From assembly GCF_027484505.1 (NCBI RefSeq), contig NZ_JAIXSV010000279.1, positions 1 to 43,675 on the forward strand: 43,675 bases of DNA, read 5' to 3'. Below the pieces are notes generated by a model. That model did not search any database. It was not told the DNA's origin and was given only the letters and a program-made list of their open reading frames with translations. Shown here in pieces: positions 1 through 43,675 of the stretch. The position numbers and the translations under genes are program-made. The DNA comes from Asticcacaulis sp. GTDB taxonomy: Bacteria > Pseudomonadota > Alphaproteobacteria > Caulobacterales > Caulobacteraceae. The stretch's first letter is position 1. Each line of letters opens with the position of its first letter.

Positions 1-699
1 ATTTTACAGGCGCTGGCCGAAGCGGGGGCCAGTCCGTTCGGCGCCTTTATGCGCTTTGGCGACCGCGCCGTCGTGTCGAACAGCCCGGAACGCTTTATCC
101 GGCTTGAGGCCGACGGGCGGATGGAAACGCGGCCGATCAAGGGGACACGCCCGCGCGGGCACACGCCGCAGGCCGATGCGGCGCTGGGTCAGGATCTGCT
201 GAACAGCGCCAAGGACCGCGCCGAAAACCTGATGATCGTCGATCTGATGCGTCACGACCTGTCGAAGGTCGCTGAGGTCGGGTCGGTGCGCGTTGAGGCG
301 CTGAATGCGCTGGAATCCTATCCCAATGTACACCATCTGGTGTCCGTGGTGACGGCGCAGCTCAAGGCGGGACACACGGCGGCGGATGTGCTGCTGGCCA
401 CCTTCCCGCCCGGCTCGATTTCCGGGGCCCCCAAGGTGCAAGCGATGAAGGTCATTCAGGCGCTGGAGGCGCCGCGCGGTCCCTATTGTGGCTCACTGTT
501 CTGGGTGGACGCGTCCGGGGCCATGGACTCGAACGTGCTCATCCGCACGGCGGCCTGTGAACGCGATGCGCAGGGTCGATGGCACTTAAGGGTCAGCGCC
601 GGGGGCGGCATTGTCGCCGACTCCGATCCGGCCGATGAACGCCGCGAAACCGAAACCAAGCTGTCCCTGTTCCGACAGGTGCTGGAGCGCAGATATTAA
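1..699 (+). CDS. pabB: Aminodeoxychorismate synthase component I, 3' part (left edge cut)
   Basis: The frame is open from base 1, so the true start lies outside the window; about 232 C-terminal residues are seen. They carry the chorismate-binding fold of the TrpE/PabB/MenF family: PIKGTRPRG, DLMRHDLSKV, FPPGSISGAPK, GPYCGSLFW and GGGIVADSDP. In this family PIKGT, with lysine, marks aminodeoxychorismate synthase, while anthranilate synthases carry PIAGT, so I assign PabB (chorismate plus glutamine-derived ammonia to 4-amino-4-deoxychorismate, folate pathway, cytosol). Whether a PabC lyase is fused upstream cannot be seen, but nothing follows the PabB domain. The stop overlaps that of the convergent TadE-like gene by 4 bases inside a TTAA, which supplies TAA on both strands. 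Confidence 0.93.
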   Translation: MLQALAEAGASPFGAFMRFGDRAVVSNSPERFIRLEADGRMETRPIKGTRPRGHTPQADAALGQDLLNSAKDRAENLMIVDLMRHDLSKVAEVGSVRVEALNALESYPNVHHLVSVVTAQLKAGHTAADVLLATFPPGSISGAPKVQAMKVIQALEAPRGPYCGSLFWVDASGAMDSNVLIRTAACERDAQGRWHLRVSAGGGIVADSDPADERRETETKLSLFRQVLERRY

Positions 700-1250
700 G
701 GTTTCAACGGGATCTGACTGCCCGACCGCGGATGATGGTAGGTCGTCGATTTGAACGTCGTATTGATGGGCAGGAACTTGCCGATCGGCGGCGTGAAGTC
801 GTAGATGACCTCGGTGACGATCAGGGTCTGTCCCGCGGGCAACTGATCGGTGGTCAGGCCTTTGGTGTCAAACGGTAGGGTGCCCTGCCAGTTTTTGCTC
901 GGAGCCGGTGTCCAGTCGGCGGCGATAACGCCGGTGGTCGCATTTCGCGTTACACTGGAGATGCGCATATGTAACTTGGTCCCGGCAGGAAAGGGATCAA
1001 GAATACTGCTGCCGATTTCAAAAATATCGTCCACATTGGCCTGAGTCAGGCTTTCGGACTGTGCGACCAGGTCTCCCATGCTGGCGGCCAGGTGCGACGT
1101 GCGGCGACTGGCCATCAGGCCGAGGCTGAGATCGGCCAGCCCCCAGTAGATGACAATGAGAACCGGCGCGATCAGGGCGAATTCCACTGCCGCCGTACCG
1201 CCTTGCGCCCGGAGGCCAAACCGCAGGTATTTACCCAGACATCTCAGCAT
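696..1250 (-). CDS. TadE-like pilus assembly protein (second of pair)
   Basis: The product is 184 residues. It has a short basic N-terminus, then the TadE/TadG-type segment GGTAAVEFALIAPVLIVIYW, which is a pseudopilin-like processing region (G followed by xxxxEF) running into one hydrophobic helix, then a soluble domain outside the membrane. TadE/F proteins are minor pseudopilins processed by the Flp prepilin peptidase and needed for Tad pilus assembly. The ATG shares one base with the stop of the upstream TadE-like gene (TGATG), so the two are probably translationally coupled. The gene lies on the strand opposite to the cpa genes but in the same locus. TadE, TadF and the N-terminus of TadG cannot be told apart here; the length fits TadE/F. 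Confidence 0.85.
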   Translation of the reverse strand: MLRCLGKYLRFGLRAQGGTAAVEFALIAPVLIVIYWGLADLSLGLMASRRTSHLAASMGDLVAQSESLTQANVDDIFEIGSSILDPFPAGTKLHMRISSVTRNATTGVIAADWTPAPSKNWQGTLPFDTKGLTTDQLPAGQTLIVTEVIYDFTPPIGKFLPINTTFKSTTYHHPRSGSQIPLKP

Positions 1251-1840
1251 CAGAAGGGCTCGTTTCTGAAAACGATAGTGGAGGAGACAACCATTTCCCC
1301 GCTGCTCAGAGCGCCGAGACCGGGCTTCATAAACGGCGAAACGACCCGCCAGGGATAGTAGACGCGCACCAGTTGGATCTGGCTGCTGGACCCTGCCGTA
1401 TATTGCAGGTTGGCAAATTCACCGTTCACGATGACGTTGGGGGCTTCGGTCACCATCTTGAAATTGGTGAAGGTGCGGACATCGGCGCGCATCTTGGATG
1501 TGCAATCCGACCCCAGCCACGCCATTTCCGCGCAGACCTTGGTGATGAAAGCGCTGGACGTGGTCGGCTTGGTGGACTGGCCGGTCCGCAGCTCACGCGA
1601 CACCTTGCTGGCGGCCAGATCGAGCGACACGCCGGCAACCAGCACGATCGCCAGTTCAAGACAACCCATGATCAAACCAAAAAAGGGCAGGGCAATAATG
1701 GCAAATTCCACCGCGGTTGAGCCCCGGCGGTCACGCCATAAGCCAAACCGGGCGCGCGTTGCGGAAGGTGTGAAGCGGCTTTCGCCGGGCGCTCCGGGGC
1801 GGCGGCGAAAAATCGCGATTTTGGTCAGAAGTCTGCGCAC
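1250..1840 (-). CDS. TadE-like pilus assembly protein (first of pair)
   Basis: About 196 residues from a GTG at 1840, chosen because GAGG lies 8 bases upstream; the open frame reaches a TTG at 1894 that has no good ribosome binding site. The core is RRGSTAVEFAIIALPFFGL, the same G-xxxx-EF pseudopilin signature and single membrane helix as the downstream partner, followed by an exported domain with two cysteines (VCAEMAWLGSDC). It is probably a Flp minor pseudopilin processed by CpaA. The stop overlaps the start of the next gene in TGATG. A TTGACT hexamer just upstream (about 1881-1886, minus strand) could be a -35 box, but its -10 partner is weak. Confidence 0.83.
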   Translation of the reverse strand: MRRLLTKIAIFRRRPGAPGESRFTPSATRARFGLWRDRRGSTAVEFAIIALPFFGLIMGCLELAIVLVAGVSLDLAASKVSRELRTGQSTKPTTSSAFITKVCAEMAWLGSDCTSKMRADVRTFTNFKMVTEAPNVIVNGEFANLQYTAGSSSQIQLVRVYYPWRVVSPFMKPGLGALSSGEMVVSSTIVFRNEPF

Positions 1841-1914
1841 CCTGTCAGCCTCGTCAAAAGAAATGTATCCACATCCTAAACGAGAGGGAGTCAACAGGGG
1901 GTTAAATTGAGGGA

Positions 1915-2343
1915 TTAACTCGCCGGCGTGGGCTGCGGTGCCGGCGCGGGCGTGGAAGACGACTGCATCCCGTCGGTCTGCTCAATACAGGTACGACCAC
2001 AGATCAGGGTGCTGGACTTCATGCCCTTATAAACGGTAACGCCGCCCTCGACCGGCGTGCCCACCATCACATCGGCGTCAAAAATATTGCGACCCGTGCT
2101 GTCGGTGACCGATACCGAAGACCGGCCAAAGCCACGACCGATTATATATATAGTGCGCGAATCGACGACGGTCACATCGGCCACATCGGGATTTCCGACG
2201 ATCACCGATCCGGCAGGTGCCGGCAGGACCACCCGTGCGCTGTGATTTTTCTCGACCACGATCTTGCTGGCGGCCTCGGCCGCACCGACAGGTAAAAGCG
2301 CCGCCACAGCCAGATATGCGGCCATTATCATCTGTTTCGTCAT
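1915..2343 (-). CDS. Stand-alone pilus-formation N-terminal domain protein (CpaC N-domain paralogue)
   Basis: A 142-residue exported protein. I place the start at ATG 2343 because GGAGG lies 6 bases upstream; in-frame ATGs at 2355 and 2361 lack this. A Sec signal peptide (hydrophobic up to AAEAA, about residue 24) is followed by one domain of the kind found at the N-terminus of CpaC/RcpA secretins: GNPDVADVTVVDSRTIYIIG lines up with SNPAVADAVLRTPRRIFVLG in the CpaC of this window. No secretin domain follows, only a short stretch with two cysteines (ICGRTC) and a Pro/Ala-rich tail. The likely site is the periplasm or outer membrane, helping the secretin; this is inferred from domain kinship and position. 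Confidence 0.8.
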   Translation of the reverse strand: MTKQMIMAAYLAVAALLPVGAAEAASKIVVEKNHSARVVLPAPAGSVIVGNPDVADVTVVDSRTIYIIGRGFGRSSVSVTDSTGRNIFDADVMVGTPVEGGVTVYKGMKSSTLICGRTCIEQTDGMQSSSTPAPAPQPTPAS

Positions 2344-2361
2344 CTTTGCCTCCATCTGCAA

Positions 2362-2719
2362 AGGCGCTGGACGATTGTGCCCCCGGCGCAGCTTCCAGCC
2401 TGCCTCAGGAATATGAGCTTCAGGTTAGGAACACAGGTAAACAAGATATGTTTAAAAATGCTGAACGTAATATTAATGGAAAAAATTTCGACCAAATTTC
2501 AATATACAATATCATTTACAAGAATTAACCTTAACGAAAATTTACAGTAAATCATTATTAACTATAGAAAAATCGCATAAAATTTTCGTTGTTTACTTCA
2601 TATTAATTGCGATTGCCTATTCTGCATTCGTGTTCGGGAGCAAGTGAGCCAAACAACTCACCACCCCGGTACAAAGTTAAACCTCACTTGCTTAGCATTC
2701 TACTCTAATGGAGACTCTC
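2362..2719 (+). promoter_or_regulatory. AT-rich pilin control region with CtrA-like sites
   Basis: These 358 bases hold no gene and are far more AT-rich than their surroundings. At 2547-2562 lies GTAA-N7-TTAAC, 8 of 9 matches to the CtrA consensus TTAA-N7-TTAAC. At 2592-2607 lies TTTA-N7-TTAAT, 7 of 9. The second site sits where the -35 box would be relative to a TATTCT hexamer at 2618-2623, the usual layout of CtrA-activated promoters. In Caulobacter, pilA is known to be activated by CtrA. Further TTAA words occur at 2525 and 2531. Divergent transcription of the 142-residue protein must also start in this region. Confidence 0.55.
2639..2692 (+). promoter_or_regulatory. Structured pilin mRNA leader (two competing hairpins)
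   Basis: AGCAAGTGAG (2639-2648) is the perfect reverse complement of CTCACTTGCT (2683-2692), a 10-bp stem closing a 34-base loop. The same GTGAG can instead pair with a nearer CTCAC (2657-2661). The stem begins just after the start point expected from the TATTCT at 2618, so it would form at the 5' end of the pilin mRNA. It may only stabilise the message. Confidence 0.4.
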
Positions 2720-2884
2720 ATGACCAATCTCATCAAGAACTTTGCCAACGACGAATCGGGCGCCACCGCTATCGAATACGGCCTGATTGCCGCCCTGATC
2801 GCCGTCGTTCTGATCAGCGTGCTGACCACCATCGGCACCAACCTGAAGGGCAAGTTCGAAGAAATCAAAACCGCCGTTCAATAA
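2720..2884 (+). CDS. pilA: Flp/Fap major pilin
   Basis: A 54-residue protein. The ATG at 2720 is chosen over an in-frame ATG at 2708 because GGAG (2710-2713) lies 6 bases before it. The sequence shows the Flp prepilin pattern: a short charged leader ending in ESG, then ATAIEYGLIAALIAVVLI. Cleavage after the glycine by prepilin peptidase CpaA would leave a mature pilin that begins ATAIEYG, with the G-xxxx-EY signature and a hydrophobic polymerisation helix. The C-terminus is short and hydrophilic. A strong intrinsic terminator follows at once, which fits an abundant separate pilin message. It is the first gene of the rightward cpa cluster, as in Caulobacter. Confidence 0.92.
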   Translation: MTNLIKNFANDESGATAIEYGLIAALIAVVLISVLTTIGTNLKGKFEEIKTAVQ

Positions 2885-2910
2885 TTGACCGCGGTTTAGC
2901 AACCCAGGCG

Positions 2911-2946
2911 AAGGGCCGCAGATCGATGTCTGCGGCCCTTTTTTTT
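2911..2946 (+). terminator. Intrinsic terminator after the first pilin gene
   Basis: A 12-bp perfect stem (2911-2922 with 2929-2940, GGGCCGCAGA at its core), a 6-base loop and a run of eight T at 2939-2946. It lies 26 bases after the pilA stop and only 13 bases before the second pilin gene, so most transcription should end here and read-through would set the level of the downstream genes. Confidence 0.88.
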
Positions 2947-2959
2947 CAGGACCTCGTCG

Positions 2960-3136
2960 ATGCCCACGCTCAAAACCTTCTGGACAGATGAGACCGGCGC
3001 AACCGCTCTTGAATACGCCCTGATTGCGGCCCTGATCTTTCTGGTCGCATCGACAGCTATACTGGCCTGGGGCGACTCGATGAAAGATCACTATGAAACG
3101 CTCGGCGATAAAATCGGTGGCGCGCTGACTGACTAA
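2960..3136 (+). CDS. Second Flp-type pilin
   Basis: A 58-residue protein starting at ATG 2960, with AGGA about 8 bases upstream. It has the same prepilin architecture as its neighbour: leader ending DETG, then ATALEYALIAALIFLVAS, so CpaA would cut before ATALEYA. The hydrophobic helix is followed by a longer acidic/basic tail (WGDSMKDHYETLGDKIGG). It may be a minor Flp pilin or an alternative subunit. It is separated from the major pilin by an intrinsic terminator, which suggests lower expression. It diverges from pilA outside the processing motif, so this is an old duplication rather than a recent copy. Confidence 0.85.
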   Translation: MPTLKTFWTDETGATALEYALIAALIFLVASTAILAWGDSMKDHYETLGDKIGGALTD

Positions 3137-3249
3137 AGCAGCGGTCAGGTCTTTAATTTTATCACCTCTATTGGCAGCAAAACACTCTCTTAACCCTGTT
3201 CGGTCTATGGCTTAGCCTCTGTGAAATCGCCATCGAGAGCCTCTGACCG

Positions 3250-3774
3250 ATGCCTGCCGTTCTGATCCCCGCCCTGTTCTGCATCGTCTATCCGGCCTGT
3301 CTCGTCTGGGCGGCCATCAGCGACCTGCGTTCGATGACCATTCCGAACCGCCTGAGCCTGATCCTTGCCGGCGTCTTTTTTCCCGCCGCTTTGCTTCTGG
3401 GCCTGACACCCCTCAGCATAGCCGTCCATACCGGCATCGGCATGGGCATTCTTGTTGTGGGCTTTGCCGCCTTCGCCTTCAAGGTTTTAGGCGGTGGCGA
3501 TGCCAAACTTCTGGCGGCAACAGCTCTGTGGTTTCATCCGGAAGGCGTTCTGGCCTTTCTGACCTATACCGCTCTGGTGGGCGGGGCCTTTACCCTGTTG
3601 CTACTGCTGGCGCGGCAGTTCCTGCAAATCTATACCCCCACCCTGCCTCAGTGGCTGCAAACCCTGCTCAAGCCGCAAGGGGACATCCCCTATGGCGTGG
3701 CCATCTGTGCCGGGGGCCTGCTGGCCATTCCCTATAGCGACCTATGGCCATTGCTGAGCAAGCTGGCCGGATAG
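3250..3774 (+). CDS. cpaA: Flp prepilin peptidase CpaA
   Basis: 174 residues and strongly hydrophobic, an integral inner-membrane aspartic protease of family A24 in the short TadV/CpaA form that lacks the N-methyltransferase domain. The catalytic aspartates are visible: D25 in SDLRSMTIPN and D84 in GGGDAKLL. It processes Flp prepilins and TadE-type pseudopilins by cutting after the glycine before the hydrophobic helix. The substrates are encoded directly upstream and on the opposite strand. The ATG at 3250 has a modest GAGAG about 10 bases before it. Confidence 0.9.
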   Translation: MPAVLIPALFCIVYPACLVWAAISDLRSMTIPNRLSLILAGVFFPAALLLGLTPLSIAVHTGIGMGILVVGFAAFAFKVLGGGDAKLLAATALWFHPEGVLAFLTYTALVGGAFTLLLLLARQFLQIYTPTLPQWLQTLLKPQGDIPYGVAICAGGLLAIPYSDLWPLLSKLAG

Positions 3775-3947
3775 GCAGGTCAGACGGATAAATGGGTGTT
3801 TCCGGTATCATTTTCACAAATTCGTCCGGCCGTTAGCTTTCTTTAGGCTCCCGTTAACCACCGTTAAGCCAAGATTCGTTGCAATTGCCAATTGACTGGC
3901 TATCCGTGCGCGCCAGAACGCCGCCGGGGCTTTGAAGGGGAACCTCC

Positions 3948-4862
3948 ATGAAGGCGTCACGTTTTGTCGTAATGGGCATAGCCGCGGTCGCAGCGCTTCT
4001 GCTGGCGCTGGTCGTGCGCGGCATGATCGGCGGCAATGGCGCATCCAACGCCAATGCCTCGCAAAAGGTTTCAGCCGAGGCCCCTGCCGTGAAGGTGCTG
4101 GTCGCCGCGCGTCACCTGAAGGTGGGGGAACGCATCGCCGAAGCTGACCTGGCGTGGAAGGCGTGGCCGGAAGATGGCATCACCGAGTCCTATTTCACCG
4201 ACCGGCCGGTAACGCCCGTGGCCGCTGCCGAAGCCAAGTCCGCCGAAGACAAGGCGCTGGACAAAAAAGTCCAGACCGGGGCCGCCAAGGTTGCCGATGC
4301 CGCTGACAAGGTGCTGAACCCGACGCGCGGCATGGACGCCGTGCTGGGCGGGGTGGTACGCGAGGAAATGCTGGCCAATGAGCCGATCGTGGCGCGCAAG
4401 GTCGTGCGCGCCGATGCGGGTGGCTTCATGGCCGTCATGCTGGCCCCCGGTATGCGCGCCATGGCCGTGCCGGTGACCGTCGAAAGCACGGCCGGCGGCT
4501 TCATTCTGCCCGGCGACCGCGTCGATATCGTCGTGTCGATGGAGGTTCAGAATAATGGCCAAAGCTCGCACGTGGCCAAGCCGGTCCTGCGCAATGTCAA
4601 GGTGCTGGCCGTCGATCAGACGGTCGAAGCCAAGTCCGATCAGCCCTCGGTCATCGGTGCTACCGCCACCTTAGAGGTTCGTCCCGAAGAAGGCGAGGCT
4701 CTGGCGCAGGCCAAGGCGCAGGGGCCGCTGTCGCTGATGCTGCGTTCCTACGCCGATGTCGGCGGGCCCTCCGGTCGCGTCGGGCCTTCCCCAGCCGGCG
4801 CCGGCAACAAGGTGGTCGTCTATCGCAATGGCCAGGGCACCGATGTGCCGGTATCCCGATGA
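3948..4862 (+). CDS. cpaB: Flp pilus assembly protein CpaB
   Basis: 304 residues with an N-terminal signal anchor (FVVMGIAAVAALLLALVV). A SAF-type domain then follows (VKVLVAARHLKVGERIAEAD), and the RcpC/CpaB domain (VESTAGGFILPGDRVDIVVS). Between them lies an Ala/Lys/Asp-rich insert at about residues 100-130 (AEAKSAEDKALDKKVQ) that looks like a charged helix or coiled coil. CpaB is a periplasmic partner of the CpaC secretin. GGGGA lies 8 bases before the ATG. Its stop overlaps the cpaC start in ATGA. The 173-base gap before cpaB contains two TTAA words with 6-base spacing (3854-3867) and a GATTC site. Confidence 0.9.
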   Translation: MKASRFVVMGIAAVAALLLALVVRGMIGGNGASNANASQKVSAEAPAVKVLVAARHLKVGERIAEADLAWKAWPEDGITESYFTDRPVTPVAAAEAKSAEDKALDKKVQTGAAKVADAADKVLNPTRGMDAVLGGVVREEMLANEPIVARKVVRADAGGFMAVMLAPGMRAMAVPVTVESTAGGFILPGDRVDIVVSMEVQNNGQSSHVAKPVLRNVKVLAVDQTVEAKSDQPSVIGATATLEVRPEEGEALAQAKAQGPLSLMLRSYADVGGPSGRVGPSPAGAGNKVVVYRNGQGTDVPVSR

Positions 4863-6319
4863 GAGTTTCGATGAAGAGACGTTTTGACATGGCACGCGCC
4901 CCTCTCGCCGTTACCGTTTTTGCCGCTGGCCTGCTGATGAGCAGTCTGGCGGCCACCGGCGTTCAGGCCGCCCCCAAACCCTATACCTCGCTGGGCGGCC
5001 CCATGAGCGTGCAGACCCAGACCTCAGGTGCTCGCACGCAGGTGCTAAACCTCGCCAAAGGGCGCTCGGCGGTGATCGACCTGCCCGTGGATGCCGCCGA
5101 CGTCTTCGTCTCCAACCCGGCTGTCGCCGATGCCGTACTGCGCACCCCGCGCCGAATCTTCGTTCTGGGGGTCACCGCCGGTCAGTCGGATGCCATCTTC
5201 TTTGACGCGACCGGCCGTCAGATCCTGAACCTTCAGGTCCGCGTCGGTGTCTCTACCGATCAGTTGTCGGACACGGTACGCAAGCTCTATCCGCAGTCAG
5301 ATGTGCAGGTGCAGAGCGTCAATGGCTATGTGATCCTGTCGGGCGTGGTGGCGAACGCCAGCGAGTCCGAAGCGATCCAGCGCCTGTCGGTAGCCTTCGC
5401 CGAAAAGCCGGAAAACATTATCAATATGCTGGCCATCGCCGGCAAGGATCAGGTCAGCCTCAAGGTCCGTATCGTCGAGGTCCAGAAGTCCTCCATCAAG
5501 CAGATGGGCTTCAACTTCAACGGCCTGTCGGGACAGACCGGCGAAGTGCAATACGCCCTGCAAAACACGCCGACCTATGGCACCAATGGCAAGGCGCTGG
5601 GCGGCATGAAGATCGGCTATGCCGACAACTTGCTGTCGGCCTCGCTTCAGGCCTTTGAGCGCGTCGGTCTGGTGCGCACGCTGGCCGAGCCCAATCTGGC
5701 GGCGGTTTCGGGTGAATCGGCCAAGTTTCTCGCCGGTGGGGAATTCCCCGTGCCCGTGGCCAAGGATGCACAGGGCCGCATTACGGTGGAATTCAAAACC
5801 TACGGGGTGGGACTGGGGTTCACGCCGGTGGTTCTGTCCAACGGTTCAATTTCGCTGAAACTTTCGACCGAAGTATCCGAGATCGTGAATACGGGTGCCT
5901 TCACGCTGGATGACACCTTCACCATTCCCGGTCTGTCGGTGCGTCGCGCCGAAACCACCGTCGAACTGCCGTCGGGCGGCTCGCTGATGATCGCCGGTCT
6001 GCTGCAATCGAAATACAAGCAGAGCATTGACGCCCTGCCCGGCATGACAACGATACCGGTGCTGGGGGCCCTGTTCCGCTCACGCGACTTCCTCGATGAG
6101 CAAACAGAAATGGTCGTCATCGTCACGCCCTATATCGTGTCTGCAAAATCACCGGACGCCTTCCAGACCCCGGCTGACAACTTCCAGGTCGCCTCCGACC
6201 TCGAATCCGTCTTCCTCGGACGCCTGAACAAATCCGTGCGGGCCAAGCGGGGCGAAGTCGCCGAAGCGCCACCTCCGGCCGGCAGCTATCAAGCCCCCAT
6301 CGGCTATGTGATCGAATAG
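4859..6319 (+). CDS. cpaC: Tad pilus outer-membrane secretin CpaC
   Basis: 486 residues. A signal peptide (basic start, then VTVFAAGLLMSSLAATGVQA) precedes a pilus-formation N-domain (SNPAVADAVLRTPRRIFVLG), a BON-like segment (TVRKLYPQSDVQVQSVNGYV) and the type II/III secretin domain ending in the typical VELPSGGSLMIAGLL and ALFRSRDF blocks. It forms the gated outer-membrane channel for the Flp pilus. The first ATG, at 4859, overlaps the cpaB stop (ATGA), which favours coupling. An in-frame ATG at 4871 has GAGAG 7 bases before it and is an equally good start. Length and motifs are normal for the family. Confidence 0.93.
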   Translation: MRVSMKRRFDMARAPLAVTVFAAGLLMSSLAATGVQAAPKPYTSLGGPMSVQTQTSGARTQVLNLAKGRSAVIDLPVDAADVFVSNPAVADAVLRTPRRIFVLGVTAGQSDAIFFDATGRQILNLQVRVGVSTDQLSDTVRKLYPQSDVQVQSVNGYVILSGVVANASESEAIQRLSVAFAEKPENIINMLAIAGKDQVSLKVRIVEVQKSSIKQMGFNFNGLSGQTGEVQYALQNTPTYGTNGKALGGMKIGYADNLLSASLQAFERVGLVRTLAEPNLAAVSGESAKFLAGGEFPVPVAKDAQGRITVEFKTYGVGLGFTPVVLSNGSISLKLSTEVSEIVNTGAFTLDDTFTIPGLSVRRAETTVELPSGGSLMIAGLLQSKYKQSIDALPGMTTIPVLGALFRSRDFLDEQTEMVVIVTPYIVSAKSPDAFQTPADNFQVASDLESVFLGRLNKSVRAKRGEVAEAPPPAGSYQAPIGYVIE

Positions 6320-6330
6320 GAACCCGCGAC

Positions 6331-7017
6331 ATGCCCATGAACCGCCCGGCCACCTTCAGACTCACCGCCCTTATCCTCGGTACCGCCCTGCTGTCGGCCT
6401 GCGCCTCAAACGCCCCGCCCAGCCTTCAGTCTCTGGCACCGACGCCACTGGACCAGTATCCGCTTCAGGCCGAGTCGCGCACCGATGCCCTGCATTTCAA
6501 GATTCACCCTAAGAGTGGCCTGTCCGAAAATCAGCGCCGCGCCCTTGATCAGGTGGCCCGCAAGGCCAGTTGGAACGGCGGCGAGGCGGTTGATATCACC
6601 ATCCTGACTGCCAATACGCCCGACGCCCTGCGCGCTGGCGCGGCCATTCGCGCCTATTTCAACGACCATCAGGTCAGCGTCCACGCCGTATCGCAAACGA
6701 CCAGCACAAGCCAGCCCGCCGATGTGGTCAGCCTGATTACGCGGGAATACCGCGCCGTGGTCAACGACTGTAATCAGGAATGGGAAAATCTGGCGGCCAC
6801 CCGCCACAATGCCGCGCCACAGAATCTGGGCTGTGCCATCAATGCCAATCTGGCGGCGCAGATCGACGATCCGCGCGATATCGCCGCGCCACAGCCGGCG
6901 ACACCCGGCGACGCGGGACGCCGCAGCATCATTATCGACAAATATCGCAAGGGCGAGGTTACCTCGGCGGCCAAGGATGATGCCGCCAAGAGCAATGTCG
7001 CCCAGGTCATCAAGTGA
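6331..7017 (+). CDS. cpaD: Tad pilus lipoprotein CpaD
   Basis: 228 residues with a lipoprotein signal peptide and a clear lipobox, LLSAC, giving lipidated C24. The body matches the CpaD family: a beta-rich domain with VDITILTANTPDALRAGAAI, then NCNQEWENLA-type and NLGCAINANLAAQIDDPRD segments. CpaD-type lipoproteins help secretin assembly or stability at the outer membrane. AGGA lies about 9 bases before the ATG. It follows cpaC by 11 bases, and its stop overlaps a possible GTG start of cpaE (GTGA). Confidence 0.9.
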   Translation: MPMNRPATFRLTALILGTALLSACASNAPPSLQSLAPTPLDQYPLQAESRTDALHFKIHPKSGLSENQRRALDQVARKASWNGGEAVDITILTANTPDALRAGAAIRAYFNDHQVSVHAVSQTTSTSQPADVVSLITREYRAVVNDCNQEWENLAATRHNAAPQNLGCAINANLAAQIDDPRDIAAPQPATPGDAGRRSIIIDKYRKGEVTSAAKDDAAKSNVAQVIK

Positions 7018-8453
7018 GCCCGTCCATGTCCTCTACTGCCAGACAGACCGACCCGTTCGACAACTTCGACGACGCCGACGACAGCTTCACGCAGAATTAC
7101 GAGGCGGCAGATGCCCTCGATCTGGGCGACCCTTTCGAGGATCTGCCAGAAGAGGATCTGCACCCGCTGACGCCCGCGCCGGGTCTGCCGCGTCAGGCCC
7201 TAACCGCCGCCAGTTTCGCCGCCGTCGAGCCCACGGATGAACTCGGTGCGGTGTCCATCCCGCGCATCGGCATCCACTTCTTCCCCGAAAATGACGCCAC
7301 GCTTCAAGCCTGCGACACGGCGGCACTCGACCGTCGCATGGCGCGCGCCCAGTCTCTGGTCCGCCGCGGCGGCATCGAAGAAGCCATCGCCGTCTATCAG
7401 CACGAACCGACTCCGTCGCTGCTGATCGTCGAATCGAAGCAGGCGGCGCATGGTCTGCTGGAACAGCTTGGGCGGCTGGCCGAAGTGTGCGACACTAATA
7501 CCAAGGTGGTGGTGATCGGCGCGCACAACGACATTTCTCTGTACCGCGAACTGATCCGTCAGGGTGTGTCGGAATATATGGTGGCACCGGTCAAGCCGCT
7601 GCAACTCATCAAATCCATCTCTACCCTGTTCAACGATCCGGAAACGCCATTCGTGGGCCGCGCCATTGCCTTTATCGGCGCGCGCGGCGGGGCCGGCTCC
7701 TCCGTTTTGGCGCACAATTTCGCGCACAGCCTGTCGGAAGTGATGCAGGCCAATACGGTCATTGCCGATTACGATCTGCCGTTTGGGACCGCCGGGCTCG
7801 ACTTCAATCAGGACCCGCTGCAAGGCATGGCCGACGCCCTGAACGAGCCCGACCGCCTCGATCAGGTGCTGCTGGACCGCATGCTGACGCGCTGCACCGA
7901 GCGCCTGTCGCTGTTCTCGGCGCCGGCCTCGCTCGATCAGGACTATCTGGCCGATGAGGAGGCCTTCGAAGAGGTGACGCGCAAGGTTCGTTCCGTCGCG
8001 CCGTTCATCGTGATGGACCTGCCGCATGTGTGGACGCCGTGGTTGAAAAAGTGCCTGATCGCCGCCGATGAGGTGGTGATCGTCGCCACACCGGACCTCG
8101 CCAGTCTGCGCAATGCCAAAAACCTGATCGAACTGCTGAAATCCTTCCGCCCGAACGATAACCCGCCGCGCGTCGTCCTCAATCAGGTCGATATGCCGGG
8201 TCGTCCGGAAATCCCGGTCAAGGACTTCACGGCGGCCCTGGGGGTTGCCCCCGTCTGCACCATCAGCTTCGATGCCAAGACCTTCGGTCAGGCCGCCAAT
8301 AACGGACAGATGATCGGCGAATGCGCCCCGGCGTCCAAGGCGCACGAGGCGCTTCTGACCCTGACCGCCACCATCACCGGCCGTACGGCGGAAACGAAAA
8401 AGAAGGCGGCCTCCACCTCGCTGATCGGGAAATTCTTCCCGAAGAAGAAGTGA
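7014..8453 (+). CDS. cpaE: Tad pilus polar-localisation ATPase-like protein CpaE
   Basis: About 479 residues. An acidic N-terminal stretch is followed by an atypical receiver-like domain (about 80-200) and a MinD/ParA-type P-loop domain (about 215-460). The deviant Walker A reads GARGGAGSS (G222-S230): the signature lysine is replaced by arginine, as is usual in CpaE. Other MinD-like blocks are VIADYDLPFGTAGLDF and FIVMDLPHVW. In Caulobacter, CpaE places the pilus secretin at the pole. The start is uncertain: GTG 7014 overlaps the cpaD stop, and ATG 7026 is also possible. A Lys-rich tail ends the protein. Confidence 0.9.
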   Translation: MSPSMSSTARQTDPFDNFDDADDSFTQNYEAADALDLGDPFEDLPEEDLHPLTPAPGLPRQALTAASFAAVEPTDELGAVSIPRIGIHFFPENDATLQACDTAALDRRMARAQSLVRRGGIEEAIAVYQHEPTPSLLIVESKQAAHGLLEQLGRLAEVCDTNTKVVVIGAHNDISLYRELIRQGVSEYMVAPVKPLQLIKSISTLFNDPETPFVGRAIAFIGARGGAGSSVLAHNFAHSLSEVMQANTVIADYDLPFGTAGLDFNQDPLQGMADALNEPDRLDQVLLDRMLTRCTERLSLFSAPASLDQDYLADEEAFEEVTRKVRSVAPFIVMDLPHVWTPWLKKCLIAADEVVIVATPDLASLRNAKNLIELLKSFRPNDNPPRVVLNQVDMPGRPEIPVKDFTAALGVAPVCTISFDAKTFGQAANNGQMIGECAPASKAHEALLTLTATITGRTAETKKKAASTSLIGKFFPKKK

Positions 8454-8462
8454 GGCTGACAG

Positions 8463-10079
8463 GTGTTCGGAAAGCGCCCCACGGACTCATCGGGTAAACC
8501 CGCCGGCTTCGGTGCCGCGCGCGCGGCCGCCCCGTCACCGGGCGCGCAGGCCGCCGCACAGATGCGCCCGCAGGCGCTAAGTGGTGGCAATGCCTCCGCT
8601 GACAAGCCCAAAGACATCAAGGGTGCGCCCCCGCCTGCCAAGCCGGCCGGCGATATTGCTACGCGTCCGCAAGGCGTCGCTGAGACCTCGCCCGCGGCCG
8701 AAGACCGCCGCAGCACCGACAAACCGGCCGTCAAAGGCGGCAAGCTGGCCGCCGGTATCGACCAGATGCACAAGGCGCAGGCGGTCACTGAGATCGTGCG
8801 TGAGCAGTCGGACTATTATCACGCCACCAAGACGGCGATCTTCAACGCGCTTCTGAACACTATCGACCTGTCACAACTGGCACAACTGGACCAGAAGGCG
8901 GCATCGGAGGAAATCCGCGACATCGTCTCGGAACTGGTGACGATCAAGAACGTCTCCATGTCCATCGCCGAGCAGGACGCGCTGGTTCAGGACATCATCA
9001 ATGATGTTCTGGGCTATGGGCCGCTGGAACCGCTGCTGGCGCGCGACGACATCGCCGACATCATGGTCAATGGCGCGGGCCGCGTCTTCATCGAAGTTTC
9101 GGGCAAGGTGCAACTGACCAATGTGCGCTTCCGCGACAATGGGCAGTTGATGAACATCTGTCAGCGCATCGTGTCGCAGGTCGGTCGCCGCGTCGATGAA
9201 AGCTCGCCCATCTGTGACGCCCGTCTGCCGGACGGTTCGCGCGTTAACGTCATTGCGCCGCCTCTGGCGCTGGATGGCCCGACGCTCACCATTCGGAAGT
9301 TCAAAAAAGACAAGCTGACCATGCGCAATCTGGTGGAGTTCGGCTCCATCAGCCCGGAAGGGGCGCGCGTTTTGGGTGTCATCGGGGCGTCGCGCTGTAA
9401 CGTGCTGATCTCTGGCGGTACGGGTTCGGGCAAGACAACGCTGCTCAACACCATGACGGCCTTCATCGACCCGACCGAGCGCGTCATCACCTGCGAAGAC
9501 GCTGCCGAACTGCAACTTCAGCAGCCGCATGTGGTGCGTCTGGAAACCCGTCCACCCAACCTCGAAGGTCAGGGCGCGATCACCATGCGCGATCTGGTCA
9601 AGAACTGTCTGCGGATGCGCCCCGAACGCATCATCGTCGGCGAAGTGCGCGGCCCGGAGGCCTTCGACCTCCTGCAGGCCATGAACACCGGCCACGACGG
9701 TTCGATGGGCACGCTGCACGCCAACTCCCCGCGCGAAGCCATTTCGCGCCTGGAGTCGATGATCACCATGGGCGGTTATGGCCTGCCGTCGCGCACCATT
9801 CGTGAAATGATCGTGGGCTCGGTGGACATCATCGTTCAGGCCGCGCGTCTGCGCGACGGGTCGCGCCGCATCACCCACATCACCGAAGTTCTCGGCCTTG
9901 AAGGCGACGTCATCATCACGCAGGACCTGTTCCTGTATGAGATCGAGGGCGAAAACAAGGAAGGCAAGATCATCGGTCGCCACCGTTCGACCGGGATCGG
10001 TCGTCCGCGTTTCTGGGACCGTGCGCGTTATTACGGTCTGGAGCGCGAACTGGCGGAGGCGCTCGATGCTGCGGAATAA
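8463..10079 (+). CDS. cpaF: Tad pilus assembly ATPase CpaF (TadA)
   Basis: 538 residues. It begins at GTG 8463 with GAGG 7-8 bases before it. A low-complexity Ala/Pro/Lys-rich N-terminus (about 1-100) precedes a type II/IV secretion ATPase. Walker A is GGTGSGKTT with K324. Also visible are the Asp box (CEDAAELQL), the extended PPNLEGQG region, the GEVRGPEA Walker B and the His box [11 protein letters not shown]. It is a hexameric cytoplasmic motor that drives Flp pilus polymerisation through the TadB/TadC platform. It lies 9 bases after cpaE, in one operon. Confidence 0.95.
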
Positions 10080-10115
10080 GCCCGTCATCTGGTCCTGCGC
10101 CACAGGTGTCCGGCC

Positions 10116-11096
10116 ATGATGATCGTCCTCATCGCCTTTCTGAGCTTTGTTATCCTCGCCTCGCTCGGCTTCGTGCTGACCGGTGGTGGCGGCTCAGAGG
10201 TTGCGACCAAGCGCGCGCAGGCCATCGCGGTGGGCGCCACCTCGGCCGCCAAGCGCAAGAGCCAGCGCACCGCCGCCAGCCGCACCCCTGAGGAGCGCCG
10301 CAAGCAGATTCTTCTGCAACTCAAGGAATCCGAGCAGCGCGAACGCAAGGCACGCCTGTCGCTGACGGCGCGTTTGCAGCACGCCGGCCTGACGCCCAAT
10401 GTGAAAACCTTCTGGATCTGGTCCGTTGTCGGGGGCCTGATCGCGGCGGTGATCGTTCTCGTCCTCAGCCGAAACGCTCTGGCGGCGCTGGGGGCCGGTT
10501 TCGCCTTTGGTTACGGCGCGCCGCGCTGGGTTCTGTCGTTTCTGGCCAAGCGCCGCATCACCAAATTCACTGCCAGCTTTGCCGACGCCATCGACATTCT
10601 GGTGCGCGGCATCAAGTCGGGCCTGCCGGTCCATGACGGCCTGAAGGTCATTGCCAGGGAACTGCCCGCGCCTCTGGGGCCGGAGTTTCAGCGTCTGAAC
10701 GAAAATATCGCCATCGGCATGGGGCTGGACATGGCGCTCGAAAAGATGTGCGAGCGCATGCCGACCCCGGAACTGCGCTTTTTCACCATCGTCATCGCCA
10801 TCCAGCAAAAGACCGGCGGCAATCTGGCCGAAGCGCTGGGCAATCTGTCGCACGTCCTGCGCTCACGGCGCATGATGCGCGAAAAGATCAAGGCCCTGTC
10901 GTCCGAAGCCGTCGCCTCGGCCTGTATCATTGGCGTCCTGCCGCCCGGCGTCGGCACTATGATCTACATCACCAATCCCGGCTACATGGCGCCGCTGCTG
11001 TCCGATCCGCGCGGCAATCTGATGCTGCTGGGCGGGGCCGTGTGGATGGCCTCCGGCATCCTGATGATGCGCAAAATGATCAATTTTAAATTCTAG
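10116..11096 (+). CDS. tadB: Tad pilus inner-membrane platform protein TadB
   Basis: 326 residues. An N-terminal membrane helix (MMIVLIAFLSFVILASLGFVL in outline), a basic cytoplasmic stretch rich in Lys/Arg/Glu (about 35-85), two closely spaced helices, then the T2SSF domain (FADAIDILVRGIKSGLPVHDG to KIKALSSEAVASA) and C-terminal helices. TadB and TadC are half-size relatives of the PilC/GspF platform and contact the CpaF motor. It starts 36 bases after cpaF; tadC follows after 16 bases. In Caulobacter these genes are called cpaG and cpaH. Confidence 0.9.
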   Translation: MMIVLIAFLSFVILASLGFVLTGGGGSEVATKRAQAIAVGATSAAKRKSQRTAASRTPEERRKQILLQLKESEQRERKARLSLTARLQHAGLTPNVKTFWIWSVVGGLIAAVIVLVLSRNALAALGAGFAFGYGAPRWVLSFLAKRRITKFTASFADAIDILVRGIKSGLPVHDGLKVIARELPAPLGPEFQRLNENIAIGMGLDMALEKMCERMPTPELRFFTIVIAIQQKTGGNLAEALGNLSHVLRSRRMMREKIKALSSEAVASACIIGVLPPGVGTMIYITNPGYMAPLLSDPRGNLMLLGGAVWMASGILMMRKMINFKF

Positions 11097-11112
11097 GGCG
11101 GGTGATTTTCAG

Positions 11113-12093
11113 ATGAAAGACCTGGCCTACACCCTCATGCAGCCGGCCAATCTGATCGCCATGGTGGTCGCGATACTGGCCTTCTTCGCCGTGCTGACGC
11201 TGATGCGTTCGTCCCTGTCCGGTGAGCAGTTGGACAAGCGGATGAAGGCCGTGGCGCAACGCCGCGAAGAACTGCGCCGGCAAGCCCGTCAGTCCATGGT
11301 TCAGTCCGGCAGCAGCGGCCTGCGTCAGACCGATGAAAGCCTCTATAAGCGCATCGTCGATCGCCTGAATCTGAAGACCCTGCTCGAAGACCCCAAGGTG
11401 GTGGACAAGCTGGCCATGGCGGGCTTCCGCGGCCCCAAACCGGTCACCACCTTCTATTTCTTCCGTTTCCTGATGCCCTTCGTTCTGGGGGCGTTTGCGG
11501 CCTTCTACATCAATGTGGTCAACGATTTCGGTCAGCCACAGAACATCAAGCTGCTGATCTGCGTCGCCATGTTCGTTGCCGGCTATTACGCGCCCAACAT
11601 CTATATCAGCAATGCCGCCTCCAAGCGCCGCGCCTCGATCGTCGCCGCCTTTCCCGATGCGCTGGACCTGCTGCTGATCTGCGTCGAAGCCGGCATGTCT
11701 ATCGAAGCTGCCCTGCAAAAAGTGTCGCAGGAAATCGGTTCGGCCTCCATCGAACTGGCCGAAGAACTGTCTCTGCTGGTGGCGGAGCTGTCCTACCTGC
11801 CCGAACGCCGCATGGCCTATGAGGGGCTGGCGCGCCGCACCAACTATCCGGGCATCAAGTCCGTCTGTACGGCGATGATTCAGGCCGAAAAGTACGGCAC
11901 ACCGCTGGGCACGGCGCTGCGCGTCATGGCCAAGGAAAACCGCGAACTGCGCCTGTCGGCGGCGGAAAAGAAGGGGGCGGCCCTGCCCGCACAGCTGACC
12001 GTGCCGATGATCGTCTTCTTTCTTCCCGTGCTGTTCGTCGTCATTCTGGGCCCGGCCATCCTGAACATCATGGACATGATGCATAAGAAGTAG
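11113..12093 (+). CDS. tadC: Tad pilus inner-membrane platform protein TadC
   Basis: 326 residues, the same length and layout as TadB. One N-terminal helix (IAMVVAILAFFAVLTLM) precedes a basic cytoplasmic segment, paired helices (LMPFVLGAFAAFYINVV and CVAMFVAGYYAPNIYIS), the T2SSF domain (FPDALDLLLICVEAGMSIEAAL to LRVMAKENRELRLS) and a C-terminal helix. It is the partner of TadB in the pilus platform. It is the last pilus gene on this strand: no tadD-like TPR gene follows here, so any further components must lie elsewhere. Confidence 0.9.
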   Translation: MKDLAYTLMQPANLIAMVVAILAFFAVLTLMRSSLSGEQLDKRMKAVAQRREELRRQARQSMVQSGSSGLRQTDESLYKRIVDRLNLKTLLEDPKVVDKLAMAGFRGPKPVTTFYFFRFLMPFVLGAFAAFYINVVNDFGQPQNIKLLICVAMFVAGYYAPNIYISNAASKRRASIVAAFPDALDLLLICVEAGMSIEAALQKVSQEIGSASIELAEELSLLVAELSYLPERRMAYEGLARRTNYPGIKSVCTAMIQAEKYGTPLGTALRVMAKENRELRLSAAEKKGAALPAQLTVPMIVFFLPVLFVVILGPAILNIMDMMHKK

Positions 12094-12162
12094 GCGTTGC
12101 GACGGCTTGCGTGGCGAGACGAGAACATATAAAGAACATGATGACACGTCAGAAAGTCGATC

Positions 12163-14307
12163 ATGTCGCTTTTTCCTGCCCTGCCGCCGACCTATTACCA
12201 CGCGCATTTCAGCGAGATGCTGGCCTTTGTGCGCGACGTCTATGCCAGCGTTCTGGGTGAGGCTGAACACAACTTCATTGCGGATTTTACGGGTCTGAGC
12301 CTTGAGGCGCAGTGCCTGTTTATCCGCATGTCGAACCGCAAGCGGCCGGTGTTTACGATCGCTGACCTCGTCTATGCCGAAATCGGTGAGATCGAATGGC
12401 GGCTGGAGGAGCTGGCCGAGGCCGGGTTCGCGCGTCGCGCTTGCGCCGAAGATTACCGGTCGTGGCTCGACACCCTGACGCGGCCCGTACTTGAGCAGAT
12501 GGCGCGCGACCACGACATCGCCCTGTCGCGCCAATGGTCGAAGGCGCAGGTGGCGCGGGCAGTCGAGGCGACCCTGCCGTTTGACGATTTCGCTGCGGGC
12601 TTTTCACAGACCACCTGGGTGCCGGGGCATCGGGAGACGGTGGGCTTTCTGCTCTACCTCTATTTCGGCAAGCTGAGCGACAATCTGACGGCCTTTACTC
12701 TGCGTGACCTGGGCGTCGTCTCAGTGCGCGGTCAGACGGCCTATCAGGCGCGCTTCGTCAGCCGCGAGGAGGCACTGGGCGGCCATGCCTATACGCAGGC
12801 CTTGCGGTCATTAAAGGGGGCGACGCCAGAGGATTATCAGCGTCTGGCCGAACGCGCGGGGACCCTCCCCTCCCCCGCCACGCCGTTTGTCGAAGGCCTG
12901 CGCGACCGCCTGATGCACGATCTGGGGCGCTTCTTTGAACGCCAGAAGGACACGGATCAGGCCATCGGGTTTTACGCGCAATCGGGCCTGTTCGAAAGTC
13001 AGGAGCGTACCATTCGCCTGCTGCACGGGCGCGGCGAAACAGAGCGCGTTCTGGGCTTGCTGGAGTCCATGCTCGATGCCCCGGCGCACGATGAAGCCTT
13101 CCTGTTCGCTGACGACTTTTACCGTCGCAAGTTCGGCAAGAAACGCACCAGCGCGTTTACGGACCTGCTGCGCGACGGCGAAGAGATCAGCGCCGATGAC
13201 CTCTATCGCGGCCTGCCGGAGCTGGCGGCCATCCGTCATTACGAAGCACGCGGCTGGACGGCGCACCACGTCGAAAACGGCCTGTGGCCGGCCCTGTTCG
13301 GCCTGCTGTTCTGGGAAGACCTGTTTGAGCAGCCGGGATCGCTGGCCTCAGAATTCGACTGGATGCCGCAGGCCCTGAAAGACAATCGCTTCGCCACCCT
13401 GTTCCCGCACGTCGTTACAGAGCGTTTGGGCGCATTGGAAACGGGCCGCGGCTGGCCGCTGATCGCCGACACCCTCGCCCGCCACGAAGGCCGGGAGAAT
13501 GGCGTCTTCGGCTGGTGGCCGGGTCTAAGCGACCTGATGCACGACTTTCTGAGCGCCGCCCCACCCAAGGGCGTGCGTGACATAGTGGCGGCCCTGTGCA
13601 ACGATTTTCAGGGGTTGCGCGACGGCTTTCCCGACCTGCTGCTGATCGGCCACGGTGGCGTGCGGTTCGTCGAGGTCAAGGGCGAGGGTGATCAGGTGCG
13701 CCGGCATCAGTTGGCGCGGCTCAACCGGCTGCGGCAGGCCGGATTTGAAGCGGGTATACTGCGCGTCGCCTTCCGCCCCGACCCGGATCAGGTCTATACG
13801 GTGGTCGATATCGAGACCACCGGCGGACAGGCGGCCTATGAGCGCGTGACGGAAATCGGCGCGGTCAAAATCCGCAATGGTGAGATCATTGACACCTGGC
13901 AGAGCCTGATCAATCCCGAACGCCGCATCCCGCCCTTTATCACCGAACTGACGGGCATCAGCAATGCGATGGTCCGCGACGCCCCGCGCTTTGCCGACAT
14001 CGCCGACGACTTCGAGGCCTTCCTGAAAGGCACGGTCTTCGTCGCCCACAATGTCAATTTCGACTACGGCTTCCTGTCGGCGGAATACCGGCGGCTGGAA
14101 CGGCCCTTCCGCTATCCCAAACTGTGTACCGTTTCCTCGATGCGGCGGCATTTTCCAGGATTGGCGGCCTATGGACTGGCACCGCTGTCGCGCGAATTTG
14201 GTATCGAGCTGACCAACCACCACCGCGCCCTGTCAGACGCGATGGCGGCAGCGGAATTGCTGAAACTGGTCAATGAAAAGCGGCTGTCTGCCCTTACGGC
14301 TTTTTGA
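12163..14307 (+). CDS. FAN1-type VRR-NUC nuclease fused to a DEDDh 3'-5' exonuclease
   Basis: 714 residues. Residues about 5-105 resemble the N-terminus of bacterial FAN1 proteins (YYHAHFSEMLAFVRDVY, LFIRMSNRKRPVFTI). A SAP-like segment (about 105-145) and a helical-repeat region come next. The VRR-NUC nuclease has its PD-(D/E)xK residues intact: D491 in GFPDLLLI, E504 and K506 in FVEVKGEGD. About 40 residues later a DnaQ-like exonuclease begins: D549 and E551 in VVDIETTG, D634 in AHNVNFDYGFL, H687 and D692 in HHRALSDA, the complete DEDDh set. FAN1 enzymes act as structure-specific and 5'-3' nucleases in crosslink repair; DEDDh domains degrade 3' ends. A role in DNA repair is likely. The ATG has only a weak AGAAAG upstream. 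It overlaps the convergent methyltransferase gene by 14 bases. Confidence 0.85.
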   Translation: MSLFPALPPTYYHAHFSEMLAFVRDVYASVLGEAEHNFIADFTGLSLEAQCLFIRMSNRKRPVFTIADLVYAEIGEIEWRLEELAEAGFARRACAEDYRSWLDTLTRPVLEQMARDHDIALSRQWSKAQVARAVEATLPFDDFAAGFSQTTWVPGHRETVGFLLYLYFGKLSDNLTAFTLRDLGVVSVRGQTAYQARFVSREEALGGHAYTQALRSLKGATPEDYQRLAERAGTLPSPATPFVEGLRDRLMHDLGRFFERQKDTDQAIGFYAQSGLFESQERTIRLLHGRGETERVLGLLESMLDAPAHDEAFLFADDFYRRKFGKKRTSAFTDLLRDGEEISADDLYRGLPELAAIRHYEARGWTAHHVENGLWPALFGLLFWEDLFEQPGSLASEFDWMPQALKDNRFATLFPHVVTERLGALETGRGWPLIADTLARHEGRENGVFGWWPGLSDLMHDFLSAAPPKGVRDIVAALCNDFQGLRDGFPDLLLIGHGGVRFVEVKGEGDQVRRHQLARLNRLRQAGFEAGILRVAFRPDPDQVYTVVDIETTGGQAAYERVTEIGAVKIRNGEIIDTWQSLINPERRIPPFITELTGISNAMVRDAPRFADIADDFEAFLKGTVFVAHNVNFDYGFLSAEYRRLERPFRYPKLCTVSSMRRHFPGLAAYGLAPLSREFGIELTNHHRALSDAMAAAELLKLVNEKRLSALTAF

Positions 14308-15130
14308 ACTTCAAGGTCATGCGGTCCGACTCACCGATGGCGTCAAACGCGGCGCGTTGTTCGGGCGTCAGGGCAGCGTCACCCTTGCCACTGCTGCGGA
14401 TGGGTTTCAGCGTCCACACGCCAAACGGATGGTCATGGTCATCCTTCGGATTGGCGTTGATCTCGCTCTTGCCCACCAGTACGAAGCCCGCCTTTTTTGC
14501 CGCCTCGATGACGTAGCTTTCCGGCACATAACCCGTCCCGGCCTTGGGGTCTGAGCCTTCCGGCGCGCGATGCTGTTCGACCGCCAGAATACCGCCAGGC
14601 TTCAGCGCCTTGAACGCGGCCTCCAGATGGCGTTCCGTCGCCCCCTCCTGACGCGCCCAGTTGTGGAAGGCGCGCGCGATCAGCACCAGATCGGCCTTGC
14701 CCGCTGGCAGGGCGTCGAGCGTGGAGGCACTGACCTCGCCATAGATCGACTTGTCCGCCACCTCAGCCCAGAAGGCGGCATCATTGGTGTTGTTCATCAC
14801 GCCGGTGTAGCGCCCCTTGGTCTTATGGGCGTAAGGGGCGAGGATTTCCGTCCACCAGCCTTTGGCACCGGGATAGAATTCCACAATATCGGCACCCGGC
14901 TTGAGGCCCCAGAAGGCCAGAGATTCCGCCGGGTGGCGGTAGGGATCGCGGGCCTTGTTTTCCGGCGTGCGCCACGCACCGTCGATAGCGGCTTTCAGCG
15001 CCGCATCCGGGGCCTTGGCGTGGGCTTCGTGATGATCGTGGCCTTCGTGGGCCAGAACGGGCGCGACGGCCCCCAGGGTGAGGGCGCCGGTCGCGGCGAT
15101 AAGGGCGATAAGGGTGCGGGCAAGGCGCAT
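14294..15130 (-). CDS. Exported class I methyltransferase-like protein with His-rich mature N-terminus
   Basis: About 278 residues from ATG 15130, which has GGAGG 7 bases upstream; the frame is open further to 15247 without such a site. A Sec signal peptide (hydrophobic to about residue 26, ending VLA) would leave a mature end HEGHDHHEAH. The body matches predicted methyltransferases of the COG4798 kind: IVEFYPGAKGWWTEIL as the SAM-binding motif I, ADLVLIARAFHNW and ALKPGGILAVEQHR. SAM is not known as a periplasmic cofactor, so either the protein does not methylate, or it folds or acts before export. It lies 85 bases after the globin gene on the same strand, possibly in one operon. The substrate is unknown. 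Confidence 0.75.
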   Translation of the reverse strand: MRLARTLIALIAATGALTLGAVAPVLAHEGHDHHEAHAKAPDAALKAAIDGAWRTPENKARDPYRHPAESLAFWGLKPGADIVEFYPGAKGWWTEILAPYAHKTKGRYTGVMNNTNDAAFWAEVADKSIYGEVSASTLDALPAGKADLVLIARAFHNWARQEGATERHLEAAFKALKPGGILAVEQHRAPEGSDPKAGTGYVPESYVIEAAKKAGFVLVGKSEINANPKDDHDHPFGVWTLKPIRSSGKGDAALTPEQRAAFDAIGESDRMTLKFKKP

Positions 15131-15215
15131 GGAAGTCCTCCTGTGATGGACGACCAAGGTGCGGCGAATTATGGCCTTTTTGCGGCAACTCCCCAAGGCT
15201 ATCGTTTGCACATAC

Positions 15216-15752
15216 TCAGATAAAAACGCTCGACGACTGATCGACATAGACGCTCATGGCACATTCCAGATCATAGACCACCAGCCGCGTCAGATGGCGG
15301 ATCAGAATGGCTACAGCCTGCGCTTCGGCGTCCGGATAGGTGGCGCTATAGGTCTCCATGATGGCGGCACACAGATAGTCCAGAATCAGGCTGTAACCGG
15401 CGATATGCAGCTTGGGTGACAGGCCGATGCGGAAATGTGCCTCCCCCACCCGCGCCACCGAGGCCGAATAGACGTCGTCGAATTCCGCCGACAACACGCA
15501 GTCCCAGTGCTTTAACTGTCCGCTGATCAGCCGTGCGGTCCGCTCCTCGCCGCCGAAAAAATCGTCCAGTTCGGGAAAGCGCCCCAGATGCGCATAGAAG
15601 CGTTCCAGACACGCCGGCAGCAGGTCCATCAGATACATCCGGTGCGCCCGCACGTTTCGGCACATATCCCCGTCTATGCCATAAAGCGCCAGACGGCGTG
15701 CCCCGACCAGCGGGTCGTGCAGGGCGGTGGCGGAAAAGAACGAGGCTGACAT
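15216..15752 (-). CDS. Stand-alone globin-sensor (protoglobin-type) domain protein
   Basis: 178 residues from ATG 15752, which has GGAG 7 bases upstream; the frame extends to 15842 without a good site. The protein is essentially one domain of the globin-coupled-sensor type: LYGIDGDMCRNVRAHR at the start, FYAHLGRFPELDDFF in the middle, and VGEAHFRIGLSPKLHIAGY with H106 as the likely proximal heme ligand. Such domains bind heme and O2, CO or NO. Normally they sit in front of a chemotaxis transducer or GGDEF output domain; none is present. It may be a gas-binding single-domain sensor acting on a partner. The assignment rests on motif pattern only, with moderate certainty. Confidence 0.7.
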   Translation of the reverse strand: MSASFFSATALHDPLVGARRLALYGIDGDMCRNVRAHRMYLMDLLPACLERFYAHLGRFPELDDFFGGEERTARLISGQLKHWDCVLSAEFDDVYSASVARVGEAHFRIGLSPKLHIAGYSLILDYLCAAIMETYSATYPDAEAQAVAILIRHLTRLVVYDLECAMSVYVDQSSSVFI

Positions 15753-15938
15753 GCGGGTACTCCAGACGAGATGGTGAGCCGCACAGCCTGCATCCAATTG
15801 TTTAAACAGCTCCCAAGGACAGGTGAAAAGCGCCTGCGTCATGGTGTCACGCTACCGCTCCAGCCTCGCCACGACAACCATTGCCCTTGGCCAGCCGCCC
15901 CCCTATAACCGTAAGGCTATGCTCCGGAGTACTGCCCC

Positions 15939-17075
15939 ATGACCGACATCCACGGCACCGTCCCCGCCCGCTTCGCCGCCGTCAAGGACCGCTTTGCCCG
16001 GCATTTTGCCGAAGGCCCGGACGGCCTGAGCGAAAAGGGGGCGCGTTTCACCGTGGTGCAGGCCGATGAGGTCATTCTCGACCTGTGGGGCGGGGTGAAA
16101 AACCGCGAGGGCACCGAAGCCTTTAGCGAGACCACCCTCACGCCGGTCTTTTCATCGACCAAGGCCGTGACCGCGCTTATGATTGCGCGGCTGGTTGATC
16201 AGGGGAAGCTCGACTACGCCTATAAGGTCTCTGTGCTGTGGCCCGAGTTTGGCCGCAAAGGCAAGGAAAACATCACGCTGGGGCAACTGATCTCGCATCA
16301 GGGGGGGCTGTCGGGGTTCAGCCCGCCGATTGATCCGACCACCTGGTTCGATATTCCGGCCCTGCTGGAGGCCCTGTGCGATCAGGCGCCCCTGTGGACG
16401 CCCGGCGAGGGGTCCGGTTACCACCCCATCACCATCGGCTATCTGCTGGGGGAAATCTTCCGCCGCGCCGATGGGCGCACGTTGGGGACGGCCCTGCGCG
16501 AAGACATCGCCACGCCGTTCGGGCTCGACCTGATGATCGGCACGCCGGATAGCGAATTTTCTCGTATCTCGGAAATGTGGAAACCTACGCGCGCCCCGGA
16601 CCTGGGTCCGCTTGATGCGATCAAACAGGCCGCCTTCCTCGACAAGGGCTCATCGCCGGCCGGGCGCGGGTCGGCGGACTGGCGGCGCATGGAAATCCCG
16701 TCGGCCAATGGGCACGCCACGGCCGAGGCTCTGGCCCTGCTGATGCAGGTGGTGGCCAATGGCGGCACGCTGATGGGGCAGCCGCTGCTGTCGGAAAAGA
16801 CGCTGAACGACGCCACCAAGGAGCGTGTGTTCGGGCGCGACCGCGTCCTGCCGTTCGACCTGTCGTGGGGGGCGGGCTTCCTGCGCAATCGCGGCATCGG
16901 CATCTATGGCCCCAATGCCCGCGCCGTCGGCCATTCGGGCTGGGGCGGGTCATGTGTGATGGCCGACCCGGACAAGCGCCTCAGCATCGCCTATGTGATG
17001 AACCGTCAGTCGCACTACCTGATCGGCGATCCCCGTCCTGTCGGGCTGATCAATGAGGTGTACGCGGCGCTGTAA
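15939..17075 (+). CDS. Beta-lactamase-fold serine hydrolase (family VIII esterase type)
   Basis: 378 residues without a signal peptide, so probably cytoplasmic. The class C beta-lactamase/PBP fold (PF00144) is shown by PVFSSTKAVTAL, giving the S-x-x-K nucleophile S72 and K75, by the tyrosine block GSGYHPITIGYLLGEI, and by LGQLISHQGGLSGF. A late AVGHSGWGGS replaces the KTG motif, as in many family VIII esterases. It likely hydrolyses a small ester or lactone; true beta-lactamase activity is less likely. The ATG at 15939 has a weak GGAG well upstream. Its last 13 codons are repeated in the same frame 66 bases downstream. Confidence 0.85.
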   Translation: MTDIHGTVPARFAAVKDRFARHFAEGPDGLSEKGARFTVVQADEVILDLWGGVKNREGTEAFSETTLTPVFSSTKAVTALMIARLVDQGKLDYAYKVSVLWPEFGRKGKENITLGQLISHQGGLSGFSPPIDPTTWFDIPALLEALCDQAPLWTPGEGSGYHPITIGYLLGEIFRRADGRTLGTALREDIATPFGLDLMIGTPDSEFSRISEMWKPTRAPDLGPLDAIKQAAFLDKGSSPAGRGSADWRRMEIPSANGHATAEALALLMQVVANGGTLMGQPLLSEKTLNDATKERVFGRDRVLPFDLSWGAGFLRNRGIGIYGPNARAVGHSGWGGSCVMADPDKRLSIAYVMNRQSHYLIGDPRPVGLINEVYAAL

Positions 17076-17102
17076 GCCCGACAGGACAAAGCCAAAAAAA
17101 CT

Positions 17103-17145
17103 CCGGTCGGGCTGATTAATGAGGTTTATGCGGCGCTGTAAGCCC
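17103..17145 (+). pseudogene. Relic of a second copy of the serine hydrolase 3' end
   Basis: Bases 17103-17141 encode PVGLINEVYAAL plus a stop, the same 13 codons that end the serine hydrolase gene (17037-17075), in the same frame. Similarity continues to 17145 (39 of 43 bases identical). All four differences fall at third codon positions and are silent (cct/ccg, atc/att, gtg/gtt, tac/tat). This suggests the second copy once evolved as a coding sequence, so it is probably the remnant of a deleted tandem paralogue. The 27 bases between the copies show no similarity to the gene. Confidence 0.65.
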
Positions 17146-17170
17146 CTCTCCCTGCGTGCGGGGAGAGGGG
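17143..17170. terminator. Hairpin between convergent genes
   Basis: CCCCTCTCCC (17143-17152) and GGGAGAGGGG (17161-17170) form a perfect 10-bp stem with an 8-base loop. It lies between the serine hydrolase and the convergent rarD gene. A T-run is short or absent (GATTTT on the plus side), so it may be a weak bidirectional terminator or a dispersed palindrome. Confidence 0.5.
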
Positions 17171-17174
17171 GATT

Positions 17175-18092
17175 TTACCCCACCCGCATCTGCTTGGCGC
17201 GCCGCCACGCCCCGAAGGCAAACACCCCTGCGCCGAACCAGATAAAGGCGAAGGACAGCGCCCGCAGCGGCGTGAACAGCTCACCCTGAAACAGGCCGAT
17301 CATGAAGGCAATCGTCGGGGCCATGAACTGAATAAAACCCATGGTCGAAAGCGGCAAACGACGCGCCACGTAAGAAAACAGAAACAGCGGCAGGACCGTC
17401 ACGGGCCCGGTCAAAGCGAACCAGAAGGCGTGCGACAGGCCGCCGAAGAAGTGCCCCTGCCCCGTCCCTTCGAACCACACCAGATAGAGGATCGACGGCA
17501 CAAACAGGAAGACGCATTCGACAAACAGCCCGGCCAGAGCCGACACCGCCAGTTGCTTGCGGATAATGCCATAGGTGGCAAACGACAGGGCCAGAGTGAG
17601 CGCGATATAGGGCACATGGCCCAGAGCCAGCGCCTGAATACCCACACCGACAATGGCCAGACCGATGGCGGCCTTGCCCCAGTTATCGAGGCGTTCCTTG
17701 AACAGGATCGCGCCCGCCGCCATGTTCAGCAGCGGGTTGAGATAATAGCCCAGCGCCGACTCGATGGTGTGGTGTTTGGTCACCGCCCACACGAAGACGC
17801 CCCAGTTAATGGCGATCATCAACGCCGCCACCAGCAGGGTCAGCGCCACCTTCGGCGTGCGGAAGATGGTGAGCACTTCCGGAAACTGCCGGGTGATCAG
17901 CACCAGCCCGCCCGACCAGATCAGCGCCCATACCGATCGGTGCGCCATGATCTCCAGTGCCTCTGCGCCAAAGTCTTTCATCGGCAGATAGACGAGCGGC
18001 GCAAAGCCCCACACGGCATAGCACAGTATGGCCAGACCGATGGGCGAAGCGAAAAACGAAGGCGAAGGGGCCGCGGGCTGAGCGGTGGACAT
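17175..18092 (-). CDS. rarD: EamA-family transporter RarD
   Basis: About 305 residues, mostly hydrophobic, with about ten predicted helices in two EamA halves. The N-terminal block LCYAVWGFAPLVYLPMKDFGAEALEIMAHRSVW is typical of RarD (LxYWxxWGxxPxYxK and the AHR-xxW motif). The middle block ALGYYLNPLLNMAAGAILFKERL matches the conserved loop before helix 5. It is a drug/metabolite-superfamily inner-membrane permease; the RarD substrate is not established (a chloramphenicol-sensitivity name only). ATG 18092 is preferred over a TTG at 18107, with GGA 7 bases before it. Confidence 0.88.
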   Translation of the reverse strand: MSTAQPAAPSPSFFASPIGLAILCYAVWGFAPLVYLPMKDFGAEALEIMAHRSVWALIWSGGLVLITRQFPEVLTIFRTPKVALTLLVAALMIAINWGVFVWAVTKHHTIESALGYYLNPLLNMAAGAILFKERLDNWGKAAIGLAIVGVGIQALALGHVPYIALTLALSFATYGIIRKQLAVSALAGLFVECVFLFVPSILYLVWFEGTGQGHFFGGLSHAFWFALTGPVTVLPLFLFSYVARRLPLSTMGFIQFMAPTIAFMIGLFQGELFTPLRALSFAFIWFGAGVFAFGAWRRAKQMRVG

Positions 18093-18164
18093 AACGTATC
18101 CGATCAAAAAGATGTTTCGTGCGAAACAGGTAAGGCAATAGAGACGACAGGGCGTGTCAGCAAC

Positions 18165-18199
18165 GAAAAAACCGGCGGAACCCTGGAGGTCCGCCGGTC
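18165..18199 (-). terminator. Intrinsic terminator of asd
   Basis: On the minus strand, ACCGGCGGA (complement of 18190-18198) pairs with TCCGCCGGT (complement of 18171-18179) around a 10-base loop, followed by a T-run (complement of 18165-18170). It lies about 30 bases after the asd stop. Confidence 0.85.
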
Positions 18200-18226
18200 T
18201 AAACGATCACTTAAGGTAAGTAAGGT

Positions 18227-19255
18227 TTAGGCTGTGACTGGCGTGATAACCCCGCGTTCGTCGAGAAGCTGTGCAATCTGCACGGCATTGAGCGCCGCGC
18301 CTTTGCGCAGATTGTCCGAGACGCACCAGAAGGCGAGACCGTTCGGCACGGACGGATCGTTGCGCAGGCGCGAAATGAAGGTGTCGAATTCCCCGACACA
18401 TTCCTTCGGCGTCACATAGCCGCCGTTTTCGCGCTTATCGACCACGGCGATGCCGGGGGCTTCGCGCAGGATTTCGCGGGCTTCGGCCTCATCCAGCGGG
18501 TTTTCGAACTCGACATTGATGGACTCAGAGTGGCCGACGAACACCGGCACGCGCACGCATGTGGCAAAGACTTCGATATTCGGATCGAGGATCTTCTTCG
18601 TCTCGACCTTCATCTTCCACTCTTCCTTCGTCTGGCCGTCTTCCATGAAGACGTCGATGTGCGGAATGACATTGAAGGCGATTTCCTTGGTGAACTTCTT
18701 GGCCGGAACGTCACCCATGCCGTAGATGGCCTTGGTCTGGTTCCACAGTTCGTCCATGCCTTCCTTGCCCGCACCAGCGGTGGCCTGATAGGTCGAGACG
18801 ACAACGCGCTTGACGCGCGCGGCATCGTGTAGCGGCTTCAAAGCCACGACCATCTGAATGGTCGAGCAGTTGGGGTTGGCGATGATGTTCTTCTTCTTGC
18901 AGTCCCAGACGGCATCCGGATTTACTTCGGGGACGATCAACGGCACATCCGGGTCCATGCGCCAGGCCGACGAATTGTCGATAACGATCGGGCCTTGCTT
19001 GCCGATCTTTTCCGACCATGCCTTCGACACGTCACCGCCGGCAGACATCAGCACGATATCGACCTTGGAGAAGTCGAACTGCTCAAGGTCTTCGCAACGC
19101 AGGGTGCGGTTGGCAAAGCTCACCTCAACGCCCAGCGATTTGCGCGACGCCACGGCGTAGATGTCCTTGATCGGAAAATTCACCTCTTCGAGCGTGGCAA
19201 GCATCTCACGGCCAACAGCGCCGGTGGCGCCGACAACGGCGACACGATAGGTCAT
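18227..19255 (-). CDS. asd: Aspartate-semialdehyde dehydrogenase
   Basis: 342 residues. The start ATG 19255 has GGAG 7 bases upstream; the open frame continues to 19297 without a site. The NADP-binding motif is VAVVGATGAVG (residues 5-15), the catalytic cysteine is C130 in NPNCSTIQMV, and the substrate-binding part includes AGAGKEGMDEL and RVPVFVGHSE. It reduces L-aspartyl-4-phosphate to aspartate semialdehyde, the branch point to lysine, diaminopimelate, threonine and methionine, in the cytosol. Its 5' leader holds a terminator-like hairpin and a long palindrome upstream (see those entries). Confidence 0.95.
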   Translation of the reverse strand: MTYRVAVVGATGAVGREMLATLEEVNFPIKDIYAVASRKSLGVEVSFANRTLRCEDLEQFDFSKVDIVLMSAGGDVSKAWSEKIGKQGPIVIDNSSAWRMDPDVPLIVPEVNPDAVWDCKKKNIIANPNCSTIQMVVALKPLHDAARVKRVVVSTYQATAGAGKEGMDELWNQTKAIYGMGDVPAKKFTKEIAFNVIPHIDVFMEDGQTKEEWKMKVETKKILDPNIEVFATCVRVPVFVGHSESINVEFENPLDEAEAREILREAPGIAVVDKRENGGYVTPKECVGEFDTFISRLRNDPSVPNGLAFWCVSDNLRKGAALNAVQIAQLLDERGVITPVTA

Positions 19256-19292
19256 CGGAAAACTCCAAAACTGAATGAGGCGGGCGCAAATA

Positions 19293-19326
19293 AACAAAAA
19301 GGCATCGCGCCTGAGGCGCGTGCCTT
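19293..19326 (-). terminator. Terminator-like hairpin in front of asd
   Basis: On the minus strand, AAGGCA-CGCGCC pairs with GGCGCG-A-TGCCTT around a TCA loop, then TTTGTTTATTT follows. It lies between the response-regulator gene and asd, both transcribed leftward, only about 38 bases before the asd ATG. It most simply ends the regulator message; it could also act as an attenuator in an asd leader. Confidence 0.6.
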
Positions 19327-19370
19327 ATCAGAGAAAGCCAGAGGGGAAAACGTCTTTTTTCTGTGCCCTC

Positions 19371-19405
19371 GACTCAGTCAGACTTATGTGAAGTCTGACT
19401 GAGTC
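19371..19405. repeat. Perfect 15-bp inverted repeat with GANTC sites
   Basis: GACTCAGTCAGACTT (19371-19385) and AAGTCTGACTGAGTC (19391-19405) are perfect reverse complements around the 5-base spacer ATGTG. Each arm holds a GANTC word at its outer end, the target of the CcrM methyltransferase in Caulobacter relatives. No T-run follows on either strand, so it is not a classic terminator. Confidence 0.8.
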
Positions 19406-19427
19406 AGTGGTTTCTTATGAGATTATT

Positions 19428-19841
19428 TCAGGCGTGCGCCGCCATGCCGCCCGGATAGGAGGGTGTAGTCGGCATGTGGCGGATACGATCCAGCGCCGAC
19501 AGCAAGGCTTCGCGCGTGAAGGGCTTGGGCAACAGACCGTCGCCACCGACGTTTTGGCTGACCTCACGCAGGCGCGCCTGTTCTTTGCTGGTAAGAAACA
19601 GGATCGGCGTATGGCCCAGATTATGCCCCTGCTCGATCTGACGGATTTCACGCACCGCCTCGATACCGGACATGACGGGCATTTCAACGTCCATCAGAAT
19701 GGCGTCGTATTCAGAGATTTCGTAGGCTTCGACGGCTTCGCGCCCATTGGCGGCGAAATCCACATCCATACCTGTGGGGGACAGGACGCAATCCATCATC
19801 TTACGCAGTGCGGAATTGTCCTCAACGCATAACAGTCTCAT
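19428..19841 (-). CDS. Single-domain CheY-like response regulator
   Basis: 137 residues, only a receiver domain with a short flexible tail (TTPSYPGGMAAHA). The acidic pocket is E7 and D8 (CVEDNS), the phosphoacceptor is D51 in LMDVEMP, the switch threonine lies in LFLTS, and the conserved lysine lies in LPKPF. No output domain or kinase is adjacent. In Caulobacterales such proteins act in phosphorelays (DivK) or motility and development (CheY/Cle types). The sequence does not tell which applies. GGAG lies upstream of the ATG (19841). Confidence 0.9.
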   Translation of the reverse strand: MRLLCVEDNSALRKMMDCVLSPTGMDVDFAANGREAVEAYEISEYDAILMDVEMPVMSGIEAVREIRQIEQGHNLGHTPILFLTSKEQARLREVSQNVGGDGLLPKPFTREALLSALDRIRHMPTTPSYPGGMAAHA

Positions 19842-19994
19842 CTGGGTACGCTCCTCCGGAACTGTCTCTTCTCACGAAACATGCTCCCATGTTACAGTTT
19901 ATTTCATACAAGTCCTATCAATTCCCTAATGGGTACTGATAAATTTATCGGCAAAATCCTTGCCAGATAAGTGATTTCGCCGCTTTATAGCCGC

Positions 19995-20912
19995 ATGACC
20001 GCCGCATTCCCGCCATTCACGAATCATTCCGAAGACGTTGCATTCGAAGCGATTGTCATTGGGGGCGGGCCAGCGGGTTGCGCCTGCGCCCTGTGGCTGC
20101 ACAAGCTGGGGGTTCGCGCGCTTCTGGTTGAGGCCAGTGACACACTGGGTGGTCTGCAAAGACGCAGTCCCTACGAAAATTTGTGGATTCCCGGCCTTAT
20201 GGGCCACACCGGGGAAGAGGTGGCCGGCGCCCTGCATCGCCATGTCCATGCGATCGGCGTGCCCTGCCTGCTCAACAGCCGCGTAAGCCGCATCGAAGCC
20301 GCCGATGGCGGGTTCAGTCTTCGGGTCGAAGACGAGGCTGTACGCGGACACTACAGGACACAACATCTGGTAATAGCTACAGGGACGCAACCGGTGAGAG
20401 GGCACTTCCGTCCGGCGCACAACGTCGCCATCGGACCCGGTTATCCTATGGAAAACCTTGAGGTGCGCAATTGTAAAATTGCGATACTGGGCGGGGGCGA
20501 TAACGCCTTCGATCAGGCGCGTTTTGTGCTGCAACGCGGCGCAAAATCGGTGACGATTTTCTCTCGCACGCCCCCGAAAGCGCAAATCGGACTACAGCAG
20601 ATGATCCCGCAGGCTACGGTGCGCATTGGCCCCTACACCGCCGATCAGCAGGCCATGACGATCGATGGAGAGGCCTTCGATGCCTTTGGCGTCATGTATG
20701 GCTTTGAGGCGCAGGTGCCCGACGGTCTGCCCCAAGACCTTGAGTTGAAAAATGAAAACGGTTACATCGCGGTTAATCGACAAGGCGAGACGGCGCTTAC
20801 GGGACTGTGGGCCTGTGGTGAGATGACCGACTACTGGCACCCCTGCGTGACCACTTCGGCGGCGCATGGCATCCAGGTGGCCAAGCAAATTTCGCTGCGC
20901 CTTGGGCGCTAA
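19995..20912 (+). CDS. Thioredoxin-reductase-like FAD/NAD(P) oxidoreductase without the CxxC
   Basis: About 305 residues. The FAD Rossmann motif is AIVIGGGPAGCACA, the NAD(P) motif is IAILGGGDNAFDQA, and the C-terminal FAD motif is TGLWACGEMTD. The order and spacing match small pyridine-nucleotide reductases of the TrxR and ferredoxin-NADP reductase type. The CxxC that precedes the second Rossmann fold in thioredoxin reductase is missing: YPMENLEVRNCKIAIL runs straight into it. So it should not reduce thioredoxin; its acceptor is unknown. Start uncertain: ATG 19995 or GTG 19971, neither with a good ribosome binding site. Confidence 0.75.
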   Translation: MTAAFPPFTNHSEDVAFEAIVIGGGPAGCACALWLHKLGVRALLVEASDTLGGLQRRSPYENLWIPGLMGHTGEEVAGALHRHVHAIGVPCLLNSRVSRIEAADGGFSLRVEDEAVRGHYRTQHLVIATGTQPVRGHFRPAHNVAIGPGYPMENLEVRNCKIAILGGGDNAFDQARFVLQRGAKSVTIFSRTPPKAQIGLQQMIPQATVRIGPYTADQQAMTIDGEAFDAFGVMYGFEAQVPDGLPQDLELKNENGYIAVNRQGETALTGLWACGEMTDYWHPCVTTSAAHGIQVAKQISLRLGR

Positions 20913-21026
20913 AGGGGCGCGGCGTCATTTACGCTTATGCAGCATTTTTTTAACCGCAAACCCACACTTGTCTGCTAGTTTGCGCCCCACAGCTTTTTAT
21001 CACAATTTCGTGACACTTTCCGCCCC

Positions 21027-22139
21027 ATGCCCGGTTCCGTTAAATCCGCCTACAAGCAGCTGATCAAATCGGGTCAGATCGCCGCCGATCCGGGGCAGGC
21101 CGAGGCCGTAGAGGTGCTGTCAAAGCTTGAGCGCACCTTGCGTGACAGCGCGGGCTTCTGGCAGGGCCTGTTTGGCGGGGCGCATTGCTACGGCCTGTAC
21201 CTGTGGGGGCAGCCGGGGCGCGGCAAGTCCATGCTGATGGACCTGTTTTACGAACACCTCGCCTTTGAGCCCAAGCGCCGCATCCACTTTCATGCCTTTA
21301 TGGCCAAGGTGCATGAGCTGGTGCAGGTGTGGCGTCAGGGCGATGCGAAGCAACGTCAGTCGGTCTTTGGCACGTCGAAGGGCGATGACCCGGTCGCCCC
21401 GGTGGCCCGACTGATCGCCAAGGAGTCAAAGCTGCTCTGTTTCGATGAGCTTCAGGTGACCGACATTGCCGACGCCATGATTCTGGGGCGGCTGTTTGAG
21501 GCTCTGTTCGCGCAGAAGGTGACCATCGTCATCACCTCCAACCGCGCGCCCGAAGCCCTCTACAAGAACGGCCTAAACCGCGACCTGTTCGTGCCGTTCA
21601 TCGACATGATCCGCGCCCAAATGACGGTGCACGAGGTCAGGGGGCCAAAGGATTTCCGTCTGGATCGCCTCAGAGGGGCGCGCGTCTATTTCACGCCGGA
21701 CGATGCGGCATCCGAGGCCGCCTATGACGCTCTGTGGCGCGACATGGTCGGGCCGGGCAAGGCGGTCCTAACCACGCTGAGCGTCAATGAGCGCAAGCTG
21801 ACGCTGAAACGCACCTGCGGGCCGCTGTTGCGCGCCAGCTTTGCCGAACTGTGCGCTGAAAATAACGGCCCGGCGGACTATCTGGCCATTGCCGAGCGCT
21901 TCACCACCGTCTTTATCGACCACATCCCGCAACTGGGACCGGAAAAGCGCAACGAAGCCAAACGCTTCGTCACCCTGATCGACGCGCTCTATGAGGCCAA
22001 TACCAAGCTGGTCGTGCTGGCCGCGGCTGAACCGGAGGCGCTTTATCCGGCTGGCGATGGCGCGTTCGAGTTTGAGCGCACCGTGTCGCGCCTTGAGGAA
22101 ATGCGCTCGCAGACCTATCTCGAAAAAGTCGCCGACTGA
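21027..22139 (+). CDS. zapE: AFG1/ZapE family ATPase
   Basis: 370 residues. Walker A is GQPGRGKS (61-68) within LYLWGQPGRGKSMLMDLFY, Walker B is LLCFDELQVTDIADAMIL, and IVITSNRAPEALYKNGLNRD and DFRLDRLRGARVYFTP are signature blocks of the AFG1-like AAA+ family. In E. coli ZapE affects Z-ring constriction; mitochondrial AFG1 helps turn over respiratory subunits. Cytosolic or membrane-associated. The length is normal. The next gene's PHO box starts 9 bases after its stop. No strong ribosome binding site is seen before the ATG. Confidence 0.92.
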   Translation: MPGSVKSAYKQLIKSGQIAADPGQAEAVEVLSKLERTLRDSAGFWQGLFGGAHCYGLYLWGQPGRGKSMLMDLFYEHLAFEPKRRIHFHAFMAKVHELVQVWRQGDAKQRQSVFGTSKGDDPVAPVARLIAKESKLLCFDELQVTDIADAMILGRLFEALFAQKVTIVITSNRAPEALYKNGLNRDLFVPFIDMIRAQMTVHEVRGPKDFRLDRLRGARVYFTPDDAASEAAYDALWRDMVGPGKAVLTTLSVNERKLTLKRTCGPLLRASFAELCAENNGPADYLAIAERFTTVFIDHIPQLGPEKRNEAKRFVTLIDALYEANTKLVVLAAAEPEALYPAGDGAFEFERTVSRLEEMRSQTYLEKVAD

Positions 22140-22147
22140 CCTTTTTT

Positions 22148-22165
22148 CTGTCACCGGACTGTCAT
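22148..22165 (+). promoter_or_regulatory. PHO box (PhoB binding site) before the alkaline phosphatase gene
   Basis: CTGTCAC (22148-22154), CGGA, CTGTCAT (22159-22165): two direct 7-mers in an 11-base repeat, matching the enterobacterial PHO box half-site CTGTCAT in 13 of 14 positions with the standard 4-base spacer. It lies 74 bases before the ATG, where it could replace the -35 element. Phosphate-starvation control of the gene follows from this. Confidence 0.8.
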
Positions 22166-22238
22166 CGGCACCCGTTACAGGCACGGCCATTGTCGGTCCA
22201 CGTCTCTTGCGGGGCCGTCGCTTTCAGGGGCTCCTGCC

Positions 22239-23699
22239 ATGTCCGTCCGCGTCCTCACCCTGCTTTTCGCTGCCCTCAGCCTGCCGCTTTCGGCGGTCGC
22301 GCAAACCGCACCAGCCACCCTTCCCGCCACGCGTGACCTGACGCAGGACGCCGGTTTCAAAGCGCAGAAAGCCGCCATCGAGGCCGCCGCGGCCCAGATG
22401 CCCAATACGGGTCGCGCCAAAAACGTCATTCTGTTTATCGGCGATGGCATGGGCATCAATTCGGTGACCGCCGGACGCATACTGGCCGGGCAGGTGCGCG
22501 GTCAGGACGGGGCCAGCTACGTACTGTCGTTCGAAGCCCTGCCCTATACGGCGTTTTCCAAGACCTATTCGACCAATAATCTGGTCACCGACTCCGCCAA
22601 TGGCATCTCGGCCATCACCACCGGCGTCAAGACGATCAACGGCGCCATCGGCGTCAATGGCGACGTGAAGAGTAAAAGCTGTGAAGGCGTCGCGGCCGCC
22701 CGCGTCCTGACCATCGCCGAGCAGGCCAAGCTGTCGGGCCGCTCGGCCGGCGCCGTCACCACATCCGGTATTACGGACGCGACCCCGGTCGGCACCTATG
22801 GCCACACCTCGACGCGCAACTGGCGCTCGGACACCGACCTGCCGCCCGAAGCCGTGGCCGCAGGCTGCACCGATCTGGCCCGACAACTGGTGCAGGCCCC
22901 GGCGGCGCTGCGCCTTGACGTCGCCATGGGTGGCGATCTCGAAGACTTCCTGCCCGTGACCGCCGGTGGCGTGCGCAAGGACGGCCGCGACTTAACCGCC
23001 GAATGGAAGGCGCAAAAAAACGCCGCCGTCCTGACCGGCAAGACGCAGCTTGCGGCGCTGAACACCCAAACCGCCGGGCCGGTTCTGGGCCTGTTCAGCA
23101 AGGGCGACCTGCCCTCGCCGCTCGATAAGCCGCAGGACGTGCCGGGTCTCGATGAAATGACCGCAAAGGCCATCGACCTCCTGTCGCGCAATGACAAGGG
23201 CTACTTCCTGCTGGTCGAATCCGCCTCGATCGACAAGTGGCACCACCGCAATGACGCCCACCGCGCCCTGCACGATGTCGATGAACTGGCCAAGGCGGTG
23301 AGCGTCGCCCTGGCCAAAACCGACCCGAAAGACACGCTGATCCTGATTACCGCCGACCACAGCCACGGCCTGACCCTATCCGGCTATGCGCCGCGCGATG
23401 GCCGCATCGACGGCGTTTCGGGTCAGGGTGACAAGGCCTATCCGCTGCTTAGCTACGCCACCGGCCCCGGTGGCGAGCACCCGCACGCGGGCGGCTACAC
23501 GGCTGAGGAAACCGAGGCGCTGGGCTTCACCAATCCGGCCCTGTTCGGCATGCCGAGCGCGGCGCATGGCGGCGAGGACGTGCCGGTCTATGCGCGCGGC
23601 CCGCAGGCCTATCTGGTGCGCTCGACCGTGGACTCGACCTATCTCTATCAGGTCATGGCCCGCGCCCTGTTCGGCACGGACGCGGCTAAGACGAAGTAG
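22239..23699 (+). CDS. Alkaline phosphatase (PhoA family)
   Basis: 486 residues with a Sec signal peptide (LTLLFAALSLPLSAVAQ). The metal and nucleophile motifs of PF00245 are present: D69 in LFIGDGMG, S119 in VTDSANGISAITTGVKT, ESASIDKWHHRNDAHRA, and ITADHSHGLTLSGY. A further metal-binding histidine region is GGEHPHAGGYTAEE. It is a periplasmic phosphomonoesterase that releases phosphate. A PHO box lies directly upstream, so induction under phosphate limitation is expected. It is transcribed after zapE but most likely from its own promoter. Confidence 0.93.
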   Translation: MSVRVLTLLFAALSLPLSAVAQTAPATLPATRDLTQDAGFKAQKAAIEAAAAQMPNTGRAKNVILFIGDGMGINSVTAGRILAGQVRGQDGASYVLSFEALPYTAFSKTYSTNNLVTDSANGISAITTGVKTINGAIGVNGDVKSKSCEGVAAARVLTIAEQAKLSGRSAGAVTTSGITDATPVGTYGHTSTRNWRSDTDLPPEAVAAGCTDLARQLVQAPAALRLDVAMGGDLEDFLPVTAGGVRKDGRDLTAEWKAQKNAAVLTGKTQLAALNTQTAGPVLGLFSKGDLPSPLDKPQDVPGLDEMTAKAIDLLSRNDKGYFLLVESASIDKWHHRNDAHRALHDVDELAKAVSVALAKTDPKDTLILITADHSHGLTLSGYAPRDGRIDGVSGQGDKAYPLLSYATGPGGEHPHAGGYTAEETEALGFTNPALFGMPSAAHGGEDVPVYARGPQAYLVRSTVDSTYLYQVMARALFGTDAAKTK

Positions 23700-23727
23700 G
23701 CTCGGATCTTAAGCGCCTCGCCTGTAA

Positions 23728-24552
23728 TCAGGGGAGGCGCTGACCAGCCGACCCCAGCCAGCGCTGCGCCGTGGCGAGGTGCATCCGCTCGACCATCTCG
23801 CCATTGACAGACACCACGCCGCGATCAGCGTTTTCAGGTTGCGCAAAGGCCGCAACCACGGCGCGGGCCCAGTCGAGCTGCTCTGCCGTGGCTGCAAAGA
23901 CCGCATTGGCGACGGCGATCTGCGCCGGATGGATCAGCGTCTTACCGTCAAAGCCCAGCGCCTGGCCATTCGCGCATTCACGCCGCAGCCCCTCGTCATC
24001 GCGGAAGGCATTATAGACGCCGTCGATGACACTGAGGCCGAAGGCGCGACCATGCAGCACAATATGGGACAGGGCCAGTTGCAACTCGGTACGTTCCGGA
24101 GTCGGTGAAACGCGCAGATCGGCGCGCAGATCATTCGGCCCGGCGATCAGGCCCTGAAGCCCCGGCGCCGTGCAAATCTCACGCAGGTTCAGCACACCCT
24201 TCGCCGTCTCGATCATCGCCCACACCGGCGCTTCGTAGCCATGCAGATGCACCGGCAAACCCACCTTGGGCACGACATAGCCGTGTAGCCCGTGCCCGAC
24301 AAAGCGCGTCAGGGCCTGCAAAATCGGCGTCTTCAGCGCTGGATCGACCCGCACGAGGACCACCGGCGCAGCAAACCCACCGGCCTCAAGGGCGCGAACG
24401 ACGCGCTTCAGCGCCTCAGCCTTCTCTGCCTCACCGGCGGAGTCCTCCAGATCGAGGATCAGGGCATCGGCTTCCAGCGCCGCCACCTTTGACATGGCCT
24501 TGTCATTGGCGGCGGGGACAAACAGGACGGAGCGGAGCGGCAAATGCATCAT
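23728..24552 (-). CDS. CitE-like CoA-ester lyase (HpcH/HpaI aldolase family)
   Basis: 274 residues with the TIM-barrel blocks of the CitE/Mcl family: RSVLFVPAANDKAMSKVAAL at the N-terminus, LILDLEDSAGEAEKAEA, VVLVRVDP, IETAKGVLNL, IAGPNDLRADL, and FGLSVIDGVYNAFRD and GFDGKTLIHPAQI at the end. These carry the Mg-binding acids and the CoA/phosphate-binding residues. Stand-alone CitE-like proteins cleave (S)-citramalyl-CoA, malyl-CoA or beta-methylmalyl-CoA. No citrate lyase partner genes are nearby, so citrate fermentation is unlikely. The specific substrate cannot be read from the sequence. Two ATGs in a row open the gene. Confidence 0.85.
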   Translation of the reverse strand: MMHLPLRSVLFVPAANDKAMSKVAALEADALILDLEDSAGEAEKAEALKRVVRALEAGGFAAPVVLVRVDPALKTPILQALTRFVGHGLHGYVVPKVGLPVHLHGYEAPVWAMIETAKGVLNLREICTAPGLQGLIAGPNDLRADLRVSPTPERTELQLALSHIVLHGRAFGLSVIDGVYNAFRDDEGLRRECANGQALGFDGKTLIHPAQIAVANAVFAATAEQLDWARAVVAAFAQPENADRGVVSVNGEMVERMHLATAQRWLGSAGQRLP

Positions 24553-24683
24553 GCAGGCATTTTACGCCGCTTTGGCCACGCCTGAAACCTCAATCCGGTG
24601 AGCGCCCTCCAAAACCTCAGATTATGCAATCTTTTGCATGAATTAAATCGATTGTCGCGTCGCCTCCGGCCATGGCCTCACCC

Positions 24684-24712
24684 TTGTCATAATGGGGGTT
24701 TAGCCTCATATT
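24684..24712 (+). promoter_or_regulatory. Sigma-70-like promoter of the Bax-inhibitor gene
   Basis: TTGTCA (24684-24689; 5 of 6 to TTGACA), a spacer of exactly 17 bases, then CATATT (24707-24712; 4 of 6 to TATAAT). The start point would fall near 24719, giving a leader of about 37 bases before the ATG. Confidence 0.5.
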
Positions 24713-24755
24713 AGGTCTCAACAGGCCATACCGGCCCAACCCACAGGGATTTACA

Positions 24756-25505
24756 ATGAACGACTTTCGCAGTCACAATCCGGCCAACGCGACCGTACAG
24801 GACATGTCGGTCGATGCGGGCCTGCGCAGCTTCATGCTGGGCGTCTATAACAAGATGGCTCTGGGCCTTCTGCTGACCGGCGCGCTCGCCTGGGCGGCCG
24901 CCAACGTCCCGGAAATCACGAACCTCATGTTCCGTGTGACCGCGGAGGGTCGCCTGGCAGGTTATACCCTTATGGGCTACATCATCTCCTTCGCGCCGGT
25001 GGTCATCCTGCTGGGGTCGGGCTTTGTGATGCGTCAGCCGACGGTTGCGTCTACCAGCATCCTGTACTGGCTGGTTGTGGCCCTGATCGGCCTGTCCACC
25101 GGGGCCAACTTCCTCGTTTACACGGGCGGCTCTCTGGCCTCGACCTTCTTCGTCACCGCCGCCGCCTTTGGTGCACTGAGCCTCTACGGCTATACCACCA
25201 AGCGCGACATGAGCGGGTGGGGCAAGTTCCTGTTCATGGCCGTCATCGGTCTGATTATCGCCAGTCTGGTCAACCTGTTCCTGCAAAGCTCGATGCTCTA
25301 CTTCATCGTCAGCGGTCTGGGCGTGCTGATCTTCTCCGCCCTGATCGCTTTCGAGACGCAGAACCTCAAGCACACCTATTACCAACTGGGTGGTAATGAA
25401 GCGGGTATGGCCATGGCCACCAACTATGGTGCACTGAGCCTCTACATCAGCTTCGTCAACCTGTTCCAGTTCCTGCTGGCCTTTATGGGCGTGCGTCGCG
25501 ACTAG
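24756..25505 (+). CDS. Bax inhibitor-1/YccA family membrane protein
   Basis: 249 residues, seven hydrophobic helices after a polar N-terminus (about 30 residues). Typical family blocks are LRSFMLGVYNKMALGLLLTG, then SLYGYTTKRDMSGWGKFLFM and FSALIAFETQNLK. Family members such as E. coli YccA interact with the membrane protease FtsH; others are calcium-leak channels. Inner membrane. AGGGA lies 7 bases before the ATG. A dispersed palindromic repeat and an intrinsic terminator follow. There is no partner gene next to it, so the role stays general (membrane quality control or ion leak). Confidence 0.92.
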   Translation: MNDFRSHNPANATVQDMSVDAGLRSFMLGVYNKMALGLLLTGALAWAAANVPEITNLMFRVTAEGRLAGYTLMGYIISFAPVVILLGSGFVMRQPTVASTSILYWLVVALIGLSTGANFLVYTGGSLASTFFVTAAAFGALSLYGYTTKRDMSGWGKFLFMAVIGLIIASLVNLFLQSSMLYFIVSGLGVLIFSALIAFETQNLKHTYYQLGGNEAGMAMATNYGALSLYISFVNLFQFLLAFMGVRRD

Positions 25506-25607
25506 AGCGCTTTCCGAAAAGTGTGACGCACTTTTCGGATAAAAAAGCGCGTTAAACCATGAACTTAGAGCGCTATTTCGATTCAGAATGAACGAAATAC
25601 GCTCTAA
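25505..25607. repeat. Composite palindromic repeat (two hairpins)
   Basis: Hairpin 1 is CCGAAAAGTG (25514-25523) with CACTTTTCGG (25529-25538), extended by GCGCTTT and AAAAAAGCGC. Hairpin 2 is TAGAGCG-ATTTCG (25566-25580) with CGAAAT-CGCTCTA (25593-25606). The GAGCGCTTT and CGCTCTA ends recur in both, and a GATTC site lies in the second hairpin. The pattern looks like the dispersed intergenic palindromes of alphaproteobacteria. A copy number cannot be given from one window. Confidence 0.65.
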
Positions 25608-25627
25608 ATCAGCCGTAGGCCTGAACA

Positions 25628-25662
25628 TAAAACCCCGCCGGAACGTTCTGGCGGGGTTTTTG
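25628..25662 (+). terminator. Intrinsic terminator of the Bax-inhibitor gene
   Basis: AAACCCCGCC (25630-25639) pairs with GGCGGGGTTT (25650-25659) around a 10-base loop, and the T-run continues to 25661. It is a strong plus-strand terminator and, from the A-run on the other side, perhaps weakly active on the minus strand for the DUF2794 gene. Confidence 0.85.
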
Positions 25663-25742
25663 TTTGGCCGAAAGCGATGAGGGAAGCACGGATCAAGCGC
25701 GCAGCGTTCGTGTCTTTTCGTGTTTTTCGTGGCCAGACACCT

Positions 25743-26087
25743 TTACCCGATCACATCCAGCTTCGTCTTGTCGAGCACGCTCAACACCGGCTCCAGTTCG
25801 CGCCCGCGCTTAAGCACCATGCCGTTCTGATTGAAGACCGCAAATGCCCCCTGCTTGCGCGCCAGCGACGGGCGCTTTTCGATGCGATAGACGGGGGCCT
25901 CGCCGCTACGCCGGAAGATGTTGAAGACCACCACGTCGGTCAGACTGTCTATGCCATAGTCGCGCCAGTCGCCCGACGCCACCTTGCGTCCATACAGTCT
26001 GAGGATCAGCTCCAGTTCGCGCCGTTCAAAGAAGACCGGCCCTTTCGGCGCGGTGATAAACCCTGTGCCCTGATCCTGAAAGCTCAT
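25743..26087 (-). CDS. DUF2794 family protein
   Basis: 114 residues, soluble, no signal peptide. The sequence FFERRELELILRLYGRKVASG, then WRDYGIDSLTDVVVFNIFRRS, AEAPVYRIEKRPSLARKQGAF-like and LKRGRELEPVLSVLD, matches the alphaproteobacterial family of unknown function DUF2794, of this same length. The function is not known. It is flanked on one side by the Bax-inhibitor terminator and on the other by the candidate small-RNA region, from which it is divergent. Its promoter must lie within 26088-26250, where I see no clear boxes. Confidence 0.85.
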   Translation of the reverse strand: MSFQDQGTGFITAPKGPVFFERRELELILRLYGRKVASGDWRDYGIDSLTDVVVFNIFRRSGEAPVYRIEKRPSLARKQGAFAVFNQNGMVLKRGRELEPVLSVLDKTKLDVIG

Positions 26088-26278
26088 GCGGCGAACCTTT
26101 CATCAACCCAGCCTATAGTCGCCCGATCCTGTAAAAAGACAAGTGGCATGACGCTCCCCGGCGCAACCCGCCCATGCAAACGGTGGCATCACGATCACGT
26201 TTCCAAAAGAAATGAACCCACCCCAAAATGACCTCATTTCAGCCGTTTAGGCGCCCATATTGGCCTATACAAGATGAG

Positions 26279-26440
26279 TGTCGGCCGGATCGGTTCGTCG
26301 GGTCCACCCCCTGAACAGCCCCCCAGCCCAGGACCTGACCGCCAGTCAATGGCAGCTCCCCTCCGGCCGACATGCCCTCTTTTGTCCCCCCTGAAAACGA
26401 GGCAAAAACGCACCGCCCCCTCCCCGGCCGGTGCGTTTTT
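26279..26440 (+). ncRNA. Candidate structured C-rich small RNA
   Basis: No gene fits the stretch 26088-26451, but the plus strand folds well. Stem P1 is TGTCGGCCGGA (26279-26289) with its exact complement TCCGGCCGACA (26362-26372). Inside it, P2 is GTCGGGTCC (26297-26305) with GGACCTGAC (26331-26339; one G-U), closing a 25-base loop with runs of five and six C. P3 is GCCA (26341-26344) with TGGC (26350-26353). A strong terminator ends it at 26440. TATACA (26266-26271) would place the start at about 26278, exactly at P1; the -35 is weak. No plus-strand gene follows for 7 kb, so it would act in trans. Not a family I recognise. Confidence 0.45.
26403..26440. terminator. Bidirectional intrinsic terminator
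   Basis: AAAAACGCACCG (26403-26414) pairs with CGGTGCGTTTTT (26428-26439). The T-run on the plus strand ends the candidate small RNA; the T-run on the minus strand ends the PL26 lyase gene, whose stop lies 12 bases away. Confidence 0.85.
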
Positions 26441-26451
26441 TATTGAGCCGA

Positions 26452-29172
26452 TTACAGAATGCCTGCGACCTTTGCCGCTTCGTCCAGACTGTCGCCAATA
26501 AGGGCCAGATTCTGGATGGCCGACAGGCCCCACTGCGCCGTGCCATTGGTCGAGAGGGTCGGGTCTTCGTCCAGCGGACGCAGGACCGCCGGGCCGTCGA
26601 TACGCTGTGTGCGGCGTTTCAGCCCGCCATCGGATTCGCGCCCGTCCTTGCCGAAAAACTCGCTCCAAGCCCGCAGCGCCAGCGCCTTGTCCCGCTCATG
26701 GAAGGCGGCAAAGGCCGTCAGGCGCGAATGGGCATCACGCAGATTGCGTCCGCCGGGCACGCTTCCCAACAAGGCCTTAAGCTCATCGTTGGGCGCGTTA
26801 TAATAGCGGCAATATTCCAGCCACGCCTTACGATAGGCCGGCACATCGACCAGTTCCCACAGCTCTGAGGTCATTTCGACCACACCGAACACGGCATTAA
26901 GGTGCGAGACGCTGATATAGTCGCCATCGCCCAGAAACTTACCCGTCTTCAGATCATAGGGCGCTTCGCCCGCGAACCAGCGCCGCTTCAGCCCGGCAAT
27001 GGTGGTCATGCCGTTGACGATCCGGTCGCGCCAGCGCGTATCCTGCGTGCGCTCCCATTCGGTCAGCCATGCCCCCAGAAACGCCCCCCACGACGTGCCG
27101 AAGCCTGAGGCCACGACGCCCTTCGGGCGCTCCCGGCCCGGTGCGGGTGGCAGCTTGCGCGAAATATCGACATTTTCCAGCGCGTAGTCGGAATCGACCA
27201 GATCACGCATCAGATCACCGACGCGCTCATCGGCGGTCAGATAGTAGTAGATGCGGCGATAGGCGACGTTCGAGACGCGCGGCTGCTTGGACGAATCCGA
27301 CCACGGCTGCACACCGTGGCGCGTGCCAAAGCCCTTGAAGCGGCCGAGGTGATAGACATCAACTTCGCCCGTTTGCCGCGTCATGGCCTCGGCGAATTTG
27401 AACACGTCGGCGCGGCCCGTGCGCAGATAGGTGTACCAGATCCACAGGTCGGTCGAGAGTTCGGAATTGTCCCAGGCATAGCCGCCGATGTCATAGCGCC
27501 ACATGTGACGCTCATGATCGTAGGTGTGCATGACATCGCCATAGGTCCAGAAGCCGTACCAGCGGCGCTGATCGACCTCCTTCATATAGTAGTCGATCTG
27601 ATAGGTCAGGCGGTCTTCGAGGATTTTGCGCGCCGGGGTCGATGAATTGGCCACGTCCCAGTCACCAAAGACGCCGCATTGGTGGATGCGTTCCGGCGAC
27701 AGGACCAGACGCGCCGGATTGGCCACCTGTTCGGCCATGTCGGAGAAGACCTGATGCGAGGGCGTCGCCCCCAGCACCCACAGGTTCAGTTCCGAGGTGC
27801 GCGCCACGCCGGTCGCGGTGTCCCAGCCCTTTTCGTAGTCCTCATAGGTGATGTTGAGGCCTTCGATCTCTTCAGGATGGGTGTCCATGCCGTCGGCCGA
27901 GCGATAGGGGCGCACATCCATGGCCGGGGCGTCCGGCGACCACAGCCACGCCGTGATCTCGGCCATCTCGGTATGGGCATTGCGCACATCGAGCTGCGTA
28001 GGCGAGCGCTGCCAGAAGTCCTTGAAGCCCAGCGCCACGCCGCCGCTCGCGCCGCCGACATAGGCCAGCCCCTTGCTGCGCGTTCCGGCATTGGAGTCGA
28101 TCCAGGCGTGACCGGCGCGCGTGCGCTTTTTGATGGTGTAGCCATCGGGCGTCAGTTGCGACAGCGTGAAGTCGCCCCATTCCGGTATCCATTTCAGCCC
28201 GTCCTGCACTGGCTTGGCCATGTCGGCCACGGCCACGGCCTTGCCTTCGACCTGAGCGACGCCCAGCCCCTTGCCCACCGGACGGCGCAGGCCGGTCAGC
28301 GGACGCACCGCCTCACCCCACACGCCCACACCGTCGCCCGTCAGGCGGATATGGCGGTTGTGCGTCTCTTCGGTCATCGGCGTCTTGGCGGTAACGCCCA
28401 GACCGCGGATAAAGTCCTTGAACGGGTCCCCATCATAGATGAAGGAATGCACGATGCGCACATTTTCGGAACCGGCATAGAAATAGAGCCGCACCGAGAA
28501 GGGCAGCCAGTCGCGGCCATTTCCGGAATGCACACCCTCAATCTTGAGCACCGCGCGCACAGGCCCGGTCTGTTCGACCGTGACCTTGCTGACCTTGCTG
28601 CTGAAAGTCTGCTGGCTGACGCTGCCCGTGGCGTCGAGATCAGGCTGGTTTTGCCACAGGGCGACCAGCTTCATCTCTTTGAGCGTCAGGCGGCCCGCAC
28701 GGGTGGCGGTGGCGATCAGATGCTCACCCGACGTCGGCACCACCCACACCAGATCGCCTGAAGTCACCGTGACCGCAGCGGCCTCCTGTTTGACGCTAAC
28801 GGCCTTGGCAGGGGCGGTCGCCTTGCCCGGCGCGAGCGATAACCCTGCGGGTTTGCTCCCCGCCGGCACCGCGTGCGCCGTCCATTTCAGCGACCCGTCA
28901 GGCCAGTAGGCCAGCGGCCACGACTGCACCGGCACCTCACCCAGTTTGAAGTCCGGCACCTTGCCCCTAGCGGGCTTCACCGTGCCGCGCGGCCACGGCA
29001 CACCCAGCGTCGCCCCTTCAAAAGCCGCCGGTGCCCCGTCCAGCCATCTGAGATCGGTCGAAGCCACAGGCGTTGCCTTTACCGGAGCCGCCTGAGCCAC
29101 AGCGGGCAGGACGCTCAGGGCCGACAGGGCGACAGCGGATTGCAGGAGATGGCGGCGCGAAAGAGAGGTCAT
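26452..29172 (-). CDS. PL26/YetA-type exo-rhamnogalacturonan lyase
   Basis: 906 residues. A twin-arginine signal (SRRHLLQSAVALSAL) ends at about VAQAA, so a folded protein is probably exported. The N-terminal beta-rich domain (VPWPRGTVKPARGKVPDFKL, WPDGSLKWTAHAV) and the helical catalytic part (HMWRYDIGGYAWDNSELSTD, GRFKGFGTRHGVQPWSDSS) fit the PcRGLX/YetA family, of which the fungal member is a rhamnogalacturonan exolyase of family PL26. It would release unsaturated galacturonosyl-rhamnose from RG-I ends in the periplasm. Beside it are the receptor and the PL11 endolyase of the same pathway. It has its own upstream region with a perfect palindrome. Confidence 0.8.
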   Translation of the reverse strand: MTSLSRRHLLQSAVALSALSVLPAVAQAAPVKATPVASTDLRWLDGAPAAFEGATLGVPWPRGTVKPARGKVPDFKLGEVPVQSWPLAYWPDGSLKWTAHAVPAGSKPAGLSLAPGKATAPAKAVSVKQEAAAVTVTSGDLVWVVPTSGEHLIATATRAGRLTLKEMKLVALWQNQPDLDATGSVSQQTFSSKVSKVTVEQTGPVRAVLKIEGVHSGNGRDWLPFSVRLYFYAGSENVRIVHSFIYDGDPFKDFIRGLGVTAKTPMTEETHNRHIRLTGDGVGVWGEAVRPLTGLRRPVGKGLGVAQVEGKAVAVADMAKPVQDGLKWIPEWGDFTLSQLTPDGYTIKKRTRAGHAWIDSNAGTRSKGLAYVGGASGGVALGFKDFWQRSPTQLDVRNAHTEMAEITAWLWSPDAPAMDVRPYRSADGMDTHPEEIEGLNITYEDYEKGWDTATGVARTSELNLWVLGATPSHQVFSDMAEQVANPARLVLSPERIHQCGVFGDWDVANSSTPARKILEDRLTYQIDYYMKEVDQRRWYGFWTYGDVMHTYDHERHMWRYDIGGYAWDNSELSTDLWIWYTYLRTGRADVFKFAEAMTRQTGEVDVYHLGRFKGFGTRHGVQPWSDSSKQPRVSNVAYRRIYYYLTADERVGDLMRDLVDSDYALENVDISRKLPPAPGRERPKGVVASGFGTSWGAFLGAWLTEWERTQDTRWRDRIVNGMTTIAGLKRRWFAGEAPYDLKTGKFLGDGDYISVSHLNAVFGVVEMTSELWELVDVPAYRKAWLEYCRYYNAPNDELKALLGSVPGGRNLRDAHSRLTAFAAFHERDKALALRAWSEFFGKDGRESDGGLKRRTQRIDGPAVLRPLDEDPTLSTNGTAQWGLSAIQNLALIGDSLDEAAKVAGIL

Positions 29173-29241
29173 GGTTCCCAGCCCTTAAATAAAGTCAACG
29201 ACTTGAACGCTGACGGCGGTCGTTTCCGGCGCACTATCGCT

Positions 29242-29259
29242 CAATTTTGTCCAAAATTG
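29242..29259. promoter_or_regulatory. Perfect 18-bp palindrome upstream of the PL26 gene
   Basis: CAATTTTG, TC, CAAAATTG: 8-bp arms with a 2-base spacer, 70-87 bases before the lyase ATG on the minus strand. This fits a dimeric repressor operator (GntR or LacI size). A GATCAAT word, read in the direction of transcription, overlaps its edge (29256-29262) and recurs upstream of the receptor and PL11 genes. Confidence 0.5.
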
Positions 29260-29282
29260 ATCACGCAACCCTGTCCGTCAAT

Positions 29283-29315
29283 AAAAAACCGCCGCCCGGA
29301 GTTCCGGACGGCGGT
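29283..29315 (-). terminator. Intrinsic terminator of the TonB receptor gene
   Basis: On the minus strand CCGCCGTCCGG pairs with CCGGGCGGCGG across a short loop (complements of 29304-29314 and 29289-29300), followed by six T (complement of 29283-29288). It separates the receptor from the PL26 gene, so the two are not simply one transcript. Confidence 0.85.
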
Positions 29316-29338
29316 AAGACGCTTTAACTGAACACCAA

Positions 29339-32300
29339 CTATTCGAACTTGGCGCGGAAGCCCACAAAGAAGCGACGGCCCGTGTAAGACGTATCAAGCG
29401 TTATAGGAATAGACCCAGCCTTATCGAAGCTTAGGTAATCAGAGTAGTCGCGGCTGAGCACTTCGTTAGTCAGGTTTTTACCTTCCCAGAACAACTCGAT
29501 CGTATTGTTCAGCTTGTAGGCGACACGGGCATCGAGATAACCCGTTTCACGGCGGAAGATCGGCGAACCTGGATAGTAGTTGTTGTTGACGCCTGCAGCG
29601 CTAAACGGAGACAGCCCATTGGCATTTCGCAAGCCGCCAAAGGTCTGATAGAATTCCGAACGGGCCTGCCAAGCTACGCGAGCATTGATACGGCCATCAT
29701 CATACCACAGGTTGACATTGTAGTAGTATTTGGACTGCGACCGCAACGGCAGGTCCCGACCCGTGAGCGGGTCTATTTCGGTAGAACTGCCGGCGATTTC
29801 CGACGTGCCAAAGTTAAATCCACCCCCTGTGTACTTCAGATTCCAGGGCAGATAAGTGAAGGCCGAACGTGCCGCAAATTCATAACCTTCCGTTACACTC
29901 CCCGGACCATCGATATAGGTCGGCAGATCGTATTTTTTACCATTAAATTCCACATCGTTGTACGTGATATTGATGGGCGCGCCAACCGTCGTATTGATAC
30001 GGAACACCCCAACGCTGACTTGCGTATCCTTGTTGGGATACCATTCGAGGGACAGGTTGGTTGTACGGGCCTTATACCCCTGAAGTGCCGGATTACCGAT
30101 ACGCGATGAACAGGTGGAGTCGATGTCGTTGCCATCCACATCGGTCAGGTTTTCATACTGTTCGCCGATTTCACGACAGGTTACAACCGCACCACCCGTG
30201 ACCTCTTGCAAGCGGGGGCGTGCCGCCACCTTGGCCAGCGAATAGCGAACCACCAGCTTGTCCTCAATCGGCCAGGCCGCAAGGTTAAAGCTGGGCAGTA
30301 CATCCTCACTGCTGCGTTTGGTTGAATTCTTCACCAACTCTCTGAGAGTATACGTGTAGTCATATTGCCCAGGCACGGCTCTCGGAGTAGGCACCGCATT
30401 CTCGAAACGAATGAAGTTAGTTCCAGACGCATCCCATTTGTTATAACGAACGCCGATATTACCCGTGAAATCAACCCCAAAGAGGCGTTGCTCGAAATCA
30501 GCCATCAGATAGGCGGATTTAGATTGCTCTTCCCCCGTGTAGGCGGGTTGTTCATAAACCTTGCCATCTGAGCCCTTACAGGTCTTCAGGCAGTCCATAT
30601 TATAATTGTTCAGACCGAACCATCCCTGCATCATGCTGAAGGCTTGGGGAACGTCAATGGATGCCCAGGTTGTCGGCAACGAACCGCGATCCGAATAACC
30701 CGACATGAATTCCTTGCCCGGCAAATCGATCAGGGTATTTGTTACCAAAGAGAGATACTGTTCAGGTGTCAGGGTATAAAGGTTGCGCAGAGAACTGGTG
30801 CCCGTACCCGGCACGGTGGCGTAAGAACAAGGCACCGTAGTCGTCGCATATTGCGTATAACAGGTACGGAAATTGTCCTGCAGGAAGGCCGCCGGCAAGG
30901 TCACACCATTGCCCAGTTCAGCCCCCGGACCGCCCCAGCCTCTCGCCTCATACTGACGCGCTTGGACGCCAAATTTGAGCGTTTTGAGCGGCCCGAATGA
31001 ATTGAACCTCTTCGTAACATCGATCTGTGCTACGTCTTCGGTGGTTTTGCCCATGCTGGGCGTGTAATCAATACGCACATTGCTCGAATAGGGGTTGCGC
31101 GCTGTACCGGCAAGCGTTGGCGCTATGGCAAGAGGCATATAGGCCGCCGGATTCATCGTATCCACGGATGAAGGCAGGCTATATACCCACAGACCGTTGG
31201 TCGGATCGACCTTCCACGTAATCGAAGGAATGCCGGAAATCGAATACGAGATGACGTTGGACTCTGACTGAGACTCAGCCTCGGAACGCCCAAAACGGCC
31301 CGTGATAAGCAGGCTGTCCTTCTTGTAATCGAAGCCGGTCTGAATGTATGTTGTGCCCGTTTCAGTAGAAAAATCGCGCGCTTGGGTCGTCAGACCCAGT
31401 GTTGAAGTCGCGGTGGGCACCAGTGTCATGCCGGTCAGGAAGTGCTTGTCGCTGAACGTTGCATTGGTAAAGCCCGCCGTCACAACGGTTCCCGTCGAGT
31501 TCAGGACTGCCGGCGGCGTGTTCAGACTGAAATTATTATCGTTATTACGACGTTCAATACGGTTTGGGTTATAGTTGAGGAAGAGGCTCAGATTATCCGT
31601 TGCCTTATAGTCAAAGCGCAGTTGCAGTGACTGGCGGGTGTCGTAACGCAGCCAGCGGCTGTAGCGCGGAAGCGACGGGACGTAATCGTTCCACTGTTGA
31701 TAGCAGTTGGCGCGGCTGTTGATGCCGCTGGCGGACAGAGCCGCGCAGCCTGCCTTGGTCGTCACCGCCGCCGCCGCCGCATCCCACGCGGTGGGAACGG
31801 TGTAGGTCTTTTCCAGCGATCCATCCAGATCAGCCGTCAGAATGTAACCCTGATTGTTGTTTGAGGTGCGGGCGATGTCGCCGCCGAAGTAGGATTTGTC
31901 GTAGCTGTAGTTAAACAGGACACCCAAACGATTATCGAGGAATTTGCGCGAGGCCACAATGGTAGCGCGCGGCGACCAACCGTCCAGCATGCTCATCCGC
32001 TGATACTGGAGATTTAGCTGAACATAGGGTTTTTTGAAATCGAGACCGGTGCGCTGCTCGATACGAACTGTACCGCCGATACCGCCCGATGTCATATCCG
32101 CGGTCTGACCCTTGACCACGTCAACGCTCTTGATGAGGTCAGAGGAAAGGTCGGTCAGGTTGGCGGCGCGACCATCACCACCGGTCCCGAGCGTAGACAT
32201 ACCATTCACTTCGATGCGCACGAGTTCTGCGCCCATACCCCGGATAGAGAGCCCCCCCGTGCCGCCATCGTCGTTGCGATCCAGCGCCACCCCGGCGATA

Positions 32301-32578
32301 CGCGAAATCGCTTCGCCGACGTTTTTATCCGGAAACTGAGCCACGTCATCAGCAACAATCGAGTCTTGAGTGGTTGCCGCGCGCTTTTTGCGATCAATCG
32401 CGGAGCGTTCCGACTTACGCACACCCACGACGATAACGTCCTGAATTTCATCTTCCTTTTTTGGCGCGGCTTCCTGCGCATAGGCGGCGCCGGAAACGGC
32501 CAGCATGACGAGGCCCGAACCGGCCATCAGATACTTCGCGAAAGACGACTTGGGTGACTTTGGGGGCAATGTCTGCAC
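29339..32578 (-). CDS. TonB-dependent outer-membrane receptor (oligosaccharide type)
   Basis: 1079 residues from GTG 32578, chosen because GGAGG lies 6 bases before it; the frame is open to 32668. A long basic N-terminus and a signal peptide (LMAGSGLVMLAVSGAAYAQ) precede a TonB-box-like IQDVIVVG and the plug domain (DVAQFPDKNVGEAISRIAGV, LSIRGMGAELVRIEVNGM). The large beta-barrel ends in GRRFFVGFRAKFE. The plug signature is that of the large carbohydrate receptors common in Caulobacterales and sphingomonads. Position between two RG-I lyase genes points to uptake of rhamnogalacturonan oligosaccharides. Ends with a strong terminator. Confidence 0.92.
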   Translation of the reverse strand: MQTLPPKSPKSSFAKYLMAGSGLVMLAVSGAAYAQEAAPKKEDEIQDVIVVGVRKSERSAIDRKKRAATTQDSIVADDVAQFPDKNVGEAISRIAGVALDRNDDGGTGGLSIRGMGAELVRIEVNGMSTLGTGGDGRAANLTDLSSDLIKSVDVVKGQTADMTSGGIGGTVRIEQRTGLDFKKPYVQLNLQYQRMSMLDGWSPRATIVASRKFLDNRLGVLFNYSYDKSYFGGDIARTSNNNQGYILTADLDGSLEKTYTVPTAWDAAAAAVTTKAGCAALSASGINSRANCYQQWNDYVPSLPRYSRWLRYDTRQSLQLRFDYKATDNLSLFLNYNPNRIERRNNDNNFSLNTPPAVLNSTGTVVTAGFTNATFSDKHFLTGMTLVPTATSTLGLTTQARDFSTETGTTYIQTGFDYKKDSLLITGRFGRSEAESQSESNVISYSISGIPSITWKVDPTNGLWVYSLPSSVDTMNPAAYMPLAIAPTLAGTARNPYSSNVRIDYTPSMGKTTEDVAQIDVTKRFNSFGPLKTLKFGVQARQYEARGWGGPGAELGNGVTLPAAFLQDNFRTCYTQYATTTVPCSYATVPGTGTSSLRNLYTLTPEQYLSLVTNTLIDLPGKEFMSGYSDRGSLPTTWASIDVPQAFSMMQGWFGLNNYNMDCLKTCKGSDGKVYEQPAYTGEEQSKSAYLMADFEQRLFGVDFTGNIGVRYNKWDASGTNFIRFENAVPTPRAVPGQYDYTYTLRELVKNSTKRSSEDVLPSFNLAAWPIEDKLVVRYSLAKVAARPRLQEVTGGAVVTCREIGEQYENLTDVDGNDIDSTCSSRIGNPALQGYKARTTNLSLEWYPNKDTQVSVGVFRINTTVGAPINITYNDVEFNGKKYDLPTYIDGPGSVTEGYEFAARSAFTYLPWNLKYTGGGFNFGTSEIAGSSTEIDPLTGRDLPLRSQSKYYYNVNLWYDDGRINARVAWQARSEFYQTFGGLRNANGLSPFSAAGVNNNYYPGSPIFRRETGYLDARVAYKLNNTIELFWEGKNLTNEVLSRDYSDYLSFDKAGSIPITLDTSYTGRRFFVGFRAKFE

Positions 32579-33299
32579 TTTATTCCTCCGATATGCCGTC
32601 TGAACGGCACGTCCCTTAAGAACTGCGTTGGTTCCTAGACTGCACGGGGAATAAACAGTACGACGCACACGACGGCGCGTCGCTTACACAGAAAACGACT
32701 CCAGACGACAGAACAGACCCCGCCTTTGTGGTTAGGCGCAGGCACACACACATATCCCGTCAGTTCGGAAACGCCTTCCGGCTTTTCACTCCCCTGCCAG
32801 GGCCCTTTGTTTTTGTGCGGGCCTCTGACGCAACAACCTGTTGGATGACAGTGATCCTCATTGATCGAAGGTGATAAGTCAAGCCACAATGTGATCATAA
32901 TTGGCCTTAAGTCCGACAATAGAGTCGCATTGCCGCCCAAAAGTAACACAAATGTCACACAATTGCGGCCGTTTGGACAAATTATTCAAAACTTACAATC
33001 ATTTATACGGCTCACGCGAGGGTTGCGAGCGGCGTTTGAACGGCTGTCGTTTTCATATTTAGTTGTTTTGTTTCAACGTACTGCATAGGCGACAAGACGA
33101 TTGTCGCATTCTGGCCCGCCGCGCTGAGTACGCCGCATTTCAATGGCCACTTAAACCATTCAAAAAATCATTTTCGATCAATTTCGATTGGAAGGGCACA
33201 AATTTGTGCTATCGCTGGCGACAGATCGGCTCAACTGGCGCGTAAAACGTCCCGGAAAGCAGCGGCACGCGTGAACAAGGCCACGCATCGGAGGAATAT
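32579..33299. promoter_or_regulatory. Divergent control region of receptor and PL11 genes
   Basis: 721 bases without a convincing gene. ATTGATCGAA at 32860-32869 and its inverted copy TTCGATCAAT at 33173-33182 each face their own gene. A perfect 14-bp palindrome GCACAAATTTGTGC lies at 33196-33209, 91 bases before the PL11 ATG. GCGACAA-N5-TTGTCGC lies at 33089-33107. The half near the receptor is a long GC-rich leader with small inverted repeats (CGACGC and GCGTCG near 32660). The middle (32880-33060) is AT-rich and is the likely promoter zone. I see no regulator gene in the locus. Confidence 0.5.
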
Positions 33300-35258
33300 A
33301 TGACAAACCCGACACTCAAGGCTTCTCTTCTGGCGGGCGTCGCCCTGATGCTCGGCGCGGCACCAGTGATGGCGGCCGACGCACCAAAGGCCAAGGTCGA
33401 ATATCTGGACCGTGGCGCGGTCGCAGTGACCGCCGAAAAGGGCGTGCTGGTCAGCTGGCGCGCGCTGGTGACGGATGATGCCAAACTGGGTTTCAATGTT
33501 TATCGCGACGGCCGCAAGCTGAATACGAAGCCGATCACGACGACGACCAGCTTCAAGGACGAGGCGGGCTCTAAGACTGCGGCCTACGAGGTGCGCGAAG
33601 TCAACGGCGGCAAGGAAGGCCCCGCCTCCAAGGCCCTGCGGATCGACGGTTACCTGTCTATCCCGCTGAACAAGCCCGCTGACGGGACGACGCCGGACGG
33701 GCAGGCCTATAGCTACACCGCCAATGACGCTTCGGTCGGTGATCTGGATGGCGACGGGCGCTATGACATCATCCTGAAGTGGGAGCCGACCAATGCCAAG
33801 GACAATAGCCAGGGCGGCTACACGGGGCCGGTGCTGCTCGATGCCTATACGCTGGACGGCAAGCAACTGTGGCGCATCAATCTGGGGCGCAATATCCGCG
33901 CCGGGGCGCACTACATGCAGTTTCAGGTGGCCGACTATGACGGCGACGGCAAGGCCGAGCTGATCGTCAAGACGGCGGATGGCACCACCGACGCGCAGGG
34001 CAAGGTGATCGGCGACGCCACCGCTGACTGGGTCACACCTTCGGGGGAGATCGAGAACAAGGACCGCACCGGTTCGCGTCAGACCGAAGACGGCAAGCTG
34101 ATGGCGCGCCTGACCGGTCGCGTGCTTAAGGGGCCGGAATATCTCAGCGTGTTCGAAGGCGCGACGGGCAAGGTGGTCGATACCATCGCCTATCCGTCGC
34201 CGCGCGGTCCGAACGGCGACAATCCGACCGATGCCGAAGCGACGGCGCGCTGGGGCGATGCCTATGGCAACCGCAGCGACCGCTTCCTGGCCGGAACCGC
34301 TTGGCTGGACGGGCAGCACCCCAGCGCCATCTTTGCGCGCGGCTACTACGCCCGCACCACTATTGCCGCCGTTGATTACAAAAACGGCAAGCTGACCAAT
34401 CGCTGGTACTTCGACTCCGAAGCCGCCGGCGTGCCGTCCGGCTATTCCGGGCAGGGCAATCACCAGTTCAGCGTCGCCGATGTCGATGGCGACGGTAAGC
34501 AGGAAATCCTCTACGGCGCCATGGCACTGGATGACACCGGCAAGCCTTTGTGGACCACCGGCATGGGCCACGGCGACGCCATGCACGTCTCTGACCTCGA
34601 CCCCAATCGTCCGGGCCTCGAAAAGTGGGGCGTGCATGAGAATATGAAGATGTCGGGTAATACCGGCGCGGCGCTGCTCAATGCGCGGACCGGCGAAGTG
34701 ATTTTCAAGGTGCCTGCGGAAAAAGACACCGGCCGGGGTGCCGCGGGCGATATCGACCCGCGCCATGCGGGGGCCGAATTCTGGGGGTCAAACAGCGGTA
34801 ATCTGTACGACGTCAAGGGCAATGTCATATCCGAAAAGCGCCCGCGCCAGATGAACTTCATGGTGTGGTGGGACGGCGATCTGCTGCGTGAACTGCTGGA
34901 CGGGAACAAGGTCTATAAGTGGGACTGGAATACGTCTGAGTCGAAGGTGATTCTGGACGCGCAGGGTGCCACGTCGAACAACGGCACCAAATCGACGCCG
35001 GCCCTGTCGGCGGACCTGTTCGGCGACTGGCGCGAAGAGGTGATGCTGCGCAGCGAGGACAACACGTCCTTACGCATCTATTCCACCAACATCCCGACGA
35101 CCCACAAATTCACCACCCTGATGCAGGACCCGCAATACCGCGCCGCCATTGCCTGGCAGAACACCGCCTATAACCAGCCGCCCTGGCCGTCCTACTTTAT
35201 CGGCGAAGGCATGAAGGCACCGCCGAAGGCGTCAGTCAACGTCACCAAAGCCCAATAG
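33300..35258 (+). CDS. PL11 rhamnogalacturonan lyase
   Basis: 652 residues with a Sec signal peptide (LLAGVALMLGAAPVMA). An N-terminal beta domain (YLDRGAVAVTAEKGVLVSWR, FNVYRDGRKLN) is followed by the eight-bladed propeller of PL11 with repeated calcium loops DLDGDGRYD, DYDGDGKAE and DVDGDGKQE, and the blocks GNRSDRFLAGTAWLDG and GHGDAMHVSDLDP near the active cleft. B. subtilis YesW/YesX are the known relatives; they cleave the RG-I backbone by beta-elimination. GGAGG lies 6 bases before the ATG. It is divergent from the TonB receptor and closed by an intrinsic terminator. Confidence 0.92.
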   Translation: MTNPTLKASLLAGVALMLGAAPVMAADAPKAKVEYLDRGAVAVTAEKGVLVSWRALVTDDAKLGFNVYRDGRKLNTKPITTTTSFKDEAGSKTAAYEVREVNGGKEGPASKALRIDGYLSIPLNKPADGTTPDGQAYSYTANDASVGDLDGDGRYDIILKWEPTNAKDNSQGGYTGPVLLDAYTLDGKQLWRINLGRNIRAGAHYMQFQVADYDGDGKAELIVKTADGTTDAQGKVIGDATADWVTPSGEIENKDRTGSRQTEDGKLMARLTGRVLKGPEYLSVFEGATGKVVDTIAYPSPRGPNGDNPTDAEATARWGDAYGNRSDRFLAGTAWLDGQHPSAIFARGYYARTTIAAVDYKNGKLTNRWYFDSEAAGVPSGYSGQGNHQFSVADVDGDGKQEILYGAMALDDTGKPLWTTGMGHGDAMHVSDLDPNRPGLEKWGVHENMKMSGNTGAALLNARTGEVIFKVPAEKDTGRGAAGDIDPRHAGAEFWGSNSGNLYDVKGNVISEKRPRQMNFMVWWDGDLLRELLDGNKVYKWDWNTSESKVILDAQGATSNNGTKSTPALSADLFGDWREEVMLRSEDNTSLRIYSTNIPTTHKFTTLMQDPQYRAAIAWQNTAYNQPPWPSYFIGEGMKAPPKASVNVTKAQ

Positions 35259-35287
35259 ATTTTCTATTTCGCTCTGGTGCAAGCTAT

Positions 35288-35319
35288 GAGCCCCGTCGTC
35301 TCCGACGGGGCTCTTTTTT
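35288..35319 (+). terminator. Intrinsic terminator of the PL11 gene
   Basis: GAGCCCCGTCG (35288-35298), loop TCTC, CGACGGGGCTC (35303-35313), then six T. Confidence 0.9.
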
Positions 35320-35428
35320 GCATCAAAAACGCGAATGAAAGGCAATAACCGTAACAAAAACAATCAAATTTATGTGCTTTCAGTTTGCGTTTAAATCTCT
35401 GTAAGGTTGTGAGGGCGTATAAGTAACC

Positions 35429-35461
35429 GGTTCATGGGATTGCAAAAGCCGCCCATGAGCC
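35429..35461 (+). promoter_or_regulatory. Leader hairpin of the histidine kinase gene
   Basis: GGTTCATGGG (35429-35438) pairs with CCCATGAGCC (35452-35461; one G-U) around a 13-base loop. TATAAG at 35418-35423 could be the -10 box and would start the RNA at about this hairpin. The rest of 35320-35540 holds no gene. Confidence 0.35.
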
Positions 35462-35540
35462 TAGTTCAGGCGTACCCTGGGGCCACGGTATGCAGCGAAG
35501 CGTAAGCGGTATAGTTTTCCATTAAGGCACGGAGCCCAAC

Positions 35541-36251
35541 ATGCAAAAATATCAGATAAGGAGCATGACCGAGATGGACCCGGCGGAGGAATTCAAGGAC
35601 TTCGCCTACATCGTGTCGCACGATCTGGCCGGGCCCGTGCGGTCCCTGGTCGAGTTTTCGCGACTGCTGGTCGAACAGGCCTCGGTGCCCGAAACGGACG
35701 ACGCGCGCACCAATCTGTCCATGGTTCTGGAAAGCGGGGAAAAGCTACAGGAAATCCTGCACGGCCTGCTCCAGTTCTCACGCCTCAACACTGTGCCGCG
35801 TCTGGATCAGAAGGTCGATCTGGAAGAAATCGTCGCGCGCGTGCATATGAACCGTCAGACCGATCTGGATATGATTCGCGGCACGCTAAACGCGGGCAAT
35901 CTGCCGGAGGTCACTGGCGACCCCAATCGCCTGTATCAGTTGTTCTACATGCTGATCGACAACGCCATCAAATTCCGCCGCCGCAATCAGCCGCTGATCA
36001 TCGACATCACTTGCGAAGAGACCGAGCAGGCCTACTGGATTTCGATCACCGACAATGGCATCGGCATTGACCCGATGTTCCATGACGATGTGTTCCGCCC
36101 TTTGCGCAAACTGCATAATGACGACGTCTATGACGGGGCTGGCATGGGCCTGACCCTGGCGCGCAAGATTGTCCTGATGCACGGTGGTCAGATCGGTATT
36201 GGCTCATCGGATGACGGCACGGCCATCTCGTTCAGCCTGCCCAAGGCCTGA
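35541..36251 (+). CDS. Minimal sensor-less histidine kinase
   Basis: 236 residues: only about 17 residues precede the HisKA domain, whose H-box is FAYIVSHDLAGPVRSL with H27. The HATPase_c domain follows with N (IDNAIKFRR), G1 (DNGIGID) and G2 (GAGMGLTLARKI) boxes. No membrane helix, PAS or GAF domain is present, so it is a cytosolic kinase that must receive its signal from a partner or a separate sensor. The SHDL-x-x-P-x-R H-box is the kind seen in phytochrome-like kinases that pair with Rcp1-type regulators, and such a regulator is the convergent neighbour, 3 bases away. GGAG lies 6 bases before the ATG. Confidence 0.88.
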   Translation: MQKYQIRSMTEMDPAEEFKDFAYIVSHDLAGPVRSLVEFSRLLVEQASVPETDDARTNLSMVLESGEKLQEILHGLLQFSRLNTVPRLDQKVDLEEIVARVHMNRQTDLDMIRGTLNAGNLPEVTGDPNRLYQLFYMLIDNAIKFRRRNQPLIIDITCEETEQAYWISITDNGIGIDPMFHDDVFRPLRKLHNDDVYDGAGMGLTLARKIVLMHGGQIGIGSSDDGTAISFSLPKA

Positions 36252-36254
36252 GTT

Positions 36255-36722
36255 TCAAAGACTGTGCGGCAGGCCGTCCGGGAAACGAAAAGGACCGCCA
36301 CGACCGGAGGCGTCCATCGTGAACCTGCGTAAAGCCTGAGCCAGATCGTCAAAGGCGTGCGGGGTGTCGGGCTTTTCGATATGGCCGTCCGAACCGCAGC
36401 GCTCGCCTTCGGCCACATGCTCCGGCGTGACCAGACCCGACATCAGCAAAATACGCACCGCTTTCAGAGCCGGATCGGTGCGGACCTTTTCCAGCACCTG
36501 AAAGCCACTGAGGCGCGGCAGGCGGCAATCGAGCAGAACCAGCACGGGTAAAGGTTTTCCGCTATACTCCCCTTCGCCCAGCAGGCGCTGCAAGGCCTGC
36601 TCACCTGATCGCGACGTCTCAATGACCGCCTCGCTCAACACTGAATTCAAGGCGCGGGTGAGCAGCACCGCGTCGCCGCGATTGTCATCGACAATCAGGA
36701 TGTGCAGCTCAGGCGGTGTCAT
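36255..36722 (-). CDS. Rcp1-like response regulator
   Basis: About 155 residues from ATG 36722 (MTPPELHILIVDD); the frame stays open to a GTG at 36821, and an ATG at 36791 is also possible, so the start is not settled. The receiver begins ILIVDDNRGDAVLLTRAL, the signature of the Rcp1/phytochrome-partner subfamily, with phosphoacceptor D in VLLDCRLPRLSGF, LLMSGLVTPE as the switch region and a late EKPDTPHAFDDL in place of the usual KP-F lysine block. No output domain. It is the likely partner of the kinase that converges on it. Confidence 0.85.
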   Translation of the reverse strand: MTPPELHILIVDDNRGDAVLLTRALNSVLSEAVIETSRSGEQALQRLLGEGEYSGKPLPVLVLLDCRLPRLSGFQVLEKVRTDPALKAVRILLMSGLVTPEHVAEGERCGSDGHIEKPDTPHAFDDLAQALRRFTMDASGRGGPFRFPDGLPHSL

Positions 36723-36849
36723 CCGGCGGGGCCCTGAGGGTATGTTCAGGCTTCGCAATATGCTGTTATTCGGACCTTTTAGCAAATCCATTTCATTTGA
36801 CACCCCGCGACCGCTTGACACGGCTTAGCCGCCCGCACAGGTTCGTCCG

Positions 36850-38085
36850 ATGCGTTTGCCCGATCCGTCTGCCGCCGATCCCGCCCTGTTTGATCCGTTA
36901 GGGGCCGAATTCACCCGCAACCCCTATCCGGCCTATGCACGTCTGCGGGCCCTGAACGCGCCCTATTACTTTGCGCCGTTTGATATCTGGTTGTTCTCGC
37001 GCTTTGCCGACGTACAGGCGGCCGCCCTCAACCCCCTGTCGCTGCGGTCGCTCGACCATCGTCTGAGCGCCGAAGAGATCGAAGCCGACCGCCGCGCCCA
37101 GAACTGGCACGACATGCCCTACCATGCACGCTTCGTGCAGTTTTCCCTGCTCAATTCCGATGGCACGATGCACCAGCGCCTGCGCCGTCTGGTGTTCGGC
37201 GAATTCACCCCGTCTCAGGTCGAGCGTCTGAAGGCCGGGGTCGAGGCCTATGTGTCGGCGCTGTTCGACGCGGTGGGCTCAGAGTTCGACTTTATCAACG
37301 ATCTGGCCGTGCACGTGCCGGGGCGCGTCATCGGCCGCTTTCTGGGCGTGCCGGATGCAGACTGTGCGCAGTTGCGTGTGTGGTCTGAGGACATCGTGCA
37401 GTATTTCGACATCGACCGCACCGAGGCGCGCAAGGCCCTGGCCGAGCGCACCACCCAGACCTTCTATGATTACCTGATCGACCTGTCTCAAGAGCGTCGC
37501 AAACGCCCGCAGGACGACCTGATTTCGCGGCTGCTGAGGCGCTGGGACGCGGGCGAGTTGAGCGAGGACGAATATATCTCGACCTGTATGCTGATCCTGA
37601 TGGCCGGGCACGGCTCGACTATCGACGCCATGGGCAACGGCCTGACGGCGCTGCTGAACCACCCGGATGAACTTCAGCATCTGCGCACCGATCCCGGCCT
37701 GATGCCGACAGCCATTCAGGAGATGTTCCGCTATGACGCCCCCCTGCCCTTCTTCCATCGCCTTGCGGCGGAGGATATGGAGGTCAATGGCTGGGAGATA
37801 CCGAAGGGCACGAAGATCGGCCTGCTCTACGCCTCGGCCAACCGCGACCCGGAGGCCTTTACCGATGCCGACCGCTTCGATATTGGGCGCACGCCCAACC
37901 GCCATCTGGCCTTTGCCGCCGGGCCGCACTTCTGCCTCGGTAACCACCTGTCTCGCATGAATATGGAGGCGACCTTTGCGACGCTTCTGTCGCGGTTTCA
38001 GAGCATCGAGCTAACCGCCGAGCCACAGTTCAAGCCCAGCCTGTCGCAGCGCGGACCAAAAGCGCTGCCCCTGCGCGTCGGTTAA
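36850..38085 (+). CDS. Cytochrome P450
   Basis: 411 residues, soluble bacterial class. The heme-binding loop is FAAGPHFCLGNHLSRM with the thiolate C362, the oxygen-activation motif in helix I is AGHGST (252-257), and the K-helix ExxR is EMFR (291-294). The N-terminus resembles bacterial P450s that hydroxylate terpenes, fatty acids or macrolides (DPLGAEFTRNPYPAYARLRA). No ferredoxin or ferredoxin reductase gene adjoins it, so its redox partners lie elsewhere. The substrate is unknown. It is divergent from the response-regulator gene. Confidence 0.93.
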   Translation: MRLPDPSAADPALFDPLGAEFTRNPYPAYARLRALNAPYYFAPFDIWLFSRFADVQAAALNPLSLRSLDHRLSAEEIEADRRAQNWHDMPYHARFVQFSLLNSDGTMHQRLRRLVFGEFTPSQVERLKAGVEAYVSALFDAVGSEFDFINDLAVHVPGRVIGRFLGVPDADCAQLRVWSEDIVQYFDIDRTEARKALAERTTQTFYDYLIDLSQERRKRPQDDLISRLLRRWDAGELSEDEYISTCMLILMAGHGSTIDAMGNGLTALLNHPDELQHLRTDPGLMPTAIQEMFRYDAPLPFFHRLAAEDMEVNGWEIPKGTKIGLLYASANRDPEAFTDADRFDIGRTPNRHLAFAAGPHFCLGNHLSRMNMEATFATLLSRFQSIELTAEPQFKPSLSQRGPKALPLRVG

Positions 38086-38132
38086 CCCCGCATTAACCCT
38101 GATCGTTCACGGTTTGTGCAGGGAGTGTGTCC

Positions 38133-38357
38133 ATGCGTAAATCGGAGTTTTCCGGCCTCAGACTCTATGACCGCGCGCTGGTCGAAATCGTTGGACAGGT
38201 GCGCCCGCAGACGGCGCAGCGCGATGAGACTCAGGCCGGCATCTATCGCATCGGCGGCTTTGCCTATCGGGAAAACGGCACGCCCCTGCCCTCGACGCCC
38301 CCGGCGCCGTCGCTGCTGCTGGTCTATTCCGCCGGGTGCACGCTGGTCCGGGGGTGA
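38133..38357 (+). CDS. Small protein of unknown function
   Basis: 74 residues from ATG 38133, with GGGAG 9 bases upstream; an in-frame GTG lies at 38127. I do not recognise it. The sequence is mixed polar and ends in a hydrophobic turn (PPAPSLLLVYSAGCTLVRG), with no signal peptide and no membrane helix. It lies 47 bases after the P450 stop on the same strand. The good ribosome binding site and GC-biased third positions suggest a real gene, but it is short. Confidence 0.45.
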   Translation: MRKSEFSGLRLYDRALVEIVGQVRPQTAQRDETQAGIYRIGGFAYRENGTPLPSTPPAPSLLLVYSAGCTLVRG

Positions 38358-38398
38358 CAGGGCGTCACGTCTGAACTAAGGTCGTCTTATATTTTTCC

Positions 38399-38407
38399 GG
38401 GGGGGGG
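38399..38407 (+). promoter_or_regulatory. Run of nine G serving as ribosome binding site
   Basis: Nine consecutive G end 5 bases before the ATG of the next gene, in the Shine-Dalgarno position. TATATT (38388-38393) could be the -10 box, which would put the transcription start at or in the run. Runs of this length can slip. Confidence 0.5.
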
Positions 38408-38412
38408 ATCTC

Positions 38413-39954
38413 ATGTATCATATGCTTGGTCTGGCGGGTATTGCCCTTGCCATTGCACTCACGCCCGTCAGCGTGTTCGCGGCTACCGCCGCGCACACCA
38501 CACCGGTTAGTCAGCCGCAAACCCTCGAAAGCCTGTTTGCGAGCCTCGACCGTCAATTGAAGGCCGAACAGTACGGGGACGCTAACACCTCTCTTCTGGC
38601 CATCACAGCTCATCCGCAATTTAGCCAATTGCCCTCAGAGGTTCAGTTGGCCTGCTACAGGTTGCTCGCGCTTATACAGTTGGATGCTGGCGCGCTTGAC
38701 GCATCCTATGGCTCGCTGTTGAAGGCTGGAAATCTACCCGGTGAGGTACTCGACTCGGACTACTGGCACTTGCGCGCCAAGCTTGCCTTGCAACTCAAGA
38801 AAAAAACGGACGCCGTTTCTGCGATGACGGCACTGGCTTCGCGATTCCCGCAAGAATTACACACGATGGACCGGCACTTCATCACCTCCATCGTGCGGCT
38901 AAGCGACGAAATCGAAGATGGCAAGGTCAGCAAGCGCAAGCTTCTGGAGGCGCTGCATGCCGCGGTCTATACGCCGCAGGACAGCGCCTATTCGGCGGAA
39001 TGGCTGTTTTTCGATCTGTTCGAAATCTACGTAGCAGACAAGGCCACAGAAAAAGCCACTGACATCGCCGCCGAGATGATCGAGCCGGAAAACCTCATCC
39101 GCTTTCGCATCGACAAGCGGTATGCGACATACCGTCAGGTGACGGATGCTGAGATTGCTGCGGCCTTCGAAGCGCAACTGGTCCGTCACCGCGCCTTCGC
39201 CGACAGTCATCCCCGCCTTCTGGCCGGTCCGAGCCTCGTGGCCGGCGACCTCGATAACCTCGCGCGCTCGGAAGAGGGGTTGAAACTCATCGACGAAGCG
39301 CTCGCCAAAATAGCCGCCGCCCCCAAGGATAAGCCCGCTTACGACGATCTGGCCGACCAGCACAACTGGGCTCTGGATACCAAATACCGTCTCCTGACCC
39401 AACTGGGGCGCTATGCCGAGGCCGAACAGGCCCTGAAACAAGGCCGCGACGCCGCCATCGCTGCCGGCGACGATCTTGTCAGCCAAAAGATCAATCTGGG
39501 GGGCTTCTACAATGTGCTGGGACGTCCGCAGGAAGCGCTGAAAGAAGTCGCAGACATCAAGCCCGAACACGCCAGCATCTACGGGCAGATGTCGGCGGAA
39601 GAGGTGCGCGCCTGCGCCTATGCGCAAACCGGCGAGACCACGAAACTGAAAGCCTCGCTCGATCTGATGCTTAAGAATGCCAAGGACGCCTACTGGCCGC
39701 TCGAAACAGCTCTGCTGTGCGCCGGCGAAAGCGATACCCTAGCCAAGGTCATCATCGCCCAGATCGAAGACCCCGACACGCGCACCGGTGCCCTGATGAA
39801 TATACAAACCTATCTGCCCGACGGACACCCCACACCCGCAGAAGCGGCGCGTGAGGCTCTACGTCAAAAGACCCTAGCCCGGGCGGACCTACAGGCCGCC
39901 GTCCGAAAACACGGCGAGATCGCTTCGCTGCCGGTGCGCCGCTTCCCTTATTAA
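38413..39954 (+). CDS. Exported helical-repeat (TPR-like) protein of unknown function
   Basis: 513 residues with a Sec signal peptide (LAGIALAIALTPVSVFA). The rest is almost all helix with weak TPR-like units, for example LACYRLLALIQLDAGALDASYGSL, YRLLTQLGRYAEAEQALKQG and LGGFYNVLGRPQEALKEV. No catalytic motif is seen. It is likely a periplasmic protein that binds other proteins. I do not recognise a named family. The gene is preceded by the nine-G run and followed by a strong bidirectional terminator. Confidence 0.75.
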   Translation: MYHMLGLAGIALAIALTPVSVFAATAAHTTPVSQPQTLESLFASLDRQLKAEQYGDANTSLLAITAHPQFSQLPSEVQLACYRLLALIQLDAGALDASYGSLLKAGNLPGEVLDSDYWHLRAKLALQLKKKTDAVSAMTALASRFPQELHTMDRHFITSIVRLSDEIEDGKVSKRKLLEALHAAVYTPQDSAYSAEWLFFDLFEIYVADKATEKATDIAAEMIEPENLIRFRIDKRYATYRQVTDAEIAAAFEAQLVRHRAFADSHPRLLAGPSLVAGDLDNLARSEEGLKLIDEALAKIAAAPKDKPAYDDLADQHNWALDTKYRLLTQLGRYAEAEQALKQGRDAAIAAGDDLVSQKINLGGFYNVLGRPQEALKEVADIKPEHASIYGQMSAEEVRACAYAQTGETTKLKASLDLMLKNAKDAYWPLETALLCAGESDTLAKVIIAQIEDPDTRTGALMNIQTYLPDGHPTPAEAAREALRQKTLARADLQAAVRKHGEIASLPVRRFPY

Positions 39955-39984
39955 TGCCGGACAAGACGGCGGCTATAGAACGCC

Positions 39985-40024
39985 AATAACAAAGGGCTCC
40001 GGAACACCGGGGCCCTTTGTTATT
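39985..40024. terminator. Bidirectional intrinsic terminator
   Basis: AATAACAAAGGGC (39985-39997) pairs perfectly with GCCCTTTGTTATT (40012-40024), with an inner CCGG-AACA-CCGG. T-rich ends on both strands serve the convergent helical-repeat and PL22 genes; the PL22 stop lies 2 bases away. Confidence 0.8.
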
Positions 40025-40025
40025 T

Positions 40026-41357
40026 TCACCCCTTCGCCACCCGCACCGCATAGACGTGGATAGGGCCGTGCATATTGGAGCGGAAGACGATCCACTTGCC
40101 GTCCGGCGTGAATTGCAGGTTCGGCTCGGTGTTATAGTTATGCGTCTTGAGGTTCACCAGCTTGGTGGCGCGCAGCACACCCGGCCGCACCAGCTCCGCC
40201 GCATTGGGGGCAGAGACGCCGAGGTCGTCGATAATCTCCGGCTGGAACAAATAGAGCCATTTGCCGTCCGGCGCACGCGCCACCATGTCGGCATCGCCGC
40301 CGTCACCGGCGAACAGCTTACCGTCGCGGCTGATCTGGAAGTGCACCGACCATTCGTTGCGCTCCATATGATACCAGATGCGCTTGTGCGTTTTGAGGTC
40401 ATAGCTGGCCAGCCAGAAGTCTTCACCGCGCGGCGTTTGCAGGTCATACAGGATGCGTTCACCGTCAAACGAGAAGAATTCGTGCCCGGCGATCTCCATA
40501 TTCATCATACGCTTATGGACGTTTTCCTTGCCCGTACCGTCGGTTTTGATCGTCCAGATGCGATCGACGCTGTGCCACGGCCCTTCGTGGCAATACATCA
40601 GGCGGTGCGGATCGGTCGGCGAAAACTGCACATGGTTGAGCCAGTCGGTCGAGGCCGTGACCACCTTGCGTTCGCCGGTCTGAATATCCAGCGTGAAAAT
40701 CTCCATCGGGATGTTCTGCGCCAGCCGCTCGGCCATGCGCACCTCCTTGGCCGCCTGAAAGCTCAGCGGCTTGCCGTCCGGGCCTATAGCGTTATAGCCG
40801 CCGTCCGTATTGGCGACCTTCGGCCCCGGCTGAAGCTGGTATTCGCGCTCGGCCCAGGTTCCGGCCAGCAACGTATCATCCGCATTAACCGTGGTCACAT
40901 AGCCCTTGATGTCCTTAGCGATGGTGCGGATCTTGCCCGTATCCATGTCGATGGCGACGATCTCAATGCCGGCACGGCCCTTATCGTCGGCACTCTTCTT
41001 TTCGCCGCCGGGGAATTTGCGCGCGTAGCAGATGTTTTTGGTGTGCGACACCATCAGGCTGCCATAGCCTCTCGGGGTCAACTGACGGATTTTGCGCGTC
41101 GCCAGCTCGACCATCTGAATACCGGACGGGCTGTCGAAGATCATCCACTTGCCATCGGCCGTGAAGGCATTGTCATGGAAGTACAGGGATTTGGAATTGT
41201 CATCGTCCGACAGACGCACAATGCGGTGGCCCGTGTCCGCATCTACCCAATCGCGCGGGATGTCGGTTTTCGGGACGGGCGCCGGAGTGGTTTGCGCCAG
41301 CGCAGGCGCCGCAAAGGCCGCGGCGGCGGCCCCCAGAAGAAAGTCTCGCTTATGCAC
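40026..41357 (-). CDS. Oligogalacturonate lyase-like protein (PL22 type), exported
   Basis: About 443 residues from GTG 41357, with GGGAG 9 bases upstream; the frame is open to 41447. A short signal peptide (LLGAAAAAFAAPALAQ) is followed by the propeller repeats of oligogalacturonate lyases: RDWVDADTGHRIVRLSDD, SLYFHDNAFTADGKWMIF, HEGPWHSVDRIW and AGHEFFSFDGERILY. PL22 enzymes cut short, unsaturated galacturonate oligomers to 4-deoxy-5-ketouronate; the enterobacterial ones are cytosolic, whereas this one carries an export signal. Together with the RG-I lyases it points to pectin use, though it is 5 kb away. Confidence 0.85.
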   Translation of the reverse strand: MHKRDFLLGAAAAAFAAPALAQTTPAPVPKTDIPRDWVDADTGHRIVRLSDDDNSKSLYFHDNAFTADGKWMIFDSPSGIQMVELATRKIRQLTPRGYGSLMVSHTKNICYARKFPGGEKKSADDKGRAGIEIVAIDMDTGKIRTIAKDIKGYVTTVNADDTLLAGTWAEREYQLQPGPKVANTDGGYNAIGPDGKPLSFQAAKEVRMAERLAQNIPMEIFTLDIQTGERKVVTASTDWLNHVQFSPTDPHRLMYCHEGPWHSVDRIWTIKTDGTGKENVHKRMMNMEIAGHEFFSFDGERILYDLQTPRGEDFWLASYDLKTHKRIWYHMERNEWSVHFQISRDGKLFAGDGGDADMVARAPDGKWLYLFQPEIIDDLGVSAPNAAELVRPGVLRATKLVNLKTHNYNTEPNLQFTPDGKWIVFRSNMHGPIHVYAVRVAKG

Positions 41358-41482
41358 GTCCAATGCTCCCTGAAATCCGTATGGTCTGTTTAGGGCCATA
41401 CTAGGATAGTCATGGCCGAACTCAATGTCAGAACTCAGCATCTTCACGCAACTGTGCGCAAAATCCGTCGCAAAGGCTCCGT

Positions 41483-42367
41483 ATGATCCTTAACAAACGC
41501 CGGCTGCTGGGCAGCCTTGTCATCGGTAGTGGTCTGGGCCTGCTGTTGTCGGGCTGTTCGACCCTGTCGGCCTTCAACACCCTGACGCCCAAGGATGGCG
41601 GCTCACGCCGCATCGCGCAGGATGTGGCCTATGGCGATAAGGCGCGTCAGCGTTACGACGTCTATGCCCCAACCTCCGGGACGAAGCCGCCAAAAGGCTG
41701 GCCCGTACTGGTCTTCTTTTACGGAGGCAACTGGGATTCGGGCAGCAAGACCGACTATGCGTGGATGGGGCGTTCACTGGCCTCGCTCGGCTATCTGGTG
41801 GTCGTCGCCGATTATCGCCTCTACCCGGAAGTCGTCTTCCCCGACTTTATGCAGGATGCAGCATCCGCCGTGCGCCATGTGCAAAAACAGGCCGTCAACT
41901 GGGGCGGCGATGCGGCGCGTCTGGGGGTCATGGGCCACTCCGCCGGCGCCTATATCGCTATCATGCTGGCGCTGGATGAGCAATTTCTCAAATTCGATCC
42001 GCTGGCCTCTAATCCGATACGGGTGGCCATCGGCGTCTCCGGCCCCTACGACTTCTATCCGTTCGATGTGGACGCCACGCGCAACAGCTTCGGCAGCTAT
42101 GCGCGTCCGCTGGAAACCCAGCCGATCCAGCACGCCACCAAAAGCACGACGCGCTTCCTGCTTCAGCACAGCCGCGCCGACACCGTGTGCCGCCTGAGCA
42201 ATTCGGTCAATCTCGATGCGGCGCTGACAAAGGTCGGCACGTCGTCGCAACTGATCGTCTATGAGGGCCTCAGCCATTCGGACTGCGCGGCGGCCTATTC
42301 CCTTCCGTTTCGCGGCAAGGGTCCGCTGCGCGCCAACTGCGCCGCATTTCTGAAAGCGAATCTCTGA
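41483..42367 (+). CDS. Lipoprotein alpha/beta hydrolase (carboxylesterase type)
   Basis: 294 residues with a lipoprotein signal (LLLSGC lipobox). The alpha/beta-hydrolase core shows the oxyanion region VLVFFYGGNWDSGS, the nucleophile S153 in MGHSAGAY, an aspartate in HSRADTVC and a histidine in GLSHSD. It resembles small carboxylesterases of the Aes/BD-FAE group. Placed divergently next to the oligogalacturonate lyase, it could remove acetyl or other ester groups from pectin fragments at the cell surface; that link is position only. The lipid anchor places it in the outer membrane or periplasm. Confidence 0.85.
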   Translation: MILNKRRLLGSLVIGSGLGLLLSGCSTLSAFNTLTPKDGGSRRIAQDVAYGDKARQRYDVYAPTSGTKPPKGWPVLVFFYGGNWDSGSKTDYAWMGRSLASLGYLVVVADYRLYPEVVFPDFMQDAASAVRHVQKQAVNWGGDAARLGVMGHSAGAYIAIMLALDEQFLKFDPLASNPIRVAIGVSGPYDFYPFDVDATRNSFGSYARPLETQPIQHATKSTTRFLLQHSRADTVCRLSNSVNLDAALTKVGTSSQLIVYEGLSHSDCAAAYSLPFRGKGPLRANCAAFLKANL

Positions 42368-42440
42368 TCCAAATTCCTCACGCCGCCTGTAACCGGGTTA
42401 CAAAATGTGTGGGCCATGGCCTTTTCACAGGGAAAAAGGC

Positions 42441-43675
42441 GTGGCACAATGGAATATGGAAAAGCAAAGAAAAGCGGCTCGTGGCGCCGAAAGCCACCGT
42501 TTCGAAAATCTGACCGCCGCCGAGGCCGTCGCCCGCCTGAGAGACATCTACGTCGCCGCCGTCAAGGCGTTGCAAACCGATCTTCAGGCCTATCTCACCG
42601 ACCGCAGCAAACCGTCGAAAGCCGCCCGTGAACAGGGCCGCTACTGCTATCCGCGCCTGATCGTGGTGTGGAAGGGCGTCGATGAAGAAGATGACGACGC
42701 GCCGCTGCACCTGCGCCATCCGGTCGTCAACCGCGCCTTTGCCCGCTTCTCACGGCCCGGCACCTATTCCTCCTCGATCACCCGCCCGGACCTGTTCGGC
42801 GAAGAGATCCGAACGCAGCTTGAGTTGCTGCAAATCGACTATAATGCCGAAATCAGCGTCGGCGTGTCAGATCAGGAAATCCCCTATCCTTACGTGCTGG
42901 ATGGCGCGGGCCTTGACCTCAACAGCGTCTCGGCCTTCGATCTGGCGCGGCACTTCCCGACCACCGAACTGGCCCTGATCGGCAACGAAGTCGCCGACGG
43001 TATGGAGCTTCTGGATGCCGAGGGGCATCGTCCGCTGGCTCTGTTCGACGGGTTGCGTACCGATTTCTCGCTGGCCCGCCTGAAACACTATACGGGCACG
43101 CCGGCTGAGCATATCCAGTCCTACATCCTGATGACCAACTATCATCGCTATGTCGATGTGTTCGTCGCCTACGCGCTGGAGCAACTCAAGCGCCCGGACA
43201 GCCCCTATACGGCCCTGTCCTGCTGCGGCGGCATCGTCATCACCAGGGACACGCCGAACCCGCTGGAGCTGATCGCCAATTCGCCCTGGCGTAAATTCCA
43301 GATGCCGTCCTATCACCTGCTGTCCCCCGACCGTCAGGGCATCAGCCTCGTGAATATCGGCGTTGGCCCGGCCAACGCCAAGAACATCACCGACCACCTC
43401 GCCGTCATGCGCCCGCATGTGTGGCTGATGATCGGTCACTGCGGCGGCCTGCGTCCGTCGCAAAGCATCGGTGACTACGTACTGGCCCACGCCTATTTGC
43501 GCGACGATCACGTGATGGACAATGTGCTGCCGCGCGAAATCCCCATCCCGCCCATCGCCGAAGTGCAGGTCGCCCTGCAACAGGCGGCGGTCAATATCAC
43601 CGGTCAGGACGGCGACGCCCTCAAAAAGCGCCTGCGCACCGGCACGGTGGTCACCACCGACGACCGCAACTGGGA
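42441..43675 (+). CDS. amn: AMP nucleosidase, 5' part (right edge cut)
   Basis: The frame is open to the end of the window (411 residues seen; the E. coli enzyme has about 480). GTG 42441 is preferred, with AGGG about 8 bases upstream; ATG 42456 is the alternative. Matching blocks include FSRPGTYSSSITRPDLFGEE, VGVSDQEIPYPYVLDGAG, TGTPAEHIQSYILMTNYHRY, and the nucleoside-phosphorylase-like VNIGVGPANAKNITDHL and IGHCGGLRPSQSIGDYV. It hydrolyses AMP to adenine and ribose 5-phosphate. The N-terminus is basic (EKQRKAARG). It follows the hydrolase gene by 73 bases and may be separately transcribed. Confidence 0.92.
   Translation, partial: MAQWNMEKQRKAARGAESHRFENLTAAEAVARLRDIYVAAVKALQTDLQAYLTDRSKPSKAAREQGRYCYPRLIVVWKGVDEEDDDAPLHLRHPVVNRAFARFSRPGTYSSSITRPDLFGEEIRTQLELLQIDYNAEISVGVSDQEIPYPYVLDGAGLDLNSVSAFDLARHFPTTELALIGNEVADGMELLDAEGHRPLALFDGLRTDFSLARLKHYTGTPAEHIQSYILMTNYHRYVDVFVAYALEQLKRPDSPYTALSCCGGIVITRDTPNPLELIANSPWRKFQMPSYHLLSPDRQGISLVNIGVGPANAKNITDHLAVMRPHVWLMIGHCGGLRPSQSIGDYVLAHAYLRDDHVMDNVLPREIPIPPIAEVQVALQQAAVNITGQDGDALKKRLRTGTVVTTDDRNW

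Follow-up and report, generated by a model that had tools for sequence, protein, structure and literature searches.

The FAN1-DEDDh fusion gene and its two active sites

The window, by which we mean the whole stretch of 43,675 nucleotides analysed here, comes from an Asticcacaulis genome of 4.66 Mb and carries at 12163..14307 (+) an ATG-initiated gene of 714 codons in which a FAN1 nuclease is joined to a DEDDh exonuclease, as judged from the ORF list, Pfam, the predicted structure and its fold matches. Against the curated Pfam cut-offs three domains were called: FAN1_HTH (PF21315) at residues 11-90 (12193..12432, +; 66.4 bits versus a cut-off of 27, E 2.1e-18), VRR_NUC (PF08774) at residues 434-536 (13462..13770, +; 50.6 bits versus 23.8, E 2.5e-13) and, for the DEDDh exonuclease, RNase_T at residues 547-700 (13801..14262, +; 134.6 bits versus 24, E 6.4e-39). 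A helical solenoid spanning about residues 241-338 (12883..13176, +) sits at the position of the FAN1 TPR domain, where TPR_7 reaches 17.2 bits and thus stays below its cut-off of 27.9, the region being helical in the model. The VRR-NUC and DEDDh domains are connected by a short junction (residues 537-546; 13771..13800, +), and Pfam found no GIY-YIG domain in the 714-residue protein.

An earlier sequence-only reading of this DNA had placed the VRR-NUC residues D491, E504 and K506 and the full DEDDh set of D549, E551, D634, H687 and D692 in one frame, and every one of these positions proved right. To this site we add E371 (codon 13273..13275, +), which by alignment supplies the FAN1 active site with its fourth metal ligand; its counterparts, in a mapping read from alignments, are E386 of Pseudomonas aeruginosa FAN1 (PaFAN1) and E834 of human FAN1, the residues reported as that ligand in the two proteins (PMC4348246). 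E371, together with the LexA box, the fixed-length junction and the family spread described below, goes beyond the earlier reading.

The N-terminal part had also been called FAN1-type, and we can now say so on three counts: Pfam, a sequence search in which residues 5-534 matched PaFAN1 (E about 1e-32) and Foldseek all return FAN1, which rules out assignment to another VRR-NUC family. In the same sequence search residues 544-706 matched Staphylococcus aureus DinG (SaDinG) and other DEDDh exonucleases. The AlphaFold2 model, built from 48 alignment rows, is of high confidence (mean pLDDT 93.6, pTM 0.84). Foldseek ranks complexes of PaFAN1 with 5' flap DNA first (4.1e-29 to 5.6e-26, 26% identity), followed by human FAN1 and then by the SaDinG exonuclease (1.2-1.3 Å, 38% identity). 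The model also contains the helical insertion described for the VRR-NUC domain of FAN1 (PMC4348246), seen as helices between the strand at 366-369 and the strands at 492-506.

Conservation and a junction of fixed length

Removal of duplicates with identical last 500 residues reduced 92 full-length matches to 83 distinct fusions. Invariant in all 83 are E371, D491, E504, K506, D510, D549, D634, H687 and D692, as well as the junction residues P541 and Y545, and E551 is kept in 82. The earlier claim that both active sites of the protein are intact is supported. The sole catalytic change was seen in a Bradyrhizobium-like sequence (L074:4808-6967), where E551 is replaced by G in the motif DIGTS; judging by this substitution, DEDDh activity may be dispensable in that protein.

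The distance from K506 to D549 is 44 residues in 83/83 fusions, and the D549-D634 and D634-H687 spacings are likewise constant, while the E371-D491 spacing ranges between 112 and 129 and the stretch separating residue 90 and E371 between 277 and 334. Because the K506-D549 distance is no more variable than the spacings within the DEDDh domain itself, the alignment points to rigid coupling of the FAN1 and DEDDh parts rather than to a flexible tether. Within the VRR-NUC domain the fusions carry a characteristic pair of arginines (R513 in 77 and R514 in 76 of the 83), positions that are occupied in stand-alone FAN1s by Q (20/20) and D (18/20). Y11, R55 and R59 of the FAN1_HTH domain are invariant in all 83 fusions and all 20 stand-alone FAN1s, and R285 is kept in both groups alike. 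Every domain is under purifying selection in six comparisons with Asticcacaulis relatives, with dN/dS values of 0.06-0.12 for DEDDh and 0.11-0.39 for VRR-NUC; the N-terminal part gives 0.09-0.38 and the middle part 0.01-0.24.

Might the reading frame be an artefact, i.e. two adjacent genes that were merged or a frame that was mis-called? Nothing at this locus speaks for it, and what can be cited in its favor lies elsewhere, namely frame-broken copies in otherwise related genomes (L020 in genome G019, L080 in genome G358, and L130). This reading is refuted, and left with next to no probability, by a junction that is invariant across 83 distinct fusions, all in one frame, and by a confident model of a single chain; the relatives hold the unbroken fusion instead of one of its domains with a frameshift behind the longer frame. 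The locus is a single gene of 714 codons, and a chance or sequencing frameshift is excluded. The expectation that an ordinary bacterial FAN1 ends at its VRR-NUC domain was likewise borne out, the 20 stand-alone proteins stopping 0-17 residues past the alignment column that holds residue 536.

In an unrooted tree of FAN1 parts one branch splits 66 fusions (thinned at 85% identity) from 20 stand-alone FAN1s (SH-aLRT 100, quick method); L081 was omitted by hand, and L179 because an overlapping ORF had displaced its FAN1 frame. In the DEDDh tree, which came with a long-branch warning, a branch supported at 98/97 parts the fused and Bacteroidota DEDDh domains from the DnaQ-like rows L002, L029, L030 and L032, and row L031 falls inside the fused/Bacteroidota side on a very long branch.

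LexA-type boxes upstream of the fusions

A pattern scan located a GTTCN7GTTC direct repeat (GTTCTTTATATGTTC) at 12123..12137 (-), a perfect copy of the alphaproteobacterial LexA-box consensus. This predicted box lies inside the 69-bp gap ahead of the fusion gene, 25 bp from its start codon; the window has only two further perfect matches, at 23082 and 31488, and both fall inside frames. GTTCN7GTTC is the reported LexA box of Caulobacter and other Alphaproteobacteria (PMC9578287, PMC12700426, PMC8565304), and as positive controls in the same genome it starts 60 and 86 bp ahead of the lexA frame and 110 bp ahead of recA.

The alphaproteobacterial and gammaproteobacterial boxes were sought within 200 nt upstream of the 82 fusions that have 150 nt or more of upstream sequence (L140 was dropped here and retained in the scan for GTTCN4GAAC). 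A perfect GTTCN7GTTC precedes 38/38 alphaproteobacterial fusions, where 0.13 would be expected from shuffles and 0.31 from control pieces (34 of 4157, the pieces being 200 nt long and overlapping at a step of 50). These 38 are distinct sequences that include many close relatives and, counted by record titles and genus labels, represent at least 7 genera or unplaced lineages. The same box was found in none of the 40 gammaproteobacterial and other fusions, 16 of which have CTGTN8ACAG instead (0.10 expected; 17 of 6589 control pieces), a motif absent in turn from all 38 alphaproteobacterial fusions. If one mismatch is tolerated and the core must be A/T-rich, the count rises to 24/40 (0.55 expected), and 14/40 have neither the perfect nor the one-mismatch A/T-rich form, including all members of a five-member Woeseiaceae-like clade. 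Finally, GTTCN4GAAC, which we take to be the Verrucomicrobia LexA motif, is present upstream of 4/5 Verrucomicrobiota fusions (7 sites in 59,332 bases).

Since LexA-type boxes lie upstream of the fusions across lineages, each in its lineage-specific form, the fusion gene is very probably an SOS repair gene. Such control may extend to other FAN1 genes as well, for a perfect CTGTN8ACAG was seen near the start of the stand-alone genes L178, L180, L181 and L182. A near-box occurs in 5/20 stand-alone FAN1s. One genome (G373) holds two different one-frame fusion copies (L072 and L073), each with an upstream LexA-type box.

Distribution of the fusion and the question of a defence role

The fusion is present in 26 of the 61 genomes around the window, its own included (24 one-frame, 1 cut by contig ends and 1 frame-broken). 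Within the genus it was found in the host genome and in 22/24 others; it is absent from the remaining 2 and from 12/12 genomes of other genera of the family, which argues for an accessory function, and it reappears in 3/24 genomes of other families of the order. No FAN1-only match was found among the 61 genomes. Wider surveys with FAN1_HTH, which are the unbiased ones, detected the domain in 2/289 genomes of the class, with all same-class matches being one-frame fusions, in 55/398 genomes of the phylum, and in 33/197 genomes of the order to which genome G598 belongs, where 8 genomes have frames of 719-784 residues and 5 of these are verified fusions. Outside the class one family (f179) consists of five one-frame fusions and one frame-broken member, and a further 35 loci checked are stand-alone FAN1 (two of them, L040 and L081, being the same gene). 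A contig scan based on DEDDh patterns, and hence blind to members without DEDDh, gave among the best 80 of 500 relatives 55 FAN1-matching loci (52 one-frame fusions, 2 cut by contig ends, 1 frame-broken) and 25 DEDDh-only loci. Altogether fusions are known from Alphaproteobacteria, Gammaproteobacteria and Verrucomicrobiota, the record titles naming among other hosts Asticcacaulis, Bradyrhizobium, Hellea, Algimonas, Neomegalonema, Alteromonas, Pseudoalteromonas, Rheinheimera, Woeseiaceae and Verrucomicrobiota.

Five fusions reside on large plasmid-class replicons, two of Bradyrhizobium and three of Pseudoalteromonas (NZ_CP126014.1, NZ_CP064702.1, NZ_CP099918.1, NZ_CP022523.1 and NZ_CP074588.1). 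Three of these records annotate an 'exonuclease domain-containing protein' and two have no gene at the position, so that the FAN1 nature of the protein is easily overlooked.

The plasmid-class copies, the patchy presence of the gene among genomes and the scores of its DEDDh part to the PADLOC models PDC-S48, DEDDh and Effector could all be taken to indicate an anti-phage or anti-plasmid nuclease. We nevertheless consider this very unlikely. The PADLOC matches span residues 540-707 only, with none to the FAN1 part (1-539), and for this reason the defence assignment was rejected; the LexA boxes described above also argue against it. Phage origin was rejected on two further searches, in which none of 187 matching phage records covers 80% of the query and none of the best 80 of 94 viral-contig relatives, again retrieved with DEDDh-based patterns that are blind to members without this domain, covers the FAN1 part. 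In addition, neighbour clustering revealed no recurrent fusion neighbour conserved across different lineages: the cluster with the 546-residue frame upstream of the fusion in L087 is confined to four Asticcacaulis loci. In the window itself the region just upstream (7014-12093) resembles, by eye from the translations, a tad/flp pilus cluster.

Stand-alone FAN1 genes and their helicase neighbour

The stand-alone FAN1 loci differ from the fusions in this respect. At 12 of the 22 examined (L081-L084, L166, L168 and L176-L181) a helicase gene of one family was found (frames of 759-1073 residues), a representative of which carries PF13307 and PF06733 and is therefore of the DinG/XPD type; in the 11 loci where both were located the FAN1 and helicase frames abut or overlap on one strand. 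Fusion loci, on the other hand, lack helicases of this family (0/70). A distant relative (27% over 246 residues) was noted about 3.5 kb from the fusion in L124. Such helicases are not simply missing from fusion-bearing genomes, given that 8 of the 11 searched encode a PF13307 protein somewhere.

It is possible that stand-alone FAN1 and its DinG/XPD-type neighbour constitute a bacterial pair resembling FAN1 and FANCJ. A FANCJ-type helicase is reported to share one crosslink pathway with FAN1 in Arabidopsis (PMC6550410), which fits the helicase neighbourhood of the stand-alone loci. Three pairings can thus be recognised, i.e. FAN1 fused to DEDDh, FAN1 beside the helicase, and DEDDh fused to a helicase as reported for SaDinG (PMC12345164), and because of them we suggest that FAN1, DEDDh exonucleases and DinG/XPD helicases form one functional set, which would be of relevance to the FANCJ-FAN1 pathway of Arabidopsis (PMC6550410).

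A proposed two-polarity repair nuclease

Starting from the architecture, intact sites, conservation, fixed junction and LexA-type boxes documented above, we judge it somewhat probable that the protein is an SOS-induced repair nuclease in which two active sites of opposite polarity are rigidly held in one polypeptide. The activities, substrates and order of steps in what follows are those that we infer. LexA would keep the gene repressed until DNA damage, as the boxes imply. The FAN1 module would then bind its DNA substrate, be it a 5' flap, a nick or a branch that has stalled, and incise a few nucleotides past the junction, as PaFAN1 is reported to do 4-5 bp beyond the branch point (PMC4103454), and might continue in the 5' to 3' direction, PaFAN1 like human and mouse FAN1 having been described as possessing some 5'-3' exonuclease activity (PMC4103454). 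The DEDDh domain, placed at a fixed distance, would degrade the 3' end left by incision in the 3' to 5' direction, the DEDDh domain of SaDinG being reported to degrade ssDNA 3'-5' (PMC12345164). As a result a gap would open on both sides of a single nick, so that recombination or gap filling could follow once the interstrand crosslink or the blocked branch has been unhooked or cleared. Three observations count against this reading: 14 of the 40 gammaproteobacterial and other fusions show neither form of the CTGTN8ACAG box, L074 has lost E551, and the gene behaves as an accessory one.

Should the lesion be a crosslink at all? The LexA-type boxes and the related DEDDh domain of SaDinG lend indirect support to a role in crosslink repair, in that mitomycin C resistance in S. 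aureus is reported to require both the DEDDh and the ATPase activities of SaDinG (PMC12345164). The main rival, possible if on balance rather unlikely, is an SOS nuclease unconcerned with crosslinks, whose FAN1 part would act at stalled forks, cutting flaps or slipped loops, and whose DEDDh part would only degrade the released flap or polish the 3' end for a polymerase. PaFAN1 is described as acting on 5' flaps generally, the nearest DEDDh relatives serve several repair and replication settings, and LexA boxes do not specify the type of lesion, all of which is compatible with such an enzyme. The fixed-length junction, however, suggests that both sites work on one bound substrate, and the DEDDh part comes closest in fold to an exonuclease that belongs to a crosslink-repair protein.

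Within the reading of an SOS-induced nuclease with two coupled sites we tentatively advance a more specific version, which we regard as a serious possibility short of an even chance: a one-polypeptide crosslink excision machine that would make one structure-specific nick followed by bidirectional digestion from it by the two coupled sites. Here the exonuclease would replace the DinG/XPD (FANCJ-like) helicase found beside many stand-alone FAN1 genes, and the fusion would represent an alternative bacterial FAN1 pathway, not a decorated FAN1.

What bacterial FAN1 does in vivo is not known to us from the literature. The lineage-specific LexA-type boxes would give this variant a concrete one in damage-induced two-polarity repair. 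Neither a FAN1-DEDDh protein nor its LexA control was found in the titles and abstract starts of the full-text collection searched, which includes few subscription journals; the architecture itself may well be catalogued in domain databases already. The fusion is a real, conserved and probably SOS-controlled variant of FAN1, undescribed as far as searched.

Comparison with known systems

PaFAN1 (PDB IDs 4R89, 4R8A, 5Y7G and 5Y7Q) and human FAN1 share with the fusion the HTH, the helical middle domain and a VRR-NUC domain with an E-D-E-K site, yet identity to them is only 24-29% and the C-terminal DEDDh domain is present only in the fusion. SaDinG resembles the fusion in joining a DEDDh domain, the closest in fold, to another repair activity; it differs in that the partner is a helicase and the DEDDh domain is N-terminal, and it is reported to lie outside LexA control (PMC12345164). 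In MrfAB of Bacillus subtilis a DEDDh exonuclease (MrfB) likewise acts on mitomycin C damage (PMC12345164), but there helicase and exonuclease are separate proteins and FAN1 is not involved.

The DEDDh-GIY-YIG proteins of Mycobacteria and Bacteroidota (PRK07883 group) offer another parallel, a DEDDh exonuclease being joined in them as well to a damage endonuclease. In NCBIfam the DEDDh part is matched best by this group, the fusion scoring 181.2 bits over residues 543-703 only, against a cut-off of 495. Among the best 80 of 500 relatives the closest DEDDh domains outside the fusions belong to Bacteroidota proteins, 21 of the 25 having frames of 439-509 residues, and GIY-YIG was found in both of the two scanned. 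A Cho-like GIY-YIG domain fused to an epsilon-type exonuclease has been reported in Mycobacteria (PMC1564403). In all of these proteins, however, the endonuclease is GIY-YIG (Cho/UvrC type) and not FAN1, and the order of the domains is reversed.
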